Of a DNA stretch of 64,000 bases, positions 1 to 64,000 are shown piece by piece. The notes below the pieces were generated by a model, which saw only the letters and a list, made by a program, of their open reading frames with translations, did not search any database and was not told the DNA's origin. The DNA is from Defluviitalea saccharophila (GTDB lineage: Bacteria > Bacillota > Clostridia > Lachnospirales > Defluviitaleaceae), in contig NZ_CP121687.1 of assembly GCF_038396635.1 (NCBI RefSeq), positions 248,001 to 312,000 of the forward strand, in the 5' to 3' direction. A program made the position numbers and the translations under genes. Within the stretch, counting starts at the first letter, position 1. Each line of letters begins with the position of its first letter.

Positions 1-2295
1 GAAGGATTTGCAAAAGCTACTGACAATCCTCGTTTTGCTTATGATTCATATAGAAGATTTATTCAAATGTTCTCTGATGTTGTTATGGGCATTCCTAAGT
101 CTAAATTCGAAAGAGTTTTAGATGAAATTAAAGAAGAAAAAGGTGTAGAATACGATACTGAGTTAACAGCAGATGATATGAAAAATGTTGTTGCTCAATT
201 TAAAGAACTTTACAAACAAGAAAAGGGAGAAGATTTCCCACAAGATCCTAAGAAACAATTAATGGAAGCTGTTACAGCGGTATTCCGTTCCTGGAACAAT
301 CCTCGTGCGATCGTATACAGAAGAATGAATGACATTCCTAGCAGCTGGGGAACTGCTGTTAACGTTCAAATGATGGTATTTGGTAATATGGGTGAAACAT
401 CCGGTACAGGTGTTGCCTTCACAAGAAACCCTGCTACAGGAGAAAAAGCTATCTACGGAGAATACCTCATCAATGCTCAAGGAGAAGACGTTGTTGCTGG
501 TATCCGTACACCAAAACCAATCAAGACTTTAGAAGAAGATATGCCTGAAGTATATCAACAATTCATGGATATCGCTAACAAGCTTGAAAACCACTACAGA
601 GACATGCAAGACATGGAATTTACCATTGAAAATAAAAAATTATATTTCCTTCAAACTCGTAATGGTAAAAGAACAGCTGCAGCTGCATTAAAAATCGCTG
701 TTGATTTAGTTGAAGAAGGACTTATCACAGAAGAAGAAGCTTTACTTAAAGTAGATCCAAAACAATTAGACCAATTATTGCATCCTGCATTTGATGCTAA
801 GGCATTAAAAGCTGCTAAACCAATCGGAAGAGGTCTTCCAGCATCTCCAGGAGCTGCTGCAGGTAGAGTATACTTTACAGCTGATGATGCAAAAGCTGCT
901 AAAGAAGCAGGAGAAAGAGTTATCTTAGTACGTCTTGAAACATCTCCAGAAGATATTGAAGGAATGGTAGCTGCTCAAGGTATCTTAACTGCTCGTGGAG
1001 GTATGACATCTCATGCTGCCGTAGTAGCAAGAGGTATGGGAACATGCTGCGTATCCGGACTTGGAGAAATTAAAATCAATGAAGAAGAAAAGTATTTCAC
1101 ATTAGGTGGACAAACTTTCCATGAAGGAGATTACATTTCTTTAGACGGTTCTACAGGTAATGTTTACGGAGAAGACATTCCAACTGTTGAGCCAGAAATC
1201 TCTGGCGATTTTGCTAAATTCATGGGATGGGCTGACAAAGTAAGAACACTTCAAGTTAGAACAAATGCTGATACACCAAAAGATGCTAGAGTTGCAGTAG
1301 AATTTGGTGCAGAAGGAATTGGTTTAACTCGTACAGAGCATATGTTCTTTGAAGAAGATCGTATTCCTAAAGTACGTAAGATGATCCTTGCTAAGACAGA
1401 AGAAGAAAGAAGAAAAGCTTTAGAGGCACTTCTTCCATTACAAAGAGAAGACTTCATTGGAATTTATGAAGCTATGGAAGGACGTCCTGTAACTGTACGT
1501 CTTCTTGACCCACCATTACATGAGTTCTTACCTCAAGCAGATGAAGATATCAAAGCTTTAGCTCAAGATATGGGAGTAACATTTGAAGAATTAAAAGCTA
1601 CTGTAGAATCCTTACATGAATTCAACCCAATGATGGGTCATCGTGGATGCCGTTTGGCAGTATCTTATCCAGAAATTGCAGAAATGCAAGCTAGAGCAAT
1701 TATTGAAGCTGCTGTACAAGTTAAGAAAGACAAAGGATATGATATCGTACCTGAAATCATGATTCCTTTAGTTGGAGACGTTAAAGAATTAGCATACGTT
1801 AAATCCGTAGTTGTAAAAACAGCTGATGAAATCATTAAAGAAGCAGGAATCGAATTAACTTATAAAGTTGGTACAATGATTGAAATCCCAAGAGCAGCAG
1901 TAACTGCAGACGAAATTGCAAAAGAAGCTGAATTCTTCTCCTTTGGTACAAACGACTTAACACAAATGACCTTTGGATTCTCCCGTGACGATGCAGGAAA
2001 ATTCTTAGACGATTATTATTCAAAACAAATTTATGAATCAGATCCATTTGCTAAATTAGACCAAACAGGTGTAGGAGCATTAATTGAAATGGCTGCACAA
2101 AAAGGCCGTTCTACAAGACCTGATATTAAATTAGGTATTTGTGGAGAACATGGTGGAGATCCATCTTCTATCGAATTCTGCCACAGACTTGGATTAAACT
2201 ATGTATCCTGTTCACCATTCCGTGTTCCAATCGCTAGATTAGCTGCTGCTCAAGCTGCAGTATCCGGTGGTCAAGCAAACCTTGGTCAAAAATAA
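1..2295 (+). CDS. ppdK: Pyruvate, phosphate dikinase (5'-truncated by window edge)
   Basis: Interconverts pyruvate, ATP and phosphate with PEP, AMP and pyrophosphate in the cytoplasm, in anaerobes often working in glycolysis. The reading frame is open from base 1, so about 764 residues are visible and roughly 110 N-terminal residues of the usual ~875 lie outside the window; the ATG at 67 is internal. Seen: end of the ATP-grasp nucleotide-binding domain, the swivelling phosphohistidine domain with GGMTSHAAVVAR (catalytic His codon 1012-1014), and the C-terminal TIM barrel with GICGEHGGDP (catalytic Cys codon 2140-2142). A strong terminator follows directly. The last codons recur as a decayed copy at about 3846. 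Identification is secure. Confidence 0.97.
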   Translation, partial: EGFAKATDNPRFAYDSYRRFIQMFSDVVMGIPKSKFERVLDEIKEEKGVEYDTELTADDMKNVVAQFKELYKQEKGEDFPQDPKKQLMEAVTAVFRSWNNPRAIVYRRMNDIPSSWGTAVNVQMMVFGNMGETSGTGVAFTRNPATGEKAIYGEYLINAQGEDVVAGIRTPKPIKTLEEDMPEVYQQFMDIANKLENHYRDMQDMEFTIENKKLYFLQTRNGKRTAAAALKIAVDLVEEGLITEEEALLKVDPKQLDQLLHPAFDAKALKAAKPIGRGLPASPGAAAGRVYFTADDAKAAKEAGERVILVRLETSPEDIEGMVAAQGILTARGGMTSHAAVVARGMGTCCVSGLGEIKINEEEKYFTLGGQTFHEGDYISLDGSTGNVYGEDIPTVEPEISGDFAKFMGWADKVRTLQVRTNADTPKDARVAVEFGAEGIGLTRTEHMFFEEDRIPKVRKMILAKTEEERRKALEALLPLQREDFIGIYEAMEGRPVTVRLLDPPLHEFLPQADEDIKALAQDMGVTFEELKATVESLHEFNPMMGHRGCRLAVSYPEIAEMQARAIIEAAVQVKKDKGYDIVPEIMIPLVGDVKELAYVKSVVVKTADEIIKEAGIELTYKVGTMIEIPRAAVTADEIAKEAEFFSFGTNDLTQMTFGFSRDDAGKFLDDYYSKQIYESDPFAKLDQTGVGALIEMAAQKGRSTRPDIKLGICGEHGGDPSSIEFCHRLGLNYVSCSPFRVPIARLAAAQAAVSGGQANLGQK

Positions 2296-2312
2296 TAAAT
2301 ATATGCACTAGA

Positions 2313-2344
2313 AAAGCGTAAGACAATTGTCTTGCGCTTTTTTT
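2313..2344 (+). terminator. Rho-independent terminator of ppdK
   Basis: AAGCGTAAGACAA pairs with TTGTCTTGCGCTT (13 bp, one G-U) and runs into seven T. The same hairpin is repeated exactly at 3919-3949. Confidence 0.92.
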
Positions 2345-2345
2345 G

Positions 2346-2853
2346 TGCTAAAATTATGTTTCTTTGTTAATAGGGCTCTTTGTCAATAGTTGGGGAGGGA
2401 TTTATTCAAATGAGGTATTATGGAAGAAAAAATGTGCTAAAAGCTATTATGGAACACCTTCTGATAGAATATTAGTATGAAGTTTAGACAGGTCTTATTG
2501 TGTGCAGTATAGCTTCCTTAAGGAAGGATATTAAATCAATAGTAAGTTTTTTTGCACAGACTCAAGAAAAGAATATAGAATTGTTCATAAAGAAGGAGAA
2601 TCTGGTCTCGGGAAGTCAACTAGGTAAATATGCACTTACCTCTATCATTCATGTTCCATATTTGTGAATATAGTGAATGGTCTATCTCGTACTCCTATAT
2701 GAATTGGAATTAGTGTGCTGTCACTTAATAAGGTTAAGACTCAGTGCATTTTTTGCTATATAATTTTGTAATTATAATATATTTAAGTGTAAAAATTTGT
2801 TATAATGAACATTAGTATAATAGTGTACAAAAGATATTATTGGGGGCATCAGT
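2346..2853. other. 508-bp gene-free stretch, decayed accessory DNA
   Basis: No open frame of useful length is seen on either strand. GGGCTCTTTGTCAATAGTTG at 2373-2392 resembles the terminal inverted repeats of ISL3-family insertion sequences (from memory of the family), but no matching opposite end or transposase was found. A 21-codon frame at 2410-2475 follows a GGGGAGGGA sequence but resembles nothing I know. A terminator-like hairpin at 2714-2754 suggests that a now-broken gene once ended here. The rest is the AT-rich leader of the CPBP gene with TATAAT at 2801 and 2816 but no convincing -35 box. Confidence 0.5.
2714..2754 (+). terminator. Terminator-like hairpin
   Basis: TGTGCTG (2714-2720) pairs with CAGTGCA (2742-2748, two G-U), with an inner CTTAA/TTAAG helix across a 3x3 internal loop, followed by TTTTTT. 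No intact gene lies upstream of it after the ppdK terminator. Confidence 0.5.
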
Positions 2854-3726
2854 ATGAAAGAAAATAAGCATTTAAATGTTGTGAAATCAATCATAATCAT
2901 TTACTTAATATGTTTCATGTTTAGAGCAGTTGAATACATGTTTATTCGTACAGATCAAAGCATCTTCGGCGAGGCGTTTATACATAAATTGGCAGGTATC
3001 CTCGTGCTCATGTTGGCATTAAGATATTTTTCACTAAACAGGTCGGAAGTCGGCCTTTCAGTCAAGTCGGCAGACAAATATGCTCTCTATGGCCTGCTGC
3101 TTGGTGCAGCAGTGTTCATGATCGCCTATGGGACTGAGTTTTTTATACAAGTATCAAGAGGCAGCAGTCCTTCCATACAAATTTATGTGACGAGCTATAC
3201 GGTTAATGGCAATCAAGGCAGGCAAACAGGTCTATTGTTTTTTGCTTTTTGTATTATTGGGAATCTTATCAATGTTGTTATGGAAGAAGGTATCTTTCGC
3301 GGGTTATTTATCAGACTTTATGAAACAAGATATTCCTTTATTAAAGCGGTCACTTTTTCATCTATCCTATTTGGCATTTGGCATATCGCTGCTCCTGTAC
3401 GCAGCTTGTTGGATGGAGATATAAGTACGTCCGGGGCGGTGATGTCTGCCATAATACTTTTTTTAACAACAGGAATAACAGGAGCAAAATTCTGTTTGCT
3501 TACTAAAATTACGGGTTCGCTCTGGATGCCTATGACTGATCACTTTTTCAATAACACCATTATCAATCTTATGCATGTCGTAACACTTTCTGGAACCGAT
3601 GAATTACAGGTAATCCGCATTTCCATTGCTCAAACCATATCGTTTCTGATTGTCCTTTTCATTTATTGGAAAAGCGGGGCACACCACAAGCAGACATTCG
3701 GCACATATATAGGGAATTATATCTGA
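2854..3726 (+). CDS. CPBP-family intramembrane metalloprotease (Abi-like)
   Basis: Predicted polytopic membrane protein of 290 residues with about eight hydrophobic segments. It carries the three CPBP (CAAX protease / bacteriocin-processing, formerly Abi) motifs: EEGIFRG at 144-150 (EExxxR), FGIWHIAAP around His177, and DHFFNN at 229-234. In characterised relatives these glutamates and histidines bind the catalytic metal; known roles include prenyl-protein-type proteolysis and bacteriocin self-immunity. The substrate here is unknown. The ATG is preceded by TTGGGGGC. No bacteriocin, regulator or transporter gene is adjacent. It lies between ppdK and a decayed duplicate of the ppdK tail, and by eye its coding is less AT-biased than its neighbours, both consistent with acquisition by transfer. 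Confidence 0.85.
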
Positions 3727-3845
3727 CCACAACCAGGAGATGCTATGAGAACAATTTTGAAGGTAGCTATTGATTGGATTAACAGACGTATAGTTTATGG
3801 CTTGCAAGAAGTGTTCTAGAATGTGAAAAAAGACGATAGGTTTAT

Positions 3846-3905
3846 TATGATAGCAGCTACTCAAGCTGCAATAACTGGTGGACAAGGAAACCTGGTCAAA
3901 AATAA
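3846..3905 (+). pseudogene. Decayed 3' fragment of ppdK
   Basis: Frame reads IAATQAAITGGQGN, matching the ppdK C-terminus LAAAQAAVSGGQAN, then one T is lost (AACCTGG against AACCTTGG) so the frame shifts before the stop. The coding part has drifted clearly while the downstream terminator stem is identical. No other ppdK sequence is present upstream of it, so it is a relic of at most ~60 bp of coding sequence. Confidence 0.85.
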
Positions 3906-3918
3906 TATATGGACTAGA

Positions 3919-3949
3919 AAAGCGTAAGACAATTGTCTTGCGCTTTTTT
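3919..3949 (+). terminator. Duplicate ppdK-type terminator
   Basis: The same AAGCGTAAGACAA / TTGTCTTGCGCTT stem as after ppdK, followed by six T. The exact repeat between the copies is 37 bp (2307-2343 and 3913-3949) and similarity continues beyond the T-run. Confidence 0.88.
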
Positions 3950-3992
3950 GTACTAAAATCATGTTTTTTTCTGAGAGAAAATATTTAGAACT

Positions 3993-4023
3993 ATGTTTCA
4001 TGTCGAAAAAATCATGTTTCATG
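3993..4023 (+). promoter_or_regulatory. Paired direct repeat upstream of lemA-like gene
   Basis: ATGTTTCATG occurs at 3993-4002 and again at 4014-4023, start to start 21 bp (two helical turns), 90 bp before the LemA-like start. A tandem repeat in phase is typical of an operator; no binding protein can be named. Confidence 0.3.
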
Positions 4024-4112
4024 CAGAGGACGGTTTTCTTGGCAAAATTATGATAGATTAATTATAAGGGAATGTTCCCTGTACACTACTCGCATAGGAA
4101 TGGAGGAACGTT

Positions 4113-4676
4113 ATGCTACAAAATCTCATCGCAATCATCGCAATTGCTGTAGGCATTGTTCTATGGGTAAGAGCTACACAACGTAAGTTGGTAATTCTCG
4201 ATGAAAATCTCAGGAATGCTATGAGTCAAATAGGGGTGCAGCTTTCAAGTCGTTTTGATGCACTGATGCAGCTTTTGGATTTAACAAAGGATTATTCCAG
4301 GGACGACATTGAAATCCTGATTGAAACAATCCAATCCAGAAGAACTGTGATTACAGCAAAATCTACAGCGGACGATGTGATTTGCCAGGAAGGGCTTATT
4401 TCTGAAGCTTTGCTCAAAATTGAAATGGTAACAGAACAATATCCAGGATTAAAGACAAGCCCAAATTACATCAAAACTATGGATGCAGTGCAAACTTTTG
4501 ATAACATGGTACGAACTAGCCGCTTAATTTATAACGACAGTGTGGCAAAATTGAACCAAGAAATTCGAATGTTCCCTGTGTCAATGATTGCTGGGGTATT
4601 GGGTTTTAGGAAAAGAGACTATCTAGATGATCAGGGGACTAAGGCGGGCATATCAAGTATAAAACGCGTTGCATAG
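4113..4676 (+). CDS. LemA family protein
   Basis: 187 residues, a usual length for the family. One N-terminal transmembrane segment (about 2-19) is followed by a helical extracytoplasmic domain. The C-terminal half has the family signature: RLIYNDSVAKLNQ at 137-149 and FPVSMIAGVLGFRKRDY at 154-170. LemA proteins are membrane-anchored helical-bundle proteins of unclear biochemical role, sometimes linked to envelope stress or encoded with TPM-domain or peptidase genes; none is adjacent here, so it appears to be transcribed alone. The start is supported by GGAGGAACG. The N-terminal repeat region is less typical (SSRFDALMQLLDL rather than the usual RRxDLIPNLV), so family assignment is firmer than any function. 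Confidence 0.85.
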   Translation: MLQNLIAIIAIAVGIVLWVRATQRKLVILDENLRNAMSQIGVQLSSRFDALMQLLDLTKDYSRDDIEILIETIQSRRTVITAKSTADDVICQEGLISEALLKIEMVTEQYPGLKTSPNYIKTMDAVQTFDNMVRTSRLIYNDSVAKLNQEIRMFPVSMIAGVLGFRKRDYLDDQGTKAGISSIKRVA

Positions 4677-4759
4677 TGACCATCCCTACTGGACGGTGAT
4701 TTAATCCAACTAAAAGCGATTTATACCAGCTATGAGTGAATAGAGGTAGTGAAATTATT

Positions 4760-4790
4760 AGGGTGTCGGCAGAAGTACTGCTGAGACCCT
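4760..4790 (+). terminator. Possible terminator after lemA-like gene
   Basis: AGGGTGTC (4760-4767) faces GAGACCCT (4783-4790), with an inner GCAG-AAGTA-CTGC hairpin. The following tract TTGTCGTTTATT is a weak U-run, so the stem is good but terminator function is uncertain. Confidence 0.35.
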
Positions 4791-5058
4791 TGTCGTTTAT
4801 TCTGATTAAAAAGCAGGCATGAACATTGACAAAGATGCTAGAAAGGGAGATAACATTAAGAAAGAATCAGATGACAGTTATTAGAATTATCATTTAATTA
4901 TTGATAATCGTATAGAAAAATGCAATTGCAAAGTCAAATTATGAATGGTGCAATAAAATTATTACAAAAAGACGATAAAAAAATACTGAAATCTTAACTA
5001 ACTTAAATGAATCTGTTGAAAAAAACGTAGTATTGTTATAAACTATTAAAGGATGAAT

Positions 5059-5086
5059 TTGAATATTTACTTTTGTAATAATTCAA
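5059..5086 (+). promoter_or_regulatory. Imperfect palindrome upstream of TRAP operon
   Basis: TTGAATATTTAC and GTAATAATTCAA form 12-nt arms (10 of 12 pairing) around TTTT, 34 bp before the TAXI gene. Could be an operator or a leader hairpin; no T-run follows. Confidence 0.3.
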
Positions 5087-5120
5087 GATTCAAAATTTTG
5101 TTATTGAAGGAGGACGATTT

Positions 5121-6068
5121 ATGAAAAAGAATTTAGGTTTCTTAATGTCCATGGTACTGATGGTTTCTTTAGTTATATCGGGCTGTGGAGGAAAGACTAC
5201 CCTTAAGATGGCTACTGGAGGTACAACAGGTACATATTATGCTTACAGTGGAACAGTTTCTCAGATACTTAGTCAAAAAATCAATAATTTAAACTTTAAC
5301 GTACAATCTACAGGTGCTTCTAAAGCTAACATCTACCTTGTATCCGATGAGGAAGCAGATATTGCTATAGTTCAAAATGATGTTATGTATTATGCTTATA
5401 ATGGTATCGATCTTTTCGAGGGAGAAAAAGTTAGTGGATTCTCTGCTATGGCTGGTGTTTATGCGGAAGTTTGTCAAGTAGTAGCGAAGAGTGGAATTAC
5501 TTCCATTGAAGATCTTAGAGGCAAACGTGTTTCTGTAGGTGACGTTGGTTCCGGAGTGGAGTTTAACGCACGTCAAATCCTTGAGGCATATGGTATGACA
5601 TTTGACGATATTGTTGTCAGCAACTTAAGCTTTGGTGATAGTGCAACTGCATTAAAAGATGATAAAATTGATGCATTTTTCTGTGTTGCTGGAGCGCCTA
5701 CAACTGCAATTGTAGAGCTTGCAACATCTAATCAAATTAATTTGTTGGAAGTTGATGATGAACATGCAGCAAAATTAATTGAGAAATATCCTTTCTATAC
5801 GAAGTTCTCTGTTCCTGGAGGATCTTATAAAGGTGTTGATAATGAGGTTCAGACTGTAGCCGTAGTCGCAACTTACATTGTTTCTGACAGTCTAAGTGAA
5901 GATTTGGTTTACAATATGACAAAAGCACTTTTTGAAAATGCTGAAGAAATTGCAAAGGCACATCCGAAGGGTGCAGAACTAGATCCTGCATATTCAGTTT
6001 CCAGTATCTCCATACCATTGCATCCCGGTGCAGAAAAGTATTATAAAGAAATCGGCGTTTTGAAATAA
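5121..6068 (+). CDS. TAXI-family TRAP transporter solute-binding lipoprotein
   Basis: Extracytoplasmic substrate receptor of a TRAP transporter. The signal peptide ends in the lipobox LVISGC with lipidated Cys22, as expected in a Gram-positive cell. Residues 28-45 (KMATGGTTGTYYAYSGTV) are the TAXI-type start of the mature domain, and TSIEDLRGKRVSVGDVGSGVE is a conserved TAXI block. At 315 residues it is of normal length. The ATG is preceded by GAAGGAGGACGA. It is the first gene of an operon with a DUF1850 protein and a fused DctQM permease. Characterised TAXI systems take up acidic amino acids or dicarboxylates, but the substrate here cannot be read from sequence. Confidence 0.93.
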   Translation: MKKNLGFLMSMVLMVSLVISGCGGKTTLKMATGGTTGTYYAYSGTVSQILSQKINNLNFNVQSTGASKANIYLVSDEEADIAIVQNDVMYYAYNGIDLFEGEKVSGFSAMAGVYAEVCQVVAKSGITSIEDLRGKRVSVGDVGSGVEFNARQILEAYGMTFDDIVVSNLSFGDSATALKDDKIDAFFCVAGAPTTAIVELATSNQINLLEVDDEHAAKLIEKYPFYTKFSVPGGSYKGVDNEVQTVAVVATYIVSDSLSEDLVYNMTKALFENAEEIAKAHPKGAELDPAYSVSSISIPLHPGAEKYYKEIGVLK

Positions 6069-6604
6069 TGCAAAGAAATACTTGGTTGACGGGGACCGCG
6101 ATCGTGTTTATAATATTCACGGTCTCCGTTATTTTATTCTTTTCTATTTCCACTCCATGTTTGATTCTAAAAAATGGTGATACGGGGGAAGTCATCACAT
6201 CTTTTTCCATTAAAGATGGAGATGAATTTTCTGTTACCTTCATCCATTCTGTGAATAATAGTCCAGTAACCGATGTTTACCAAATTCGGAAGAGTAAAAT
6301 CTATGTTGACCGAACAATTTATTATGCTTTTGGCGCTGGGGTACAGACAGAAATAGAAGAAGGGCAGTCTCTTGAATACGGTCAGGATGGCTCTATGATT
6401 GTCAGTGGTTTTAATAGGTTAATGGACCGTCTTTCTTATATTGTTGGAACGGTTTCCGACCATACCTTACAGATTCATGGACAAGATATTAGTTTACGAG
6501 AGCTTTGTGGGAAAAATACTACTGTTCAATTTGTGATTGGACGAAGATTTTTCGCTTTATACCTGTTCGAAATGATGAACCAGGTATTAAATGAATTTTT
6601 TTGA
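6068..6604 (+). CDS. DUF1850 domain protein of TAXI-TRAP operon
   Basis: 178 residues with one N-terminal membrane anchor (about 9-28) and an outward domain. FIHSVNNSPVTDVY at 58-71 is the typical DUF1850 block, close to the family's HS(V/E)..sPV.d.y pattern. Its ATG shares one base with the TAXI stop codon (TAATG), implying translational coupling and matched amounts. DUF1850 proteins are encoded almost only with TAXI-type TRAP systems, so a role as accessory or assembly subunit is inferred; no biochemical function is established to my knowledge. The C-terminal ~20 residues are hydrophobic. Confidence 0.8.
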   Translation: MQRNTWLTGTAIVFIIFTVSVILFFSISTPCLILKNGDTGEVITSFSIKDGDEFSVTFIHSVNNSPVTDVYQIRKSKIYVDRTIYYAFGAGVQTEIEEGQSLEYGQDGSMIVSGFNRLMDRLSYIVGTVSDHTLQIHGQDISLRELCGKNTTVQFVIGRRFFALYLFEMMNQVLNEFF

Positions 6605-6658
6605 TGCGGTTTTTGATTTGGAATAGGTATAATATTTTAACAACAAGGAGGATGATGT

Positions 6659-8608
6659 ATGTCTGAAGTAAAGCACACGCCCCATTCTTTAATGGAGGAA
6701 GCAGAACAAATAGATGTAGATGCCCTTATGGCTGAATATGATCGTGAATCTAATACGAGGCACTATACTGGTGTACCCAGAAATATCATTCGCTGCATCT
6801 TAGTTGCATTTTCAGTGTATATATTTTATATGAATCTTTTAAGTGTTTGGCCGGAGCAAATCCGTAGAGCTTCTTTCGTAGGATTTATTGTTTTTATGGC
6901 TTTTGCCCTTTATCCTGCTAAAAAGAAATCTGCAAAACGTGAGAATTTTGTACCGTGGTACGATATAGTGCTAGGTCTTGTTGGATCAGCTTGTTTTGCA
7001 TACTTTATAATAAACTTTGAAAGTATAGCAACAAAAGCTACCCGTATTACTCAAGTAGACGTTATTATTGGTGTTGTAGGATTACTTATTACTGCAGAAG
7101 TATGCAGAAGAGTAGTTGGTATTCCAATTTTAGTGGTTGCCGGTGCATTCATTGGATATGGTTTTTATGCAGGGTATTCACTTAAACGTATTGTATATAC
7201 ATTATTCTATACTCTTGATGGTATCATTGGTACTCCTATTGGTGTTTGTTCAACTTTTATTGTTTTGTTTATCATTTTAGGTTCATTTCTTGAAAAGACG
7301 AATATTGGTACCTTTTTTATTGATATAGCGAATTCTGTTGCGGGATGGGCAACAGGAGGACCTGCAAAAGTTGCTGTTATTTCCAGTGCTTTAGAAGGAA
7401 TGTATTCTGGTAGTTCTGTTGCAAATACTGTTGGTTCTGGTAGTGTTACTATTCCTGTAATGAAGAAGGCAGGATACGACAAAGATTTTGCGGCGGCAGT
7501 TGAGGCTGCTGCTTCAACTGGAGGACAAATTATGCCCCCAATTATGGGAGCTGCTGCATTCCTTATGGCTGAAATGACCGAGACAAGTTATGCTACAATT
7601 GCTTTAGCAGGTATTTTTCCCGCTATCCTTTACTTTAGTGGTATATTTCTAATGGTACATTTTGAAGCGAAGAAAACGGGACTTAAAGGACTTCCAAAGG
7701 AGCACATTCCTAATTTCTTTAAATTATTCTTCAAAAAAGGATATTTGTTCCTTCCAATTGTTGTATTGATTACAACTATGTCTATTGGGTATACTGCTTC
7801 AAGAGCTGCCTGTCTTGCTATATTAACTTCTATCGTTGTTAGTATGTTCCGGGAAGATACCAGGTTGACTCCAGAGACCTTTGTTGAAGCCTTGGAGAAT
7901 GGTGCGAAAAATACCATTGGAGTTGCTGCAGCATGTTCTATTGCGGGTATAATAGTAGGGGTTGTATCTCTTACAGGTATAGGTCTTAAGCTTGCTGATG
8001 GTTTGCTTGCTTTATCAGGTGGTATTAATATTATTGCGCTGTTCCTAACCATGATTGCTTGTATTATATTGGGAATGGGTGTGCCGACTACTGCAAACTA
8101 CGTAATTATGGCTACCATTACTGCACCGATTATATTGAAATTAATGCCGGAAACCCCACTTCTTGCTGCACACTTCTTTGTATTTTACTTCGGTGTTGTG
8201 GCAGACATTACACCGCCAGTAGCATTGGCGGCTTATGCGGGAGCAGCAATCTCTGGTGGAAATCCGATTCGTACCGGTGTGATTGCCACCAAGTTAGCTA
8301 TAACTGCATTTATCATTCCATACATGTTCGTTTTAAATCCTGCAATGTTGTTAGTAAATGCTACATTGCCACAGATTATTCAATTTACCATTACATCAAC
8401 GCTTGGTATGTTTGCTATTGCCGGTGGATTAGAAGGCTTTATGAAAACAAAACTTCCAATGTGGCAGAGAATCGTGGCTGTTTTTGGAGGACTTATGCTT
8501 ATAGAACCAAAGTTAATTACAGATATCATTGGTATTGTGATCATAGCCTTCATTATTTTTATCCAATTTGGCATGAAAACAAAAGACAAATCAGTAGAAC
8601 CTTGCTAA
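6659..8608 (+). CDS. TRAP transporter fused permease (DctQM type)
   Basis: Membrane component of the TAXI-TRAP system: 649 residues with roughly 16-18 hydrophobic segments, the length expected when the 4-TM small subunit (DctQ) is fused to the 12-TM large subunit (DctM). Signature stretches include SALEGMYSGSSVANTVGSGSV and AAASTGGQIMPPIMGAAAF, typical of the fused permeases, and LGMGVPTTANYVIMATITAP in the C-terminal half. AAGGAGGATGATGT precedes the ATG. It ends the operon, followed by a clear terminator. TRAP systems are secondary transporters powered by ion gradients, commonly sodium. Confidence 0.95.
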   Translation: MSEVKHTPHSLMEEAEQIDVDALMAEYDRESNTRHYTGVPRNIIRCILVAFSVYIFYMNLLSVWPEQIRRASFVGFIVFMAFALYPAKKKSAKRENFVPWYDIVLGLVGSACFAYFIINFESIATKATRITQVDVIIGVVGLLITAEVCRRVVGIPILVVAGAFIGYGFYAGYSLKRIVYTLFYTLDGIIGTPIGVCSTFIVLFIILGSFLEKTNIGTFFIDIANSVAGWATGGPAKVAVISSALEGMYSGSSVANTVGSGSVTIPVMKKAGYDKDFAAAVEAAASTGGQIMPPIMGAAAFLMAEMTETSYATIALAGIFPAILYFSGIFLMVHFEAKKTGLKGLPKEHIPNFFKLFFKKGYLFLPIVVLITTMSIGYTASRAACLAILTSIVVSMFREDTRLTPETFVEALENGAKNTIGVAAACSIAGIIVGVVSLTGIGLKLADGLLALSGGINIIALFLTMIACIILGMGVPTTANYVIMATITAPIILKLMPETPLLAAHFFVFYFGVVADITPPVALAAYAGAAISGGNPIRTGVIATKLAITAFIIPYMFVLNPAMLLVNATLPQIIQFTITSTLGMFAIAGGLEGFMKTKLPMWQRIVAVFGGLMLIEPKLITDIIGIVIIAFIIFIQFGMKTKDKSVEPC

Positions 8609-8617
8609 AATTCATTG

Positions 8618-8656
8618 CCACCTTTCCTTATTAAAGGAAAGAGTGGTATTTTTTTT
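8618..8656 (+). terminator. Terminator of TRAP operon
   Basis: CCACCTTTCCTT pairs with AAGGAAAGAGTGG (one bulged A) and is followed by an eight-T run after TA. Confidence 0.9.
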
Positions 8657-8748
8657 GTTTAATCATTTTGAAGGATTTTGAAAAAATGTGTAGTATATAT
8701 TTAAATATAAGGTCTTTTATAAACATGTATGAATAGGTGGTGATAACA

Positions 8749-9759
8749 TTGCACCTTAGAGAAATTCAAGAGAAGAGAGAATTCGATTTTCTATGTCCAT
8801 ATGCAGTGAAAAGCAAGGAAAGCAAAGGAAGAGAATACGATGAACCTAAATGCGACATTAGAACAGATTTTCAAAGAGATCGTGATAGAATTCTTCACTG
8901 CAAAACCTTCAGGAGATTAAAACACAAAACTCAGGTGTTTATATCCCCAGAAGGAGATCACTACCGTACAAGACTTACTCATACATTAGAAGTTGCACAG
9001 ATTGCAAGGACCATTGCCCGGGCGTTATCTTTAAACGAAGATTTGACAGAGGCTATTGCTTTAGGGCATGATCTTGGCCATACTCCTTTTGGACATTCAG
9101 GAGAACATGTATTAAATGAAGTGTGTCCTATGGGATTTAGTCATAGCGAGCAGAGCCTTAGAGTTGTAGAATTTCTTGAACGAAATGGACAGGGATTAAA
9201 TCTTACTTGGGAAGTAAGAGACGGAATTATTAATCATCAAACAAAGGGGAATCCTAGTACTTTAGAAGGAAAGGTTGTTCAAATTTCGGATAAGATAGCA
9301 TACATCAATCATGATATTGATGATGCTATAAGAGGAAAAGTCATAAGAGAAGAGGATCTTCCGAAAGACTGTGTTGAAATTTTAGGGAATAGCTTCGGCG
9401 AAAGAATTAATACTATGATTATAAATGTAATTAATAACAGTATCGATCAGCCTGATATCAAAATGAGCGATGAAGTTGGGAAAATGATGAAGAAGCTGCG
9501 GGCATTTATGTTTGAAAATGTGTATATAGGCTCACAAGCAAAGAACCAAGAAAAAAAGGCACAATATATTGTAAAGCAGTTATACTGCTATTTTATTGAA
9601 CATCCTGAGAGTATTCCTAAAGAATTTTATTTGTATTATAAATCAGGGAATGCAACGAAAGAAAGAATCGTATGTGACTACATTGCGGGGATGACAGATC
9701 GATATGCCATTAGTAAATATTGTGAAATATATGTTCCCTCCTCGTGGAGTATATTGTAG
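8749..9759 (+). CDS. dgt: dNTP triphosphohydrolase, HD superfamily
   Basis: Deoxyguanosinetriphosphate triphosphohydrolase-like protein that would cleave dNTPs to deoxynucleosides and tripolyphosphate. The HD metal site is visible: His78 ([10 protein letters not shown]), His107-Asp108 ([11 protein letters not shown]) and a downstream Asp in [14 protein letters not shown] choose TTG at 8749 because AGGTGGTGAT precedes it at optimal distance; a GTG at 8737 lies within that ribosome site. This gives 336 residues. It heads the dgt-yaiI-dnaG-rpoD cluster, a common Clostridia order. The true dNTP preference is unknown. Confidence 0.93.
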
Positions 9760-9770
9760 GAGGGCATATC

Positions 9771-10217
9771 ATGAAGGATTTTAGAATTATTATTGATGGC
9801 GATAGTTGTCCCGTGTTAAAAATAATCGAAGAGATCTCAAAAGAATATAATATTAAAGCAATTATATTTTGCAGTTATTCTCATGTGCCTAATGAAAGAT
9901 TAGATATGGAGTATCTTATAGTAGATTCAGCTCCTCAGGCAGTAGATTTAGCCATCATAAATTATATTAAAAAAGATGATATCATAGTGACACAAGATTA
10001 CGGATTAGCTTCTATCGTTTTATCAAAGGGCGGAAGAGCAATTTCTCCTAGCGGCAATATTTATCGGGACCAACAGATTGATCTATTACTATATAACAGA
10101 CATTTAAACAGTGAAATAAGAAGAGCGGGTGGTCGCACAAAAGGACCACGAAAAAGAAATGAAATGGATAATATTAAATTTAAAAGGAATTTAATAAAAT
10201 TGATTCAAGAGTCTTAA
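9771..10217 (+). CDS. YaiI/YqxD family DUF188 protein
   Basis: 148-residue soluble protein of the UPF0178/DUF188 family, a PIN-like fold found next to dnaG in many Firmicutes. Near the start is IIDGDSCPV, matching the family's DADACPV motif, and DDIIVTQDYGLASIVLSKGG fits the conserved VTQDx2LA block. The C-terminus is basic (GGRTKGPRKRNE), suggesting nucleic-acid contact. ATG 9771 is chosen because AGGAGGG lies just upstream, overlapping the dgt stop; a longer frame from GTG 9744 would start within dgt. The biochemical function is not established. Confidence 0.85.
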   Translation: MKDFRIIIDGDSCPVLKIIEEISKEYNIKAIIFCSYSHVPNERLDMEYLIVDSAPQAVDLAIINYIKKDDIIVTQDYGLASIVLSKGGRAISPSGNIYRDQQIDLLLYNRHLNSEIRRAGGRTKGPRKRNEMDNIKFKRNLIKLIQES

Positions 10218-10295
10218 AACTAAAAGGTAAAATGATTAATAAAGTGGTCTTCATTGATGATTTTTTATATATTTTAAACAAATATGTTTTTGCTT

Positions 10296-10332
10296 AAAGG
10301 ATTTGCGAAAAATATGTCGAAACAAATATAAT
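10296..10332 (+). promoter_or_regulatory. Putative dual promoter upstream of dnaG
   Basis: TTGCGA (10303-10308), 18 bp, TATAAT (10327-10332) fits a sigma-A promoter. Overlapping it, AAAGGATTT (10296-10304) with GTCGAAACA (10316-10324) 11 bp later resembles the sigma-H pattern RnAGGAwww / RnnGAATww with two mismatches in the -10. Confidence 0.4.
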
Positions 10333-10367
10333 GTATTTTTATAGGTGCAAAAAGATAGGGGAGTCCC

Positions 10368-12179
10368 ATGTATTATTCAGAAGAAATCATAGAAGAAATT
10401 CGAAGCCAAAATAATTTGGTTGATGTAGTTTCTGAATATGTTAGATTACAAAGAAAGGGTAATTCATATTTTGGATTATGCCCCTTTCATAATGAAGATA
10501 CGGCTTCATTCTCAGTTAGCCCTGATAAACAAATGTATTATTGCTTTGGTTGTCAGGCGGGCGGAAATGTATTTACTTTTATTATGCAGATGGAAAATTT
10601 TAGTTTCATAGAAGCGATAAAACATTTAGCGGACAGAGCCCATATTGCTTTACCCCAGCCTGAGTATTCAGAAGAAATACGCAGAAAAATTGAAGAAAAG
10701 CAGGTATTGCTTGAAATACATAAGGAAACTGCTAAATATTTTTATGCGAATCTGCGTTCTCCGAGAGGACAACAGGCAAGTGAATATTTAATAAAGAGAA
10801 AGTTAAAAGAAAATATCCAAAAGCTGTTTGGAATAGGCTATTCAAATATGGATTTTGCTGATTTATATCAATACTTGTTATACAAAGGATATGATGAAGA
10901 GCTTATTGCAAAGAGCGGATTAGTCATACCAAAGAAAAAAGGTAAAGGATATGTGGACAGATTTAGAAACAGAATCATGTTTCCTATTTTTGATGTGCAT
11001 AATCAAATCATAGGTTTTGGTGGACGAGTATTGGATGATAGTCTGCCTAAATATATGAATTCGCCGGATACGCTTTTATTTGACAAAAGTAAAAATCTAT
11101 ATGGTCTCAATTATGCAAGAACTTCAGGCAAAAATCAAATTTTAATTGTTGAAGGCTATATGGATGTCATATCCCTATACCAGGCGGGATTTGAAAATGT
11201 AGTGGCTTCTCTTGGCACAGCTTTTACCCATCAACAAGCATCTTTACTAAAACGATACACAGGAGAAGTTGTTATAGTTTATGATAGTGATACAGCAGGA
11301 ACCAATGCTGCTCTAAGGGCGATACCTATTTTATCCTCTGCTGGATTGAAAATAAAAGTCGTTCAAGTACCCGGTGAGAAAGATCCGGATGACTACATTA
11401 AGCAAAATGGTCCCGAGGCCTTTCAACGATTGTTTGATCAAGCCATGGGAGCAGTAATGTTTCAAGTTTCTATTATAAGAAAAAAATATAATATTGAAGA
11501 TACTGAGCAAAAAATTAAATTTACCATGGAAGTGGCACAGCTGCTTTCAAAATTAGACAACGAGATTGAGCGAGATGTATATCTTCAGGAGATATCCAAT
11601 GATACAAAAATTTCTGCCCAATCTATTTTAAATGAAATAAAGAAATATAGAACGATTCAAAGAAGAAATACTAATACCATCAATCAATATTCAAAAAAGT
11701 TGGAAACTCAGCCTAAAGATCAATTTAAAACAAATCAAGCACCAAGCACTATGGATGAAAAGAATGGATTATATAAAGCTCAAAAAAATATTCTTAGTTT
11801 CCTTTATCATAATCCGTTACATTATCCCAAAATAAAGCCCCATCTATCTTATGAAGATTTTACTGATCCGGTATTAATGAAGGTGGCTCAATTAATGTAT
11901 GGGCAGTATGATAAAGGCTTAAATATTGAGCCTGCTGCGGTGATTAACCATTTTGAAGGTTTGAATGAGCAAAAGCAGGTTTCCAAGATCTTTGGAGAAG
12001 AAAAAAATAAAAACCAGGAATTTGATATTGAAAAGGCGGTAAACGATCAGATTAAATTAATCAAAAAAGCAAATATCGACAAAAGAAGCAGAAATGCAAC
12101 TGATATATATGAGATTCAATCTCTAATAGAGCAGAAAAAGCAGCTAGAAAAGTTGTATATTAACCTTATAAGTGGTTAA
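10368..12179 (+). CDS. dnaG: DNA primase
   Basis: Synthesises RNA primers at the replication fork in partnership with the replicative helicase. Domains in order: CHC2 zinc finger with Cys38-His41 and Cys59-Cys62, a catalytic core with the TOPRIM motif EGYMDV (Glu262) and VYDSDTAG (about 304-311), and a C-terminal helicase-interacting region. At 603 residues it has normal length. ATG 10368 is preceded by AGGGGAG. It is followed after 34 bp by rpoD, the classical dnaG-sigA pairing; no terminator lies between them. Confidence 0.98.
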   Translation: MYYSEEIIEEIRSQNNLVDVVSEYVRLQRKGNSYFGLCPFHNEDTASFSVSPDKQMYYCFGCQAGGNVFTFIMQMENFSFIEAIKHLADRAHIALPQPEYSEEIRRKIEEKQVLLEIHKETAKYFYANLRSPRGQQASEYLIKRKLKENIQKLFGIGYSNMDFADLYQYLLYKGYDEELIAKSGLVIPKKKGKGYVDRFRNRIMFPIFDVHNQIIGFGGRVLDDSLPKYMNSPDTLLFDKSKNLYGLNYARTSGKNQILIVEGYMDVISLYQAGFENVVASLGTAFTHQQASLLKRYTGEVVIVYDSDTAGTNAALRAIPILSSAGLKIKVVQVPGEKDPDDYIKQNGPEAFQRLFDQAMGAVMFQVSIIRKKYNIEDTEQKIKFTMEVAQLLSKLDNEIERDVYLQEISNDTKISAQSILNEIKKYRTIQRRNTNTINQYSKKLETQPKDQFKTNQAPSTMDEKNGLYKAQKNILSFLYHNPLHYPKIKPHLSYEDFTDPVLMKVAQLMYGQYDKGLNIEPAAVINHFEGLNEQKQVSKIFGEEKNKNQEFDIEKAVNDQIKLIKKANIDKRSRNATDIYEIQSLIEQKKQLEKLYINLISG

Positions 12180-12213
12180 AATAGTAGACAGGTGAGGAAA
12201 GGATGGATTCTGC

Positions 12214-13287
12214 GTGAAAACAAGCGAACAAACCAAATTTTTGACCCGTGTGAAGGAATTGGTCGCATTAGGTAAACAAAAAAAAGGTGTGCTCGAATAT
12301 AAAGAGATTATGGATCATTTTTCCGATATGGAACTGGAGCCAGAACAAATCGAAAAAATCTATGAATATCTTGAGCGACAAAATATTGATGTTTTAGGAA
12401 ATATCGAAGAAGAAGAAGAACCTGAAAATGACTTGGATTTAAGTCTTCCAGAAGGAATTAATATCGACGACCCTGTACGGATGTATTTAAAAGAAATTGG
12501 TAAAGTGCCTCTTCTTTCTGCAGAAGAAGAAATAGAGCTGGCCAGAAGAATGGAAGAAGGAGACCCTGAAGCTAAAAGAAAATTAGCAGAAGCCAATCTT
12601 AGACTGGTTGTTAGTATTGCAAAGCGTTATGTAGGTCGTGGGATGTTATTCTTGGACTTAATTCAAGAAGGTAATTTAGGGCTTATTAAAGCTGTAGAAA
12701 AGTTCGATTATGGCAAAGGATTTAAGTTTAGTACATATGCAACTTGGTGGATTCGTCAGGCAATTACAAGAGCTATAGCAGATCAGGCAAGAACCATAAG
12801 AATTCCTGTTCACATGGTAGAAACAATTAATAAATTGATTCGTGTTTCAAGACAACTTCTTCAAGAATTAGGCCGTGAGCCTCAGCCCGAAGAAATTGCA
12901 AAAGAATTAAATATGCCCGTTTCTAAAGTAAGAGAAATCATTAAAATTGCTCAAGAACCTGTTTCATTGGAGACTCCTATAGGAGAAGAAGAAGACAGCC
13001 ACCTTGGAGATTTTATTCCTGATGAGGATGTACCTGTTCCCGCTGAAGCTGCAGCTTTTACTCTTCTTAAAGAACAATTGATCGATGTTCTGGATACATT
13101 AACCGATCGTGAGCAAAAAGTACTTCGTCTTAGATTTGGATTGGACGATGGAAGAGCAAGGACACTCGAAGAAGTTGGTAAGGAATTTAATGTAACTCGG
13201 GAACGTATTAGACAAATTGAAGCAAAGGCCTTAAGGAAACTAAGACATCCAAGCAGAAGCAAAAAACTAAAAGATTATTTGGAATAG
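12214..13287 (+). CDS. rpoD: RNA polymerase primary sigma factor
   Basis: Housekeeping sigma factor (SigA, sigma-70 family group 1) of 357 residues; it lacks the long non-conserved insert of proteobacterial RpoD, as usual for Firmicutes. Region 1.2 begins at [17 protein letters not shown], region 2.4 is around [16 protein letters not shown] (about 172-187), and the -35-recognising helix-turn-helix is [20 protein letters not shown] near 318-337. The start is GTG at 12214 with AGGAAAGG upstream; the nearer ATG at 12203 is out of frame and meets a stop at once. Terminated directly after the gene. Confidence 0.98.
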
Positions 13288-13313
13288 AAGTTGAGTGGAA
13301 TCAACTTCTTTTT
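13287..13313 (+). terminator. Terminator of rpoD
   Basis: GAAGTTGA and TCAACTTC form an 8-bp stem ending in TTTTT; the stem starts on the last base of the rpoD stop codon. Confidence 0.85.
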
Positions 13314-13348
13314 CATATGGTTAAATTTATTAATTAAAGGAGAGACAT

Positions 13349-14038
13349 ATGGAGTTATCAAAACGTTTATACACCATTGCACAGCAAGTGCCTAAAGGTG
13401 CTGTTGTCGCAGACATAGGGACAGATCATGGGTATATCCCTATTTATTTATATAAAGAAAACATTATAAAAAAGGCTATAGCAACCGACATCAATAAAGG
13501 TCCTCTTCAACGGGCAGAACAAAATATCAAAGCTCATCATGCAGAAAAAGCAATAGAAACCAGGTTAGGAAACGGATTGGAGCCCATTCAGCCTAATGAA
13601 ACAGATACCCTTATTCTGGCAGGAATGGGAGGAATGTTGATTATTGATATTTTAAACAATTGCCCTGATCTTGTAAAGGGAGTAAATAGAATTATTCTTC
13701 AGCCCCAATTGGATCAAAAAGAAATAAGACAATACCTGCACAAAATCCATTTTAAAATTATAAACGAAGAAATTATTTATGAAGATAATAAATACTACTG
13801 GATTATTACAGCAGAACCCGGAAATGAAGAATATAACGATATAAAATACTATCTATTTGGTAAAAAACTTTTGGAAGAAAGAAATCCCATTTTAATGAAG
13901 TATATTGAAGAAAAACTCATACAATTAAGAAATATATTAGAAAAGTTAAAGGAAACTTCTACTCAAAATACTCTTAGACGTATAAATGAAATAGAACAAG
14001 AGATTAAGCTGTTTGAGGAGGCGTGGGAATGTCTTTAA
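13349..14038 (+). CDS. trmK: tRNA (adenine(22)-N1)-methyltransferase
   Basis: Class I SAM-dependent methyltransferase of the TrmK/YqfN family, which makes m1A22 in tRNA. The SAM-binding motif VVADIGTDHGYIPI lies at 19-32, and LILAGMGGMLI near 88-98 corresponds to the conserved loop of the active site. A C-terminal coiled-coil-like stretch (about 185-225) is rich in Glu and Lys, as in B. subtilis TrmK. 229 residues, normal. Start ATG 13349 with AAAGGAGAG. Its end overlaps the next gene by 10 bp; the trmK-Nif3 pair downstream of rpoD is widely conserved. Confidence 0.92.
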   Translation: MELSKRLYTIAQQVPKGAVVADIGTDHGYIPIYLYKENIIKKAIATDINKGPLQRAEQNIKAHHAEKAIETRLGNGLEPIQPNETDTLILAGMGGMLIIDILNNCPDLVKGVNRIILQPQLDQKEIRQYLHKIHFKIINEEIIYEDNKYYWIITAEPGNEEYNDIKYYLFGKKLLEERNPILMKYIEEKLIQLRNILEKLKETSTQNTLRRINEIEQEIKLFEEAWECL

Positions 14039-14847
14039 CATGCAAAAGAATAATCGAAGAATTAAACAAATTGGCTCCGGAGTATTTAGCAGAAGAATGG
14101 GATAATGTAGGATTAATGCTTGGTGATATGGAGCAAGAGGTACGGCGAATTCTGATCGCTTTAGACGCCATACCAGAGGTTATTAAGGAAGCCATCGAAG
14201 AAAAAGTGGATTTAATTATTACCCATCATCCTTTTATTTTTAAACCGATCAAACATATTCGCAAAGATCATGTTCTAGGAAAAAGCATATATGACCTGAT
14301 ACAAAATAATATTGCCTTATATTCAGCCCATACCAATTTGGACATTGCATTTGGAGGAACAAATGATGTACTCGCTCAAATCCTGGAATTGGAGAATATA
14401 ACGGTTCTATCGGAATTAGATTTAAAAAGCCGAAATAGTGAAGAAAAATACGGCATGGGTAGAATTGGGACTGTAAAAAGAAGCTATACTCTGGATGAAT
14501 TTGCAAGGTTTGTTCAAGGCAAACTGAAACTGCCAAACATAAGAATAGTTGGAGAATCGAATCATATAATTAATAAAGTTGCATTGACGACGGGAAGCGG
14601 TGTATCCTATCTTCAGGATGCTGTCAATAAAAAAGCAGATGTATTTATAACGGGAGATGTTAAATTCCACGATGCCCAAAGAGCACTTCAACTGGGTATT
14701 GCTCTGATCGATGCCGGTCATTACGGAACAGAAAATATCATCGTACCTATTCTTAAAGAATATTTGGAAAAACTTAAGGAGCCGGAGCATTCACTGGAAA
14801 TCTTAACTTCTAAAGTAAACGGTGAGCCTTTTAGAATTAATATCTAA
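14029..14847 (+). CDS. Nif3-like dinuclear metal centre protein (YqfO family)
   Basis: 272 residues, Nif3/DUF34 family, annotated in some databases as GTP cyclohydrolase 1 type 2, although true activity is uncertain. Metal ligands are visible: His66-His67 in ITHHPFIFK, SAHTNLDIAFGG near residue 100, and DAGHYGTEN near the end. This is the short form; the extra PII-like domain found inserted in B. subtilis YqfO is largely absent. ATG 14029 is chosen over an in-frame GTG at 14023, because GAGGAGG sits 7 nt before it. Overlaps trmK by 10 bp, hence probably coupled. Confidence 0.9.
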   Translation: MSLTCKRIIEELNKLAPEYLAEEWDNVGLMLGDMEQEVRRILIALDAIPEVIKEAIEEKVDLIITHHPFIFKPIKHIRKDHVLGKSIYDLIQNNIALYSAHTNLDIAFGGTNDVLAQILELENITVLSELDLKSRNSEEKYGMGRIGTVKRSYTLDEFARFVQGKLKLPNIRIVGESNHIINKVALTTGSGVSYLQDAVNKKADVFITGDVKFHDAQRALQLGIALIDAGHYGTENIIVPILKEYLEKLKEPEHSLEILTSKVNGEPFRINI

Positions 14848-14864
14848 ATAGCGGGAGGGGAAAT

Positions 14865-16541
14865 ATGATGGATCAAACGAGGGACCCAAGCAATATACAC
14901 GTTACTTTTCCTAATGGAGAAATAAAAACATATCAAAGAGGAATTAAACTCCAGGAAATCGCTCAAGATGTGCAGGATCGTTACCCAGCTACTATTGTAG
15001 CTGTCAAAATTAATAATAAGATAAAAGAGTTAAGAAATGAACTTAAGGAAGATTGCGATATCGAATTCATTGATTTGACGACCACTGACGGGATGAGGAT
15101 TTACCAAAGAAGTGTATCTTTTTTACTTGTGTATGCAGTAAAAGAATTAATGAAAGACGGGAATGTGATGATTCATCATTCCATGGGCCCGGGGTTCTAT
15201 TGTGAATTATCAGGAGCACCAGATTTATCCGAAGAACTTTTAGCCGAAATTGAAAAGAAGATGAAAGCAACGGTGGATCAAGATCTACCCTTTGAAAAAA
15301 TGTCCATTCCTCTGGAAGAAGCGATGAAAATCTTTGAGCGAAATGGTATGGACGATAAGAGAAATTTATTTAAATACAGAAGATCTTCAATGGTAAATTT
15401 GTATCAGTTGGGATGGCTCAAAAATTATTTTTACGGGTATATGGTGCCTAGTACGGGATACCTTAAATATTTTAAATTGATTTATCATCCTCCTGGATTT
15501 ATATTACAATTTCCTACTAAAAAAGAACCAACAAAAGTTCCGGAATTCCATCCATTAAAAAAGCTTTCTCAAATTTTCCTGGAATATGAAAGATGGGGCA
15601 GCATTTTAAGAGTGGACACGGTTGGAGCATTAAATGATATAATAGCCGATCAGGAAATCGGAGGACTGATTAGAATTTCAGAAGCTCTCCATGAAAAGAA
15701 AATTGCTCAAATCGCTGATAAAATTGCAGAAAAAAGGGATACTATAGGAATTGTTTTAATAGCAGGACCTTCTTCATCTGGGAAAACCACTTTTGCCCAA
15801 AGGCTTGCGATACAACTCCGTGTAAATGGTATGCGCCCCCATGCCCTTTCAATAGATGATTATTTTGTAGATCGAGAACATACCCCTAGAGATGAAAACG
15901 GTGAATATGATTTTGAGGCTTTAGAAGCCATAGATATAGAAAAATTTAACCAGGATTTATCAAAGCTTTTAAAGGGGGAAATCGTTGAAATACCATCTTT
16001 TAATTTTAAAAATGGAAAAAGAGAATACAAGGGCAGAAAAATAAAAATGGATACCAATGATGTCCTTGTTATTGAAGGCATCCATGGATTAAATGAAAAA
16101 TTAACAGCAGATATTCCAAAAGAGAATAAATTTAAAATTTATATCAGTGCACTGACGCAGCTTAATCTGGATGACCATAATAGAATACCAACAACAGACG
16201 TAAGGCTCTTAAGAAGGATCGTCAGGGATAACCTATACCGTGGAACCGATGCAGAGAGAACCATTGAGTTATGGCCTTCTGTAAGAAGAGGAGAAGAAAA
16301 AAATATATTCCCATTTCAAGAAGAAGCGGATGTTATGTTTAATTCGGCATTGATTTATGAATTAGCAGTGTTAAAACAATATGCGGAACCACTGTTATTT
16401 AAAATAGATCCCAAGTCTAAATGCTATTCGGAAGCTAAACGACTATTTAAGTTCTTGGATTATTTCTTAGGGGTAAGCAGTGAAGCCGTACCACAGAACT
16501 CGATTATAAGAGAATTTATCGGAGGAAGCTGTTTTCATTAG
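14865..16541 (+). CDS. TGS-domain nucleoside (uridine-like) kinase
   Basis: 558 residues with an unusual domain mix: an N-terminal TGS domain (ITHVTFPNG-like start, about 8-75), a region resembling the second editing-type domain of threonyl-tRNA synthetase (HHSMGPGFYCEL near 105), then a P-loop kinase domain with GPSSSGKTT at 301-309 and DDYFVDREHTPRDENGEYDFE, typical of uridine kinase / phosphoribulokinase relatives. Proteins of this design are found in Clostridia and Thermotogae and are annotated as nucleoside kinases; the physiological substrate is not clear. ATG 14865 follows GGGAGGGGAAAT; ATG 14868 is an alternative. Followed directly by the rnpB promoter. Confidence 0.88.
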   Translation: MMDQTRDPSNIHVTFPNGEIKTYQRGIKLQEIAQDVQDRYPATIVAVKINNKIKELRNELKEDCDIEFIDLTTTDGMRIYQRSVSFLLVYAVKELMKDGNVMIHHSMGPGFYCELSGAPDLSEELLAEIEKKMKATVDQDLPFEKMSIPLEEAMKIFERNGMDDKRNLFKYRRSSMVNLYQLGWLKNYFYGYMVPSTGYLKYFKLIYHPPGFILQFPTKKEPTKVPEFHPLKKLSQIFLEYERWGSILRVDTVGALNDIIADQEIGGLIRISEALHEKKIAQIADKIAEKRDTIGIVLIAGPSSSGKTTFAQRLAIQLRVNGMRPHALSIDDYFVDREHTPRDENGEYDFEALEAIDIEKFNQDLSKLLKGEIVEIPSFNFKNGKREYKGRKIKMDTNDVLVIEGIHGLNEKLTADIPKENKFKIYISALTQLNLDDHNRIPTTDVRLLRRIVRDNLYRGTDAERTIELWPSVRRGEEKNIFPFQEEADVMFNSALIYELAVLKQYAEPLLFKIDPKSKCYSEAKRLFKFLDYFLGVSSEAVPQNSIIREFIGGSCFH

Positions 16542-16553
16542 AAAAAATTTCAT

Positions 16554-16582
16554 TTGACCATATCTGGTCATTATGATAATAT
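16554..16582 (+). promoter_or_regulatory. rnpB promoter
   Basis: TTGACC (16554-16559), 17 bp, TAATAT (16577-16582), about 20 bp before the RNA's 5' end. A perfect palindrome TGACCATATCTGGTCA (16555-16570) overlaps the -35 box and spacer and could be an operator. Confidence 0.6.
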
Positions 16583-16601
16583 ATTAAAGCTAAATAAATA
16601 A

Positions 16602-16951
16602 AGTGAGTAAGTCAGACGGTCGCGAGTACAGTACCGAAAGGTCGTACTTGAGGAAAGTCCGAGCTCCGTAGGGCAGGGTGCTGGGTAATACCCAGTGGAG
16701 GCGACTCTAAGGAAAGTGCAACAGAAATAAACCGCCAGTTTTACTGGTAAGGATGGAAAGGTGAGGTAAGAGCTCACCGCTCCTTAGGTGACTAAGGAGG
16801 CTCTGTAAACCCCACCCGGAGCAAAACCGTATAGGGGAACATATGTGGTTGCCCGCCACGTTCCCGGGTAGGTTGCTTGAGCGTATAGGTAACTATACGT
16901 CGAGATAGATGACCGTTTAATACAGAACTCGGCTTATAGATTTGCTCACTT
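16602..16951 (+). ncRNA. rnpB: RNase P RNA, class A
   Basis: Catalytic RNA that trims the 5' leaders of pre-tRNA. About 350 nt. Recognised from GAGGAAAGTCCGAGCTCC (CR-I), GGAAAGTGCAACAGAAA, ACCCGGAGCAAAACC and ACAGAACTCGGCTTATAG (CR-V). The ends AGTGAG and CTCACT pair to close helix P1. The layout is ancestral class A, as in Clostridia, not the Bacillus class B. In helix P4 the usual CCGGG/CCCGG is CCGAG/CTCGG, a compensatory pair change. Ends are set from the P1 pairing and may be off by a few bases. Confidence 0.95.
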
Positions 16952-16963
16952 TAAAATGTGATA

Positions 16964-16998
16964 AACACTGGCTTTTATGCTGGTGTTTTTTGTTTTTT
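16964..16998 (+). terminator. Terminator of rnpB
   Basis: AACACTGGC pairs with GCTGGTGTT (two G-U) across a six-base loop, followed by two T-runs. Confidence 0.8.
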
Positions 16999-17045
16999 AA
17001 ATTGTTTTTTAAAAGCTAATTTAGACCCAAAAATCTAATACATTC

Positions 17046-17073
17046 TTGTATATTTTTAGAATTATGATATAAT
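17046..17073 (+). promoter_or_regulatory. metF promoter
   Basis: TTGTAT, 16 bp, TATAAT, 35 bp before the metF start codon; no SAM riboswitch or T-box is seen in the short leader. Confidence 0.6.
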
Positions 17074-17107
17074 AGTAAAAATTTAAAGAAGATTGAGGAG
17101 GGGAAAA

Positions 17108-17980
17108 ATGAAATTATCTCAAATATACTCATCTGATACTAGACGGATCTCTTTTGAAGTTTTTCCGCCTAAGCCTGATATTCCTATAGATACAGTTTTT
17201 GATACTATTTCGGGACTCAAAAAATTGAATCCTTCTTATATTAGCGTTACATACGGAGCTGGGGGCTCCAGCAGGGGAAGAACAGTCGAAATTGCATCAA
17301 AAATAAAAAACGAATACGGTCTGGAAGCTATGGCTCATTTGACCTGCGCAGGACACACAAAGGCGGATATAGATTATATTTTAGAAGATTTAAAACAAAA
17401 AGGGATTGAAAATATACTAGCCCTTAGAGGAGATCCACCGATCAATCAGCCGGATTTTGATTATAATAAAAATGATTTTCGCTATGCGGTAGAGTTAATC
17501 GAGTACATAAAAAGCAAAGGTGACTTCTCTATAGCAGCTGCAGCATATCCTGAAGGACATAAAGACAGTAAAAGTATTACCAAAGATTGGTGTTATTTAA
17601 AAGAGAAAGTCGATGCAGGGGTTGATGTCTTAATCACCCAATTATTCTTTGACAATCGAATTTTCTATCACTTTATGGAAGATATTACTAAGCTGGGCAT
17701 TCATTGTCCGGTAATCCCCGGCATCATGCCAATTTTTAACAGCAAACAAATTAAGAGAATTATATCCTTATGCGGTTCTTCTATGCCGGGAGAGTTGTTA
17801 ATAATGCTGGATAAATATGGATATTCTCAAGAGGATTTAAGAAAAGCAGGCATAGACTATGCAATCCGTCAGATTCAAGATCTTTTAGATCATGGTGTTT
17901 TGGGGATTCATTTAGAACCTATGAATCGTCCAGCCTTGGCAGAAGAAATTATTAAGGGATTGAATTACAAATTTAATTAA
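17108..17980 (+). CDS. metF: Methylenetetrahydrofolate reductase
   Basis: Reduces 5,10-methylene-THF to 5-methyl-THF for methionine synthesis, or in acetogens acts in the Wood-Ljungdahl methyl branch. 290 residues, normal. FEVFPPKPD at the start (catalytic Glu), YISVTYGAGGS, HLTCAGHT and ILALRGDPP are the classical MetF/FAD-binding motifs of the TIM barrel. ATG 17108 is set by GAGGAGGGG; the frame is open further up to a TTG that falls within that ribosome site. It has its own promoter, and no methionine or acetyl-CoA-pathway genes are adjacent, so the route it serves cannot be decided here. Confidence 0.95.
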   Translation: MKLSQIYSSDTRRISFEVFPPKPDIPIDTVFDTISGLKKLNPSYISVTYGAGGSSRGRTVEIASKIKNEYGLEAMAHLTCAGHTKADIDYILEDLKQKGIENILALRGDPPINQPDFDYNKNDFRYAVELIEYIKSKGDFSIAAAAYPEGHKDSKSITKDWCYLKEKVDAGVDVLITQLFFDNRIFYHFMEDITKLGIHCPVIPGIMPIFNSKQIKRIISLCGSSMPGELLIMLDKYGYSQEDLRKAGIDYAIRQIQDLLDHGVLGIHLEPMNRPALAEEIIKGLNYKFN

Positions 17981-18042
17981 GCGAATAGATTATTTTCTGT
18001 AGTATATACTAAAGATGAAATTAATTTAAAGGAGTGTATACT

Positions 18043-18213
18043 ATGGAATTACAACAATTCGAACAATTAAAAAAGCGCTTTCAAATGGGAAATGTAGATG
18101 AAAAGATAGATATTTACGTTACCACTGAAGGATTAACTCAAGAACAGTATAAACAACTTTTAAGACTATTTCCTTTAGAACATCTCTCTAAACTGGAAAG
18201 TGCTCTGCAATAA
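18043..18213 (+). CDS. Small conserved-type hypothetical protein, 56 aa
   Basis: A 56-residue frame starting MELQQFEQLKKRFQMG and ending LSKLESALQ, with AAAGGAGTG correctly placed before the ATG and its own terminator overlapping the stop. It looks like a short helical protein (FEQLKKRF, TQEQYKQLLRLF) without membrane segments or cysteines. The phrase EGLTQEQYKQLL loosely recalls the C-terminus of phage XkdX-like small proteins, but too weakly to assign. Function unknown; the translation signals make it a real gene. Confidence 0.7.
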   Translation: MELQQFEQLKKRFQMGNVDEKIDIYVTTEGLTQEQYKQLLRLFPLEHLSKLESALQ

Positions 18214-18243
18214 GTCACGGTTATATCGTGACTTTGTTTTTTA
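18213..18243 (+). terminator. Terminator of 56-aa gene
   Basis: AGTCACG and CGTGACT (7 bp) around a seven-base loop, followed by TTGTTTTTT; overlaps the last base of the stop codon. Confidence 0.8.
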
Positions 18244-18316
18244 TCTTTGTTATAATATATTAAGAATTAGTCAAAAATTAATAATTGAGGATTTATTATG
18301 TGAAAGAGGAGTACTT

Positions 18317-18628
18317 ATGATTTTCTCAAAAAACTATTATGTGGGCGAGACAGTAAGGAATAAAAGACGAGTTATTAGAAGACTTAGTCGCAACCGCCCA
18401 TACAAAAATATTTATTGTATTTGTCTTGGAAATTCACCGAAACATTTAATGTATATCATGGAAAGCAGAGAAATGTTTAAACCCATTTATTCTCATAATG
18501 AATATAAAGTGATTGGTATTGCAAACGGAAAGTACGAAGCTTATGAAGTAACTCGGCTTATCATTGAATCCGTTTATAAAGAATATGGGGATCCTGTTAA
18601 AATAAAAGAATTTTTTGCGTTGGAGTAG
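18317..18628 (+). CDS. Hypothetical protein, 103 aa
   Basis: I do not recognise the family. From ATG 18317, supported by AAGAGGAG, it is 103 residues: a very basic N-terminal third (RNKRRVIRRLSRNRPYKNIY), then a section reading ICLGNSPKHLMYIMESREMFK, then an alternating fold-like end (YKVIGIANGKYEAYEVTRLI). No signal peptide or membrane segment. The frame is open upstream to 18200 but without a ribosome site. It ends 9 bp before the DUF2953 gene and may be the first gene of the DUF2953-ytfJ operon. Confidence 0.7.
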   Translation: MIFSKNYYVGETVRNKRRVIRRLSRNRPYKNIYCICLGNSPKHLMYIMESREMFKPIYSHNEYKVIGIANGKYEAYEVTRLIIESVYKEYGDPVKIKEFFALE

Positions 18629-18637
18629 GAGCATTTA

Positions 18638-19567
18638 ATGATGTCTATACTGTCGGTTTTGTTGTTAATTTTAAAATACACCGGAATAATCCTGGGGATT
18701 ATACTATTGCAAGTGCTTAGTATTCTGGCTATTATTTTATTTGTACCTGTGAGATATTCCTTTTACTTGTCAGGCAATAAGGATATAGACATGGATCTTA
18801 AAGTATCGTGGTTTAGAAAGCTTCTTTTTTATCACTATGTAGTTCAAAACTCTAAGAAAACCACTAAAGGTCTTTATTTCTTCGGAAAAAGTTTATTAAA
18901 GGAAGAAAAAGTAGAAGAGGAAGAACCACAAAGTAATACGGCTCAAGAGGTATTGACAGATATAGAGGAGAAAATAGAAGAAGATCCATTTCCTGAAGTC
19001 AAAGAAAAGGAAAGTACATACATAAAACATTCAGACCAAGATGCATCCCATAACATAGAGCATAAATCAAAGAAGATCATTGAACACCATAAAAAAGAAG
19101 CTCCGGCGATTAAAAGCATAAAAAGAAAAGCTAAGGATTTGGGTGAAGAACTGGAGGAACAGGTAGAAGAGAAGGACAGTTTTGGTATAAAGGATTTGCT
19201 TAAGTATCCTAATAAAGCAGAGATTTTATCCTATACATATGAATTTTTAAAAAAACTGATTCTTCATATTAAGCCTAGAAAATTTTATTGTGAAGTGGAG
19301 TTTGGTCTGGAGGACCCTTCCCATACTGGATATGTTTTAGCTGGAATAGGAATAATGCAGCCTTATTTCGGAAATAGTGTAACTATCAAAGCAAATTTTG
19401 ATAAAAAGCTTTTTTTGGGAGAAATCAGCGGCAGAGGCAGATTCTCTATAGGCATAATTATTAAATACATTATTGAATACCTGTTGAAGAAACCTATAAA
19501 GCAAATAGTAAGGCTTTATTTTAAAAAACGAAAGGAAGATAAAAATGGAATCGAATTTGAAGAATAG
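18638..19567 (+). CDS. DUF2953 domain protein (YtfI-like)
   Basis: 309 residues. One N-terminal hydrophobic region (about 4-37), a charged central linker rich in Glu and Lys (about 88-190), and a C-terminal DUF2953 domain (FYCEVEFGLEDPSHTGYVL... near 220-300). In Bacillus the DUF2953 gene ytfI is immediately upstream of ytfJ, exactly as here, where the two overlap by 23 bp; a sporulation-time role is inferred from that pairing only. The start is ATG 18638 or the adjacent ATG 18641, after TAGGAG. Confidence 0.85.
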   Translation: MMSILSVLLLILKYTGIILGIILLQVLSILAIILFVPVRYSFYLSGNKDIDMDLKVSWFRKLLFYHYVVQNSKKTTKGLYFFGKSLLKEEKVEEEEPQSNTAQEVLTDIEEKIEEDPFPEVKEKESTYIKHSDQDASHNIEHKSKKIIEHHKKEAPAIKSIKRKAKDLGEELEEQVEEKDSFGIKDLLKYPNKAEILSYTYEFLKKLILHIKPRKFYCEVEFGLEDPSHTGYVLAGIGIMQPYFGNSVTIKANFDKKLFLGEISGRGRFSIGIIIKYIIEYLLKKPIKQIVRLYFKKRKEDKNGIEFEE

Positions 19568-19946
19568 TTTTGAATCCTTATTTGGTCAATTGGAAAACTT
19601 TATATCTACTAAAACCGTTGTAGGGGAACCTATTCATATTGAAGATGCTATCCTTCTTCCATTGGTAGATGTGACTTTTGGAGTTGGAGCAGGAGCGTCC
19701 GGAGGTAAAAATGAAAAAGGAGAGGATAAAGATTCGGGAGTAGGGGGATTAGGCGCCAGAATTACTCCCAGTGCCATGCTGCTTATTAAAGACGGAACAG
19801 CTCAGCTTATTAATGTTAAAAATCAAGACAGTATTAATAAACTCATTGATATGATTCCCGGACTTTTATCAAAGTTTAATTTTGGAAGTAAAAAAGACAA
19901 AGAAAAAGATCGATCAGAAGAGAGTTCATCAGACTATGAAATATAA
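19545..19946 (+). CDS. ytfJ: Sporulation protein YtfJ (GerW family)
   Basis: 133 residues. The family core is plain: VVGEPIHIEDAILLPLVDVTFGVGAG, a Gly-rich stretch, then GLGARITPSAMLLIKDG. YtfJ/GerW proteins are made in the forespore in Bacillus and affect germination. The last ~20 residues are charged and probably disordered. Begins inside the end of the DUF2953 gene in another frame, so translation is likely coupled. Confidence 0.92.
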   Translation: MESNLKNSFESLFGQLENFISTKTVVGEPIHIEDAILLPLVDVTFGVGAGASGGKNEKGEDKDSGVGGLGARITPSAMLLIKDGTAQLINVKNQDSINKLIDMIPGLLSKFNFGSKKDKEKDRSEESSSDYEI

Positions 19947-19975
19947 AAACGGATTGCACAGGGCAATCCGTTTTT
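19945..19975. terminator. Bidirectional terminator ytfJ / ychF
   Basis: AAAAACGGATTGC and GCAATCCGTTTTT pair around a short loop, with T-runs in both orientations; serves the convergent ytfJ (+) and ychF (-). Confidence 0.9.
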
Positions 19976-19982
19976 ATATGGA

Positions 19983-21080
19983 TTATACATTAAAGCGGAA
20001 TAAAATAATATCTCCGTCTTGAACCACGTATTCTTTACCTTCTAATCTTACTAACCCTTTTTCTTTTGCAGCAGTATAAGAACCGCATTCCATCAAATCA
20101 TTGTAAGAAACAACTTCAGCTCGAATAAATCCTCTTTCAAAGTCGCTATGGATTTTTCCTGCTGCCTGAGGGGCTTTTGTGCCTTTAACAATGGTCCAGG
20201 CACGAACTTCTTTAGGCCCTGCGGTTAAATAACTGATAAGACCAAGCAATTTATAGCTCGCCGCAATGAGTTTTTCCAATCCGGTATCATGGATTCCCAG
20301 GTCTTCCAGGAACATTTTCTTTTCATCTTCGTCTAATTCTGCAATTTCCTCTTCGATTTTTGCACAGATTACAAAGACTTCAGAACCCTCATTCTTTGCA
20401 TACTCCATAACTGTTTTTACATATTCATTATTTTCGCCGTTGGTAACTAAATCATCTTCAGTAACATTCGCTGCATATAAAACAGGCTTGTAGGTTAAAA
20501 GATTTAATGAAGCTACAAACTCTTTTTCTTCCTCAGATGTAAATTCAATGCTTCTTGCACATTTTCCGTCTTCCAATTCTTTTTTTAATTTTTCCAGGAT
20601 TTGCAATTCGTTTTGAAGAGCCTTATCAGCTTTAGCTGCTTTTTGAGTTTTTTGTATTCTTCTATCTAATATTTCAAGATCTGAAAATACAAGCTCAAGA
20701 TTAATTGTTTCAATATCACGAATAGGGTTTACAGATCCTTCTACATGAACAATATTTGTATCTTCAAAGCATCTTACCACATGGACAATTGCGTCTACTT
20801 CACGAATATGGGACAAGAACTTATTGCCTAGACCTTCTCCCTGGCTAGCTCCTTTAACAAGACCTGCAATATCCACGAACTCAATAACAGCAGGGGTTAC
20901 TTTTTCTGCGTGATACATTTCATCCAAACGGGTTAACCTTTCATCGGGAACAGGTACAATACCTACATTAGGATCGATTGTGCAGAAAGGATAGTTGGCT
21001 GATTCTGCTCCTCCCTTTGTAAGAGAATTAAAAAGTGTGCTCTTTCCTACATTAGGAAGGCCAACGATACCAAGTTTCAT
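19983..21080 (-). CDS. ychF: Obg-like ATPase YchF
   Basis: 365 residues, normal length. P-loop GLPNVGKST at 7-15, switch region [19 protein letters not shown], and the G4 position replaced by NVTE (NxxE), the feature that makes YchF/OLA1 proteins ATPases rather than GTPases. A coiled-coil stretch occupies about 135-185 and a TGS domain the C-terminus ([20 protein letters not shown]). It is a translation-associated, universally conserved protein linked to stress responses. Single gene with its own promoter. Confidence 0.97.
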
Positions 21081-21140
21081 ACAATATTTCTTCCTCTCTT
21101 TTTCTATTCAAAACATCTTTCACATTAATTACAAGTCTAT

Positions 21141-21169
21141 ATTATAACGAATCCTCTGAATTTAATCAA
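21141..21169 (-). promoter_or_regulatory. ychF promoter
   Basis: On the minus strand TTGATT (21169-21164), 17 bp, TATAAT (21146-21141), about 60 bp before the start codon. Confidence 0.6.
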
Positions 21170-21176
21170 TCCTATA

Positions 21177-21205
21177 AAGAAAATGCACAATGAAATCATT
21201 GTGCA
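21177..21205 (-). terminator. Terminator of small membrane protein gene
   Basis: Perfect 9-bp stem TGCACAATG / CATTGTGCA with a four-base loop; on the minus strand it continues into TTTTCTTT. Confidence 0.65.
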
Positions 21206-21206
21206 C

Positions 21207-21389
21207 TTAATCTCTTGATACGAAATATCCTAAAATAAATCCTTGAATAAATGTAAAAAGGAATATACCTATTGCAAATAAAATATAGGTTTGCTTTTTG
21301 TCATTTGCAATGAAAACCCCTTTACTTGGAGCTTGTTCAATTTCTTTTTGTGCAACACGATAATGACGTTTTCTAGATTCAGAGCGCAT
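21207..21389 (-). CDS. Small single-span membrane protein, 60 aa
   Basis: From the ATG at 21389, which follows GGAGGAATT, the protein starts MRSESRKRHYRVAQKEIEQ and has one hydrophobic segment (TYILFAIGIFLFTFIQGFILGYF) near the C-terminus; the long basic N-terminus suggests it faces the cytoplasm. Family not recognised. An upstream in-frame start would run through the ribosome site. Monocistronic, with its own terminator, divergent from the YhcN-type lipoprotein gene. Confidence 0.75.
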   Translation of the reverse strand: MRSESRKRHYRVAQKEIEQAPSKGVFIANDKKQTYILFAIGIFLFTFIQGFILGYFVSRD

Positions 21390-21605
21390 GGCAATTCCTC
21401 CTATCAATATTAATAATTTTTAGATACTTGTGATTATTTTACCATAGCTTTTCCATTAATAAAAGAAATTAATCTTATTATTTTATTAAAAAAAGTTTTT
21501 ATTCGTATGCTCAATTAATATGTAATGAAATCTGTGGCGAAATGAACATTCTTTTCTACGTTAAAAATTTTTGTTTTTTCAAACACTAATAACGGAGGTG
21601 GAAAT

Positions 21606-22169
21606 ATGTCGAAAAGTAAATATTTTATGTTTTTGCTCTGTATCTTTATTTTAACTGGATGTAGTAAAAATAATACAATTAATATAAAATCCATAGAAAA
21701 CAGGATTGAAAATATAAATGAAGACCAGTACAGTCCAAATAAAATAGAGACAAGAGGTTTAATGGAAGAATTTAAAAGAACCAATCCTTATAATATTCCG
21801 GAACAAGTTGAGAGAAATAATGCATGGGATGTGAAATATAGTAATGAAAGAGCGAAACATATTGTAGAAGTAATAACAGCGCTACCAAAGGTAAAAAAAG
21901 CCACCGTTATTGTTACAGGCAATACTGCTGTAGTAGGAGCAGAGTTAGACTCTAATGTAAAGGATAAGGAAGAAGATGAAATAAAAAAATTAATTGAAGA
22001 AAAAACTTATTCAGCAGATGCTTCCTTAAAAAATGCCTCCGTCACAGTATCCCCTGAAATCGTTAAAAGAATCAATTCTATAGCGCAAGATCTAAATAAG
22101 GGTAAACCTATAGAGGGATTAGCTGAAGAACTGGGCTCCATTATTAGAAGGATCTCTCCTATTGTTTAG
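21606..22169 (+). CDS. YhcN/YlaJ family sporulation lipoprotein
   Basis: 187 residues with a signal peptide and lipobox ILTGC (Cys at about 18). The mature domain carries the family pattern: ERAKHIVEVITALPKVKKATVIVTGNTAVVGAEL, then VSPEIVKRINSIAQDL. YhcN/YlaJ proteins are found in the inner membrane of spores in Bacillus and are expressed in the forespore. ACGGAGGTGG precedes the ATG. No sigma-G type promoter could be assigned confidently. Confidence 0.88.
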   Translation: MSKSKYFMFLLCIFILTGCSKNNTINIKSIENRIENINEDQYSPNKIETRGLMEEFKRTNPYNIPEQVERNNAWDVKYSNERAKHIVEVITALPKVKKATVIVTGNTAVVGAELDSNVKDKEEDEIKKLIEEKTYSADASLKNASVTVSPEIVKRINSIAQDLNKGKPIEGLAEELGSIIRRISPIV

Positions 22170-22259
22170 CTATGGTCCAATGAATTTATTTTACATTTTA
22201 AAGAAAAATATTTATAATTAAATATGCATTGAATAAACTAAAGAAAAAGGGGAGTAAAG

Positions 22260-23123
22260 ATGGATAAAATGCCTGAGGTGTGGTTTCCACATTTAAACAT
22301 TAAAATTTACGAATTGAATTCAGTTGCTTTTAACATTTTCGGTTTTCCTGTATATTGGTATGGTGTCATTATAGGTTCGGCAGTGATTTGCGGACTTCTT
22401 CTTGCACTTAGGGAAGCAAAGAGAACGGATCAAAACCCCGAAGATTATATAGATTTCTTATTATATGCTTTGATTGCAGCACTCATAGGAGCAAGATTGT
22501 ATTATGTTATTTTTTCCTGGGAAAGCTATAAAGATAATCTTTTAAAAGTTTTTGCCTTTAGAGAAGGCGGTTTGGCTATATACGGAGGCGTTTTGGCGGC
22601 AATTTTAGTTGCTTGGATTTTTACGAAGAAAAGAAAATTATCCTTTGGTTTACTAGCAGATACTGCTGCCCCTAGTTTAATATTAGGTCAGTCTATTGGA
22701 CGCTGGGGTAATTTCTTTAATCAAGAGGCTTTCGGAAGATATACGAATTCGACTTTTGCAATGCGCCTTATGAGAGAGAATGTTGGACAACGGCTCACAG
22801 AAGATATTTTGAACAATATAAGTATTTATAATGGTATAGAATATATACAGGTACATCCCACTTTTTTATATGAATCCCTGTGGAACTTTGGAATATTCCT
22901 TTTTCTTTTATGGTACAGAAGAAGAAAAAGATTTACAGGAGAAGTTTTTTTATTGTATTTGATTGGTTATGGCTGCGGAAGGGTATGGATAGAAGGTCTA
23001 AGGGCGGATCAGCTTATCATTGGCAATACAGGAATTGCAGTTTCTCAATTATTGTCCGGAATATTAATTGTATGTGCAATTGCATTTCTGATTTATAAAA
23101 GAAAAAATACAAAAGAAATATAG
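22260..23123 (+). CDS. lgt: Prolipoprotein diacylglyceryl transferase
   Basis: Membrane enzyme that transfers diacylglycerol from phosphatidylglycerol to the lipobox cysteine; its clients include the two lipoproteins in this window. 287 residues with seven hydrophobic segments and the Lgt signature GRWGNFFNQEAFG from Gly147; HPTFLYES later is also conserved. The ATG follows AAGGGGAG. Confidence 0.97.
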   Translation: MDKMPEVWFPHLNIKIYELNSVAFNIFGFPVYWYGVIIGSAVICGLLLALREAKRTDQNPEDYIDFLLYALIAALIGARLYYVIFSWESYKDNLLKVFAFREGGLAIYGGVLAAILVAWIFTKKRKLSFGLLADTAAPSLILGQSIGRWGNFFNQEAFGRYTNSTFAMRLMRENVGQRLTEDILNNISIYNGIEYIQVHPTFLYESLWNFGIFLFLLWYRRRKRFTGEVFLLYLIGYGCGRVWIEGLRADQLIIGNTGIAVSQLLSGILIVCAIAFLIYKRKNTKEI

Positions 23124-23149
23124 AAATGGGAAAAATGTGTAAAAATATG

Positions 23150-23178
23150 TTGATTTATCATTGAAAACGTATTATAAT
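23150..23178 (+). promoter_or_regulatory. Promoter of Spo0E-like gene
   Basis: TTGATT, 17 bp, TATAAT, with the start codon 78 bp further on. Confidence 0.55.
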
Positions 23179-23255
23179 AATCATACAAAAAGAGAGATAA
23201 AAAAAGAGATAAATTTATTAGATAATGGGGATTTTTTTAAAAATGAGGTGAAAAA

Positions 23256-23423
23256 ATGAATAATATTTACGGGGAGATTGATCATCTACGAGAAAAGCTA
23301 AATCAATTGATCGTAGAAGAAGAAGACTTTCAAGAAATTTACAAGCTTAGTACTGAGTTGGACAGGCTCATCTTGCTTTACTATGACTATAACGTTTATA
23401 GTTCACAGTGTGTAGGTTCGTAA
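23256..23423 (+). CDS. Spo0E-like aspartyl-phosphate phosphatase, 55 aa
   Basis: Small gene starting ATG 23256 after GAGGTG: MNNIYGEIDHLREKLNQLI, then YKLSTELDRLILLYYDYN. This matches the Spo0E family, a two-helix hairpin with the signature S-x-E-L-D-x-L-I; Bacillus members dephosphorylate Spo0A~P and delay sporulation. The ending CVGS is ordinary. It has its own promoter and terminator, directly upstream of the dcw cluster. Which phosphoprotein it acts on is inferred from the family only. Confidence 0.82.
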   Translation: MNNIYGEIDHLREKLNQLIVEEEDFQEIYKLSTELDRLILLYYDYNVYSSQCVGS

Positions 23424-23444
23424 ATTAATAAAGATGTACTATTT

Positions 23445-23479
23445 AGAGATAGGTAATAACTCCTATCTCTTTTTATTTT
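23445..23479 (+). terminator. Terminator of Spo0E-like gene
   Basis: AGAGATAGG and CCTATCTCT (9 bp) around TAATAACT, then TTTTATTTT. Confidence 0.88.
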
Positions 23480-23490
23480 CTTGAAAATAC

Positions 23491-23519
23491 TTGAAAAAAT
23501 GAGTTTAACATATTACAAT
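23491..23519 (+). promoter_or_regulatory. Promoter of dcw cluster (mraZ)
   Basis: TTGAAA (23491-23496), 17 bp, TACAAT (23514-23519); predicted start of transcription about 23526, just before the repeat boxes. Confidence 0.75.
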
Positions 23520-23528
23520 ACTAGGTAG

Positions 23529-23567
23529 AAAGTGGTTGTAAGTGGAGGAAAGTGGTGCGTTAAGTGT
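23529..23567 (+). promoter_or_regulatory. MraZ operator: phased AAGTGG boxes
   Basis: AAGTGG at 23530, 23540 and 23550, exactly 10 bp apart, plus a degenerate AAGTGT at 23562. Known MraZ operators are short GTG-containing direct repeats with 10-bp period near the mraZ promoter, so autoregulation is inferred. Confidence 0.75.
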
Positions 23568-23583
23568 CTAAGGTGGGATACAT

Positions 23584-24015
23584 ATGTTTATGGGGGAATA
23601 CCAACACACAATTGATGCTAAAGGACGTCTAATTGTTCCCGCTAAATTTAGAGAAGAGCTGGGAGACGTCTTTGTCATAACAAAAGGATTAGATAACTGC
23701 CTTTTTGTGTATCCCTATTCAGAATGGAAAATATTTGAAGAAAAGTTAAAAACTCTTCCTCTTACAAGTGGAAATGCCAGAAAATTTGTTAGATTTTTCT
23801 TAGCGGGAGCTGTTGAATGTTCTGTGGACAAGCAAGGCAGGATACTTATCCCTGGTAATTTGAGAACATATAGCGGATTGGATAAAGATGTTATATTGAT
23901 TGGTGTTTCAAATCGAGTAGAAATATGGAGTAAAGATAATTGGGAAGCATATAATAACGATGAGCAATTTGATGCTAATATTTTAGCAGAAAATATGCAA
24001 GATTTGGGAATATAA
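23584..24015 (+). CDS. mraZ: Transcriptional regulator MraZ
   Basis: 143 residues, first gene of the dcw cluster. Two swapped-hairpin AbrB-like halves are visible: [14 protein letters not shown] near the N-terminus and [13 protein letters not shown] in the second half, each with the DxxGR motif. MraZ binds DNA at its own promoter and represses or tunes the cluster. ATG 23584 follows AAGGTGGG; ATG 23590 is a possible second start. Phased repeat boxes lie just upstream. Confidence 0.96.
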
Positions 24016-24032
24016 ATCAATGGGGTGAAAAG

Positions 24033-24968
24033 ATGAATTTTCATCATGTGTCGGTTCTTCTTAATGAGTGTATAGATGGATTAGAGATTCAGCCTGATGG
24101 CATTTATGTGGATGGAACAATGGGCGGCGGCGGTCATTCCGAAGCCATTTGTAATAGATTAGGTAAAAATGGATTATTAATTGGAATAGATCAAGATATC
24201 AATGCGATCAAAGCTTCTGAAGAGAGACTGAAGGCTAAATACCAGAATATCATGGTGGTTAATGATAATTTTTCTAATATAAAAATTATATTGGAAAGCT
24301 TAAATATTAACGCTATTAATGGAATGCTTTTGGATTTAGGTGTTTCTTCTCATCAGTTGGATGAGCCCGACAGAGGTTTTTCCTATATGCATAATGCAGA
24401 TTTAGACATGAGAATGAATCAAAGTGCATCCTTTACGGCCAAGGAAGTTGTAAATACTTATAGTGAAAATGATTTAGTAAGAATCATTAAAGACTACGGA
24501 GAAGAAAGATGGGCGAAAAGGATTGCACATTTTATTGTGGAAGAGCGAAAGAGGGGGCCGATTACCACTACATATGAATTGGTAGATATTATTAAAAAGG
24601 CGATACCAGCAGGTGCCAGAAAAGATGGTCCTCATCCTGCCAAGAGAACTTTTCAGGCAATTCGCATTGAAGTGAATGGTGAACTCGAAATATTAAGGCA
24701 ATCCATTTTGGATATTGTGGATGTATTGGATAGTAAAGGAAGACTTTGCATCATTACTTTTCATTCTTTAGAAGACAGAATAGTAAAACAAACTTTTAAG
24801 GAATTGGAGAATCCATGTACTTGCCCACCGGAATTCCCGGTATGTGTATGCGGGAAAAAGAGAAAAGCAAAAGTCATTACCAAAAAGCCTATTTTACCAA
24901 CAAATGAAGAGTTAGAAGCTAACCCTAGATCAAGGAGTGCTAAGCTTAGAATTTTGGAGAAACTATAA
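24033..24968 (+). CDS. rsmH: 16S rRNA (cytosine(1402)-N4)-methyltransferase
   Basis: Formerly mraW. Methylates N4 of C1402 in the decoding centre of 16S rRNA using SAM. 311 residues. Motifs: [12 protein letters not shown] (SAM site), [20 protein letters not shown], and [13 protein letters not shown] near the C-terminus. A cysteine-rich loop [17 protein letters not shown] is typical of Firmicute RsmH. Second gene of the dcw cluster, 17 bp after mraZ with GGGGTG before the start. Confidence 0.97.
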
Positions 24969-24984
24969 TTTTGGGGGAATAAAA

Positions 24985-25539
24985 ATGCGAAGGAAGTATG
25001 TTTCACATAAGAAATTGAAAAAAAATGAGCTTTATAATGAACAGGTCTTTATACCTGGAGCAGTGGCTCCTAAACTTAGTACTGAACTTCACGAGATCTT
25101 AGCAGAAGATGAGTTAAAACATGTTTTAAAAAAGCAAAAAGAAGAGAAGTCTAATAAAGTTGTATTATACAAATTAAAGCTTGTTGGAAATGTTTTTTTA
25201 ATTTTTATTGGATGTTTATTTCTTATGGGACAGTATGCTTCTATTACATTTAATCAGAAAGAAATTAAAAATTTGAAATCACAATTGAAAGGAATTCAAA
25301 ATACCAATGCAACTCTAAAATCAGAGATTGCAGAAAGTATTGATCTTACATTCATAAAGCAAAAGGCGATGGGAAAATTAGGCATGGTTGAACCGGCTCC
25401 ACACCAAATTGTATATATTGATATACCTAAGGTAAGCTATACGGCATATTATCAGCCTCCTATGAACGAACCAATTCAACCTGCTGAAGAAGATGTTGTA
25501 GCTGCTAGCTTCTTTGATTTTTTTAATTGGAAAGAGTGA
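24985..25539 (+). CDS. ftsL: FtsL-like cell division protein
   Basis: 184 residues from ATG 24985 (TTGGGGGAAT upstream; the frame is open further up into rsmH but without signals). Cytoplasmic charged N-terminus of about 65 residues, one transmembrane segment (about 68-88), then a coiled coil (EIKNLKSQLKGIQNTNATLK) and MGKLGMVEPAPHQIVYI, the usual FtsL/septum-initiator pattern. In the divisome FtsL pairs with DivIC and activates the septal synthase. Position between rsmH and a class B PBP confirms the call. The ~35-residue tail with several prolines is longer than usual. Confidence 0.85.
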   Translation: MRRKYVSHKKLKKNELYNEQVFIPGAVAPKLSTELHEILAEDELKHVLKKQKEEKSNKVVLYKLKLVGNVFLIFIGCLFLMGQYASITFNQKEIKNLKSQLKGIQNTNATLKSEIAESIDLTFIKQKAMGKLGMVEPAPHQIVYIDIPKVSYTAYYQPPMNEPIQPAEEDVVAASFFDFFNWKE

Positions 25540-25543
25540 AATA

Positions 25544-27511
25544 ATGAATGAATTAGTGGTTCAACAGGTCAAACGAAGATATTTTTTGGTGTTATTATTC
25601 TTCACATTTTCAATTCTTTTTTTAATGTATAGAATCGGATATATTAAATATGTGGATGGAGCAGAATATGAAGAAAAAGCCGTACTTCAAAGGCTTAACA
25701 CAGAGCAGATTATTTACCCCAATAGAGGTTCTATAGTAGATAGAAATCATCATGATTTGGCGCTAAGTACCATAGTATTTAATGTTATATTAGATCCTAA
25801 TGTTTTACTTGAACAAATTTCAGAAAATGAGAAAAACAGAACGATAGAAACCTTAAGCAAATTCTTGTCTATTTCGGATAAAGATCTAAATGATGCAATT
25901 TCAAAAAATCCTAATTCTAGATATGAAGTGGTAAAGAAACATATTAAAACGGATCTGGCACAGAAAATTAAAAATGAAGGTTTAAAGGGCGTATGGTTAG
26001 AAGAAGATTCGATTAGAAGTTATCTGAGAAATGAATTTGCGGCTCATATTATTGGATTTGTAAATAAGGATAACAAAGCACAATACGGCATAGAACAGCA
26101 TTACAATGAGTGGCTTACAGGCGTCCCCGGAAGGGTATTTCCAATGTTAAAAGAAGGAAAATATATTATGGAAGAAAATATTCCTGCAAAGCCTGGAAAC
26201 ACAATTGTGCTGACTATAGATGAGACCATTCAGCATTTTGCAGAATTGGCATTGCAGAATGCCGTAAAGGAACATAATCCCAAAAATGCTTCAGTAATTG
26301 CCATGGACCCCAATACCGGTGAAATACTGGCAATGGCTGCATATCCAACTTTTAATCCTAATCAATACAATGATTTAAGTGAATTTATTGATAAGAATAT
26401 ATGGAATAGTTTATCCAATGAAAAAAAAGTAGAAAAACTGAATTCTGTGTGGAAAAATTACAATGTCAGCAATACATATGAACCTGGTTCTACATTTAAA
26501 CCACTTTTAGTAGCGGCAGCTTTAGAGGAAAATGTTATTTCTTTAGAAGATCACTTCTACTGTGGAGGGCATAAAAGTGTCTATGGTCAAGTGATCAAAT
26601 GTTGGAAAACCAGTGGACATGGGGATCAGACTATAGAAGAGGCTTTAGCTAATTCTTGTAATGTTGCCATGATGGATATTGTAGAAAAAATGGGACCTCA
26701 AGTGTTCTACCAATATCAAAAATTATTTGGTTTTGGAGAAGCAACAGGTATAGACCTTCCGGGAGAAGCAGAAGGTATTCTTCACAGATTAGAGAATTTA
26801 AATCCGGTGGAATTAGCTACTAGTTCTTTCGGACAATCCTTTAACGTTACACCACTGCAGATTTTAACAGGATTTGCTTCTGTTATAAATGGTGGAAATT
26901 TAATGAAACCTTATATTGTAAAGCAAATCGTTTCTCAAGATGGAAATGAAATCAAAGAGGTTACCCCCATTGTACGAAGAAAAGTGATTTCAAAAGAAAG
27001 CTCACAGATCGTGAGAAATCAGTTGGAGTCTGTTGTAAGAGATGGTACAGGAAAAAAGGCAAAGGTTGAAGGTTATAGAATTGGCGGGAAGACAGGAACA
27101 GCAGAAAAGTTGCCTAGAGGAGAAGGAAAATATGCTCTTTCCTTTATCGGTTTTGCTCCTGTAGAAAATCCTAAAATTATCGTACTTGTACTTTTAGATG
27201 AGACGGAATACTATTCTGAAGGCAGTGGTGCTGCAGCCCCTGTAGCCAAAGAATTATTTGAAAATATTCTTCCATATATAGGCGTAGAGCCTTCTGATAA
27301 GCAAGATGAAAACGAGAATTCGGATGTTGAGTTGCCGGATTACAAAGGCTTACAACTTTTAGAAGCAGATATGGACCTTACCATTAAAGGTCTGAACTAT
27401 GAGGTGATTGGTGCAGGAAATCTGATCATGGATCAATTTCCTAAGGCAGGTACAAAGGTATCTCACGATATGAAAATTAAATTATACGTTTCGGAAGAAC
27501 AGAATGAATAA
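25544..27511 (+). CDS. pbpB: Class B penicillin-binding protein (PbpB/FtsI) with PASTA domain
   Basis: Septal transpeptidase. 655 residues from ATG 25544; the ribosome site is weak (GAAAGAG inside the ftsL end), suggesting coupling to ftsL, whose stop is 4 bp before. Order: N-terminal membrane anchor, PBP dimerisation domain, transpeptidase domain with S316-T-F-K319, S371-C-N373 and K516-T-G, then one C-terminal PASTA-like domain (about 595-655, LPDYKGLQLLEA). First of two tandem PBPs, as in B. subtilis (pbpB then spoVD), which supports the vegetative septal role. Confidence 0.9.
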   Translation: MNELVVQQVKRRYFLVLLFFTFSILFLMYRIGYIKYVDGAEYEEKAVLQRLNTEQIIYPNRGSIVDRNHHDLALSTIVFNVILDPNVLLEQISENEKNRTIETLSKFLSISDKDLNDAISKNPNSRYEVVKKHIKTDLAQKIKNEGLKGVWLEEDSIRSYLRNEFAAHIIGFVNKDNKAQYGIEQHYNEWLTGVPGRVFPMLKEGKYIMEENIPAKPGNTIVLTIDETIQHFAELALQNAVKEHNPKNASVIAMDPNTGEILAMAAYPTFNPNQYNDLSEFIDKNIWNSLSNEKKVEKLNSVWKNYNVSNTYEPGSTFKPLLVAAALEENVISLEDHFYCGGHKSVYGQVIKCWKTSGHGDQTIEEALANSCNVAMMDIVEKMGPQVFYQYQKLFGFGEATGIDLPGEAEGILHRLENLNPVELATSSFGQSFNVTPLQILTGFASVINGGNLMKPYIVKQIVSQDGNEIKEVTPIVRRKVISKESSQIVRNQLESVVRDGTGKKAKVEGYRIGGKTGTAEKLPRGEGKYALSFIGFAPVENPKIIVLVLLDETEYYSEGSGAAAPVAKELFENILPYIGVEPSDKQDENENSDVELPDYKGLQLLEADMDLTIKGLNYEVIGAGNLIMDQFPKAGTKVSHDMKIKLYVSEEQNE

Positions 27512-27513
27512 TA

Positions 27514-27564
27514 CCCCCATTATTGCAATAGAATGATACTAAACAGTTTACGCAATAATGGGGG
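27514..27564 (+). promoter_or_regulatory. Hairpin sequestering the spoVD ribosome-binding site
   Basis: CCCCCATTATTGC (27514-27526) and GCAATAATGGGGG (27552-27564) are a perfect 13-bp inverted repeat with a 25-nt loop, which itself holds TAAAC-A-GTTTA. The GGGGG of the right arm is the only Shine-Dalgarno sequence for the ATG at 27571. The left arm starts 2 nt after the pbpB stop. No T-run follows, so it is not a terminator. Confidence 0.75.
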
Positions 27565-27570
27565 AATAAT

Positions 27571-29520
27571 ATGGATAAACCTACTGTAAAGATAAAAAGA
27601 AAACTATTATTTTTTTTGGTTGTATTTACAATAGGTATTGTCGGTTTGATGTTTAGAATTGCGTATTTACAAATTGCTCAGGGGGACTTTTTACAAGAAT
27701 TGGCTTATGAACAGCATACAAGAGATCGTCTCATATCTCCTCAAAGAGGGACGATTTATGATAGAAATGGAGTAGCATTGGCGAAAAGTGCGACAGTCAC
27801 AACAATTGGCGTTATTCATGCGCAAATTGAAGATGCGGAGCAGGTTGCACGAGTCCTTTCTGAGAAATTAAATTTAGACTATGAAACGGTAAAAAAGAAA
27901 GTAGACAAGGTTGTGGCCCTAGAAAGGATTCAGTCAAAGGTGGATAAGGAAGTAGCTGATGAAATACGTAAAATGAATCTTCCAGGGGTAAAAATAGATG
28001 AAGATTCAAAAAGGTATTATCCATATAGTAATTTAGCGAGTCATGTCATTGGATTTGTAGGTAAAGACAATCAGGGCATTATTGGTCTGGAAGTAAAATA
28101 TGATGAGTACTTGAGGGGAACTCCTGGGAAAATTTTAACGGAAACTGACGGCAAAGGCAGAAAACTAAAAAATAGCCCGGAAAGAAGAATAGAACCTATT
28201 CCGGGAAATCATTTAGTAACAACCATTGATTTAACCATTCAGCAATACGCGGAACAAGCCTTAGATAAAGCCATTAAAGCAAAAGATGCAAAGCGTGGCA
28301 GTATTATCGTAATGAATCCTCAGACTGGCGAAATATATGCTATGGCAAATAAGCCTGATTACGACTTGAATCAACCCTTTAAAATCAATAATCCCGAGTT
28401 AGAACAAATATGGAGTACACTGAATACAGAAGAACAATATAAAGAACTCAATAAAATGTGGAGAAATTTTGCTATTAATGATACATATGAACCCGGTTCG
28501 ACATTTAAAATCATGACTTCGGCAATGGGATTAGAAGAAATGGTTGTTAATGCGAATTCGCCATTTAACTGTAATGGATATCATACCGTTGCAGGAAGAA
28601 TGATCAAATGTTGGAGATATCCTAGAGCCCATGGTTCTCAAACTTTTACTCAAGGAGTTCAAAACTCTTGCAATCCTGTATTTATGCAAGTCGCTGAACG
28701 CATAGGGGTAAAAAAGTTTTATCAATACATGAAGTTATTTGGATTTAGTGAAAAGACAGGAATCGATGTTCCAGGAGAAGCTGTAGGAATTATGCACAAC
28801 CTAAAAGACATTGGCCCTGTAGAATTGGCTACCATGTCATTTGGTCAGTCCTTTCAAATTACACCGCTGCAGCTTCTTAGAGCAGCAGCTGCAGTAGTAA
28901 ACGGTGGAACTTTAATCACACCTCATTTTGGATCTAAAGTTATTAACGATGAGGGAGAAGTAGTCAAGGAATTTGAATATAAAGATGGAAAGCAAATTAT
29001 ATCTCAAGAAACCTCTGATACTATGAAAAAAATATTAGAAAGTGTTGTGGCACAAGGAACTGGAAATAAAGCATATATTCCAGGATATAGGATTGGAGGA
29101 AAGACTGCTACATCAGAAAAACTTCCCAGAAGCGCTAAAAAATATATAGCGTCTTTTTTGGCTTTTGCCCCTTCAGAGAATCCACAGGTAATGGCTTTAG
29201 TCATTATCGATGAGCCGCAAGGCATTTATTACGGAGGAACTGTAGCAGGGCCGGTTATGAAAGAGATTCTTGACAATATTCTTCCATATTTAAAGATTGA
29301 GCCTAAATATACAGAAGTAGAATTAAAAATGGATGAAGTTGAAAAAGTTCGTGTGCCAAATTTAATCAGTAAAAACACTGATGAAGCTATTAAAGAGCTA
29401 AAAAAGATCAATTTAGGCTTTGAATTGATTGGAAATGGGAAAACTGTAAAAGATCAATTTCCGCTTTCTGGTGAAGAAGTCAATCCTAAATCTAAAGTAA
29501 TCCTATATACAAATCCATGA
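27571..29520 (+). CDS. spoVD: Class B penicillin-binding protein, SpoVD-like, with PASTA domain
   Basis: 649 residues, same architecture as the preceding PBP: membrane anchor (about 12-32), dimerisation domain with RGTIYDRNG, transpeptidase with S310-T-F-K313 and S366-C-N368, and one C-terminal PASTA domain (VRVPNLISKNTDEA...). The third motif reads K511-T-A-T instead of KTGT. In B. subtilis SpoVD builds the spore cortex and works with SpoVE; here the order PBP-PBP-murE and the PASTA domain support that assignment, though it could be a second divisomal PBP. Its ribosome site lies in a strong hairpin. Confidence 0.8.
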   Translation: MDKPTVKIKRKLLFFLVVFTIGIVGLMFRIAYLQIAQGDFLQELAYEQHTRDRLISPQRGTIYDRNGVALAKSATVTTIGVIHAQIEDAEQVARVLSEKLNLDYETVKKKVDKVVALERIQSKVDKEVADEIRKMNLPGVKIDEDSKRYYPYSNLASHVIGFVGKDNQGIIGLEVKYDEYLRGTPGKILTETDGKGRKLKNSPERRIEPIPGNHLVTTIDLTIQQYAEQALDKAIKAKDAKRGSIIVMNPQTGEIYAMANKPDYDLNQPFKINNPELEQIWSTLNTEEQYKELNKMWRNFAINDTYEPGSTFKIMTSAMGLEEMVVNANSPFNCNGYHTVAGRMIKCWRYPRAHGSQTFTQGVQNSCNPVFMQVAERIGVKKFYQYMKLFGFSEKTGIDVPGEAVGIMHNLKDIGPVELATMSFGQSFQITPLQLLRAAAAVVNGGTLITPHFGSKVINDEGEVVKEFEYKDGKQIISQETSDTMKKILESVVAQGTGNKAYIPGYRIGGKTATSEKLPRSAKKYIASFLAFAPSENPQVMALVIIDEPQGIYYGGTVAGPVMKEILDNILPYLKIEPKYTEVELKMDEVEKVRVPNLISKNTDEAIKELKKINLGFELIGNGKTVKDQFPLSGEEVNPKSKVILYTNP

Positions 29521-29588
29521 TCACTATAGTTTTAAAATCAATATATTTTATTTTTTAAAGTGATATGAGTGAATTCAATGCATTAATG

Positions 29589-29597
29589 TGATATAAT
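29589..29597 (+). promoter_or_regulatory. Possible extended -10 promoter for murE
   Basis: TGATATAAT (TG-n-TATAAT) 36 bp before murE; no good -35 box is present, as allowed for extended -10 promoters. Confidence 0.35.
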
Positions 29598-29633
29598 AAA
29601 TCGAAAAAATTCCAACGAAGCAGGAGGAAAAAT

Positions 29634-31109
29634 ATGAGACTGTGTGATTTGTTAAATACTATTCAATATACAGTAATACAGGGCAGCGAGGAACTTGAAA
29701 TAGATAACATTGCCTATGATTCACGGCAAGTAAACAGCAACACACTATTTATTTGTATTGAAGGATTTAAGGTGGATGGTCATAATTTTGCGTTGGATGC
29801 GATTAAAAAAGGGGCAACGGCCCTTCTTGTTCAAAAAGAAATTAATGATATCCCAAGTCATATTACAGTTATTCGTGTAGGCAATACAAGAGAAAAGATG
29901 CCTTACATAGCGTCAGCTTTTTATAATCATCCTGTAAAGCATATGAAATTAATAGGGGTAACAGGTACAAATGGAAAAACCACAACTACCTTTTTAATTG
30001 GTAAAATTTTAGAACAATATAATAAAAAAATTGGATTGATCGGAACGATTGAAAACCGTATCGGAGGCAAAGCAGTTGAAGCAAGCAGAACGACTCCTGA
30101 ATCCTTAGATTTACAAGCTTTGTTTGCACAAATGTTAAAAGAAGAAGTAAGCCATGTTGTTATGGAGGTTTCATCTCATGCATTAGATTTAAATCGTGTG
30201 GATGCATGTGATTTTGAAATCGGAGTATTTACAAATCTAACCCTGGATCATCTAGATTTTCATAAAACTATGGAAAACTATAGAGATGCTAAAGCAAAGC
30301 TCTTTAGAAAATGTAAATATGGCATTATTAATATAGACGACCCCCATGGAAAAGAGATTATAAAACAAGCTGACTGTAAAGTGATTACCTTTGGAATTGA
30401 AAACGATGCTGATTTTAAGGCGTATAACATTATGATGAGTTCTAAAGGCATAGAGTTTAGTGTAACTTTGGAAGATCAGGAAATTCGTTTCCATCTTAAT
30501 ACCATTGGCAGATTTAATATTTATAATGCTCTAGGCGCCATTGCAGCAGGATACTATCTCAATATACCGATAGAAGTCATTAAGACTGCGCTTGAAGATA
30601 TGGAAGGTGTTCCGGGACGTGTACAAAGAGTTGAGAGCAATCGAGGATTTAGTGTTATTGTAGATTATGCCCATGCACCTGATGGATTAGAGAATGTACT
30701 AAAAACCATCAAAGAATTTGCAGAAGGCAGAATTATAACCGTATTTGGATGCGGCGGCGACAGAGATCGCAGCAAGAGACCGATTATGGGAGAAATTGCC
30801 GGAAAATATTCGGACTTTTGCATTATTACTTCCGATAATCCAAGGTCTGAAGAACCGGAAGACATTATTGCTGAAATTGAAGTAGGAATGCAAAAAACAA
30901 ATTGTCCTTATGAAAAAGTGGTAGATAGAAAAGAAGGCATTCAAAGAGCAATTGAAGCTGCAAAAACAAAAGATATCATTCTTATTGCAGGCAAAGGACA
31001 TGAAACATATCAGATCATAAAAGACAGAGTTATTCATTTTGATGATGTAGAAGTGGTTAAGTCCATTCTTCAGGGGGATCATATTCATGGAACCATTGAA
31101 AATAAATGA
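29634..31109 (+). CDS. murE: UDP-MurNAc-tripeptide synthetase (meso-DAP type)
   Basis: Adds the third residue of the peptidoglycan stem. 491 residues, Mur ligase fold: ATP-binding GTNGKTTTT in the centre, then D401-N-P-R404. DNPR is the sequence that selects meso-diaminopimelate; lysine-adding enzymes have a different motif, so the wall is predicted to be A1-gamma (DAP-type). AGGAGGAAAA precedes the ATG. Overlaps murF by 23 bp. Confidence 0.97.
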   Translation: MRLCDLLNTIQYTVIQGSEELEIDNIAYDSRQVNSNTLFICIEGFKVDGHNFALDAIKKGATALLVQKEINDIPSHITVIRVGNTREKMPYIASAFYNHPVKHMKLIGVTGTNGKTTTTFLIGKILEQYNKKIGLIGTIENRIGGKAVEASRTTPESLDLQALFAQMLKEEVSHVVMEVSSHALDLNRVDACDFEIGVFTNLTLDHLDFHKTMENYRDAKAKLFRKCKYGIINIDDPHGKEIIKQADCKVITFGIENDADFKAYNIMMSSKGIEFSVTLEDQEIRFHLNTIGRFNIYNALGAIAAGYYLNIPIEVIKTALEDMEGVPGRVQRVESNRGFSVIVDYAHAPDGLENVLKTIKEFAEGRIITVFGCGGDRDRSKRPIMGEIAGKYSDFCIITSDNPRSEEPEDIIAEIEVGMQKTNCPYEKVVDRKEGIQRAIEAAKTKDIILIAGKGHETYQIIKDRVIHFDDVEVVKSILQGDHIHGTIENK

Positions 31110-32484
31110 AATCGTTTCTGCTGTAAAAGGCACACTTATTCAAAATGAAAATATTCAGGATGAGAATGAAGTTATAATTACCGGAATATCTACAGATTCT
31201 CGAAGCATATCCTTTGGGGATCTGTTCATTCCACTTACAGGTGAAAATTTTGACGGACATCATTTTATTCCACAGGCATTTGATAAAGGGGCAAAAGCTT
31301 GCCTTTCCGAAAGACGAGATATTTTACCACCAGAGGGTAAATTTATAATACAAGTAGAAAATTCTAAACAAGCTTTTATGGATTTAGCAGCTTATTACAG
31401 ATCACTTTTTTCCATACCTGTTGTTGCTGTTACTGGAAGTGTGGGAAAGACAAGTACGAAGGACATGATTGCTTCAGTATTAAGTCAACATTATAAGGTA
31501 TTAAAAACTCAAGGGAATTATAACAATGAAATAGGAGTTCCTTTGACAATTTTTCAGCTCAATAAAGAGCATGAAGCAGCAGTTGTTGAAATGGGTATGA
31601 ACCATTTTGGAGAAATTCATAATTTAAGCAAGATAGCAAAACCTAATATTGCAGTAATAACCAATATAGGTGTATCCCATATAGAAAATTTAGGTAGTCA
31701 AGAAGGAATTTTACAGGCTAAAAGCGAAATATTTGATTACTTAAAAGAAGATGGAATTGCTGTTTTAAATGGTGATGACCATTTTCTTAAAACCTTAAAA
31801 GGAAAAATTCCTTTTGAAATTGTATATTTTGGCTTGGAGACAGATCAGCAGGTATATGCAAAAAATATTCAGTCACAAGGAGTAGATGGAACGGAAGCAG
31901 ATTTTGTTTTAAGTGAGCAGGAAGTTCATGTACAAATCCCTTCTCCCGGTAAGCATATGGTTTATAATGCTCTTTGTGCTGCGGTCATTGGGCTAAAGTT
32001 AAATTTAACGCTTGAAGAGATTAAAAATGGAATGCTTACATATCAGGCATCTAAAATGAGAATGGACATATTTAGAACGAAGAAGAATGTTCAGATCATT
32101 AATGATGTTTATAATGCCAGCCCTCAGTCCATGAAGGCTGCTCTTGACGTGCTGAATGAGATTTCCAATGGAAGAAGAATTGCAATTTTGGGCGATATGT
32201 TAGAAATGGGGTCTTATTCGGAACACGCTCATAAAGAAGTGGGAGAATATGCAGCACAAAATAAGATCGATGATCTATTTTGTGTTGGTACTGAAGCGAA
32301 GCATATTGCTCAGGGAGCAATCCACGGGGGCATGGATGAAAGCAGAGTCAGGACATTTTTAAGTCAAGAAGCACTTTGGGATGTATTAGAGCATTTTATA
32401 GCTCCAGAAGATACTATACTTGTTAAGGCATCAAGAGGAATGCATCTGGAAAAAACAGTAGAAAAGATAAAAGAGGTGGAATAG
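31087..32484 (+). CDS. murF: UDP-MurNAc-tripeptide:D-Ala-D-Ala ligase
   Basis: Adds the D-Ala-D-Ala dipeptide to complete the cytoplasmic precursor. 465 residues with the Mur ligase signature GSVGKTSTKD, EMGMNHFGEIH, and NDVYNASPQSM in the C-terminal half. Begins 23 bp inside murE, with GGGGGATC as ribosome site. Confidence 0.96.
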   Translation: MEPLKINEIVSAVKGTLIQNENIQDENEVIITGISTDSRSISFGDLFIPLTGENFDGHHFIPQAFDKGAKACLSERRDILPPEGKFIIQVENSKQAFMDLAAYYRSLFSIPVVAVTGSVGKTSTKDMIASVLSQHYKVLKTQGNYNNEIGVPLTIFQLNKEHEAAVVEMGMNHFGEIHNLSKIAKPNIAVITNIGVSHIENLGSQEGILQAKSEIFDYLKEDGIAVLNGDDHFLKTLKGKIPFEIVYFGLETDQQVYAKNIQSQGVDGTEADFVLSEQEVHVQIPSPGKHMVYNALCAAVIGLKLNLTLEEIKNGMLTYQASKMRMDIFRTKKNVQIINDVYNASPQSMKAALDVLNEISNGRRIAILGDMLEMGSYSEHAHKEVGEYAAQNKIDDLFCVGTEAKHIAQGAIHGGMDESRVRTFLSQEALWDVLEHFIAPEDTILVKASRGMHLEKTVEKIKEVE

Positions 32485-32488
32485 TAGC

Positions 32489-33442
32489 ATGTATAATGCA
32501 GCAATTTATGCCGCACTCATTGCATTTTTAATTAATCTTATATTAAGTCCAATTCTAATTCCTTTTTTAAGCCGATTAAAATTTGGACAGTTTGTAAGGG
32601 ACGATGGTCCTAAAAGTCATTTGAAAAAAGCTGGGACCCCCACTATGGGAGGTATCATCATCCTCATAAGTATTATTTTGACTTCTTTGTTGTTCTTAAA
32701 AGACAATATGGATGGAATGGCAGTATTATTTGTTACAGTAGGATTTGGTATCATTGGATTTGTAGATGACTTTATTAAAGTTGTTATGAAACGTTCTCTG
32801 GGATTAAGAGCGTATCAGAAAATCATTGCTCAACTCATTATCACTGGATTTTTTGGATATTACCTATTGAACTCCACCAACATTGGAACTAAAATTATTG
32901 TTCCTTTTTCTGGAGGAATGGAGATAGATCTGGGATTATGGTTTATTCCTTTCTTGATTTTTGCTATGTTAGGCACAGTCAATGCAGTTAATTTGACCGA
33001 TGGCCTTGATGGATTAGCATCCAGCGTAACCGTACTCACAGCAACATTTTTTACTATTGTAAGCTGGGGAGAAAATAGCAGTATACTTCCTATTGGGGCG
33101 GCTGTAGTCGGAAGTTTATTAGGATTTTTACTTTTTAATTCCCATCCTGCTAAAGTGTTTATGGGTGATACCGGTTCTTTGGCCTTGGGAGGTTTTGTTG
33201 TATCTACAGCTTTTATTTTAAAAATGCCTTTATTTATCATTATTGTAGGTTTTATATATGTTGTTGAAGCACTTTCTGTAATGCTTCAGGTTGGTTATTT
33301 TAAGATGACCCGTAAAAGAATTTTTAAAATGGCACCGATTCATCATCATTTTGAATTGTCCGGATGGACCGAAACAAAAGTAGTATCCGTTTTTTGTATT
33401 GTTACGGCAGTGATGTGTTTAATCGGACTATTAGGGGTCTAA
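32489..33442 (+). CDS. mraY: Phospho-MurNAc-pentapeptide transferase
   Basis: Integral membrane enzyme that makes lipid I from UDP-MurNAc-pentapeptide and undecaprenyl phosphate. 317 residues, about ten membrane segments. Conserved: KKAGTPTMGG, VDDFIKV (catalytic Asp pair), NLTDGLDGLA and MAPIHHHFEL. Four bp after murF with AGAGGTGG before the start. Confidence 0.98.
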   Translation: MYNAAIYAALIAFLINLILSPILIPFLSRLKFGQFVRDDGPKSHLKKAGTPTMGGIIILISIILTSLLFLKDNMDGMAVLFVTVGFGIIGFVDDFIKVVMKRSLGLRAYQKIIAQLIITGFFGYYLLNSTNIGTKIIVPFSGGMEIDLGLWFIPFLIFAMLGTVNAVNLTDGLDGLASSVTVLTATFFTIVSWGENSSILPIGAAVVGSLLGFLLFNSHPAKVFMGDTGSLALGGFVVSTAFILKMPLFIIIVGFIYVVEALSVMLQVGYFKMTRKRIFKMAPIHHHFELSGWTETKVVSVFCIVTAVMCLIGLLGV

Positions 33443-33477
33443 TAATATTTTAATCTTAAAAGTGGAGGACTTAAAAT

Positions 33478-34848
33478 ATGGAATGGCAGAAGAAAAATAT
33501 ATTGATTATAGGTATGGCCAGGAGCGGAATCAGTTCGGCCAAATTATGTTCCCGATTAGGTGCAAATGTAAAACTTCAAGATATGAAGACGAGAGAAGAG
33601 CTCATAGCGAATATGGCAGAAGAAATTAATTTACTGGAAGGAATGGGTATACAGCTTATATTGGGAGAAGATCCGGAGCCAATCATAGACACGCAGGATT
33701 TAATAATTTTGAGTCCCGGTGTACCAACAGATTTAGGATTTATCCAGAAGGCAAAACGAATGAACATACCCGTTTGGTCTGAAATAGAATTGGGGTATGT
33801 TTTATGTTCTTGCCCTATTGTTGCAATTACAGGTACAAATGGCAAGACTACAACAACTACTTTGGTAGGAGAAATAATGAAAGCCTATAATCCTAATACC
33901 CATGTTGTAGGTAATATCGGAACGCCTTTTACAGAGAGGGTAGAGCAAATAAAACAAACAGATATTGTTGTGGCAGAAATCAGCAGTTTCCAGTTGGAAA
34001 CCATACATACTTTTAAGCCTAAAGTAAGTGCAATATTAAATATTACTCCCGACCACTTAAATAGACATAAAACCTATGAAAATTATATATCTGCCAAAGA
34101 GAGAATTTTTGAAAATCAAGACAGCAGCGATTTTTGCATTTTAGATGAAGATGATGAGATCTGTAGAAAAATGAAAGAAAAAGTGCGGGCTCAAATTGTA
34201 CCCTTTAGCAGAAAAAAAGAATTGGATAAAGGCGTGTTTGTTAAGGGAGACGAAATATATGTTAAATGGAACGAAATAAATGCTGGCATTTGTAAAACCA
34301 GTGACCTGCAGATTTTAGGAGATCATAATGTCGAAAATGCCTTGGCAGCGACAGCCATTACGATTTGTATGGGTGTTCCTGCTGAAGTAGTTAAAAAAAT
34401 TCTTATTAGTTTTAAAGGGGTAGAGCATAGAATAGAATATGTTGATACGGTAGAGGGCGTACAATACTATAATGATTCTAAGGCTACTAATGTTGATGCT
34501 GCAATCATTGGAATCAAGGCAATGAAAAGACCGATTGTATTGATTGGCGGAGGAATGGATAAAGGCGCGGATTTTACAGAATGGGTTAATATGTTTCCTG
34601 ATAGAGTAAAACATCTCGTTTTAATTGGAGAAACTACTGATCAAATTATTCAAACTGCCCATGAAAAAGGTTTCTTTAATATTAGTAAAGCCTCATCCTT
34701 AAATGAAGCTGTAACTTTAGCAAAAAATATTGCAGTGAGTGGAGATTGTGTTTTGCTTTCTCCAGCATGTGCCAGCTGGGATATGTTTAAGAGTTATGAA
34801 GAAAGAGGAGACTTGTTTAAACAAGCGGTTTATGCTTTGAAAGGGTGA
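33478..34848 (+). CDS. murD: UDP-MurNAc-L-alanine:D-glutamate ligase
   Basis: Adds D-glutamate, the second stem residue. 456 residues. An N-terminal Rossmann-like domain (IGMARSGISSA), the ATP loop GTNGKTTTT, EISSFQLE and NDSKATN are all MurD hallmarks. Follows mraY as in most dcw clusters; GTGGAGG precedes the ATG. Confidence 0.97.
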   Translation: MEWQKKNILIIGMARSGISSAKLCSRLGANVKLQDMKTREELIANMAEEINLLEGMGIQLILGEDPEPIIDTQDLIILSPGVPTDLGFIQKAKRMNIPVWSEIELGYVLCSCPIVAITGTNGKTTTTTLVGEIMKAYNPNTHVVGNIGTPFTERVEQIKQTDIVVAEISSFQLETIHTFKPKVSAILNITPDHLNRHKTYENYISAKERIFENQDSSDFCILDEDDEICRKMKEKVRAQIVPFSRKKELDKGVFVKGDEIYVKWNEINAGICKTSDLQILGDHNVENALAATAITICMGVPAEVVKKILISFKGVEHRIEYVDTVEGVQYYNDSKATNVDAAIIGIKAMKRPIVLIGGGMDKGADFTEWVNMFPDRVKHLVLIGETTDQIIQTAHEKGFFNISKASSLNEAVTLAKNIAVSGDCVLLSPACASWDMFKSYEERGDLFKQAVYALKG

Positions 34849-34853
34849 AATAA

Positions 34854-36005
34854 ATGGAATCTACAGTATCCCGAAAACACCAGGAACGATTAAAGGGAAC
34901 TAAAGCAAATAAAATAAAAGTCATAAGAACCCAATGCGATTTCACCATTTTATTTACTGTAGGATTATTGGTATTATTTGGCCTAGTGATGATTTTTAGT
35001 TCTAGTTATTATTATGCATTAAATCATTTTAATGATATGTACCATTTTTTAAAAAGGCAGGCTCTCTGGTCCTTAATTGGTTTTGCGGCTATGATTTTTA
35101 TGATGAATTATGATTATAAGAATATAAAATTATTAGCCGTTCCTGGGTACATCGTATCACAAATTTTGCTTGTACTCGTATTATTTATTGGTAAGGAAGT
35201 AAATGGATCAAAGAGATGGCTTTTTGGATTTCAGCCTTCAGAGTTAGCAAAGCTTACGATTATTTTCTTTATGGCTTTAATAATATCTTATAATAGAAAC
35301 AAACTAAAGAAATTTACAGGACTATTGTTCTATTTGATTTTTGTAGCCATTCCAGTCGTTTTAATTGCTATACAAAACTTAAGTACTGCAATTGTTGTTA
35401 TGTTTATAGGAACTGCCATGCTTTTTGTTGCCAGCCCTAAGATTTGGCACTTTTTCGTCTTGGCTCTGCCGGCGATAGCTGGAGGGGCTGCTGCGGTAAT
35501 GCTTCCGCAGTTTGCCTACAGATTAGATCGTATTCAAATTTGGAAGAATCCGTGGATCGACCCTACCGGTAAAGGCTATCAGCCTATACAATCCCTATAT
35601 GCGGTAGGCTCGGGAGGATTATTTGGATTAGGACTGGGTGAAAGCAGGCAAAAACTTGGATTTATTCCGGAGGCTCATAATGATATTATCTTTGCTATTG
35701 TATGTGAAGAATTAGGATTAGTAGGAGCAGTAGCTTTATTAACATTATTTTTAATATTGATTTGGAGAGGTATAAAAGTAGCTTTAAATGCTCCTGATTT
35801 ATTTTCGTCCTTAGTAGCGTCAGGAATAGTTTGTATGATCGGGATTCAAGTATTAATTAATGTGGCAGTTATAACAAAAACCATTCCTACAACCGGGATG
35901 CCTTTACCTTTTATCAGTTATGGAGGATCTTCCTTGCTGTTTACTATGGCTGCAATGGGGATTTTACTCAATATATCAAGGTATTCTAAATTGAATAAAC
36001 TATAA
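34854..36005 (+). CDS. SEDS peptidoglycan polymerase FtsW/SpoVE
   Basis: 383 residues with ten hydrophobic segments. SEDS motifs: NGSKRWL, FQPSELAKL, GLGESRQKLGFIPEAHNDIIFAIVCEELG, and PTTGMPLPFISYGGSS. These proteins polymerise glycan strands from lipid II together with a class B PBP. In B. subtilis this position is held by spoVE; here only one SEDS gene is in the cluster, and vegetative FtsW or sporulation SpoVE cannot be told apart from sequence. Starts 5 bp after murD. Confidence 0.93.
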   Translation: MESTVSRKHQERLKGTKANKIKVIRTQCDFTILFTVGLLVLFGLVMIFSSSYYYALNHFNDMYHFLKRQALWSLIGFAAMIFMMNYDYKNIKLLAVPGYIVSQILLVLVLFIGKEVNGSKRWLFGFQPSELAKLTIIFFMALIISYNRNKLKKFTGLLFYLIFVAIPVVLIAIQNLSTAIVVMFIGTAMLFVASPKIWHFFVLALPAIAGGAAAVMLPQFAYRLDRIQIWKNPWIDPTGKGYQPIQSLYAVGSGGLFGLGLGESRQKLGFIPEAHNDIIFAIVCEELGLVGAVALLTLFLILIWRGIKVALNAPDLFSSLVASGIVCMIGIQVLINVAVITKTIPTTGMPLPFISYGGSSLLFTMAAMGILLNISRYSKLNKL

Positions 36006-36014
36006 ATTAATGTA

Positions 36015-36115
36015 CTCCTGAAGCTTAATGGGATTGCTCATATAGGTCAGTCACAACTTCCATTATTATGCATACTATAGTTATATATAGGCTTACCTGA
36101 CAGTTTCAGGAGGTG
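36015..36115 (+). promoter_or_regulatory. murA leader with alternative Shine-Dalgarno pairings
   Basis: CTCCTGAA (36015-36022) is the exact complement of TTCAGGAG (36105-36112), which contains the murA ribosome site AGGAGGTG. A local hairpin CCTGA-cagtt-TCAGG competes for the same bases, and GTCAG further upstream can pair with CTGAC. The 100-bp leader therefore offers mutually exclusive folds; no terminator is seen. Confidence 0.4.
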
Positions 36116-36124
36116 TCTTTCTTT

Positions 36125-37378
36125 ATGGGCAAATTTTATATAGATGGAGGAACGCGGCTGGAAGGGACGTTACGTGTTCAGGGAGGGAAAAATGCAGTTC
36201 TTCCAATATTAGCCGCAACAGTATTGAATAGGAATATAAGCTATATTCATGATTGTCCTCAAATATTAGATGTACTTACTATGATTAGTATTCTTGAAAG
36301 AATCGGGTGCAATGTAAAATGGGAAGGCAAAACCCTTATTGTTGATTCATCTACTGTTTCCTCCTATGAAGTACCTGAAGACTTAGTAAGAGAAATGCGC
36401 TCTTCGATTATTTTATTAGGTTCGGTGCTTGGAAGATATAAGAAAGTGATTATATCTTATCCCGGCGGCTGTCCTTTGGGCCCTAGACCGATTGATTTGC
36501 ATTTGAAGGCGTTAAAACAACTCGGGGTTCATATAAAAGAGGAACATGGCTTTATTATTTGCGAAGCTTCAAAATTAACCGGCGCAAAAATTCATTTAGA
36601 TTTTCCCAGCGTAGGAGCTACAGAAAATATTATGCTGGCAGCAGCTCTGGCTGAAGGAACAACAGTCATTTATAATGCGGCTAAAGAGCCAGAAATTAAA
36701 GATTTACAGGATTTCTTAAATGGTATGGGTGCCAAGATATCGGGAGCTTCGACCGATGTCATTTATATTGAAGGAGTAAAAAAATTAGATCAGGTAGAAC
36801 ATAAGGTAATTCCGGATAGGATTGTTGCTGGTACTTACCTTGCAGCAGCAGCAATTACCGGTGGAAAAATAGAACTTACCAATGTTGAGTCTAATCATAT
36901 ACAGGCAGTAACATCAAAATTGAGAGAAGTTGGTTGTATTATCACTGAGAAAGAAAACAGCCTTTTTTTAAGGGCTCCAAAACAACTAAGAAGTGTGGAT
37001 ATTGTCCGTACTCAGCCATATCCTGGATTTCCGACAGATATGCAGGCACAGATGATGGCTTTATTAACGATTGCTTCAGGAACGAGTATCATTACTGAAA
37101 CAGTATTTGAATCCAGATATAAGCATGCTGAAGAGCTCATGAGAATGGGTGCGGATATCACATTAGAGGGACGTACTGCCATCGTTAAAGGTGTAAATGA
37201 ACTGACGGGAACCACAGTTCATGCTAAAGATTTAAGAGGGGGAGCAGCCTTAATCATGGCAGGATTAGTTGCGCAGGGAAGTACAATTGTTGAAGGGGCT
37301 AAGCACATTGAAAGAGGATATGAAGAAATTGATAAAGACCTTCAACTATTAGGCGCAAGTATCCGAAAAATTGATTAG
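36125..37378 (+). CDS. murA: UDP-N-acetylglucosamine 1-carboxyvinyltransferase
   Basis: First committed step of peptidoglycan synthesis, transferring enolpyruvate from PEP to UDP-GlcNAc; target of fosfomycin. 417 residues. Conserved: LRVQGGKNAVLPI, and the active-site loop GGCPLGPRPIDLH, which contains the PEP-reactive cysteine. ATG 36125 is preceded by AGGAGGTG at 9 nt; an in-frame GTG at 36113 lies within that site. Its place between ftsW/spoVE and divIB is where B. subtilis has murG-murB-divIB. Confidence 0.96.
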   Translation: MGKFYIDGGTRLEGTLRVQGGKNAVLPILAATVLNRNISYIHDCPQILDVLTMISILERIGCNVKWEGKTLIVDSSTVSSYEVPEDLVREMRSSIILLGSVLGRYKKVIISYPGGCPLGPRPIDLHLKALKQLGVHIKEEHGFIICEASKLTGAKIHLDFPSVGATENIMLAAALAEGTTVIYNAAKEPEIKDLQDFLNGMGAKISGASTDVIYIEGVKKLDQVEHKVIPDRIVAGTYLAAAAITGGKIELTNVESNHIQAVTSKLREVGCIITEKENSLFLRAPKQLRSVDIVRTQPYPGFPTDMQAQMMALLTIASGTSIITETVFESRYKHAEELMRMGADITLEGRTAIVKGVNELTGTTVHAKDLRGGAALIMAGLVAQGSTIVEGAKHIERGYEEIDKDLQLLGASIRKID

Positions 37379-37411
37379 GATAAAATGAATTGAAAAACGA
37401 AGGTGAAATGA

Positions 37412-38152
37412 ATGGGAAGAATTATACCAATCAATAATGTTCAAAGGCAATCGAAATTTACTAAGATTTTAATAATTGTTATTTTAATTGTTGTGTTTTT
37501 CTTGCTATTTTTTACTTCTCCGCTTTTTTCGGTTCAAAAAATTGTGGTAAGAGGCAATGATCATTATTCAGAGGAACAAATCATTGAAAAAATAAATTTT
37601 AACTTAAATCAAAACATATTCTTGCTCCAAAAACAAAAAGCAGAGAAACTACTTTGCCAAGATCCTTATATAGAATCTGCAAGTATAGAAATACAATGGC
37701 CCAATCAAATTAATATTTTAATTGATGAAAGAAAAGTGGTGGGATATGTTCCTTATGTAGGGACATATCTTTATATAGATAAAGATGGACGAGTATTAGA
37801 GACCTCATCTGCTTATACGGAGAATCTTCCTATTGTTCATGGTTTAGAATTTGACCATTTTGAAATTGGACAAGTTATTCCAGTTAAGAATAAAAGTTCT
37901 TTAAATGTAGTGGCTGTAATGGCACAGATGATGTTAAAATACAATTTGCTTGAAGATATCATAAAAATTGATGTAAGTGATCCATCGGATACTCATATAT
38001 ATGTGAAGAAATTAGATGTATCTATGGGAAATGTTGAAGAGTTTGATAAAAAAATACAATGGATGATTCAGATCATGAATGTGTACGATATGGGTAAGGT
38101 GGATTTGAAAAATATTGACAAAGGTCGAGCAGTTTTTTCTCCGCTTACTTAA
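37412..38152 (+). CDS. divIB: Cell division protein DivIB/FtsQ
   Basis: 246 residues. Short basic cytoplasmic tail, one transmembrane segment (about 20-42), then a POTRA domain (FSVQKIVVRGNDHYSEEQIIEKINF) and the beta domain (YIESASIEIQWPNQINILIDERKVVGYV). It stabilises FtsL-DivIC in the divisome. The ATG is preceded by AAGGTGAAAT. Position before ftsZ supports the call. Confidence 0.92.
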   Translation: MGRIIPINNVQRQSKFTKILIIVILIVVFFLLFFTSPLFSVQKIVVRGNDHYSEEQIIEKINFNLNQNIFLLQKQKAEKLLCQDPYIESASIEIQWPNQINILIDERKVVGYVPYVGTYLYIDKDGRVLETSSAYTENLPIVHGLEFDHFEIGQVIPVKNKSSLNVVAVMAQMMLKYNLLEDIIKIDVSDPSDTHIYVKKLDVSMGNVEEFDKKIQWMIQIMNVYDMGKVDLKNIDKGRAVFSPLT

Positions 38153-38310
38153 GAAGTTTTAATTTGGAATAATTTATTATTGAATAATATAGAAAAACCA
38201 ATTATTATATAGTTAACTAAAATATCCACTCAAGATAAATTTACATAGAAAATAATTGGTATTTAGTGTATAATTAAAATTATGGAATGATTAGCGAAGG
38301 GGGATTAGGT

Positions 38311-39414
38311 GTGCTGGAATTTGACATGACACAAGAACATGTGGCGCAAATAAAAGTAATTGGCGTAGGCGGTGGAGGAAATAATGCCGTTGATCGTATG
38401 ATAGAAGAGGATCTAAAGGGTGTAGAATTTATTACTGTAAATACCGATCGTCAGGCATTAAGCCGTTCAAAAGCTACGGTAAAAATTCAAATTGGTGAAA
38501 AAATAACTCGAGGATTAGGTGCAGGTGCAAATCCAGATATCGGTACCAAATCGGCAGAGGAGAGCAGAGAAGAAATTATAGAAGCAATAAAAGGTGCCGA
38601 TATGGTATTTGTTACAGCCGGTATGGGTGGAGGAACTGGTACTGGAGCGGCTCCTGTAATAGCAAATATTGCAAAACAGGAAGGTATTTTAACTGTTGGT
38701 GTTGTTACAAAACCTTTTGGTTTTGAAGGTCGTAAAAGAATGTTAAATGCAGAAAAAGGTATTGCAGAATTAAAGCAAAATGTGGATACTTTAATCATTA
38801 TTCCTAATGATAAGCTATTACATATCATTGATAAGAAAACAACTATGATAGAAGCTTTCAAAAAGGCTGATGAAGTATTACGTCAAGGGGTTCAAGGTAT
38901 TTCTGATTTAATTTCTAATCCTGGTATTATTAATCTGGACTTTGCAGACGTAAGAACCATTATGTCTGATAAGGGAATAGCACATATGGGAATTGGACGA
39001 GCTTCCGGTGAAAATAAAACGGAAGTTGCCGCTAAGGCAGCTATTCATAGTCCATTATTAGATACCAGCATTGATGGTGCGAAAGGTGTCTTAATCAACA
39101 TAAGTGGTGGATCAAATCTTGGTTTGCTTGAAGCAAATGAAGCAGCAAACCTTATTCGTGAAGCGGTTGACCCTGAAGCAGAAATCATTTTTGGAACAAC
39201 CATTAATGATGATTTAGGCGATGAAGTAATCGTAACAGTAATTGCTACAGGTTTTGAAAGTAATTTAGGAAGTACTATTAAAGCTCCTAAGAAAGAAGAA
39301 ACAATCATACAGCCTCAAAAAGAAATCATTACTGCTTCTCCTATTTCTTCAGAAAAAGTGGATGAGCCTAGCTTCATTGATATTCCTATATTTTTGCAAA
39401 GAAGAAGAAGATAA
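38311..39414 (+). CDS. ftsZ: Cell division protein FtsZ
   Basis: Tubulin-like GTPase that forms the Z ring. 367 residues from GTG 38311, chosen because AGGGGG lies 7 nt upstream and the protein then starts MLEFDM as in other clostridial FtsZ; the frame remains open to 38287. Tubulin signature GMGGGTGTG at 104-112 and [15 protein letters not shown] near the N-terminus. The C-terminal peptide [11 protein letters not shown] ends the protein and is the docking site for partners. No ftsA lies beside it. Confidence 0.98.
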
Positions 39415-39493
39415 TATAAGAATACGTTAGGTTGATCTTGTAAAATAGTAACCTGTGATTTTAAAGCAGTTAAAATAATTTTTCGTTATATAA

Positions 39494-39524
39494 AAGGTAT
39501 AACATTATGTTATATCTTTTTTTT
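39494..39524 (+). terminator. Terminator downstream of ftsZ
   Basis: AAGGTATAAC and GTTATATCTT pair with one G-U across a five-base loop and end in eight T, 80 bp after the ftsZ stop. Confidence 0.75.
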
Positions 39525-39639
39525 ATGCAATCAGACGATTTTACAAAAAATGGAATAGTTATTATGTATAATAGTAATATGCATCTTAAAGAAAGAATAT
39601 AAATGAATAGAGTAGTGTTATAAATGGGGGAATTATACG

Positions 39640-40569
39640 ATGGAACAACCATTTCAAATAGAAATATACGCGGACATTGTGTTTTTTCTTAATTTTGTGA
39701 TGGACTATTTTATTTTATGGATCGTAAGTAAAATAATTAAGAAAAATGTTTCCTCAAAAAGACTTTTTTTAGGAGCATTTCTAGGAGCCCTGCTTTATTG
39801 CCTGATGATTTTTATTCCTATATTTAGAACGACCTATAATTTAATAGGTATAATTGGACTGCCGATGATTCCCCTAATGATTACCTATAGGCCTAATTCT
39901 TTTAAAAACCTGATTAAGGTGTTTATATTGTTTCATGGAACTGCTTTTGCTCTTGGAGGAGCTGGGATCGCGTTATTCTATTATTTAAATATCGGAAAAG
40001 TTATTCAGGATGCACTTCAGTTTAAAATAGAAAATTTCCCTATAGTATTATTATTCGTTTCTAGCGTTTTATCATATTTTTTTATAAAAACAATATGGTC
40101 TTGGATTCGCAAATATACTACAAAAGAAGGTAATTTATATCATATTAAGATTTACTTTGAGGGACAGCAGATTGATGCCAGTGCCCTTCTGGATACGGGA
40201 AATTCATTATATGATCCTTTTAGTCAAAGTCCTGTTATTGTTGTAGAATTTTCTTCAGTGAAAGCATTTTTACCCGAAAGCATTCAAAAATTATTTTATG
40301 ATAATAAAGAGAACGATCTAAATTTACTTACACAGTCAATTACACAAACTCCTATCAGAGCCAAGATAAGAATGATTCCTTTTTCCAGTTTAGGCATGCC
40401 GAATGGTATGCTTGTCGGTTTTAGACCGGATCAAGTTGAAGTTATAGAACAAGACAATACTTCTACAATATTAAAAGATGTGGTTATAGGAATATATAAT
40501 CAAAGACTTTCAAAAGACAATAGGTATCAAGCCTTGCTTCATCCAGACATATTTCATAACATTGCATAA
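39640..40569 (+). CDS. spoIIGA: Sigma-E processing aspartic protease
   Basis: Mother-cell membrane protease that cleaves pro-sigma-E after engulfment signalling by SpoIIR. 309 residues: five membrane segments in the first half, then a cytoplasmic domain with the aspartic-protease motif DTGNSLYDP (Asp185). The sigE gene follows 24 bp later, the standard spoIIG operon. A TATAAT at 39567 with TTTACA 21 bp upstream recalls the oddly long spacing of the Spo0A-activated B. subtilis promoter, but no clear 0A box was seen. Confidence 0.95.
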   Translation: MEQPFQIEIYADIVFFLNFVMDYFILWIVSKIIKKNVSSKRLFLGAFLGALLYCLMIFIPIFRTTYNLIGIIGLPMIPLMITYRPNSFKNLIKVFILFHGTAFALGGAGIALFYYLNIGKVIQDALQFKIENFPIVLLFVSSVLSYFFIKTIWSWIRKYTTKEGNLYHIKIYFEGQQIDASALLDTGNSLYDPFSQSPVIVVEFSSVKAFLPESIQKLFYDNKENDLNLLTQSITQTPIRAKIRMIPFSSLGMPNGMLVGFRPDQVEVIEQDNTSTILKDVVIGIYNQRLSKDNRYQALLHPDIFHNIA

Positions 40570-40593
40570 ATGTAATTGATAGGGGGAGATAAC

Positions 40594-41331
40594 GTGAAAG
40601 TAATTTATGAACTTAAACTCAAGTTTTGTTTTTATTGGAATAAATTATTAAGGTTGCTTCATCTAAAAGATGAAGATTCAGTTTACTATATCGGAGGAAG
40701 CGAAATCTTACCGCCACCTTTGAATAAAGAAGAAGAAGACTCTCTCATTAACCAATTGGGAGGAGAACAGGACTTATACGTGAAATCTGTTTTAATTGAA
40801 AGAAATCTAAGACTAGTTGTATACATAGCCAGAAAGTTTGAAAATACTGGGATAGGTGTAGAAGACCTTATATCTATTGGAACTATAGGACTTATAAAAG
40901 CGATTAATACTTTTAAACCTGATAAAAAAATTAAATTAGCAACTTATGCTTCCCGCTGTATTGAAAATGAAATTCTTATGTATCTACGAAGAACGAATAA
41001 ATTAAAGACGGAGATTTCTATAGATGAACCACTTAATGTAGACTGGGATGGGAATGAATTGTTATTATCGGATATCTTAGGAACAGATCCTGATATCATC
41101 TATAGAAGCATTGAAGATGAAGTTGATCGTGACTTATTAAGTAAAGCAATGGATAAGCTGTCCAATCGTGAAAAGGAGATTGTTGAGCTTAGATTCGGAC
41201 TTACTGCAGAAGGAAAAGAAAAAACACAAAAAGAAGTTGCTGATTTACTGGGCATTTCACAGTCCTATATATCAAGATTGGAGAAAAAAATCATATATAG
41301 ACTAAGAAAGGAAATAAATAGAATGCATTAA
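40594..41331 (+). CDS. sigE: Sporulation sigma factor, pro-sigma-E
   Basis: Mother-cell sigma factor, 245 residues from GTG 40594 (AGGGGGAG at 5 nt). The N-terminus is the amphipathic pro-sequence, followed by [14 protein letters not shown], almost identical to the B. subtilis pro-sigma-E junction. Regions 2 and 4 are intact ([35 protein letters not shown]). Processed by the neighbouring SpoIIGA. Confidence 0.97.
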
Positions 41332-41416
41332 GCCAAATTCAACCAAATGTATAATTTAGTTCTCTCTGGCAATCATTTTTAGTAGGTAGAATTTTAACTA
41401 TACTGGAGGGAACGGT

Positions 41417-42190
41417 ATGGCAATTAACAAAGTAGAAATATGCGGTGTAAATACTTCAAAACTGCCTGTTCTTACTAACGAAGAAAAAGAAGAATTATTT
41501 AAGAGGATATTACAAGGAGATAAAGAAGCAAGGGAATCATATATTAAAGGTAATTTAAGATTAGTATTAAGTGTTATACAAAGATTTAATAATCGGGGAG
41601 AACATGTGGATGATTTGTTTCAGGTTGGATGTATAGGGTTAATAAAAGCAATTGATAATTTTGATGTCACACAAAATGTTCGTTTTTCAACCTATGCAGT
41701 GCCAATGATTATAGGAGAGATTAGGAGATATCTTAGAGACAATAATTCGATAAGAGTAAGCCGATCGCTCCGTGATACAGCATATAAGGCATTGCAGGTA
41801 AAAGAAAGATTAATGAATCAAAATTCCAAAGAACCAACAATTACAGAAATCGCTGAGGAATTAGGTATTCCAAAAGAGGATGTTGTATTTGCCTTAGATG
41901 CAATACAGGACCCTATATCCCTGTTTGAACCCGTTTATCATGATGGTGGCGACGCCTTATATATTATGGATCAAGTTAGTGATAATAAAAATCAAGATGA
42001 AATGTGGCTTGAAAATATTGCCCTGAATGAGGCGATGAAAAGGCTCAATGATCGAGAAAAACATATTCTCTCCCTACGTTTTTTTGAAGGTAAAACTCAG
42101 ATGGAAGTTGCTGATGAGATTGGAATCTCTCAGGCTCAAGTTTCAAGACTAGAAAAAACTGCACTAAAACATATGAGAAAATATATATAA
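41417..42190 (+). CDS. sigG: Sporulation sigma factor sigma-G
   Basis: Late forespore sigma factor, 257 residues. Starts MAINKVEICGVNTSKLPVL, the sigma-G specific N-terminus used in anti-sigma (SpoIIAB/CsfB) control. Region 2 LFQVGCIGLIKAIDNFDV and region 4 TQMEVADEIGISQAQVSRLE are intact. As in Bacillus it follows sigE but is separated by 85 bp, where a forespore promoter would be expected; I could not assign one. Confidence 0.97.
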   Translation: MAINKVEICGVNTSKLPVLTNEEKEELFKRILQGDKEARESYIKGNLRLVLSVIQRFNNRGEHVDDLFQVGCIGLIKAIDNFDVTQNVRFSTYAVPMIIGEIRRYLRDNNSIRVSRSLRDTAYKALQVKERLMNQNSKEPTITEIAEELGIPKEDVVFALDAIQDPISLFEPVYHDGGDALYIMDQVSDNKNQDEMWLENIALNEAMKRLNDREKHILSLRFFEGKTQMEVADEIGISQAQVSRLEKTALKHMRKYI

Positions 42191-42204
42191 TGCACTATTA
42201 CCTC

Positions 42205-42248
42205 AGAACGCATCTAAGATGAGATATAATATCGTCTTGATGCGTTCT
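42205..42248 (+). other. Long hairpin between sigG and ymxH
   Basis: AGAACGCATC and GATGCGTTCT form a perfect 10-bp stem, extended inward by AAGA/TCTT and GATAT/ATATC. It is followed by ATTAAATTT rather than a T-run, so a classical terminator is doubtful. Confidence 0.5.
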
Positions 42249-42321
42249 ATTAAATTTGGAGCGTTCTTCATAATAATGTTTTGAATATAATGTAATATAG
42301 TATTTGTAGGGGGTATTCATT

Positions 42322-42585
42322 TTGGTTAGAATTTATGATATGAAACAAAAAGAAGTCATCAGCACGATAGATGGCTGTCGTTTGGGGTATATATGTGACA
42401 TAGAAATTGATTTAAACGAAGGTAGAATCAAAAAGATTATTGTGCCTGGTCCTGGAAAAGTTTTGGGTTTTTTTGGAAAAGATATGGAGTATCAAATTCC
42501 TTGGAGTAAAATAAGAAAAATTGGAGAGGATATCATTTTAGTGGATGTTATTGGGGATGATGTTTTAACTGAATCGGATTACTAG
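42322..42585 (+). CDS. YlmC/YmxH family PRC-barrel sporulation protein
   Basis: 87 residues, one PRC-barrel domain: DMKQKEVISTIDGCRLGYICDIEID, then VPGPGKVLGFFGKDMEYQIPW and IRKIGEDIILVD. The YlmC/YmxH family is restricted to spore formers and often lies beside sigG. Start is TTG 42322 with GGGGG at 8 nt; the next Met is internal to the domain. Function in sporulation not defined. Confidence 0.88.
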   Translation: MVRIYDMKQKEVISTIDGCRLGYICDIEIDLNEGRIKKIIVPGPGKVLGFFGKDMEYQIPWSKIRKIGEDIILVDVIGDDVLTESDY

Positions 42586-42633
42586 AGGAAAACTAACTAG
42601 TAATAAATAACTAGATAAATATACCAAAAAATA

Positions 42634-42662
42634 TTGACCAACAACATTTTGTGGATTATACT
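42634..42662 (+). promoter_or_regulatory. nrdR-nrdD promoter
   Basis: TTGACC (42634-42639), 17 bp, TATACT (42657-42662); transcription start expected near 42669, inside the second NrdR-like box. Confidence 0.7.
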
Positions 42663-42685
42663 TTAATATACACAAAATATTGTTT
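42639..42685 (+). promoter_or_regulatory. Pair of NrdR boxes
   Basis: Box 2, ACACAAAATATTGTTT (42670-42685), matches the NrdR consensus acaCwAtATaTwGtgt at 14 of 16 positions; box 1 (42639-42654, read on the minus strand CCACAAAATGTTGTTG) matches at about 11. Centres are 31 bp apart, the usual three-turn spacing. Box 1 lies between -35 and -10, box 2 over the start. In read-through RNA the two boxes could also pair into a hairpin followed by TTTTATTTTTTT, so a terminator for ymxH is possible too. Confidence 0.7.
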
Positions 42686-42780
42686 TATTTTTTTAAAATA
42701 TAGAAGATTTTCATTTATAAGGCCTAATGATCCTTGTATATGGATAGGGTTTCTAACATGGTCTTGAAAGGGGCGATTGA

Positions 42781-43239
42781 ATGAGATGTCCATTTTGCAA
42801 TTGTGAAGATACCAAAGTAATCGATTCCAGGCCGTCAGAAGAGAACAATTCAATTAGAAGAAGAAGACAATGCGAAAATTGTGAAAAACGTTTTACTACA
42901 TACGAGAAAGTTGAAACCATTCCTGTGATGGTCATAAAGAGAGATGGAACAAGAGAAGTATTTGACCGTAATAAAATTTTAAATGGTATAGTAAAGTCAT
43001 GTAATAAGAGGGCGATTCCTCTTCAACAAATGGAAAGCATCGTAGATGACATTGAAAATATGCTCTTAAACACACTTCAAAAAGAAGTAAACAGTACACA
43101 GATTGGTGAATTAGTCATGAAAAAACTTAAAGAGATAGATGAAGTTGCTTATGTTAGATTTGCCTCTGTGTATAGACAATTTAAGGATATCAATACTTTT
43201 ATGGAAGAATTAACAAAGCTATTACAGGAAAAAAAGTGA
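42781..43239 (+). CDS. nrdR: Transcriptional repressor NrdR
   Basis: Zinc-ribbon plus ATP-cone repressor of ribonucleotide reductase genes that senses dATP/ATP. 152 residues. Zinc ligands Cys3, Cys6, Cys31, Cys34; [20 protein letters not shown] is the near-invariant N-terminus; the ATP-cone follows ([17 protein letters not shown]). It directly precedes nrdD, its expected target, and NrdR-like boxes lie at the shared promoter. Confidence 0.97.
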
Positions 43240-43255
43240 AATAGGGGGATTTAGG

Positions 43256-45592
43256 GTGTTAATGCAGATCAAAAAGCGAGATGGAAGAATTGTAGAATTT
43301 AATCAAGAAAAGATAGCAAGAGCTATTTATAAAGCAGCTATGGCTGTTGGAGGCCATGATTATTTAACAGCAAAAGAGTTAAGTAATGATGTTCTTGAAT
43401 ATCTTATACATATTTTACCCGAAAATGAACTTCCCGATGTTGAAACGATACAAGATTGTGTAGAAAAGATATTAATTGAAAAAGGCCATGCAAAAACAGC
43501 AAAATCATACATATTGTATAGGGCGACAAGGACAAAAATAAGGGAAAGTCAAACCAGACTTATGAAAACATACCATGGGATCACATATGCAGAAGCAGAA
43601 GAAAATGATTTAATGAGAGAAAACGCTAATGTAGATGGCAATACGGCTATGGGAGCAATGCTTAAATACGGCTCCGAAGGTGCAAAGGAATTTTATCATC
43701 TTCATGTTTTAAATCCTGAACATTCTAAAGCCCATCAATCAGGAAAAATACATATTCATGATTTGGACTTTCTAACTTTGACTATGACTTGCTGTCAAAT
43801 AGATATCATTAAGCTCTTTAAAAATGGGTTTTCTACAGGACATGGCTACTTAAGAGAGCCACAGGATATCTTCAGTTATGCTGCTCTTGCAGCTATTGCA
43901 ATTCAAAGTAACCAAAACGATATGCATGGAGGTCAGTCCATCCCTAATTTTGATTATGGATTAGCTCCCGGAGTATCAAAAACATACATAAAATTATATA
44001 AATCTAACTTAGGCAAAGCTCTAGAATTTTTATTAGACCTTTCTCCTGAAGAAGCCAAGGAAATAGCAATTAAAAGTATAGAAGAAACGATTAAGGAAAC
44101 CGGTTTAAATCCTCAGTTAGAAATGAAATCTGAATATTTAGATGTAGAATTGGAAACGATTAAGAAACGATTTAATATAAAGGATGAATGTATAATAAGA
44201 AAAGCACAAGATTTTGCTTCAAAACATGCAGCAAAAGAAGTGGATGAAAAGACATTTCAGGCAATGGAAGGATTTATTCATAATCTTAATACAATGCATT
44301 CAAGGGCAGGGGCACAAGTTCCATTCAGCAGCATAAACTTTGGAACGGATACTTCACCAGAAGGACGAATGGTTTCAAAAAACTTTTTATTGGCAACTGA
44401 AAGAGGTCTAGGAAATGGTGAAACGCCGATATTCCCTATTTCTATTTTCAAGATCAAGAAAGGTATTTCTTTTGAAAAGGGAGATCCTAATTATGATTTG
44501 TTTAAATTAGCTTGCAGGGTAAGTGCAAAGCGGCTTTTTCCTAACTTTAGTTTTTTAGATGCACCATTTAATAAAATTTACTATGATAAATATGGCGTTG
44601 AGGGCGAAGTAGCTTATATGGGATGTCGAACAAGGGTTGTTGCAAATCATTATGATCCTAGTAAGGAAATTACTTATGGAAGAGGAAACTTAAGCTTTAC
44701 ATCAGTGAATTTACCTTACATTGCAATTACTTCAAAAGGAAATCTGGATGTCTTTTTTGAAAAACTGGATGAAACCATCGATTTAGTAAAAATGCAATTA
44801 CTAGAGAGATTTGAAATACAAGCAAAGAAAAAAGTTAAGAACTTCCCATTTTTAATGGGACAAAAGATATGGATTGATTCTGAAAAATTGGATAGAAATG
44901 ATGAAATCAGGGAAGTTATTAAGCATGGTACCTTAACCATGGGCTTTATTGGGTTAGCCGAAGCATTAAAAGCTTTGATCGGCAAACATCATGGTGAGTC
45001 TGATGAAGCACAAAAGTTAGGTTTAGAAATCGTTGGACATATGAGAAAGCGTATGGATGAAGCTTGTAAAGAATATGGTCTTAATTTCTCTCTGATTGCA
45101 TCTCCTGCAGAAGGATTATCCGGAAGATTTACTGCAATTGATAAAAAGCGCTTTGGGATCATAGAAGGTGTGACAGACAGAGAATATTATACAAATTCTT
45201 TCCACATCCCCGTATATTATCCTATATCTGCATTTGATAAAATTAGATTAGAAGCACCATACCATGAACTATGCAATGGAGGACATATTACATATATTGA
45301 GTTAGATGGAGACCCTGTAAAGAACTTAGAGGCTTTTGAAACAATCGTCAGAGCTATGGCGGAAGCAGGAGTAGGTTACGGTTCAATCAATCATCCGGTA
45401 GACCGTGACCCCATATGCGGTTTTAGTGGTATTTTAGACAACGAATGCCCTAAATGCGGACGAAAAGATGGTGAAAATGGAGTCTACTTTGAAAGAATCC
45501 GTCGTATTACAGGCTATCTGGTAGGAGACTTAAGCAGATGGAACGACGGCAAAAGAGCAGAAGAAAAAGACAGAGTAAAGCATAGCATTTAG
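43256..45592 (+). CDS. nrdD: Anaerobic ribonucleoside-triphosphate reductase (class III)
   Basis: Oxygen-sensitive glycyl-radical enzyme that makes dNTPs from NTPs. 778 residues: N-terminal ATP-cone (QIKKRDGRIVEFNQEKIARAI), reductase barrel, C-terminal zinc site (CGFSG...CPKCG), and the radical glycine in RRITGYLVG (Gly753). The start is GTG 43256 after AGGGGG; ATG 43262 is an alternative. The activating enzyme nrdG, often next door, is not in this window, so it must be encoded elsewhere. Confidence 0.97.
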   Translation: MLMQIKKRDGRIVEFNQEKIARAIYKAAMAVGGHDYLTAKELSNDVLEYLIHILPENELPDVETIQDCVEKILIEKGHAKTAKSYILYRATRTKIRESQTRLMKTYHGITYAEAEENDLMRENANVDGNTAMGAMLKYGSEGAKEFYHLHVLNPEHSKAHQSGKIHIHDLDFLTLTMTCCQIDIIKLFKNGFSTGHGYLREPQDIFSYAALAAIAIQSNQNDMHGGQSIPNFDYGLAPGVSKTYIKLYKSNLGKALEFLLDLSPEEAKEIAIKSIEETIKETGLNPQLEMKSEYLDVELETIKKRFNIKDECIIRKAQDFASKHAAKEVDEKTFQAMEGFIHNLNTMHSRAGAQVPFSSINFGTDTSPEGRMVSKNFLLATERGLGNGETPIFPISIFKIKKGISFEKGDPNYDLFKLACRVSAKRLFPNFSFLDAPFNKIYYDKYGVEGEVAYMGCRTRVVANHYDPSKEITYGRGNLSFTSVNLPYIAITSKGNLDVFFEKLDETIDLVKMQLLERFEIQAKKKVKNFPFLMGQKIWIDSEKLDRNDEIREVIKHGTLTMGFIGLAEALKALIGKHHGESDEAQKLGLEIVGHMRKRMDEACKEYGLNFSLIASPAEGLSGRFTAIDKKRFGIIEGVTDREYYTNSFHIPVYYPISAFDKIRLEAPYHELCNGGHITYIELDGDPVKNLEAFETIVRAMAEAGVGYGSINHPVDRDPICGFSGILDNECPKCGRKDGENGVYFERIRRITGYLVGDLSRWNDGKRAEEKDRVKHSI

Positions 45593-45612
45593 GATTTTTA
45601 CATTTGAGTTTG

Positions 45613-45647
45613 AAAGAGCTTACAGTATAGTTTGTAAGCTCTTTTTT
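45613..45647 (+). terminator. Terminator of nrdD
   Basis: AAAGAGCTTACA and TGTAAGCTCTTT (12 bp, perfect) around an eight-base loop, then further T. It abuts the comM stop codon and may also act weakly on the minus strand. Confidence 0.88.
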
Positions 45648-47176
45648 CATGCCCAATATTTCCTGTCCAAACTTCTGTATTGTATCGCTTCGCTTAAATG
45701 ATGCAGTTTAATATTTTCTTCTCCATCCAAATCTGCAATGGTTCTTGCTACTTTCAAGATTCTATGGTATGCCCTGGCGCTTAGATTTAGTTTTTCAAAA
45801 GCAGTTTTAAGTAAGTTCCTTTCGGCTTGTTCCAGAGCACAATATTTTTCAATCTGAGCAGAAGATAATTGGGAGTTAAAGAAAATAGATTCATCTTTAT
45901 ATCGTTCCTGCTGAATTTTTTGCGCTTTTAGTACTCTTTTTTTGATACTAGAAGAAGATTCACTTTTTTCCTGAACGTCTAAATCAGAATACTTAACAGG
46001 AGATGCTTCGACTTGAAGATCTATTCGATCAAGCAAGGGACCAGAGACTTTTGAGAGATATTTTTTTACTTGCTCCGGCTGACAGTGGCATTTTTCCTCG
46101 TCTCCTAAATAGCCGCAAGGGCAAGGGTTCATTGAGCAAATCAGCATAAAACTGGCAGGGTATGTTAGGGTGGCGTTAACCCTTGATATGGTAACTTCTC
46201 GATCTTCTAAAGGCTGTCTAAGAACTTCCAGCACATTTCTATTGAATTCTGTCAGTTCGTCTAAGAAAAGTACTCCATAATGGGATAGACTAACCTCTCC
46301 AGGTCTAGGAATTCTTCCTCCTCCAATTAGAGCAGTGTTTGATACCGTATGATGGGGAGCACGGAAAGGCCTTGAGTTTATCAACGCTTTTTTATTGGGC
46401 AGAAGTCCTGTAACACTGTATATTTTGGTAATTTCGATACTTTCTTCAAAAGATAAGTCGGGAAGAATGGTAGGCAACCTTCTGGCCATCATGGTTTTAC
46501 CAGAGCCTGGAGGGCCTATCATCAGTACATTATGAGAGCCTGCAGCAGAAATCTCTAAAGCTCTTTTAACATGAGACTGTCCTTTAACATCTGAAAAATC
46601 CAAATTTGTATTCACACAATTTGCCATTACTGCATTAATATCTATTGTAGTTTTAGAAAGAGGGATTTCATTTCTTAAGTGCATTATAGCTTCTTTTAAA
46701 GTATGTACACCTATTATCTCCATATTTTCTATTATGGCACCTTCTTCGGCATTTTCATAAGGCACAATGCACTGGGTAATTCCATTTTTAGAAGCTGAAT
46801 ATACCATAGGTAAAATACCATTAACAGGCTTGACGCTTCCATCCAGAGATAATTCGCCGACTAACATCGTTTTATTTAGAACCTCTTTTGGAATAGGTTC
46901 GTTGCAGCTCAGGATGCCTACAGCAATAGGTAAATCAAAAGCTGAGCCTTCCTTTCTAATATCAGCAGGTGCTAAGTTCACAGTAATTCTTTTTATGGGA
47001 AATAGAAATTCTGAATTTTTAATTGCAGCTCGAACCCGTTCTTTTGCTTCTCGGATCGAGGAATCTGGAAGACCTACTAAATCAAAACCGGGGAGACCTT
47101 CACTTAAATCCACTTCAACGTCAACAAGATACCCATTAATGCCGTAAAGAGCACAGCTTTTTATCTTACTAATCAT
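45647..47176 (-). CDS. comM: YifB/ComM family Mg-chelatase-like AAA+ ATPase
   Basis: 509 residues. N-terminal ChlI-like domain (CALYGINGYLVDVEVDLS; GLPGFDLVGLPDSSIREAKERV), AAA+ core with Walker A GPPGSGKTM and Walker B GVLFLDELTEF, and a C-terminal helical domain. In Gram-negatives ComM is a helicase that extends branch migration during natural transformation; the role in Clostridia is inferred. Divergent from dprA, another transformation gene. Confidence 0.93.
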   Translation of the reverse strand: MISKIKSCALYGINGYLVDVEVDLSEGLPGFDLVGLPDSSIREAKERVRAAIKNSEFLFPIKRITVNLAPADIRKEGSAFDLPIAVGILSCNEPIPKEVLNKTMLVGELSLDGSVKPVNGILPMVYSASKNGITQCIVPYENAEEGAIIENMEIIGVHTLKEAIMHLRNEIPLSKTTIDINAVMANCVNTNLDFSDVKGQSHVKRALEISAAGSHNVLMIGPPGSGKTMMARRLPTILPDLSFEESIEITKIYSVTGLLPNKKALINSRPFRAPHHTVSNTALIGGGRIPRPGEVSLSHYGVLFLDELTEFNRNVLEVLRQPLEDREVTISRVNATLTYPASFMLICSMNPCPCGYLGDEEKCHCQPEQVKKYLSKVSGPLLDRIDLQVEASPVKYSDLDVQEKSESSSSIKKRVLKAQKIQQERYKDESIFFNSQLSSAQIEKYCALEQAERNLLKTAFEKLNLSARAYHRILKVARTIADLDGEENIKLHHLSEAIQYRSLDRKYWA

Positions 47177-47258
47177 TTTATTCTCCTTTCAAAGGATTTA
47201 TCTTTAGTTGAATTATTCCACATTTTTACAAAAGATATAACTAATTTTGTAAATTGTA

Positions 47259-47286
47259 TTGATATTTGTGGAAATAATGGTAAAAT
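47259..47286 (+). promoter_or_regulatory. Putative dprA promoter
   Basis: TTGATA, 16 bp, TAAAAT, about 100 bp before dprA in the comM-dprA divergent region. Confidence 0.45.
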
Positions 47287-47383
47287 TGATATCGTTATAT
47301 TTTTGAAAATTAAGAATATAGCTAGAATAAAAATATACAAATAGGAAAATATGAATAAGTAAAGAATATGAATGGGTGATAGT

Positions 47384-48499
47384 GTGAATGAAGAAATGAA
47401 CAGAACCCTTTATTGGACTTGGATCACTACCATTAAAGGGCTAAAAAGAAGTAGAATTAAACAATTGCTAGAATATTATAAAACACCGGAAGAGATTTGG
47501 AGAGAAGATCTAGAGGCATTAAAAAGCCTCTTTAAATTAACAAATGAAGAACTTACTTTATTGAGGAACTCCAAAAATCCAAAGTTATTAAAAAAGTGGA
47601 TATATGATTTAGAACAAATGGGTATATTTTATTACTCAATTAATCATCCCTTTTATCCGAGCCTCTTAAAGAATATTTCTGATCCGCCGCTTGGACTTTA
47701 TGTTAAGGGAGATATGCCGTCGTTTGATCAAGGTTTTTTGGCGATGGTTGGAACTAGAAAATGCTCTGAATATGGGAGAAGAGCAGCAAAAAAATTAGCA
47801 CAAGATCTTTCTCAAAAAGGTTTTGGAATTATTAGCGGATTAGCTGAGGGGATTGATACAGTAGCCCATAAAAGTACTCTTGAAGCTGGAGGACTTACGG
47901 TTGCAGTGGTTGCAAATGGACTTGATATATGTTATCCAAAATCTAATGCTAAATTAATGGAAGAAATTCAGGAAAAAGGCGTGTTAATATCGGAATATCC
48001 TCCAGGTACAAAACCTATTCCAGTTTTTTTCCCGACAAGAAATAGAATAATTAGTGGTCTAAGTCAAGGGGTTATTGTAATAGAAGCAGGAGAAAAGAGC
48101 GGTGCATTAATAACTGCAGACTTAGCTTTAGAGCAAGGAAAAGATGTTTTTGCTGTACCCGGAAGTATTTTTAGCAGCGCGAGTAAAGGTACTCACAGAC
48201 TTATTCAACAAGGAGCAAAACTTGTGACGGATGTTGAAGATATTTTGTTTGAGATTAATAGTAATTTTATCAATAATAAAGCTAATGGAAATTTGCAATA
48301 TGAAGCTAAAATAGTGAATAGACTTGCAATAGAAGAAAATATAGTATATGATTGTATAAGTTTTGAGCCTTCCCATATTGATGTATTATCTGTTAAAACT
48401 CATTATCCTATAAATCAACTTCAGGGAATACTTACTCTTTTGGAATTGAAAGGATTAATACAGCAACTGCCGGGTAAGAGATTTGTTCGAAATCAGTAA
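47384..48499 (+). CDS. dprA: DNA-processing protein DprA (Smf)
   Basis: Loads RecA on incoming single-stranded DNA in transformation; present also in non-competent bacteria. 371 residues. An N-terminal SAM-like helical region, the Rossmann core (MVGTRKCSEYGRRAA; SGLAEGIDTVAH; FPTRNRIISGLSQG), and a C-terminal winged-helix-like end. I prefer GTG 47384 because GGGTGAT lies just before it; the in-frame ATG 47372 overlaps that site. Followed closely by topA, the usual order. Confidence 0.94.
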   Translation: MNEEMNRTLYWTWITTIKGLKRSRIKQLLEYYKTPEEIWREDLEALKSLFKLTNEELTLLRNSKNPKLLKKWIYDLEQMGIFYYSINHPFYPSLLKNISDPPLGLYVKGDMPSFDQGFLAMVGTRKCSEYGRRAAKKLAQDLSQKGFGIISGLAEGIDTVAHKSTLEAGGLTVAVVANGLDICYPKSNAKLMEEIQEKGVLISEYPPGTKPIPVFFPTRNRIISGLSQGVIVIEAGEKSGALITADLALEQGKDVFAVPGSIFSSASKGTHRLIQQGAKLVTDVEDILFEINSNFINNKANGNLQYEAKIVNRLAIEENIVYDCISFEPSHIDVLSVKTHYPINQLQGILTLLELKGLIQQLPGKRFVRNQ

Positions 48500-48511
48500 T
48501 GGAGGGGTATT

Positions 48512-50572
48512 ATGGCAAAATATTTAGTTATTGTAGAATCACCAGCTAAAGCAAAAACTATAAAGAAATTTTTGGGGAAATCCTATAAAGTAGAGGCTTC
48601 TATGGGGCATGTAAGAGACTTGCCGAAAAGTCAATTGGGTGTAGATATAGAAGATCATTTTGAACCTAAATATATTACGATTAGAGGCAAAGGTGAATTA
48701 CTAAACAAATTAAGAAAAGAAGCTAAAAACTCGGATAAAGTATACCTGGCAACTGACCCGGATAGAGAAGGAGAAGCTATTTCTTGGCACTTATTTCATG
48801 CCTTAAAATTAGAAGATGGAAAAACAAGCAGAATAACATTTAATGAAATAACAAAAAATGCTGTAAAAAATTCTATTAAAGAAGCAAGAAAGATTGATAT
48901 GAATCTTGTAGATGCTCAACAAGCCAGAAGAGTATTAGATAGAATTGTGGGGTATAGTATCAGTCCTCTTCTATGGAAAAAAATACGAAAAGGTCTTAGC
49001 GCCGGCAGAGTTCAATCTGTTGCTCTGCGATTAATTTGTGACAGAGAAGAAGAAATAGAGAATTTTATTCCTACGGAGTATTGGACTATTGAAGCAGAAT
49101 TTATTAGTCCTTTAAATAAAAAATTTGAAGCTAAATTTTACGGATTAAGAAATAAAAAAGTTGAAATGAGTTCTAAAGAAGAAGTAGATGCAATTATTAA
49201 GGAAGTAAAAAATCAGCAATATATAGTAGAAGAAGTTAAAAGAGGTGTGCGCATTAAAAAACCAGTTGCTCCCTTTACTACGAGTACGCTTCAGCAAGAA
49301 GCTTCTAAATACTTAGGCTTTTCTACACAAAAAACGATGAGGATTGCTCAGCAATTATATGAAGGAATCGATTTGATTGGAGAAGGAACGGTCGGTCTTA
49401 TTACTTATATCCGTACAGATTCCGTAAGAATTTCTAATGAGGCGCAACAGCAGGCGAAAGAGTACATTGAAAATACCTTTGGGAAAGACTATATAAACTT
49501 AAATCCCATAGAATATAAAGGAAAAGGAAAAACCCAAGATGCCCATGAAGCAATAAGACCTACAGACATCAATAAACATCCAAAAGATATCAAAGAATCA
49601 TTGTCAAAAGATCAATTTAAACTATATGAATTGATCTGGCAGAGATTCACAGCTAGCCAAATGGCACCAGCGCAATATGATACATTTTCTGTTAAAGTCA
49701 GTGCAGGAGAGTATATTTTTACAACTTCCGGTTCTTCCCTTAGATTTGATGGTTTCCTGGCAGTATACAATAAAGAACAAGAAAATGAGGAAGCCGCTGA
49801 TTTTGAAATAAAAGAAAAAGATATATTGAAGTTAAATACTTTAGACGGGAAACAACATTTTACACAGCCCCCTGCAAGATATTCAGAAGCTTCTTTAGTA
49901 AAAACTTTAGAAGAGAATGGGGTAGGAAGACCAAGTACTTATGCCCCTACAATTACTACTCTTTTAGCTAGGGGATATGTAGTAAAAGAAAATAGAGTTC
50001 TATATTCAACTGAATTGGGCGAGATTGTAAATGACATCATGAAGAATTATTTTAAAAGTATTGTGGATGTAGAATTTACAGCTCAAATGGAAGAGCAACT
50101 AGACGAAGTTGAGAGTGGAGAAATTCAATGGAAGGAAATCATTGAAAATTTCTATCCGGATTTCAAAAAAACATTGCAAATAGCAGAAGAAGAAATAGGT
50201 AATATTGACCTTGATGAGGTTACAGACGTTATTTGCGAAAACTGTGGAAGAAACATGGTTGTGAAATATGGCAGGTATGGTAAGTTCCTTGCATGTCCTG
50301 GATTTCCGGAATGTAAAAATACTAAGCCATTATATGAAGAAGCAGGAGTAAGCTGTCCAGAATGCAATGGAAAAGTGATCATCAAGAAAACTAAAAAAGG
50401 CCGTAAATACTATGGATGTGAAAATAATCCTGAATGTTCATTTATGTCATGGAATAAGCCATCCGGTGAAAAATGTCCTAAATGTAACAGTTACTTAGTT
50501 GAAAAAGGAAAGAAAAAACTGAGTATTGTTTGCAGCAATTCTGAGTGTGGATATATTCATAAAAGCGAATAA
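48512..50572 (+). CDS. topA: DNA topoisomerase I
   Basis: Type IA topoisomerase relaxing negative supercoils. 686 residues. TOPRIM domain at the N-terminus (LVIVESPAKAKTI; DPDREGEAI), active-site Tyr299 in YIRTDS, and three C-terminal zinc ribbons, each with two CxxC-type pairs (from about residue 574). 12 bp after dprA with GGAGGGG before the ATG; topA-codY-flgB order recalls B. subtilis. Confidence 0.98.
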   Translation: MAKYLVIVESPAKAKTIKKFLGKSYKVEASMGHVRDLPKSQLGVDIEDHFEPKYITIRGKGELLNKLRKEAKNSDKVYLATDPDREGEAISWHLFHALKLEDGKTSRITFNEITKNAVKNSIKEARKIDMNLVDAQQARRVLDRIVGYSISPLLWKKIRKGLSAGRVQSVALRLICDREEEIENFIPTEYWTIEAEFISPLNKKFEAKFYGLRNKKVEMSSKEEVDAIIKEVKNQQYIVEEVKRGVRIKKPVAPFTTSTLQQEASKYLGFSTQKTMRIAQQLYEGIDLIGEGTVGLITYIRTDSVRISNEAQQQAKEYIENTFGKDYINLNPIEYKGKGKTQDAHEAIRPTDINKHPKDIKESLSKDQFKLYELIWQRFTASQMAPAQYDTFSVKVSAGEYIFTTSGSSLRFDGFLAVYNKEQENEEAADFEIKEKDILKLNTLDGKQHFTQPPARYSEASLVKTLEENGVGRPSTYAPTITTLLARGYVVKENRVLYSTELGEIVNDIMKNYFKSIVDVEFTAQMEEQLDEVESGEIQWKEIIENFYPDFKKTLQIAEEEIGNIDLDEVTDVICENCGRNMVVKYGRYGKFLACPGFPECKNTKPLYEEAGVSCPECNGKVIIKKTKKGRKYYGCENNPECSFMSWNKPSGEKCPKCNSYLVEKGKKKLSIVCSNSECGYIHKSE

Positions 50573-50617
50573 AATGTAATTTACATCTATTGCAGTAAAG
50601 TATTAAAAGTATTCTTT

Positions 50618-50650
50618 AGTTTACAGATAAGAAAAGTAAACTTTTTATTT
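50618..50650 (+). terminator. Terminator of topA
   Basis: AGTTTAC and GTAAACT (7 bp), 11-base loop, followed by TTTTATTT. Confidence 0.65.
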
Positions 50651-50703
50651 AAAGTTTGTTAAAAGATATTGTTTTTTTGGAGAATAAGTGTTAATATATA
50701 TTT

Positions 50704-50769
50704 GAAAGAAAAAAGTCATTATTTAGAAAAATTTAACAATAAAGTTGACTATGTCAGCTTTCTTTTTTT
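50704..50769 (+). ncRNA. Candidate small RNA between topA and codY
   Basis: A promoter-like TTGTTT (50669), 17 bp, TAATAT (50692) lies just after the topA terminator and would start an RNA near 50704 that ends at the hairpin 50741-50769, about 65 nt. No open frame is inside. Based on signals only. Confidence 0.25.
50741..50769 (+). terminator. Hairpin terminator upstream of codY
   Basis: AAAGTTGAC and GTCAGCTTT (one G-U) with a three-base loop, then CTTTTTTT. Confidence 0.75.
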
Positions 50770-50830
50770 GAAGATTAAAGATTGAGGTGAAATCATTAAA
50801 AAATACTTGTAATTGTATAAAGTAAGAATT

Positions 50831-50859
50831 TTGAGAACATAATATTAGACAAATAATAC
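50831..50859 (+). promoter_or_regulatory. codY promoter
   Basis: TTGAGA, 17 bp, TAATAC, about 35 bp before the codY start codon. Confidence 0.5.
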
Positions 50860-50893
50860 AAATGAATATTAAAAAATTAAAGGAGGAAAAAAT

Positions 50894-51670
50894 ATGTCAG
50901 TAGAGTTATTAGAAAAAACAAGAAAATTGAATCGATTATTGCAGCGATCTGGTTCGGATCCGGTTATATTTAACGATATATGCAAAATCCTGAGTGAGGT
51001 TTTATCTTCTAATACAATGATTGTTAGTAAAAAAGGTAAATTTTTAGGTGTATACTATACTGATCCTTCCAATGCTTTGTTTAATCCTGAGGAAGAAAAA
51101 TTAGGAAGATTTATTGATGCACACTTCAATGAACAATTATTAAATATCGTAGAAACTAAAGACAATATACCATTATCAGAGTTTCACATTAAAGATATTG
51201 AAAAAGATATAGATAAATATAAAAGCACTATTATCCCTATTAGTGCTGGTGGAGAAAGACTAGGAACTCTTTTATTATATAAAGAAGAAGGAGAATATAT
51301 TACCGAAGACTTAATCCTAGGGGAATATGGTGCCACTGTAGTTGGGTTAGAAATACTTCGTTCTCAGAGTGAAGAATCTGCTGAAGAAGTTAGAAAAGCT
51401 ACAATTGTAAAATCTGCCATAGGTACTTTATCATATTCAGAATTAGAAGCAATCCTTCATATATTTGAAGAGTTAAATGGAGCAGAAGGACTTCTTGTTG
51501 CAAGTAAAATTGCAGATAGAGTAGGTATTACAAGATCTGTTATAGTTAATGCACTCCGAAAGTTTGAAAGTGCTGGGGTTATTGAATCCCGTTCTTTAGG
51601 TATGAAAGGAACATATATTAAAGTTTTAAATGATGTTCTTTTAGAAGAATTGGACAAACTTAGAAAATAA
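50894..51670 (+). CDS. codY: GTP-sensing global regulator CodY
   Basis: Represses nutrient-uptake, amino-acid and, in Bacillus, motility genes when GTP and branched-chain amino acids are plentiful. 258 residues: N-terminal GAF-like ligand domain ([13 protein letters not shown] start) and C-terminal winged helix ([33 protein letters not shown]; residues cited in two parts of the helix-turn-helix). AAAGGAGG precedes the ATG. Upstream clpQ, clpY and codV, present in Bacillus, are missing. Confidence 0.97.
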
Positions 51671-51686
51671 ATAAAAATAAGTTCGT

Positions 51687-51710
51687 AAAAAGCGGCGTAA
51701 GCCGCTTTTT
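51687..51710 (+). terminator. Terminator of codY
   Basis: AAAAAGCGGC-gtaa-GCCGCTTTTT, a perfect 10-bp stem with a tetraloop. Confidence 0.95.
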
Positions 51711-51935
51711 ATGGTTTATAAATCAAACACTTCGTCCAAGCAATTGATAATTTTACATAAATTACAATTGCAATAGGTCTAATTATTTAAAACAATATGG
51801 TTGCCCTTTTACTATTTAATGTATATAATTAGAATAAAAGTCGATTTTATTAGAAAAATATTTATAATTTATAAAAATAAAAATTATAATTGGCATTATA
51901 CCATATAAAGATAATAATTGCTAAAAATTTGTTGA

Positions 51936-51964
51936 TTTACTTTAGATTTGGATTATTGTAAAAT
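51936..51964 (+). promoter_or_regulatory. Possible fla/che operon promoter
   Basis: TTTACT, 17 bp, TAAAAT, 29 bp before the flgB start codon; a weak sigma-A match. Confidence 0.35.
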
Positions 51965-51992
51965 ATATGTGTTGAAAAAAGGGGGAGAAGCT

Positions 51993-52370
51993 ATGTTGTT
52001 TAATCGTTTATATAGTAATGCTAATGTTTTGGAAAAAGCATTGGATGCTTCATGGCTTAGAAATGAAGCGATTTCTAATAATATCGCAAATGCAGATACA
52101 CCTGGATATAAAAGAAAAGATGTAGAATTTGAAAAATATTTGCAAGATGCTGTCGCATTTAATAAACCCGTGCATAAAATAAATATGAAAGATATTCAAC
52201 CTAAAATTGTTACTGAAAACAGTTCTTTGCAAACAAGAATAGATGAAAATAATGTAGACATTGATATAGAAATGACTGAACTGGCAAAAAACAGTATTAA
52301 GTACAATACTTTAATTTCAATCGTGTCGAAGAAGTTTAAAGGAATTAACAATGTTCTAAATCTTAGATAG
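51993..52370 (+). CDS. flgB: Flagellar basal-body rod protein FlgB
   Basis: Proximal rod subunit and first gene of the fla/che operon. 125 residues from ATG 51993 (AGGGGGAG upstream; the frame is open further but without signals). Rod-protein motif RNEAISNNIANADTPGYKRKD near the N-terminus. Confidence 0.96.
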   Translation: MLFNRLYSNANVLEKALDASWLRNEAISNNIANADTPGYKRKDVEFEKYLQDAVAFNKPVHKINMKDIQPKIVTENSSLQTRIDENNVDIDIEMTELAKNSIKYNTLISIVSKKFKGINNVLNLR

Positions 52371-52385
52371 AAAGGAGTCATTGAT

Positions 52386-52826
52386 ATGTCTTTTTTTAAT
52401 TCCATGAATATAAATGCAAGTGGACTTACTGCCCAAAGACTTCGTATGGATATTATTTCTCAGAATATCGCTAATATCAATACGACAAGGACAGAAAATG
52501 GACAGCCATATAGAAGAAAAACCGTATTATTTGAAGAAAGAAATACTAGTCCGTCTTTTGGCTCCATTCTTAAAAATAGCATGGAGCAGCTTAATGGCTC
52601 CGGTGTAAGAGTGTCAAGAATTGCAGAAGACAATTCTGATTTTAAATTGGTTTATGAACCAGAGCATCCTGATGCAGATGAGAATGGATACGTTAGAATG
52701 CCAAATGTAAATATTATTGAAGAAATGGTAAATATGATATCGGCAAATAGATCTTATGAAGCAAACGTAACGGCTATGAATACTAATAAAAATATGGCAT
52801 TAAAAGCATTAGAAATTGGACGTTAA
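52386..52826 (+). CDS. flgC: Flagellar basal-body rod protein FlgC
   Basis: Rod subunit, 146 residues. SGLTAQRLRMDIISQNIANINTTR at the N-terminus and EEMVNMISANRSYEANVTAMNT at the C-terminus are the paired helices of rod/hook/filament axial proteins. AAAGGAGTC before the ATG. Confidence 0.96.
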   Translation: MSFFNSMNINASGLTAQRLRMDIISQNIANINTTRTENGQPYRRKTVLFEERNTSPSFGSILKNSMEQLNGSGVRVSRIAEDNSDFKLVYEPEHPDADENGYVRMPNVNIIEEMVNMISANRSYEANVTAMNTNKNMALKALEIGR

Positions 52827-52855
52827 ATTTATCCATAGAAATTAGGGGGATATTC

Positions 52856-53164
52856 ATGAAAATAGAATCAAAAGGTTGGTTTGATTCCATAAATAATATT
52901 GAAAGTTCTAGTCAAAACCAAGCAGTAAAAAAGGGAAAAGTTTTTGAAGATTTTTATAAAGCTGCCATGGGAATGATTGAGCAAACCAATACATTACAGA
53001 AAGAAGCAGATCAAATTGGATTAGATTTTGCTATGGGAAAAACCGACAATATTCATAATGTGATGATTGCTCAAGAAAAGGCTGGTATAGCCCTCCAGTT
53101 TACTGTGCAAGTTCATAACAAAGTATTGGAATCTTATAGAGAGATTATGAGAATACAGCTATAA
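52856..53164 (+). CDS. fliE: Flagellar hook-basal body protein FliE
   Basis: Small MS-ring/rod adaptor, 102 residues, with DFAMGKTDNIHNVMIAQEKAGIALQFTVQVHNKVLESY-type C-terminal half (given in parts: KTDNIHNVMIAQEKA, QFTVQVHNKVL). TTAGGGGGAT before the ATG. Confidence 0.94.
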   Translation: MKIESKGWFDSINNIESSSQNQAVKKGKVFEDFYKAAMGMIEQTNTLQKEADQIGLDFAMGKTDNIHNVMIAQEKAGIALQFTVQVHNKVLESYREIMRIQL

Positions 53165-53221
53165 AAGACTACTTTTCTTTATTGTCCGATATCTATAATT
53201 GCACAGAAATGAGGTGGATAA

Positions 53222-54862
53222 ATGCAAGAGACACTTTCCCATATATCGCAGCAGATTACTGAATACTGGAATAAATTCGATAAAAGTCAAAAAATCAGGT
53301 TGATACTTATAACTTTTTTTATTTTATTAACCTTGGGAATTGCAATATTTATTACCACAAGACCTAAGATGATTAGATTATTTAATGAAGAATTAACGAA
53401 TGCTCAAGCAGCTGAAATTAAAGAGGTCTTGGATGGAGCGGGTATATATAATATAACAAATCAAGAAGGAACGGTTATTCAAGTAAAGAAAAAGGATTAT
53501 GCTAAGGCTAAGATGACTTTGGCAAGTGAACAAATTCCTGATAAAGGTTTTACATTTGAAGATGCATTAGAAAATGGTATGGGTACTACTGAAACAGAAA
53601 AGAAAGCAAAGTTGAAAGAGGCAAAGCAGCAAGAACTTGAGGCGGATATCAGTGGAATCGAAGGAGTAAACAAGGCAGAAGTTCATTTGGTTATTCCAAA
53701 TGATGATAACTTTTTCTTAGCCTCAACTAGAGAAGCAAGAGCCAGTGTTAAACTGGATTTAAAATCGCCTCTAAGCAATAAGCAGATTTTGGGAATTGCC
53801 CATTATGTGGCTGGAAGCGTAGAAAATTTAGATGTAAAAAACGTACGGGTTATTGATAATAAAGGGAATATACTCTATCTTGGCAGTGAAGAAACCACAG
53901 GAATAAATATGGATGAACAACAAGATAGAAAACAAGCTGCAGAAAAAGATATTGAAAGCAAAGTTATTTCTATATTAGGACCATTATTTGACGATGTTAG
54001 AGTTACTCCAAATCTAGTATTAAACTTTGATCAATATAAAGAAAAGCAAGAATTAGTTAGTTCTCCTATTGAAGGCGGAGATCGAGGAATTATATCTTAT
54101 GAAAACTCTGCATCACGTAAAACTTCCAGTGGTACAGAGGGTGAAGAACCTGGGCTGGGTGCAAATGATGTTGAGGCACCAGCCTACGAAATGGGAGATC
54201 AGAACAGTTATCAAGCTAAAGAAGATCAAAAAGAGATTAAATATGAATTAGATAAGAAATACACAGAATTAGAAAAAAGCGTTGGAACCATTGTTTCTGA
54301 ACAATCTTATTTATCTGTAGTCGTATTAAGAGATAAAGTATATGAGCAAGAGAAAAAGGAAAAAGAAGCAAGAACAGGTAAAGAAGACGAATTGCAGGAA
54401 GACGAGACTTGGGAAGAATACAAATATCGTATAAAGTCAAGAGCAGCTATGATTGACATTAATAACGAATACCCGGAGTTACAGAACTTAGTTGCGAAGG
54501 CAGCAGGAATAAGTGTCGACAACCTAGAAATTGTGGGGTATGAGGTTCCTGTATTTATAGATAAAGAGATTCAAAAAAGGCCTTATAGCGAATATATTAT
54601 GCTAGGCATTTTATTTGTATTAATTGCATTATTAGCATTTGCGTTAATTAAGAAAACTGATCCTCATGAAATAACTGAAATAGAACCTGAATTATCTGTA
54701 GAAGAAATGCTTGAAAATGCACAGACTAAACAAGAAGATATTAATCCTATTGAATTTAATGAGGACTCAGAAATTAGGAAGCAAATTGATAAATTTGTCG
54801 ATGAAAAACCTGAAGCAGTGGCTAGTCTATTGCGCAACTGGCTAAGTGAAGAATGGGAGTGA
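53222..54862 (+). CDS. fliF: Flagellar M-ring protein FliF
   Basis: Forms the MS ring in the membrane. 546 residues: membrane segment at about 24-44, YscJ-like ring-building domain (LFNEELTNAQAAEIKEVLDG), RBM domains (EADISGIEGVNKAEVHLVIP), an acidic periplasmic linker, a second membrane segment (YIMLGILFVLIALLAFAL, about 459-476), and a cytoplasmic tail for FliG binding (SLLRNWLSEEWE). Follows fliE by 57 bp. Confidence 0.97.
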   Translation: MQETLSHISQQITEYWNKFDKSQKIRLILITFFILLTLGIAIFITTRPKMIRLFNEELTNAQAAEIKEVLDGAGIYNITNQEGTVIQVKKKDYAKAKMTLASEQIPDKGFTFEDALENGMGTTETEKKAKLKEAKQQELEADISGIEGVNKAEVHLVIPNDDNFFLASTREARASVKLDLKSPLSNKQILGIAHYVAGSVENLDVKNVRVIDNKGNILYLGSEETTGINMDEQQDRKQAAEKDIESKVISILGPLFDDVRVTPNLVLNFDQYKEKQELVSSPIEGGDRGIISYENSASRKTSSGTEGEEPGLGANDVEAPAYEMGDQNSYQAKEDQKEIKYELDKKYTELEKSVGTIVSEQSYLSVVVLRDKVYEQEKKEKEARTGKEDELQEDETWEEYKYRIKSRAAMIDINNEYPELQNLVAKAAGISVDNLEIVGYEVPVFIDKEIQKRPYSEYIMLGILFVLIALLAFALIKKTDPHEITEIEPELSVEEMLENAQTKQEDINPIEFNEDSEIRKQIDKFVDEKPEAVASLLRNWLSEEWE

Positions 54863-54868
54863 ACATAA

Positions 54869-55882
54869 ATGGCAGTTGTGAGGGAGGAATATTCAGGTAA
54901 GGAAAAAGCCGCTATGCTGCTTATTGCGTTAGGACCTGAAAAATCTGCACAAATATTTAAGCATCTTAAAGAAGAAGAAATAGAGCAACTGACTTTAGAA
55001 ATCGCTAATATTCGAACAGTGTCTTCGCAAATGAAGGAAAAGGTACTGGAAGAATTCTATCAAATCTGTTTAGCACAGCAGTACATTGCTGAAGGGGGAA
55101 TTACCTATGCTAAACAAATCTTAGAAAAAGCTTTGGGAAGCGAAAAAGCTTTAGAAGTTCTAAACAAGCTTACTGTTTCTCTACAAGTCAGACCATTCGA
55201 CTTTGTTCGGAAGACAGATGCTTCACAGTTATTGAACTTTATTCAAAATGAACATCCTCAGGCGATTGCATTAATCCTTGCTTATTTAAGACCAAGTCAG
55301 GCGGCTACCGTACTTGCATCTCTTCCTCAAGAGAAGCAAGCGGATGTAGCAAGAAGAATTGCACTTATGGACAGGACTTCACCTGATATTATAAAAGAAG
55401 TTGAAAGAGTATTAGAGAAAAAACTATCTTCATTAGTAACAGAAGATTACACTGCAGTTGGTGGAGTAGATGCAATAGTAGAGATTATCAACTCTGTTGA
55501 TAGAGGTACTGAAAAGCATATCATGGAAACTCTTGAAGTTGAAGATACCGAACTGGCAGAAGAAATTAAGAAGAAAATGTTTGTATTTGAAGATATTATT
55601 ACCTTGGACAACAGATCCATTCAAAGAATTCTTAGAGAAGTTGATAATAACGACTTAGCAATAGCTTTAAAAGGCTCTGGAGAAGAAGTGCAAAATGTAA
55701 TTTTTGCTAACTTATCCAAACGACTTGCTACAATGATCAAAGAAGATATGGAATATATGGGTCCTGTTCGCTTAAGAGATGTAGAAGATTCTCAACAAAA
55801 AATTGTTAATATCATTAGAAAACTAGAAGATGTTGGAGAAATCGTTATTTCCAGAGGTGGAGGTGACGAAATAATTGTCTAA
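54869..55882 (+). CDS. fliG: Flagellar motor switch protein FliG
   Basis: Rotor protein transmitting torque. 337 residues, three-domain layout; conserved FIQNEHPQAIALILAYLRP in the middle domain, and the C-terminal domain with the charged helix (DNRSIQRILREVDNNDLAIALKG in part) that meets MotA. Six bp after fliF. Confidence 0.98.
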   Translation: MAVVREEYSGKEKAAMLLIALGPEKSAQIFKHLKEEEIEQLTLEIANIRTVSSQMKEKVLEEFYQICLAQQYIAEGGITYAKQILEKALGSEKALEVLNKLTVSLQVRPFDFVRKTDASQLLNFIQNEHPQAIALILAYLRPSQAATVLASLPQEKQADVARRIALMDRTSPDIIKEVERVLEKKLSSLVTEDYTAVGGVDAIVEIINSVDRGTEKHIMETLEVEDTELAEEIKKKMFVFEDIITLDNRSIQRILREVDNNDLAIALKGSGEEVQNVIFANLSKRLATMIKEDMEYMGPVRLRDVEDSQQKIVNIIRKLEDVGEIVISRGGGDEIIV

Positions 55883-56615
55883 TATCATAAAAAGTCCTAG
55901 CGTTAAAATTAATCGTGAAAAGACGGTATATATTGATATTAATGAAAAGTTGGTTGAAGAGATTATACTAGAAGAAGACGATAATACTGCAGAGGTCATT
56001 AAAGAAAATATTATTTTAAAAGCCCAGCAAGATGCTCATAGAATGATTCAAGAAGCAGAAAAAATGGCCGCCCAAATCTTGGAGCAGGCCAAAAAAGATG
56101 CCATGTTTGCAAGAATGAAGATTGAAGAAGAAGGTAGGCAGCAAGGGTATCAAGAAGGTTTTCGCCAGGGCTCAGAAGAAAGTAAAAAGCTCTTGAAACA
56201 AGCAAAACTAGAATTGGAAAACGCTATACAAGAAAAAAATAAAATGCTTCAAGAAATTGAGCCTAAGGTTGTAGATTTAATTATATCTATTTCTAAAAAG
56301 GTTTTAGATCATGCTTTTACTACTAATAAACAGTCAATTATATATTTAATAAAAAAAGGCTTATCAGAGATTAAAGATAATAATGAGAAGATTATAATTA
56401 AAATTTCTGAAATGGATTACACTTCTCTAATGGAATCCAAAGAGAATATTCTAAACAGTTTAGGGTTCAGTGGTAAAATTGATCTGGTACAAGATTCGTC
56501 TTTACAGAGCGGTGATTGCATCATTGAAACTCAATTTGGAAATATTGATTGCAGCTTAGGAACTCAGTTTGATGGATTGAAACAAGAATTACTGTTGATT
56601 TTGGACAGTAAATGA
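55875..56615 (+). CDS. fliH: Flagellar assembly protein FliH
   Basis: Regulates the export ATPase FliI. 246 residues: long coiled coil rich in Glu, Gln and Ala (about 45-125), then the conserved C-terminal domain (VVDLIISISKKVLDHAF). Start TTG 55875 lies inside fliG, 8 bp before its end; GGAGGTGAC within the last fliG codons is the ribosome site, so the two are coupled. Confidence 0.9.
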   Translation: MSNIIKSPSVKINREKTVYIDINEKLVEEIILEEDDNTAEVIKENIILKAQQDAHRMIQEAEKMAAQILEQAKKDAMFARMKIEEEGRQQGYQEGFRQGSEESKKLLKQAKLELENAIQEKNKMLQEIEPKVVDLIISISKKVLDHAFTTNKQSIIYLIKKGLSEIKDNNEKIIIKISEMDYTSLMESKENILNSLGFSGKIDLVQDSSLQSGDCIIETQFGNIDCSLGTQFDGLKQELLLILDSK

Positions 56616-57949
56616 CATATAGAATGGGTGAGGGTTTGAACAGAATTAACATTGAAAAATATGAAAAAGTATTGGATAAAAACTATATTCGATATCAGGG
56701 CAGGGTATCTCAAGTTGTTGGATTGACGATTGAGTCCATTGGACCTATTTCAAATGTTGGAGATATGTGTTTTATTCAATCACAAAATGGTGAAAATTCT
56801 GTAATGTCAGAGGTTGTAGGATTTAAGGATAACAGAATATTGCTAATGCCTTTAGGGGATATGGCAGGAATTGGTCCAGGAAGTATCGTAGAGGCATCAA
56901 AATCTGCATTAAGTGTTCCTGTTGGACCACAACTACTTGGCAGAGTTCTCAATGGGCTAGGATATCAAATGGATGAACGAGAGCCAATTAGTTGTGACAT
57001 ACAATATCCGATTCAAAACCAGCCTCCGGACCCTCTTAAACGGAAACGTATAAAAGATATACTACCGCTAGGTGTTAAAGTCATTGATGGGCTCTTAACC
57101 GTAGGTAAAGGCCAAAGACTTGGTATTTTTGCGGGCAGCGGCGTCGGGAAAAGCACACTGTTAGGTATGATTGCAAGAAATACTAAAGCGGATATCAATG
57201 TTATTGCTTTAATAGGTGAACGAGGAAGAGAAGTAAGAGAGTTCATTGAAAAAGACCTTAAAGAAGATGGCCTTAAACGTTCTGTTGTTGTTGTGGCTAC
57301 ATCCGATCAGCCTGCTTTAGTTCGCCTAAAAGCGGCCCAAACAGCTACTGCAATTGCTGAATACTTTAGGGATGAAGGAAATGATGTGTTGCTTTTAATG
57401 GATTCACTTACACGTTTTTCAATGGCTCAAAGAGAAGTAGGATTGGCTGTAGGGGAACCGCCGGTTACCAGAGGGTATACGCCTTCTGTTTTTGCGGCTA
57501 TGCCTAAGCTTTTGGAAAGGGCTGGTAATTCTGACAAAGGTTCAATTACAGGGTTATATACGGTTTTAGTTGATGGGGACGATATGACAGAACCTGTTAC
57601 CGACACGGCTCGAGGTATTTTAGATGGACATATCGTTTTATCGAGAAAAATAGCCAACAAAAATCAATATCCTGCTATTGACGTGTTACAGAGTATTTCC
57701 CGTGTAATGAGTGATATTGTTAGTCCCAGTCATAAGGAGATGGCATTTAATATTAAAAAATTGTTAGCTGTATATAGAGAGGCAGAAGATTTAATTAATA
57801 TTGGTGCTTATGTTAAAGGAAGCAATGAAGAAATCGATGAGGCGGTAGCAAAGTATAAAGCAATTCTTTCCTTCGTAACGCAGAGGGTAGAAGAAAAATA
57901 TGAACTAGAGGAAGTTTTAGAAGAGATGAATAAAATTGTTTCTAGTTAA
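56612..57949 (+). CDS. fliI: Flagellum-specific export ATPase FliI
   Basis: Hexameric ATPase of the type III export apparatus. 445 residues. Walker A AGSGVGKS at 174-181, LIGERGREVREFIEKDL, and LLLMDSLTRFSMAQREVGLA (Walker B region). ATG 56612 overlaps the fliH stop (ATGA); a TTG at 56636 behind GGGTGAGGG is a credible alternative start. Confidence 0.97.
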   Translation: MTYRMGEGLNRINIEKYEKVLDKNYIRYQGRVSQVVGLTIESIGPISNVGDMCFIQSQNGENSVMSEVVGFKDNRILLMPLGDMAGIGPGSIVEASKSALSVPVGPQLLGRVLNGLGYQMDEREPISCDIQYPIQNQPPDPLKRKRIKDILPLGVKVIDGLLTVGKGQRLGIFAGSGVGKSTLLGMIARNTKADINVIALIGERGREVREFIEKDLKEDGLKRSVVVVATSDQPALVRLKAAQTATAIAEYFRDEGNDVLLLMDSLTRFSMAQREVGLAVGEPPVTRGYTPSVFAAMPKLLERAGNSDKGSITGLYTVLVDGDDMTEPVTDTARGILDGHIVLSRKIANKNQYPAIDVLQSISRVMSDIVSPSHKEMAFNIKKLLAVYREAEDLINIGAYVKGSNEEIDEAVAKYKAILSFVTQRVEEKYELEEVLEEMNKIVSS

Positions 57950-57972
57950 AATTAATTTAGAAGGAGCAATTT

Positions 57973-58413
57973 ATGGGGCGATTTCAATTTCGTATGGATA
58001 ATATTTTAAGCCTGAGACAGAAATTGGAGGACAAGAAGAAACAAGAATATGGAGATGCAAACAGGAAACTCCAAATTGAAAATCAAAAGAAGCAGCAGTT
58101 ACTCGATGAATCAGCATATGTTTCTAAAGATTTATGCGACAAAATGAAAGAACAAATCATCCCCGAAGAAATTATTTCTTATAATCAATATCTTAAGTTA
58201 TTAAAAAGAAAAACAGTTGAACAAGATCAAGTAGTACGAAAGGCAGCATTCTTTGCCGAGAAAAAGCGTGAAGAATTATTAGATGCAGTCAAACAGAGGA
58301 AGATGCTAGAATCTTTAAAAGAAAAGCGATGGACTGAATATAAAGAAGAGGCAAATAGAGAAGAACAAAAGATTATTGACGAAATTGTCAGCTTTAAATC
58401 TCAAAGCCGGTAA
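57973..58413 (+). CDS. fliJ: Flagellar export chaperone FliJ
   Basis: 146 residues, nearly all coiled coil, with the FliJ start FQFRMDNILSLRQKLEDKKK. It is the central stalk of the FliI ATPase. AGAAGGAGC precedes the ATG; position between fliI and the MotE-like gene fits. Confidence 0.92.
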   Translation: MGRFQFRMDNILSLRQKLEDKKKQEYGDANRKLQIENQKKQQLLDESAYVSKDLCDKMKEQIIPEEIISYNQYLKLLKRKTVEQDQVVRKAAFFAEKKREELLDAVKQRKMLESLKEKRWTEYKEEANREEQKIIDEIVSFKSQSR

Positions 58414-58431
58414 TGGACGGAGGCTAGAAAA

Positions 58432-59169
58432 ATGGCAAAATTATCTACGAAGAATAAAGAGGAAAAAAATGACGAGATTGAAATTCATAAGAAAAAGAAA
58501 AGCAAAAAGCCATTCATTATTACTTCCATTATTCTATTAATCATCATAGGGATAGGGGCTGTAGTTCGTTTTAATATCGGAAATTTAACAGAAAAATATC
58601 TTAGAACTTATTTGGAGAAGGTACCTATTGTAAACAATGTGCTTCTCCCTAAAAAAGAAAACGAAAATCCTTATGCTGCCTATTCAAAAGAGCAGCTTAT
58701 TCAGAGTATAGAAGAACTTCAAAAAGAGTTAGTTGAAAAGCAGCAGCTGTTAGATATGGATAAAGATACAATAGAAAAACTTGAAAGTGAAATTGCCAGA
58801 TTAAAAGAAATTGAGGCAGCACAAATTCAATTTAAAGAAGACAAAAAACAATTTGATGAGATGATCGCTACACAAAATTCGGCTGATTTCATAAAATTTT
58901 ACAAGGAAATGTATCCCGATACAGCAGCAGAAATATATGAAAGATTAGTTGGAGAAGCAAAGCTGGTGCAGGATGCAAAGAAATATGCTGAGCCATTTCA
59001 AACCATGGATCCTGAAAATGCTGCAAAGGTTTTTGAAGAAATGGTAAGCACTGACATTGATTTGGTTGTTCTTATCCTTCAAAATATAGATAGTGAACAA
59101 CGAGCTGCAATCCTGGGAGAAATGAATCCTACAGATGCAGCAAAAATCGTTAAAACTATGGCACCTTAA
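58432..59169 (+). CDS. MotE-like flagellar operon protein (YlxF position)
   Basis: 245 residues: lysine-rich N-terminus, one membrane segment (about 28-48), a coiled coil (about 80-145), and a C-terminal MgtE-N-like domain with repeated helix pairs (FIKFYKEMYPDTAAEIYERL; MDPENAAKVFEEM; MNPTDAAKIVKTM). Related proteins in other bacteria (MotE) chaperone the motor protein MotC; B. subtilis has ylxF here between fliJ and fliK. Function in Firmicutes not defined. Confidence 0.88.
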   Translation: MAKLSTKNKEEKNDEIEIHKKKKSKKPFIITSIILLIIIGIGAVVRFNIGNLTEKYLRTYLEKVPIVNNVLLPKKENENPYAAYSKEQLIQSIEELQKELVEKQQLLDMDKDTIEKLESEIARLKEIEAAQIQFKEDKKQFDEMIATQNSADFIKFYKEMYPDTAAEIYERLVGEAKLVQDAKKYAEPFQTMDPENAAKVFEEMVSTDIDLVVLILQNIDSEQRAAILGEMNPTDAAKIVKTMAP

Positions 59170-59187
59170 AAGAAAGGAGGGAGAGGT

Positions 59188-60573
59188 ATGAATATTCAGT
59201 TGCCTGCCTTGGAGTTTGCAGTTGGGAAAATCCAGAACAATCAAGAAGTTAAAAGAAAAGAATTCTTTAATGAGAATCACGATAGCTTCGATAGTGTCTT
59301 AAAGAATACTCAAAAAAACAAAGAAAATTATGAAGCTATACAGTCAAAAACTTCTACTTCACGAAACGAAAAAAGTACTAAAAGTGCCCATCAGGAAATT
59401 AAGAATGAGCACGTAGAAGATTCCCAATTACAATCTGTAAATGAGGAGCAAGAGATTCCCACTGAAGACGAAATTATCGAGGCATGGGAAGAAAAAACTG
59501 GGATGACTAAAGAGCAGATTCAATCAGTTTTAGAGGCATTAGGAATTACTGTGTATGATTTGTTTTTGACTCAAAATTTACAGCAGTTTATTCAACGAAT
59601 TCATAGTGTAGAAGATCCAATGGAATTACTTTCTATTCCCAATGTCAATCAAACCTATAAAGATATTCTGAGCTTATTTGAAGAGTTGAAAGAAAGTTAT
59701 CCTATCCTACAAGATATCGCTGAAAATAGTGAATTACTAAAAAGTACAATTGTTGACTCTGAGGAGATCATGGATTTAGCTTCACCTGAGGAAAATCAGC
59801 TCCAAGAACATGAACCACAAAACATGGAATCTGTTGGAAACAGTGCTGTTTTAGAAAAGAACTCTCAATTAGAGGATGATTTTTCACATAAGGATTCAGA
59901 AAAGCAATTTCAAAGTGAAAACGCTCCTATGATTGAAATCGAGAAAGAGAAAACGCCTTCAGCAGATCTTTTAACTGACGATGAACTCCAAGAGATCAAT
60001 AATGATATAGGGGTGAGCAGCTCAGAATTTACTGAGTACATTGAAGTAAGTGACAATCAAGTCATTATTCAGCACAATACAATATCTGAGGGTAAGTTTA
60101 TAGAAAGTACACAGCACCAGTTAAATTCTCGACCAGTTGATACAGAGCAGCTTATTAAACAAATGGTAGACCATATAAAGGTCAATATAAAAGAAGATTC
60201 AACAGAAATGAATCTTCAACTTAAACCGGACCATTTAGGAAATTTATCCTTAAAAATTGTAACTGAAAGAGGTATTATCACTGCTCAGTTTGTTGCTGAA
60301 AGTCAGGCTGTAAAAGAGATCATCGAAGCCAATTTCAATCAATTAAAGGATGTACTTCAAGAACAAGGCTTGCTCATCGAAAACTTGGAGGTTTCTGTAA
60401 AACAGGATTTTCAAGAGCAACAATCGAATTTTATGGAAAGAAATTCATCTAAATCGAGCAAAAGAATAAGAGAAATCCTCTCTAATTTGACTGAGGATTC
60501 ATCAGAAAATTATAATGTCGAATACAATAATCCTTATATACGTTCTGAGAGTGAGATTGATTTTTCAGCATAA
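59188..60573 (+). CDS. fliK: Flagellar hook-length control protein FliK
   Basis: 461 residues. A long, polar, low-conservation N-terminal part (ruler region) and the conserved C-terminal domain from about 340 (LQLKPDHLGNLSLKIVTERG; FNQLKDVLQEQGLLIENLEVSV). FliK measures the hook and switches export specificity. Helix-rich segment at 95-180 is acidic. GAAAGGAGGGAGAG before the ATG. Confidence 0.9.
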   Translation: MNIQLPALEFAVGKIQNNQEVKRKEFFNENHDSFDSVLKNTQKNKENYEAIQSKTSTSRNEKSTKSAHQEIKNEHVEDSQLQSVNEEQEIPTEDEIIEAWEEKTGMTKEQIQSVLEALGITVYDLFLTQNLQQFIQRIHSVEDPMELLSIPNVNQTYKDILSLFEELKESYPILQDIAENSELLKSTIVDSEEIMDLASPEENQLQEHEPQNMESVGNSAVLEKNSQLEDDFSHKDSEKQFQSENAPMIEIEKEKTPSADLLTDDELQEINNDIGVSSSEFTEYIEVSDNQVIIQHNTISEGKFIESTQHQLNSRPVDTEQLIKQMVDHIKVNIKEDSTEMNLQLKPDHLGNLSLKIVTERGIITAQFVAESQAVKEIIEANFNQLKDVLQEQGLLIENLEVSVKQDFQEQQSNFMERNSSKSSKRIREILSNLTEDSSENYNVEYNNPYIRSESEIDFSA

Positions 60574-60590
60574 TATTAGGAGGTGAAATA

Positions 60591-61391
60591 ATGGCAAATG
60601 TAAACTATATTAGTGCAACAGATTCAAAGATTCAATATGAAAAACCCTCTGCTGCACCTAAGAACGAAATGGACAAAGATGCTTTTTTACAGCTTTTGGT
60701 TACACAATTAAGATATCAAGATCCTTTAAATCCTACGGATGATAAAGAATTTTTAGCACAGATGGCTCAGTTTACTACTTTAGAACAAATGCAGAATATG
60801 AATCGCAGCTTTGAAGCTACTAAGGCATTTTCTTTATTAGGGAAAGAAGTACAGGCAACTATTGTTAATGAGCAAACATCTGAGGTAGAAATTGTTCAAG
60901 GTAAAGTTGAGTTTGTTAAAATGAAAAACGGCAAGGCATATCTTGTTGTAGACAATAAGGAAGTTCCTGCTGACGATGTAGAAATCGTAACAGATTCTGC
61001 AATTTTAGGACTTGATAATCAGCCAACAAATGCCTTTGAGCTCATTGGAAAGGTTGTACAATTTGCAAGACAAAATCCTGTAACTAAGGAAACAGAATAT
61101 ATTGAAGGAAAAGTGCAGCACATTAATATGAAAAATGGTAAGCCGTATGTAGTGATTGGATCTGAAGAAGGATTAATAGAGGCTTCACTAGATAAAATAG
61201 AGGGCATTGTGGAAAAGGATTCTCTTGTAGGAAAACATATAATCGGCTCCTTCTTTAATAGTGAAACGCAAGAATATGAAAAGATAGAAGGACAAGTAGA
61301 CTATATTTTCATAAGAGGCAATAAGACCTATGCCGTTGTGAATGGCAAAGAAATGACTCTTGAAGATATTGAAAAGGTATTTAGGAATTGA
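60591..61391 (+). CDS. flgD: Flagellar hook-capping protein FlgD with three tandem repeats
   Basis: 266 residues. The N-terminal capping core is standard (KDAFLQLLVTQLRYQDPLNP; FLAQMAQFTTLEQMQNM). The remainder is three tandem ~52-57-residue repeats: 82-133, 151-207 and 212-264, each with L(L/I/V)GK, then EGKV- or QGKV-type turn, MKNGK.Y(L/V)VV and a closing acidic Asp-Asp/Asp-Lys/Asp-Ile motif. They stand in place of the usual Tudor-like plus Ig-like hook cap domains. AGGAGGTG precedes the ATG. Confidence 0.93.
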   Translation: MANVNYISATDSKIQYEKPSAAPKNEMDKDAFLQLLVTQLRYQDPLNPTDDKEFLAQMAQFTTLEQMQNMNRSFEATKAFSLLGKEVQATIVNEQTSEVEIVQGKVEFVKMKNGKAYLVVDNKEVPADDVEIVTDSAILGLDNQPTNAFELIGKVVQFARQNPVTKETEYIEGKVQHINMKNGKPYVVIGSEEGLIEASLDKIEGIVEKDSLVGKHIIGSFFNSETQEYEKIEGQVDYIFIRGNKTYAVVNGKEMTLEDIEKVFRN

Positions 61392-61409
61392 CGCTAGGGG
61401 GGTGATTTA

Positions 61410-61802
61410 ATGAAAATTATTCAAAACCTAATGACCCATCCTATATCTAAAAATGAGCAAATAACCCGTATTAGACCAATCAGTCCCAATAATGATGGAA
61501 CTGTGAATCAGTTCGATAAAATACTAAAAGATAAAATGGCTTTTAGTGAGCAAGTAAAATTCTCTAAGCATGCAGCCATGAGGCTAAATTCCAGACAGAT
61601 AGAATTAAGTGATGAACAAATAAAAAAATTGCAGATAGGAATTGAAAAAGCTGAGGAGAAAGGAATCAGAGATTCCCTTGTATTAATCGATAAAATTGCT
61701 TTAGTGGTCAATGTAAGAAGTCGTACTGTAGTAACCGCGATTGATTCTAATGGAGATAAAGAAGCTGTTTTTACAAATATTGATGGCGCTGTTATTGTAT
61801 AG
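61410..61802 (+). CDS. Flagellar operon protein, TIGR02530 type
   Basis: 130 residues, soluble. VKFSKHAAMRLNSRQIELSDEQI and LVLIDKIALVVNVRSRTVVTAID are characteristic of a family found almost only between flgD and flgE in Firmicute and related flagellar operons. No molecular function is established. GGGGGGTGAT-like site (AGGGGGGTG) before the ATG. Confidence 0.88.
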   Translation: MKIIQNLMTHPISKNEQITRIRPISPNNDGTVNQFDKILKDKMAFSEQVKFSKHAAMRLNSRQIELSDEQIKKLQIGIEKAEEKGIRDSLVLIDKIALVVNVRSRTVVTAIDSNGDKEAVFTNIDGAVIV

Positions 61803-61894
61803 CTGGACCTTTTAGAGGAGGCTTTCATCTTGGACTGATTGAAAAGATGACGATGGCACATCAATACAACTAATCTAAAGGAGGTCAAACAATC

Positions 61895-63262
61895 ATGATG
61901 AGATCAATGTTTTCCGGAATTTCCGGATTAAGAATTCACCAAACAAAAATGGATGTTATAGGCAATAATATTGCCAATGTAAATACTACTGCTTTTAAAG
62001 CAAGTCGTGTTACTTTTAATGAAGTTTTTAGCCAAACCCTTCAAGGAGCCAGCGGAGCAAGTGCACAGACGGGAAGAGGCGGAAGAAATCCAATGCAGGT
62101 TGGGTTAGGAGCTAATATTGCTTCAGTGGATACACTGATGACCACTGGTGCCGCTCAAAGAACAGATAATCCTTTTGATTTAATGATCAATGGAGATGGA
62201 TTCTTTGTAGTAGGAGATGAAAGCGGAACATATTTCACAAGAGCCGGTGCCTTTCGTAAGGATGACGAAGGAAATTTAGTTATTCCTAATGGTATGAAAG
62301 TTAAAGGCTGGCCTGCGGCAGATGACGGAACAAGAATTCAAAGAGGTGCCGTAGTGGATATAAAACTGGATAATCCAGAAAACCTGACAGCAGCTCCGGC
62401 AGCTACAACAAACCTTCGTATTGAGGGAAATGTTAATCTTGCCGATGGTGGCAATTTTGCGACTGAAGAAGGTGGTATTCCAATTCAACTTAAATTTTAC
62501 GATACTTTAGGAAATTTATATTCAACAAATTTGACGATGAGATATGATTCTACTGACACTGAAAAAAATTGGAAAATAGATATTCCGGACACTTTAACTT
62601 TAACGGATTCAGCTGGTAATGAGTATACATTAAGTAATGTAGGTTCTGTTGAAGGAGATCCTGTAGTAATTGAATTTGATGAAAATGGAAACCTTAATAA
62701 AACAAATTCCTCAGGAAATGGAATATTTACAATATCTCAAAATGGAACTGCCGATGCTGAATTTGATTTATCAGAGGACATTACTGCAGGCAACCCTGTT
62801 AAAGCTCATCTCGGACCTCTTACAGTGGATTTTAGTGGATTAACACAATACAACCAAAAAACAAATGTTGACCCTCTTATGGGAGATGCTAACGGATTAG
62901 GTGCAGGTCGTGAACCTGGAGAACTTACTGGATACAATATTGGAGCAGACGGAATTATTATAGGACAATACAGCAATGGTCAACAGAAAATGTTAGGGCA
63001 AGTAGTTATTGCAAACTTTAGGAACCCTGCCGGGCTTCAAAAGGTTGGAGACAATCTCTTTACAACAACTCCTAACTCAGGGGAGTTTGACGGTATTGGA
63101 GAGGAACCTGATCTTCAAGGAGGAGTTCTGGAGATGTCTAATGTAGATCTTGCTAAAGAATTTACAGAAATGATTACTACTCAGAGGGGATTCCAGGCTA
63201 ACTCACGAATAATTACTTCTTCAGATGAAATGCTTCAAGAGTTAGTTAATTTAAAACGTTAA
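61895..63262 (+). CDS. flgE: Flagellar hook protein FlgE
   Basis: Main hook subunit, 455 residues. N-terminal axial helix (SGISGLRIHQTKMDVIGNNIANVNTTAF), hook-specific middle domains, and the C-terminal helix (LAKEFTEMITTQRGFQANSRII). TAAAGGAGG before ATG 61895; ATG 61898 next to it is possible. A 92-bp gap separates it from the preceding gene, more than elsewhere in the operon. Confidence 0.96.
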   Translation: MMRSMFSGISGLRIHQTKMDVIGNNIANVNTTAFKASRVTFNEVFSQTLQGASGASAQTGRGGRNPMQVGLGANIASVDTLMTTGAAQRTDNPFDLMINGDGFFVVGDESGTYFTRAGAFRKDDEGNLVIPNGMKVKGWPAADDGTRIQRGAVVDIKLDNPENLTAAPAATTNLRIEGNVNLADGGNFATEEGGIPIQLKFYDTLGNLYSTNLTMRYDSTDTEKNWKIDIPDTLTLTDSAGNEYTLSNVGSVEGDPVVIEFDENGNLNKTNSSGNGIFTISQNGTADAEFDLSEDITAGNPVKAHLGPLTVDFSGLTQYNQKTNVDPLMGDANGLGAGREPGELTGYNIGADGIIIGQYSNGQQKMLGQVVIANFRNPAGLQKVGDNLFTTTPNSGEFDGIGEEPDLQGGVLEMSNVDLAKEFTEMITTQRGFQANSRIITSSDEMLQELVNLKR

Positions 63263-63271
63263 AATAAAGTT

Positions 63272-63310
63272 CACACACTTTAAGTTATACTAACTAACTT
63301 AAAGTGTGTG
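63272..63310 (+). other. Perfect 16-bp hairpin between flgE and flbD
   Basis: CACACACTTTAAGTTA (63272-63287) and TAACTTAAAGTGTGTG (63295-63310) pair completely around seven bases. GAAATTTATT follows, without the U-run of a terminator. Lies 10 bp after the flgE stop, mid-operon. Confidence 0.7.
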
Positions 63311-63376
63311 GAAATTTATTATGCCTTTTTACAATGAAATTTTAAATTTAAGCTACAAAAGGCGGGATAGATCAAT

Positions 63377-63580
63377 ATGATTAAAGTAACGAGATTGAAC
63401 GATACACAGATTGTTATTAATGCAGAATTAATCGAATTTGTAGAAGAAACTCCTGATACGGTAATAACTATGACAACAGGACGCAAAATTGTTGTAAAAG
63501 AAACAGTTGATGAGGTTATCGACATAGTGATACAATATAAACAAAAAATTTACAGTCGAATAGATCATCTAGCAGAGTGA
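63377..63580 (+). CDS. flbD: Flagellar protein FlbD (SwrD)
   Basis: 67 residues: MIKVTRLNDTQIVINAELIEFVEETPDTVITMTTGRK in outline, the whole FlbD family domain. In B. subtilis the homologue SwrD raises motor torque. Sits between flgE and motA as in many Clostridia. Confidence 0.93.
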   Translation: MIKVTRLNDTQIVINAELIEFVEETPDTVITMTTGRKIVVKETVDEVIDIVIQYKQKIYSRIDHLAE

Positions 63581-63590
63581 GGTGGAATTC

Positions 63591-64000
63591 TTGGACATTT
63601 CAACCATAGCAGGGCTTATAAGCGGAATAGTGTTTATTGTAGTATCAATTATGATGAATGGAAGATTAGGTTTATTCTTTGATGCGCCTTCTGTTATGAT
63701 TACAATTGGAGGTACATTCGCATCCGTTTTAATCTCCTATCCTTTAAATAAATTTTTTAATTCATTAAAATCAGCACGTTTAATTTTTCAAACTAAGGAA
63801 TTTAATACTGGAAATGTTATTCAAAGAATTATTGATTTAGCAAATATTGCTAGAAAAGAAGGACTGCTCGCGCTTGAAGAGGCAGCTCAGTCCATGGAAG
63901 ATAAATTTTTGCAAAAAGGAATATTATTAATCGTAGACGGTACTGACCCTGAATTAGTTAGAAATATATTAGAGACAGAATTAGCTTTTATTGAAGGACG
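63591..64000 (+). CDS. motA: Flagellar motor stator protein MotA (3'-truncated by window edge)
   Basis: Proton- or sodium-conducting stator subunit. 136 residues are visible from TTG 63591, set by GAGGTGG 5 nt upstream that overlaps the flbD stop. Starts MDISTIAGLISGIVFIVVSI, first membrane segment; then FFDAPSVMITIGGTFASVLI (second), followed by the start of the cytoplasmic loop (RKEGLLALEEAAQSM; LRNILETELAF-type end). The Glu/Arg charged residues that face FliG would be just beyond. The frame runs off the window. Confidence 0.92.
   Translation, partial: MDISTIAGLISGIVFIVVSIMMNGRLGLFFDAPSVMITIGGTFASVLISYPLNKFFNSLKSARLIFQTKEFNTGNVIQRIIDLANIARKEGLLALEEAAQSMEDKFLQKGILLIVDGTDPELVRNILETELAFIEG

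Follow-up and report, generated by a model that had tools for sequence, protein, structure and literature searches.

A predicted sporulation promoter inside a hairpin over the spoVD ribosome site of Defluviitalea saccharophila suggests a lock on read-through RNA

Why is the ribosome site of a sporulation gene that follows a division gene on the same strand buried in a strong hairpin, and what could release it? The window that we analyzed is a 64,000-nt stretch of the Defluviitalea saccharophila genome (contig NZ_CP121687.1, positions 248,001 to 312,000). In it, pbpB (25544..27511, plus strand) is a division-type class B PBP gene by position; its open reading frame was listed from a TTG at 25514, its start at ATG 25544 was inferred from the translation, and its TAA stop occupies 27509–27511. 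After a gap of 59 nt comes spoVD (27571..29520, plus strand, start ATG 27571), which encodes a class B PBP with a PASTA domain, and a murE-like gene and later genes continue on the same strand. Domain and family profile searches of both proteins placed spoVD closest to TIGR02214, stage V sporulation protein D, at 654 bits, which is under the cutoff of 688. For Bacillus subtilis, one report classes pbpB and spoVD as a non-operon pair (PMC1808063), so transcription from one gene into the other is not to be taken for granted.

The sequence-only reading of this locus had described a perfect 13-bp stem that buries the Shine–Dalgarno of spoVD and begins 2 nt past the pbpB stop, and this description stands in full. 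All 13 pairs form between the left, anti-Shine–Dalgarno arm CCCCCATTATTGC (27514–27526, plus strand) and the right arm GCAATAATGGGGG (27552–27564, plus strand). The right arm holds the GGGGG at 27560–27564, which lies 6 nt upstream of ATG 27571. The region 27480–27600 folds at a minimum free energy of −27.7 kcal/mol, against a mean of −13.4 for shuffled sequences (z −4.9; 0 of 200 shuffles as stable). Freeing the spoVD ribosome site is predicted to cost 16.6 kcal/mol, with a z of 5.7 over 30 shuffles and of 4.6 on a second run. In a comparison of 36 plus-strand genes lying within 21606–61895, its ribosome site ranked as the most buried, and z exceeded 3 in one other gene. Genome-wide, the exact arm sequence occurs only at the two hairpin-arm positions, which rules out a dispersed repeat. 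A comparison with Rfam gave no match over the gathering score, and its two microRNA matches were far under it (E 0.39 and 0.88).

The hairpin also contains a promoter motif, which the sequence-only reading had not mentioned. From 110 spoVD loci (L009–L118) we removed five duplicates as well as L086 and L110, whose upstream sequence is missing, and the motif search used 101 of the remaining 103 (all except L054 and L088). The motif found de novo in these upstream regions was gcATAan-N14-AATAaAAT, and its likelihood came out equal whether the search began from the sigma-E consensus or from the best of 25 random starts. In the window, the −35 element GAATAAT (27506..27512, plus strand) overlaps the pbpB stop, the −10 element AATAGAAT (27527..27534, plus strand) lies in the hairpin loop, and the left arm lies inside the 14-nt spacer between them (27513–27526). 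The usual spacing from −10 to +1 predicts a plus-strand transcription start at 27541, give or take about 2 nt.

Several observations suggest that this promoter is of the sigma-E type. The learned matrix scored above shuffles at 16 of 23 spoIVA loci and 15 of 21 spoIIID loci, where no more than 2 of 50 shuffles equalled the real score. In B. subtilis, both genes are controlled by sigma-E and spoVD appears among the sigma-E genes, according to PMC517825. The motif at spoVD thus appears to be common to other sigma-E-type genes, and its use by sigma-E is probable on sequence grounds. The B. subtilis sigma-E consensus gave a promoter score of p ≤ 0.05 at just 18 of 103 loci, and p 0.22 in the window; this weak fixed-consensus score was superseded by the matrix learned from the loci. 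The genes for sigma-E and its processing protease, sigE and spoIIGA (39640..41331, plus strand), are present and both over curated cutoffs in a profile search, so the sigma factor proposed for the spoVD promoter would be available. A strict form of the pattern has seven matches in the 3.0-Mb genome, including the spoVD site, against four for a reversed control. Of the six further matches, three are covered by long open frames and another two are not followed by the start of a gene; given these counts and placements, the motif alone is no regulon finder.

The overlap of promoter and hairpin has a direct consequence for the transcripts. Because the left arm lies within the −35/−10 spacer, RNA from the predicted start would lack it. 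RNA beginning at 27541 folds at a mere −3.8 kcal/mol, and its predicted cost of opening the ribosome site is 2.1 kcal/mol, against 16.6 with the left arm present. We propose, with a probability of roughly 80%, that spoVD carries a read-through lock that is bypassed by the predicted sporulation promoter within the hairpin. Vegetative division-operon RNA running past pbpB would carry the left arm, which would pair with the spoVD Shine–Dalgarno and leave the gene untranslated during growth. Once sigma-E became active in the mother cell, transcription would begin in the hairpin loop, and the resulting RNA, free of the left arm, would allow spoVD to be translated during sporulation only. On this model, spoVD is expected to be silent on vegetative pbpB transcripts.

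Many relatives keep the pairing while the sequence changes. The comparison used the tandem loci, excluding six with a promoter score ≤6. In the resulting 73 loci, pairing between the spacer and the ribosome site of the same locus averages −16.1 kcal/mol, against −8.6 for mismatched combinations (0 of 2,000 permutations), and in 39 dissimilar representatives the values are −15.3 and −8.5 (0 of 20,000). The complementarity that had been put forward as a check on the hairpin is thus kept, with altered sequence, in many relatives. A control stretch just 3′ of the −10 had a slight advantage of its own (−8.7 against −7.1; 0 of 5,000 permutations as low), which is due in part to its overlap with the ribosome site. 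The family to which the window belongs shows only weak covariation, with one double-change pair and a score that 39 of 500 shuffles reached.

Burial is associated with an upstream pbpB. It reached z>3 at 40 of 79 pbpB-class loci (78 identified by tblastn, and L035 placed by hand), at none of 19 loci without a recognized pbpB, where three had z>2, and at 1 of 57 other-lineage loci; L150, L206, L226 and L227 were left out for want of a usable start. The median difference in opening cost between long and short transcripts was 7.1 kcal/mol in the 73 tandem loci and 0.4 in 24 others. Two counts weigh against the lock: among the 73 tandem loci with the promoter, 25 show a difference of at most 4 kcal/mol, and among the 24 without pbpB close upstream, 7 show more than 4 kcal/mol. 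The G191 class has a median z of just 0.6, with z>3 at 9 of 48 loci, and in a group with several Herbinix MAGs the promoter is present and a strong lock mostly absent. We counted 48 locked loci (opening ≥8 kcal/mol) with a promoter score ≥6. At 46 of these the partner of the Shine–Dalgarno lies upstream of the predicted start, and at 41 it lies within the −35/−10 spacer.

The arrangement could also be read as translational coupling, as the sequence-only reading did: a ribosome terminating on pbpB would cover the left arm and open the hairpin, so that spoVD would be translated in step with pbpB. The 2-nt spacing in this genome fits that idea, since the usual footprint of a stopped ribosome would reach about 27521, over the G-C part of the stem, and the arm lies within 10 nt of the pbpB stop at 12 of 47 locked loci. 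Across these 47 loci, however, which include the window and exclude L035 (its co-directional upstream gene, 70 nt off, was not recognized as a PBP by tblastn), the distance from stop to arm varies between −8 and +118 nt with a standard deviation of 22, whereas the distance from arm to −10 has a standard deviation of 7. This drift relative to the stop, together with a nearly fixed distance to the promoter, argues against pbpB coupling as the conserved role. The arm follows the promoter spacer at the great majority of locked loci, L060 and L037 are strongly locked with their pbpB as far as 338 and 518 nt upstream, respectively, and making a sporulation PBP in step with a division PBP makes little sense. 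We consider coupling unlikely as the explanation, although it may operate transiently in this genome, where the stop is close to the arm. The other factor that had been invoked to free spoVD is most likely the promoter inside the hairpin, through a transcript that lacks the left arm.

Two further readings take the inverted repeat as something other than a lock, and we give both very little credence. A stable, G-C-ended stem right after a stop codon might be an attenuator or terminator that closes the pbpB operon. We rejected this candidate, since no U tract follows the stem and a scan of 27350–27750 found no terminator-like site; moreover, one arm includes the Shine–Dalgarno of the next gene, and the same-strand genes continue downstream. 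A perfect dyad that overlaps a promoter might instead be the operator at which a dimeric regulator such as SpoIIID binds the DNA; SpoIIID sites at B. subtilis spoVD are cited in PMC517825. The repeat sequence, however, varies freely while its complementarity is kept, which makes an operator improbable; its content tracks the Shine–Dalgarno, and the 25-nt gap between the arms is long for an operator.

If the read-through lock is real, a cortex PBP gene can be tolerated in an essential growth operon without yielding its product during growth, and no terminator, which would silence genes further downstream too, is needed. It would also caution that RNA-seq coverage of such genes during growth does not necessarily mean protein. 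The rule that it offers, an anti-Shine–Dalgarno arm in the promoter spacer, is searchable in any spore former. A second lock of the same strength is predicted in this genome at spoIIID, which follows a spoIIQ-like gene, and a weak one at sigG. Among other sporulation genes, with incomplete matches and short loci left out, strong locks (opening ≥10 kcal/mol) were mostly absent: 4 of 15 at spoIVA (the loci with a close co-directional gene), 1 of 8 at spoIVB and 1 of 12 at spoIIIAA. We suggest only tentatively that promoter-embedded anti-Shine–Dalgarno arms form a general, unrecognized layer of sporulation control for genes placed behind those of another compartment or stage, which would confine translation to RNA that begins at the proper promoter.

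This kind of lock is already known, from T4 lysozyme and from B. subtilis sigG; the literature that we searched held no report of one at spoVD or spoIIID, and older spoVD and sigG papers, which the search did not cover, may contain an earlier remark. In phage T4, PMC3014915 and PMC2988022 describe long early RNAs of gene e and I-TevI that hide the ribosome site, and a late-promoter region that encodes the 5′ strand, so that late RNA lacks it. The same arrangement is predicted for spoVD. The T4 lock was measured, with a 100-fold effect stated for gene e, whereas that of spoVD is predicted from sequence; T4 uses it for phage timing under a phage-encoded late sigma factor, not for cellular development. 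The sigG parallels come from PMC5942855. The short sigG RBS hairpin of Bacilli likewise places a helix on the ribosome site that lowers translation of a sporulation gene, but its 5 bp form in the transcript from the gene's own promoter, from which the spoVD hairpin is predicted to be absent. A large leader hairpin of 20 or more bp at B. subtilis sigG (spoIIIG) has been proposed to keep read-through RNA from being translated; transcripts from sigG's own promoter are unable to form it. There, too, a sporulation gene stands behind another operon, spoIIGA-sigE. The spoVD case differs in gene, sigma factor and compartment, in an arm set in the −35/−10 spacer (41 of 48 locked loci), and in a matching of arm to ribosome site that extends across many species.

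The spoVD ribosome site lies within a hairpin that is exactly as the sequence-only reading described it: the left arm (27514–27526, plus strand) begins 2 nt past the pbpB stop codon TAA (27509–27511), the right arm (27552–27564, plus strand) includes the Shine-Dalgarno GGGGG, and the two are complementary over 13 perfect pairs ahead of the start ATG at 27571 (plus strand). In fold predictions its stability greatly exceeds that of shuffled sequence, and among 36 tested plus-strand genes between 21606 and 61895 spoVD has the most buried ribosome site, with a predicted opening cost of 16.6 kcal/mol (z 5.7). What that reading missed is a putative promoter within the hairpin. A de novo search found a bipartite motif common to the spoVD upstream regions of relatives (gcATAan, 14 nt, AATAaAAT). 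Among 25 runs begun at random, the top one equalled in likelihood the run seeded with the sigma-E consensus. The motif places a predicted −35 element, GAATAAT, at 27506–27512 and a predicted −10 element, AATAGAAT, at 27527–27534; the spacer between them (27513–27526; all plus strand) contains the left arm. Motif and gene content suggest that the promoter is of sigma-E type. RNA beginning at its predicted start (27541) has a folding energy of −3.8 kcal/mol, versus −27.7 for RNA read through from pbpB; three of its five Shine-Dalgarno Gs are weakly paired in the minimum free energy structure and none in the centroid. The predicted cost of opening the Shine-Dalgarno is 2.1 kcal/mol on this short RNA, compared with 16.6 on the long one. 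The left arm would lock the ribosome site on read-through RNA only.

The products of pbpB and spoVD are both class B PBPs with PASTA domains. The downstream gene has the stage V sporulation protein D family as its best match (654 bits, against 582 for the upstream gene), and neither reaches the curated cutoff of 688. The predicted sigma-E-type promoter ahead of the downstream gene supports the name spoVD. Its closest named counterparts among the matches listed are the spoVD genes of two MAGs labelled Candidatus Epulonipiscium (83% and 81% identical).

That the arms should stay complementary in relatives holds for the pairing itself. We took 73 loci whose promoter score exceeds 6 and whose immediate upstream neighbor is co-directional; this neighbor is pbpB by tblastn in all except L035. 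Each spacer region pairs with its own ribosome site at a mean of −16.1 kcal/mol versus −8.6 for mismatched pairs, and the lowest mean of 2,000 permutations was not below −9.8. Among 39 mutually dissimilar representatives the values are −15.3 and −8.5 (minimum of 20,000 permutations, −10.7), and in 15 of them no spacer from another locus pairs as well with the ribosome site. Both flanking control stretches pair far more weakly on average than the spacer: the downstream one, which partly overlaps the ribosome site, at −8.7 versus −7.1 mismatched (0 of 5,000 permutations as low), and the upstream one at −8.0 versus −7.3 (218 of 5,000). Covariation in the window's close family (seven rows) is weak, since 90% of cells are paired but only one pair changed on both sides, and 39 of 500 shuffles match the score.

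The lock accompanies the tandem pbpB–spoVD layout, but some tandem loci lack it. Indeed, against shuffled upstream sequence z exceeds 3 in 40 of 79 tandem loci, in none of 19 without a recognised pbpB upstream (z>2 in three), in one of five with pbpB at least 331 nt upstream, in 1 of 57 from other lineages, and in 9 of 48 from the class of genome G191. One of the 19, L088, has a strong lock, but the sequence fetched for it ends within the upstream gene. Long and short RNAs differ little in opening cost at 25 of 73 tandem loci, and by >4 kcal/mol at 7 of 24 without pbpB close upstream. By tblastn, a pbpB-like gene lies upstream in only 2 of 59 class and phylum loci (L151 and L156, both of the G191 class). 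This class (L151, L156, L179–L225) has a conserved, different promoter-like motif ahead of spoVD (tGTTCTA, 15 nt, GAATAggg), whose −35 part differs from the usual sigma-E element. In its 15 loci with opening cost of at least 10 kcal/mol and motif score >6, the arm precedes the predicted start in 14 and falls within the spacer in 7.

The position of the arm bears on how the hairpin would be opened. From its closeness to the pbpB stop, it had been proposed that a ribosome finishing pbpB opens the hairpin, so that spoVD is translated in step with pbpB. Across 47 locked loci, however, the distance from arm to pbpB stop ranges from −8 to 118 nt (sd 22), whereas that from arm to −10 element is steadier (sd 7). 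Mainly for this reason we prefer a read-through lock, and coupling is the less favored reading. In 46 of 48 locked loci the Shine-Dalgarno partner is encoded ahead of the predicted start, and in 41 it sits within the spacer.

The read-through lock may extend to other sporulation genes. At spoIIID in this genome (L309, contig G000:C1 near 1646612–1646848, minus strand), 74 nt behind a gene that we read from translation and gene order as spoIIQ-like, TCATAAA is followed by the spacer CCATCCCCCCTTAA and then CATATATA. As at spoVD, the spacer of this predicted sigma-E-type promoter holds the anti-Shine-Dalgarno arm, CCCCCCTTAA, and the complementary GTTAAGGGGGG lies at the ribosome site (predicted opening cost 19.6 kcal/mol). 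In relatives, the spoIIID cost is at least 10 in 10 of the 16 loci where a co-directional gene lies no more than 200 nt away and in none of the 6 others. Pooling sigG, spoIIID, spoIVA, spoIVB and spoIIIAA, z exceeds 2 in 27 of the 67 loci that have a co-directional neighbor close by and in 4 of the 42 that lack one (Fisher p 0.0004, indicative only, as neighbors were called by open frames alone and loci are related). At sigG in the window, an arm GTTCTCTC (41359–41366) could form 8 bp with GAGGGAAC at the ribosome site (41406–41413); the fold there is without significance (z −0.2), and the pairing is stronger in relatives L232, L236 and L241. This arm sits in what we take, by eye against the consensus, to be a sigma-F/G-like promoter spacer. 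In relatives, the ribosome site is strongly buried at four spoIVA loci (L265, L275, L277, L286), each with a co-directional gene close upstream; this is not the case for the majority of spoIVA loci. Separately, the gene at 55875, read as part of a flagellar cluster, has a local hairpin on its ribosome site (partner at −30 to −22, z 3.1), which is no read-through lock because it is short-range.

The tandem layout is not universal: in C. difficile a small gene precedes spoVD, which appears among listed SigH genes. In B. subtilis, where pbpB–spoVD is given as a non-operon pair (PMC1808063), read-through may or may not occur. By analogy, the spoVD lock would work like systems already described. 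T4 gene e and I-TevI follow the same logic (PMC3014915, PMC2988022), and so does the large hairpin of B. subtilis sigG, itself a proposal (PMC5942855).
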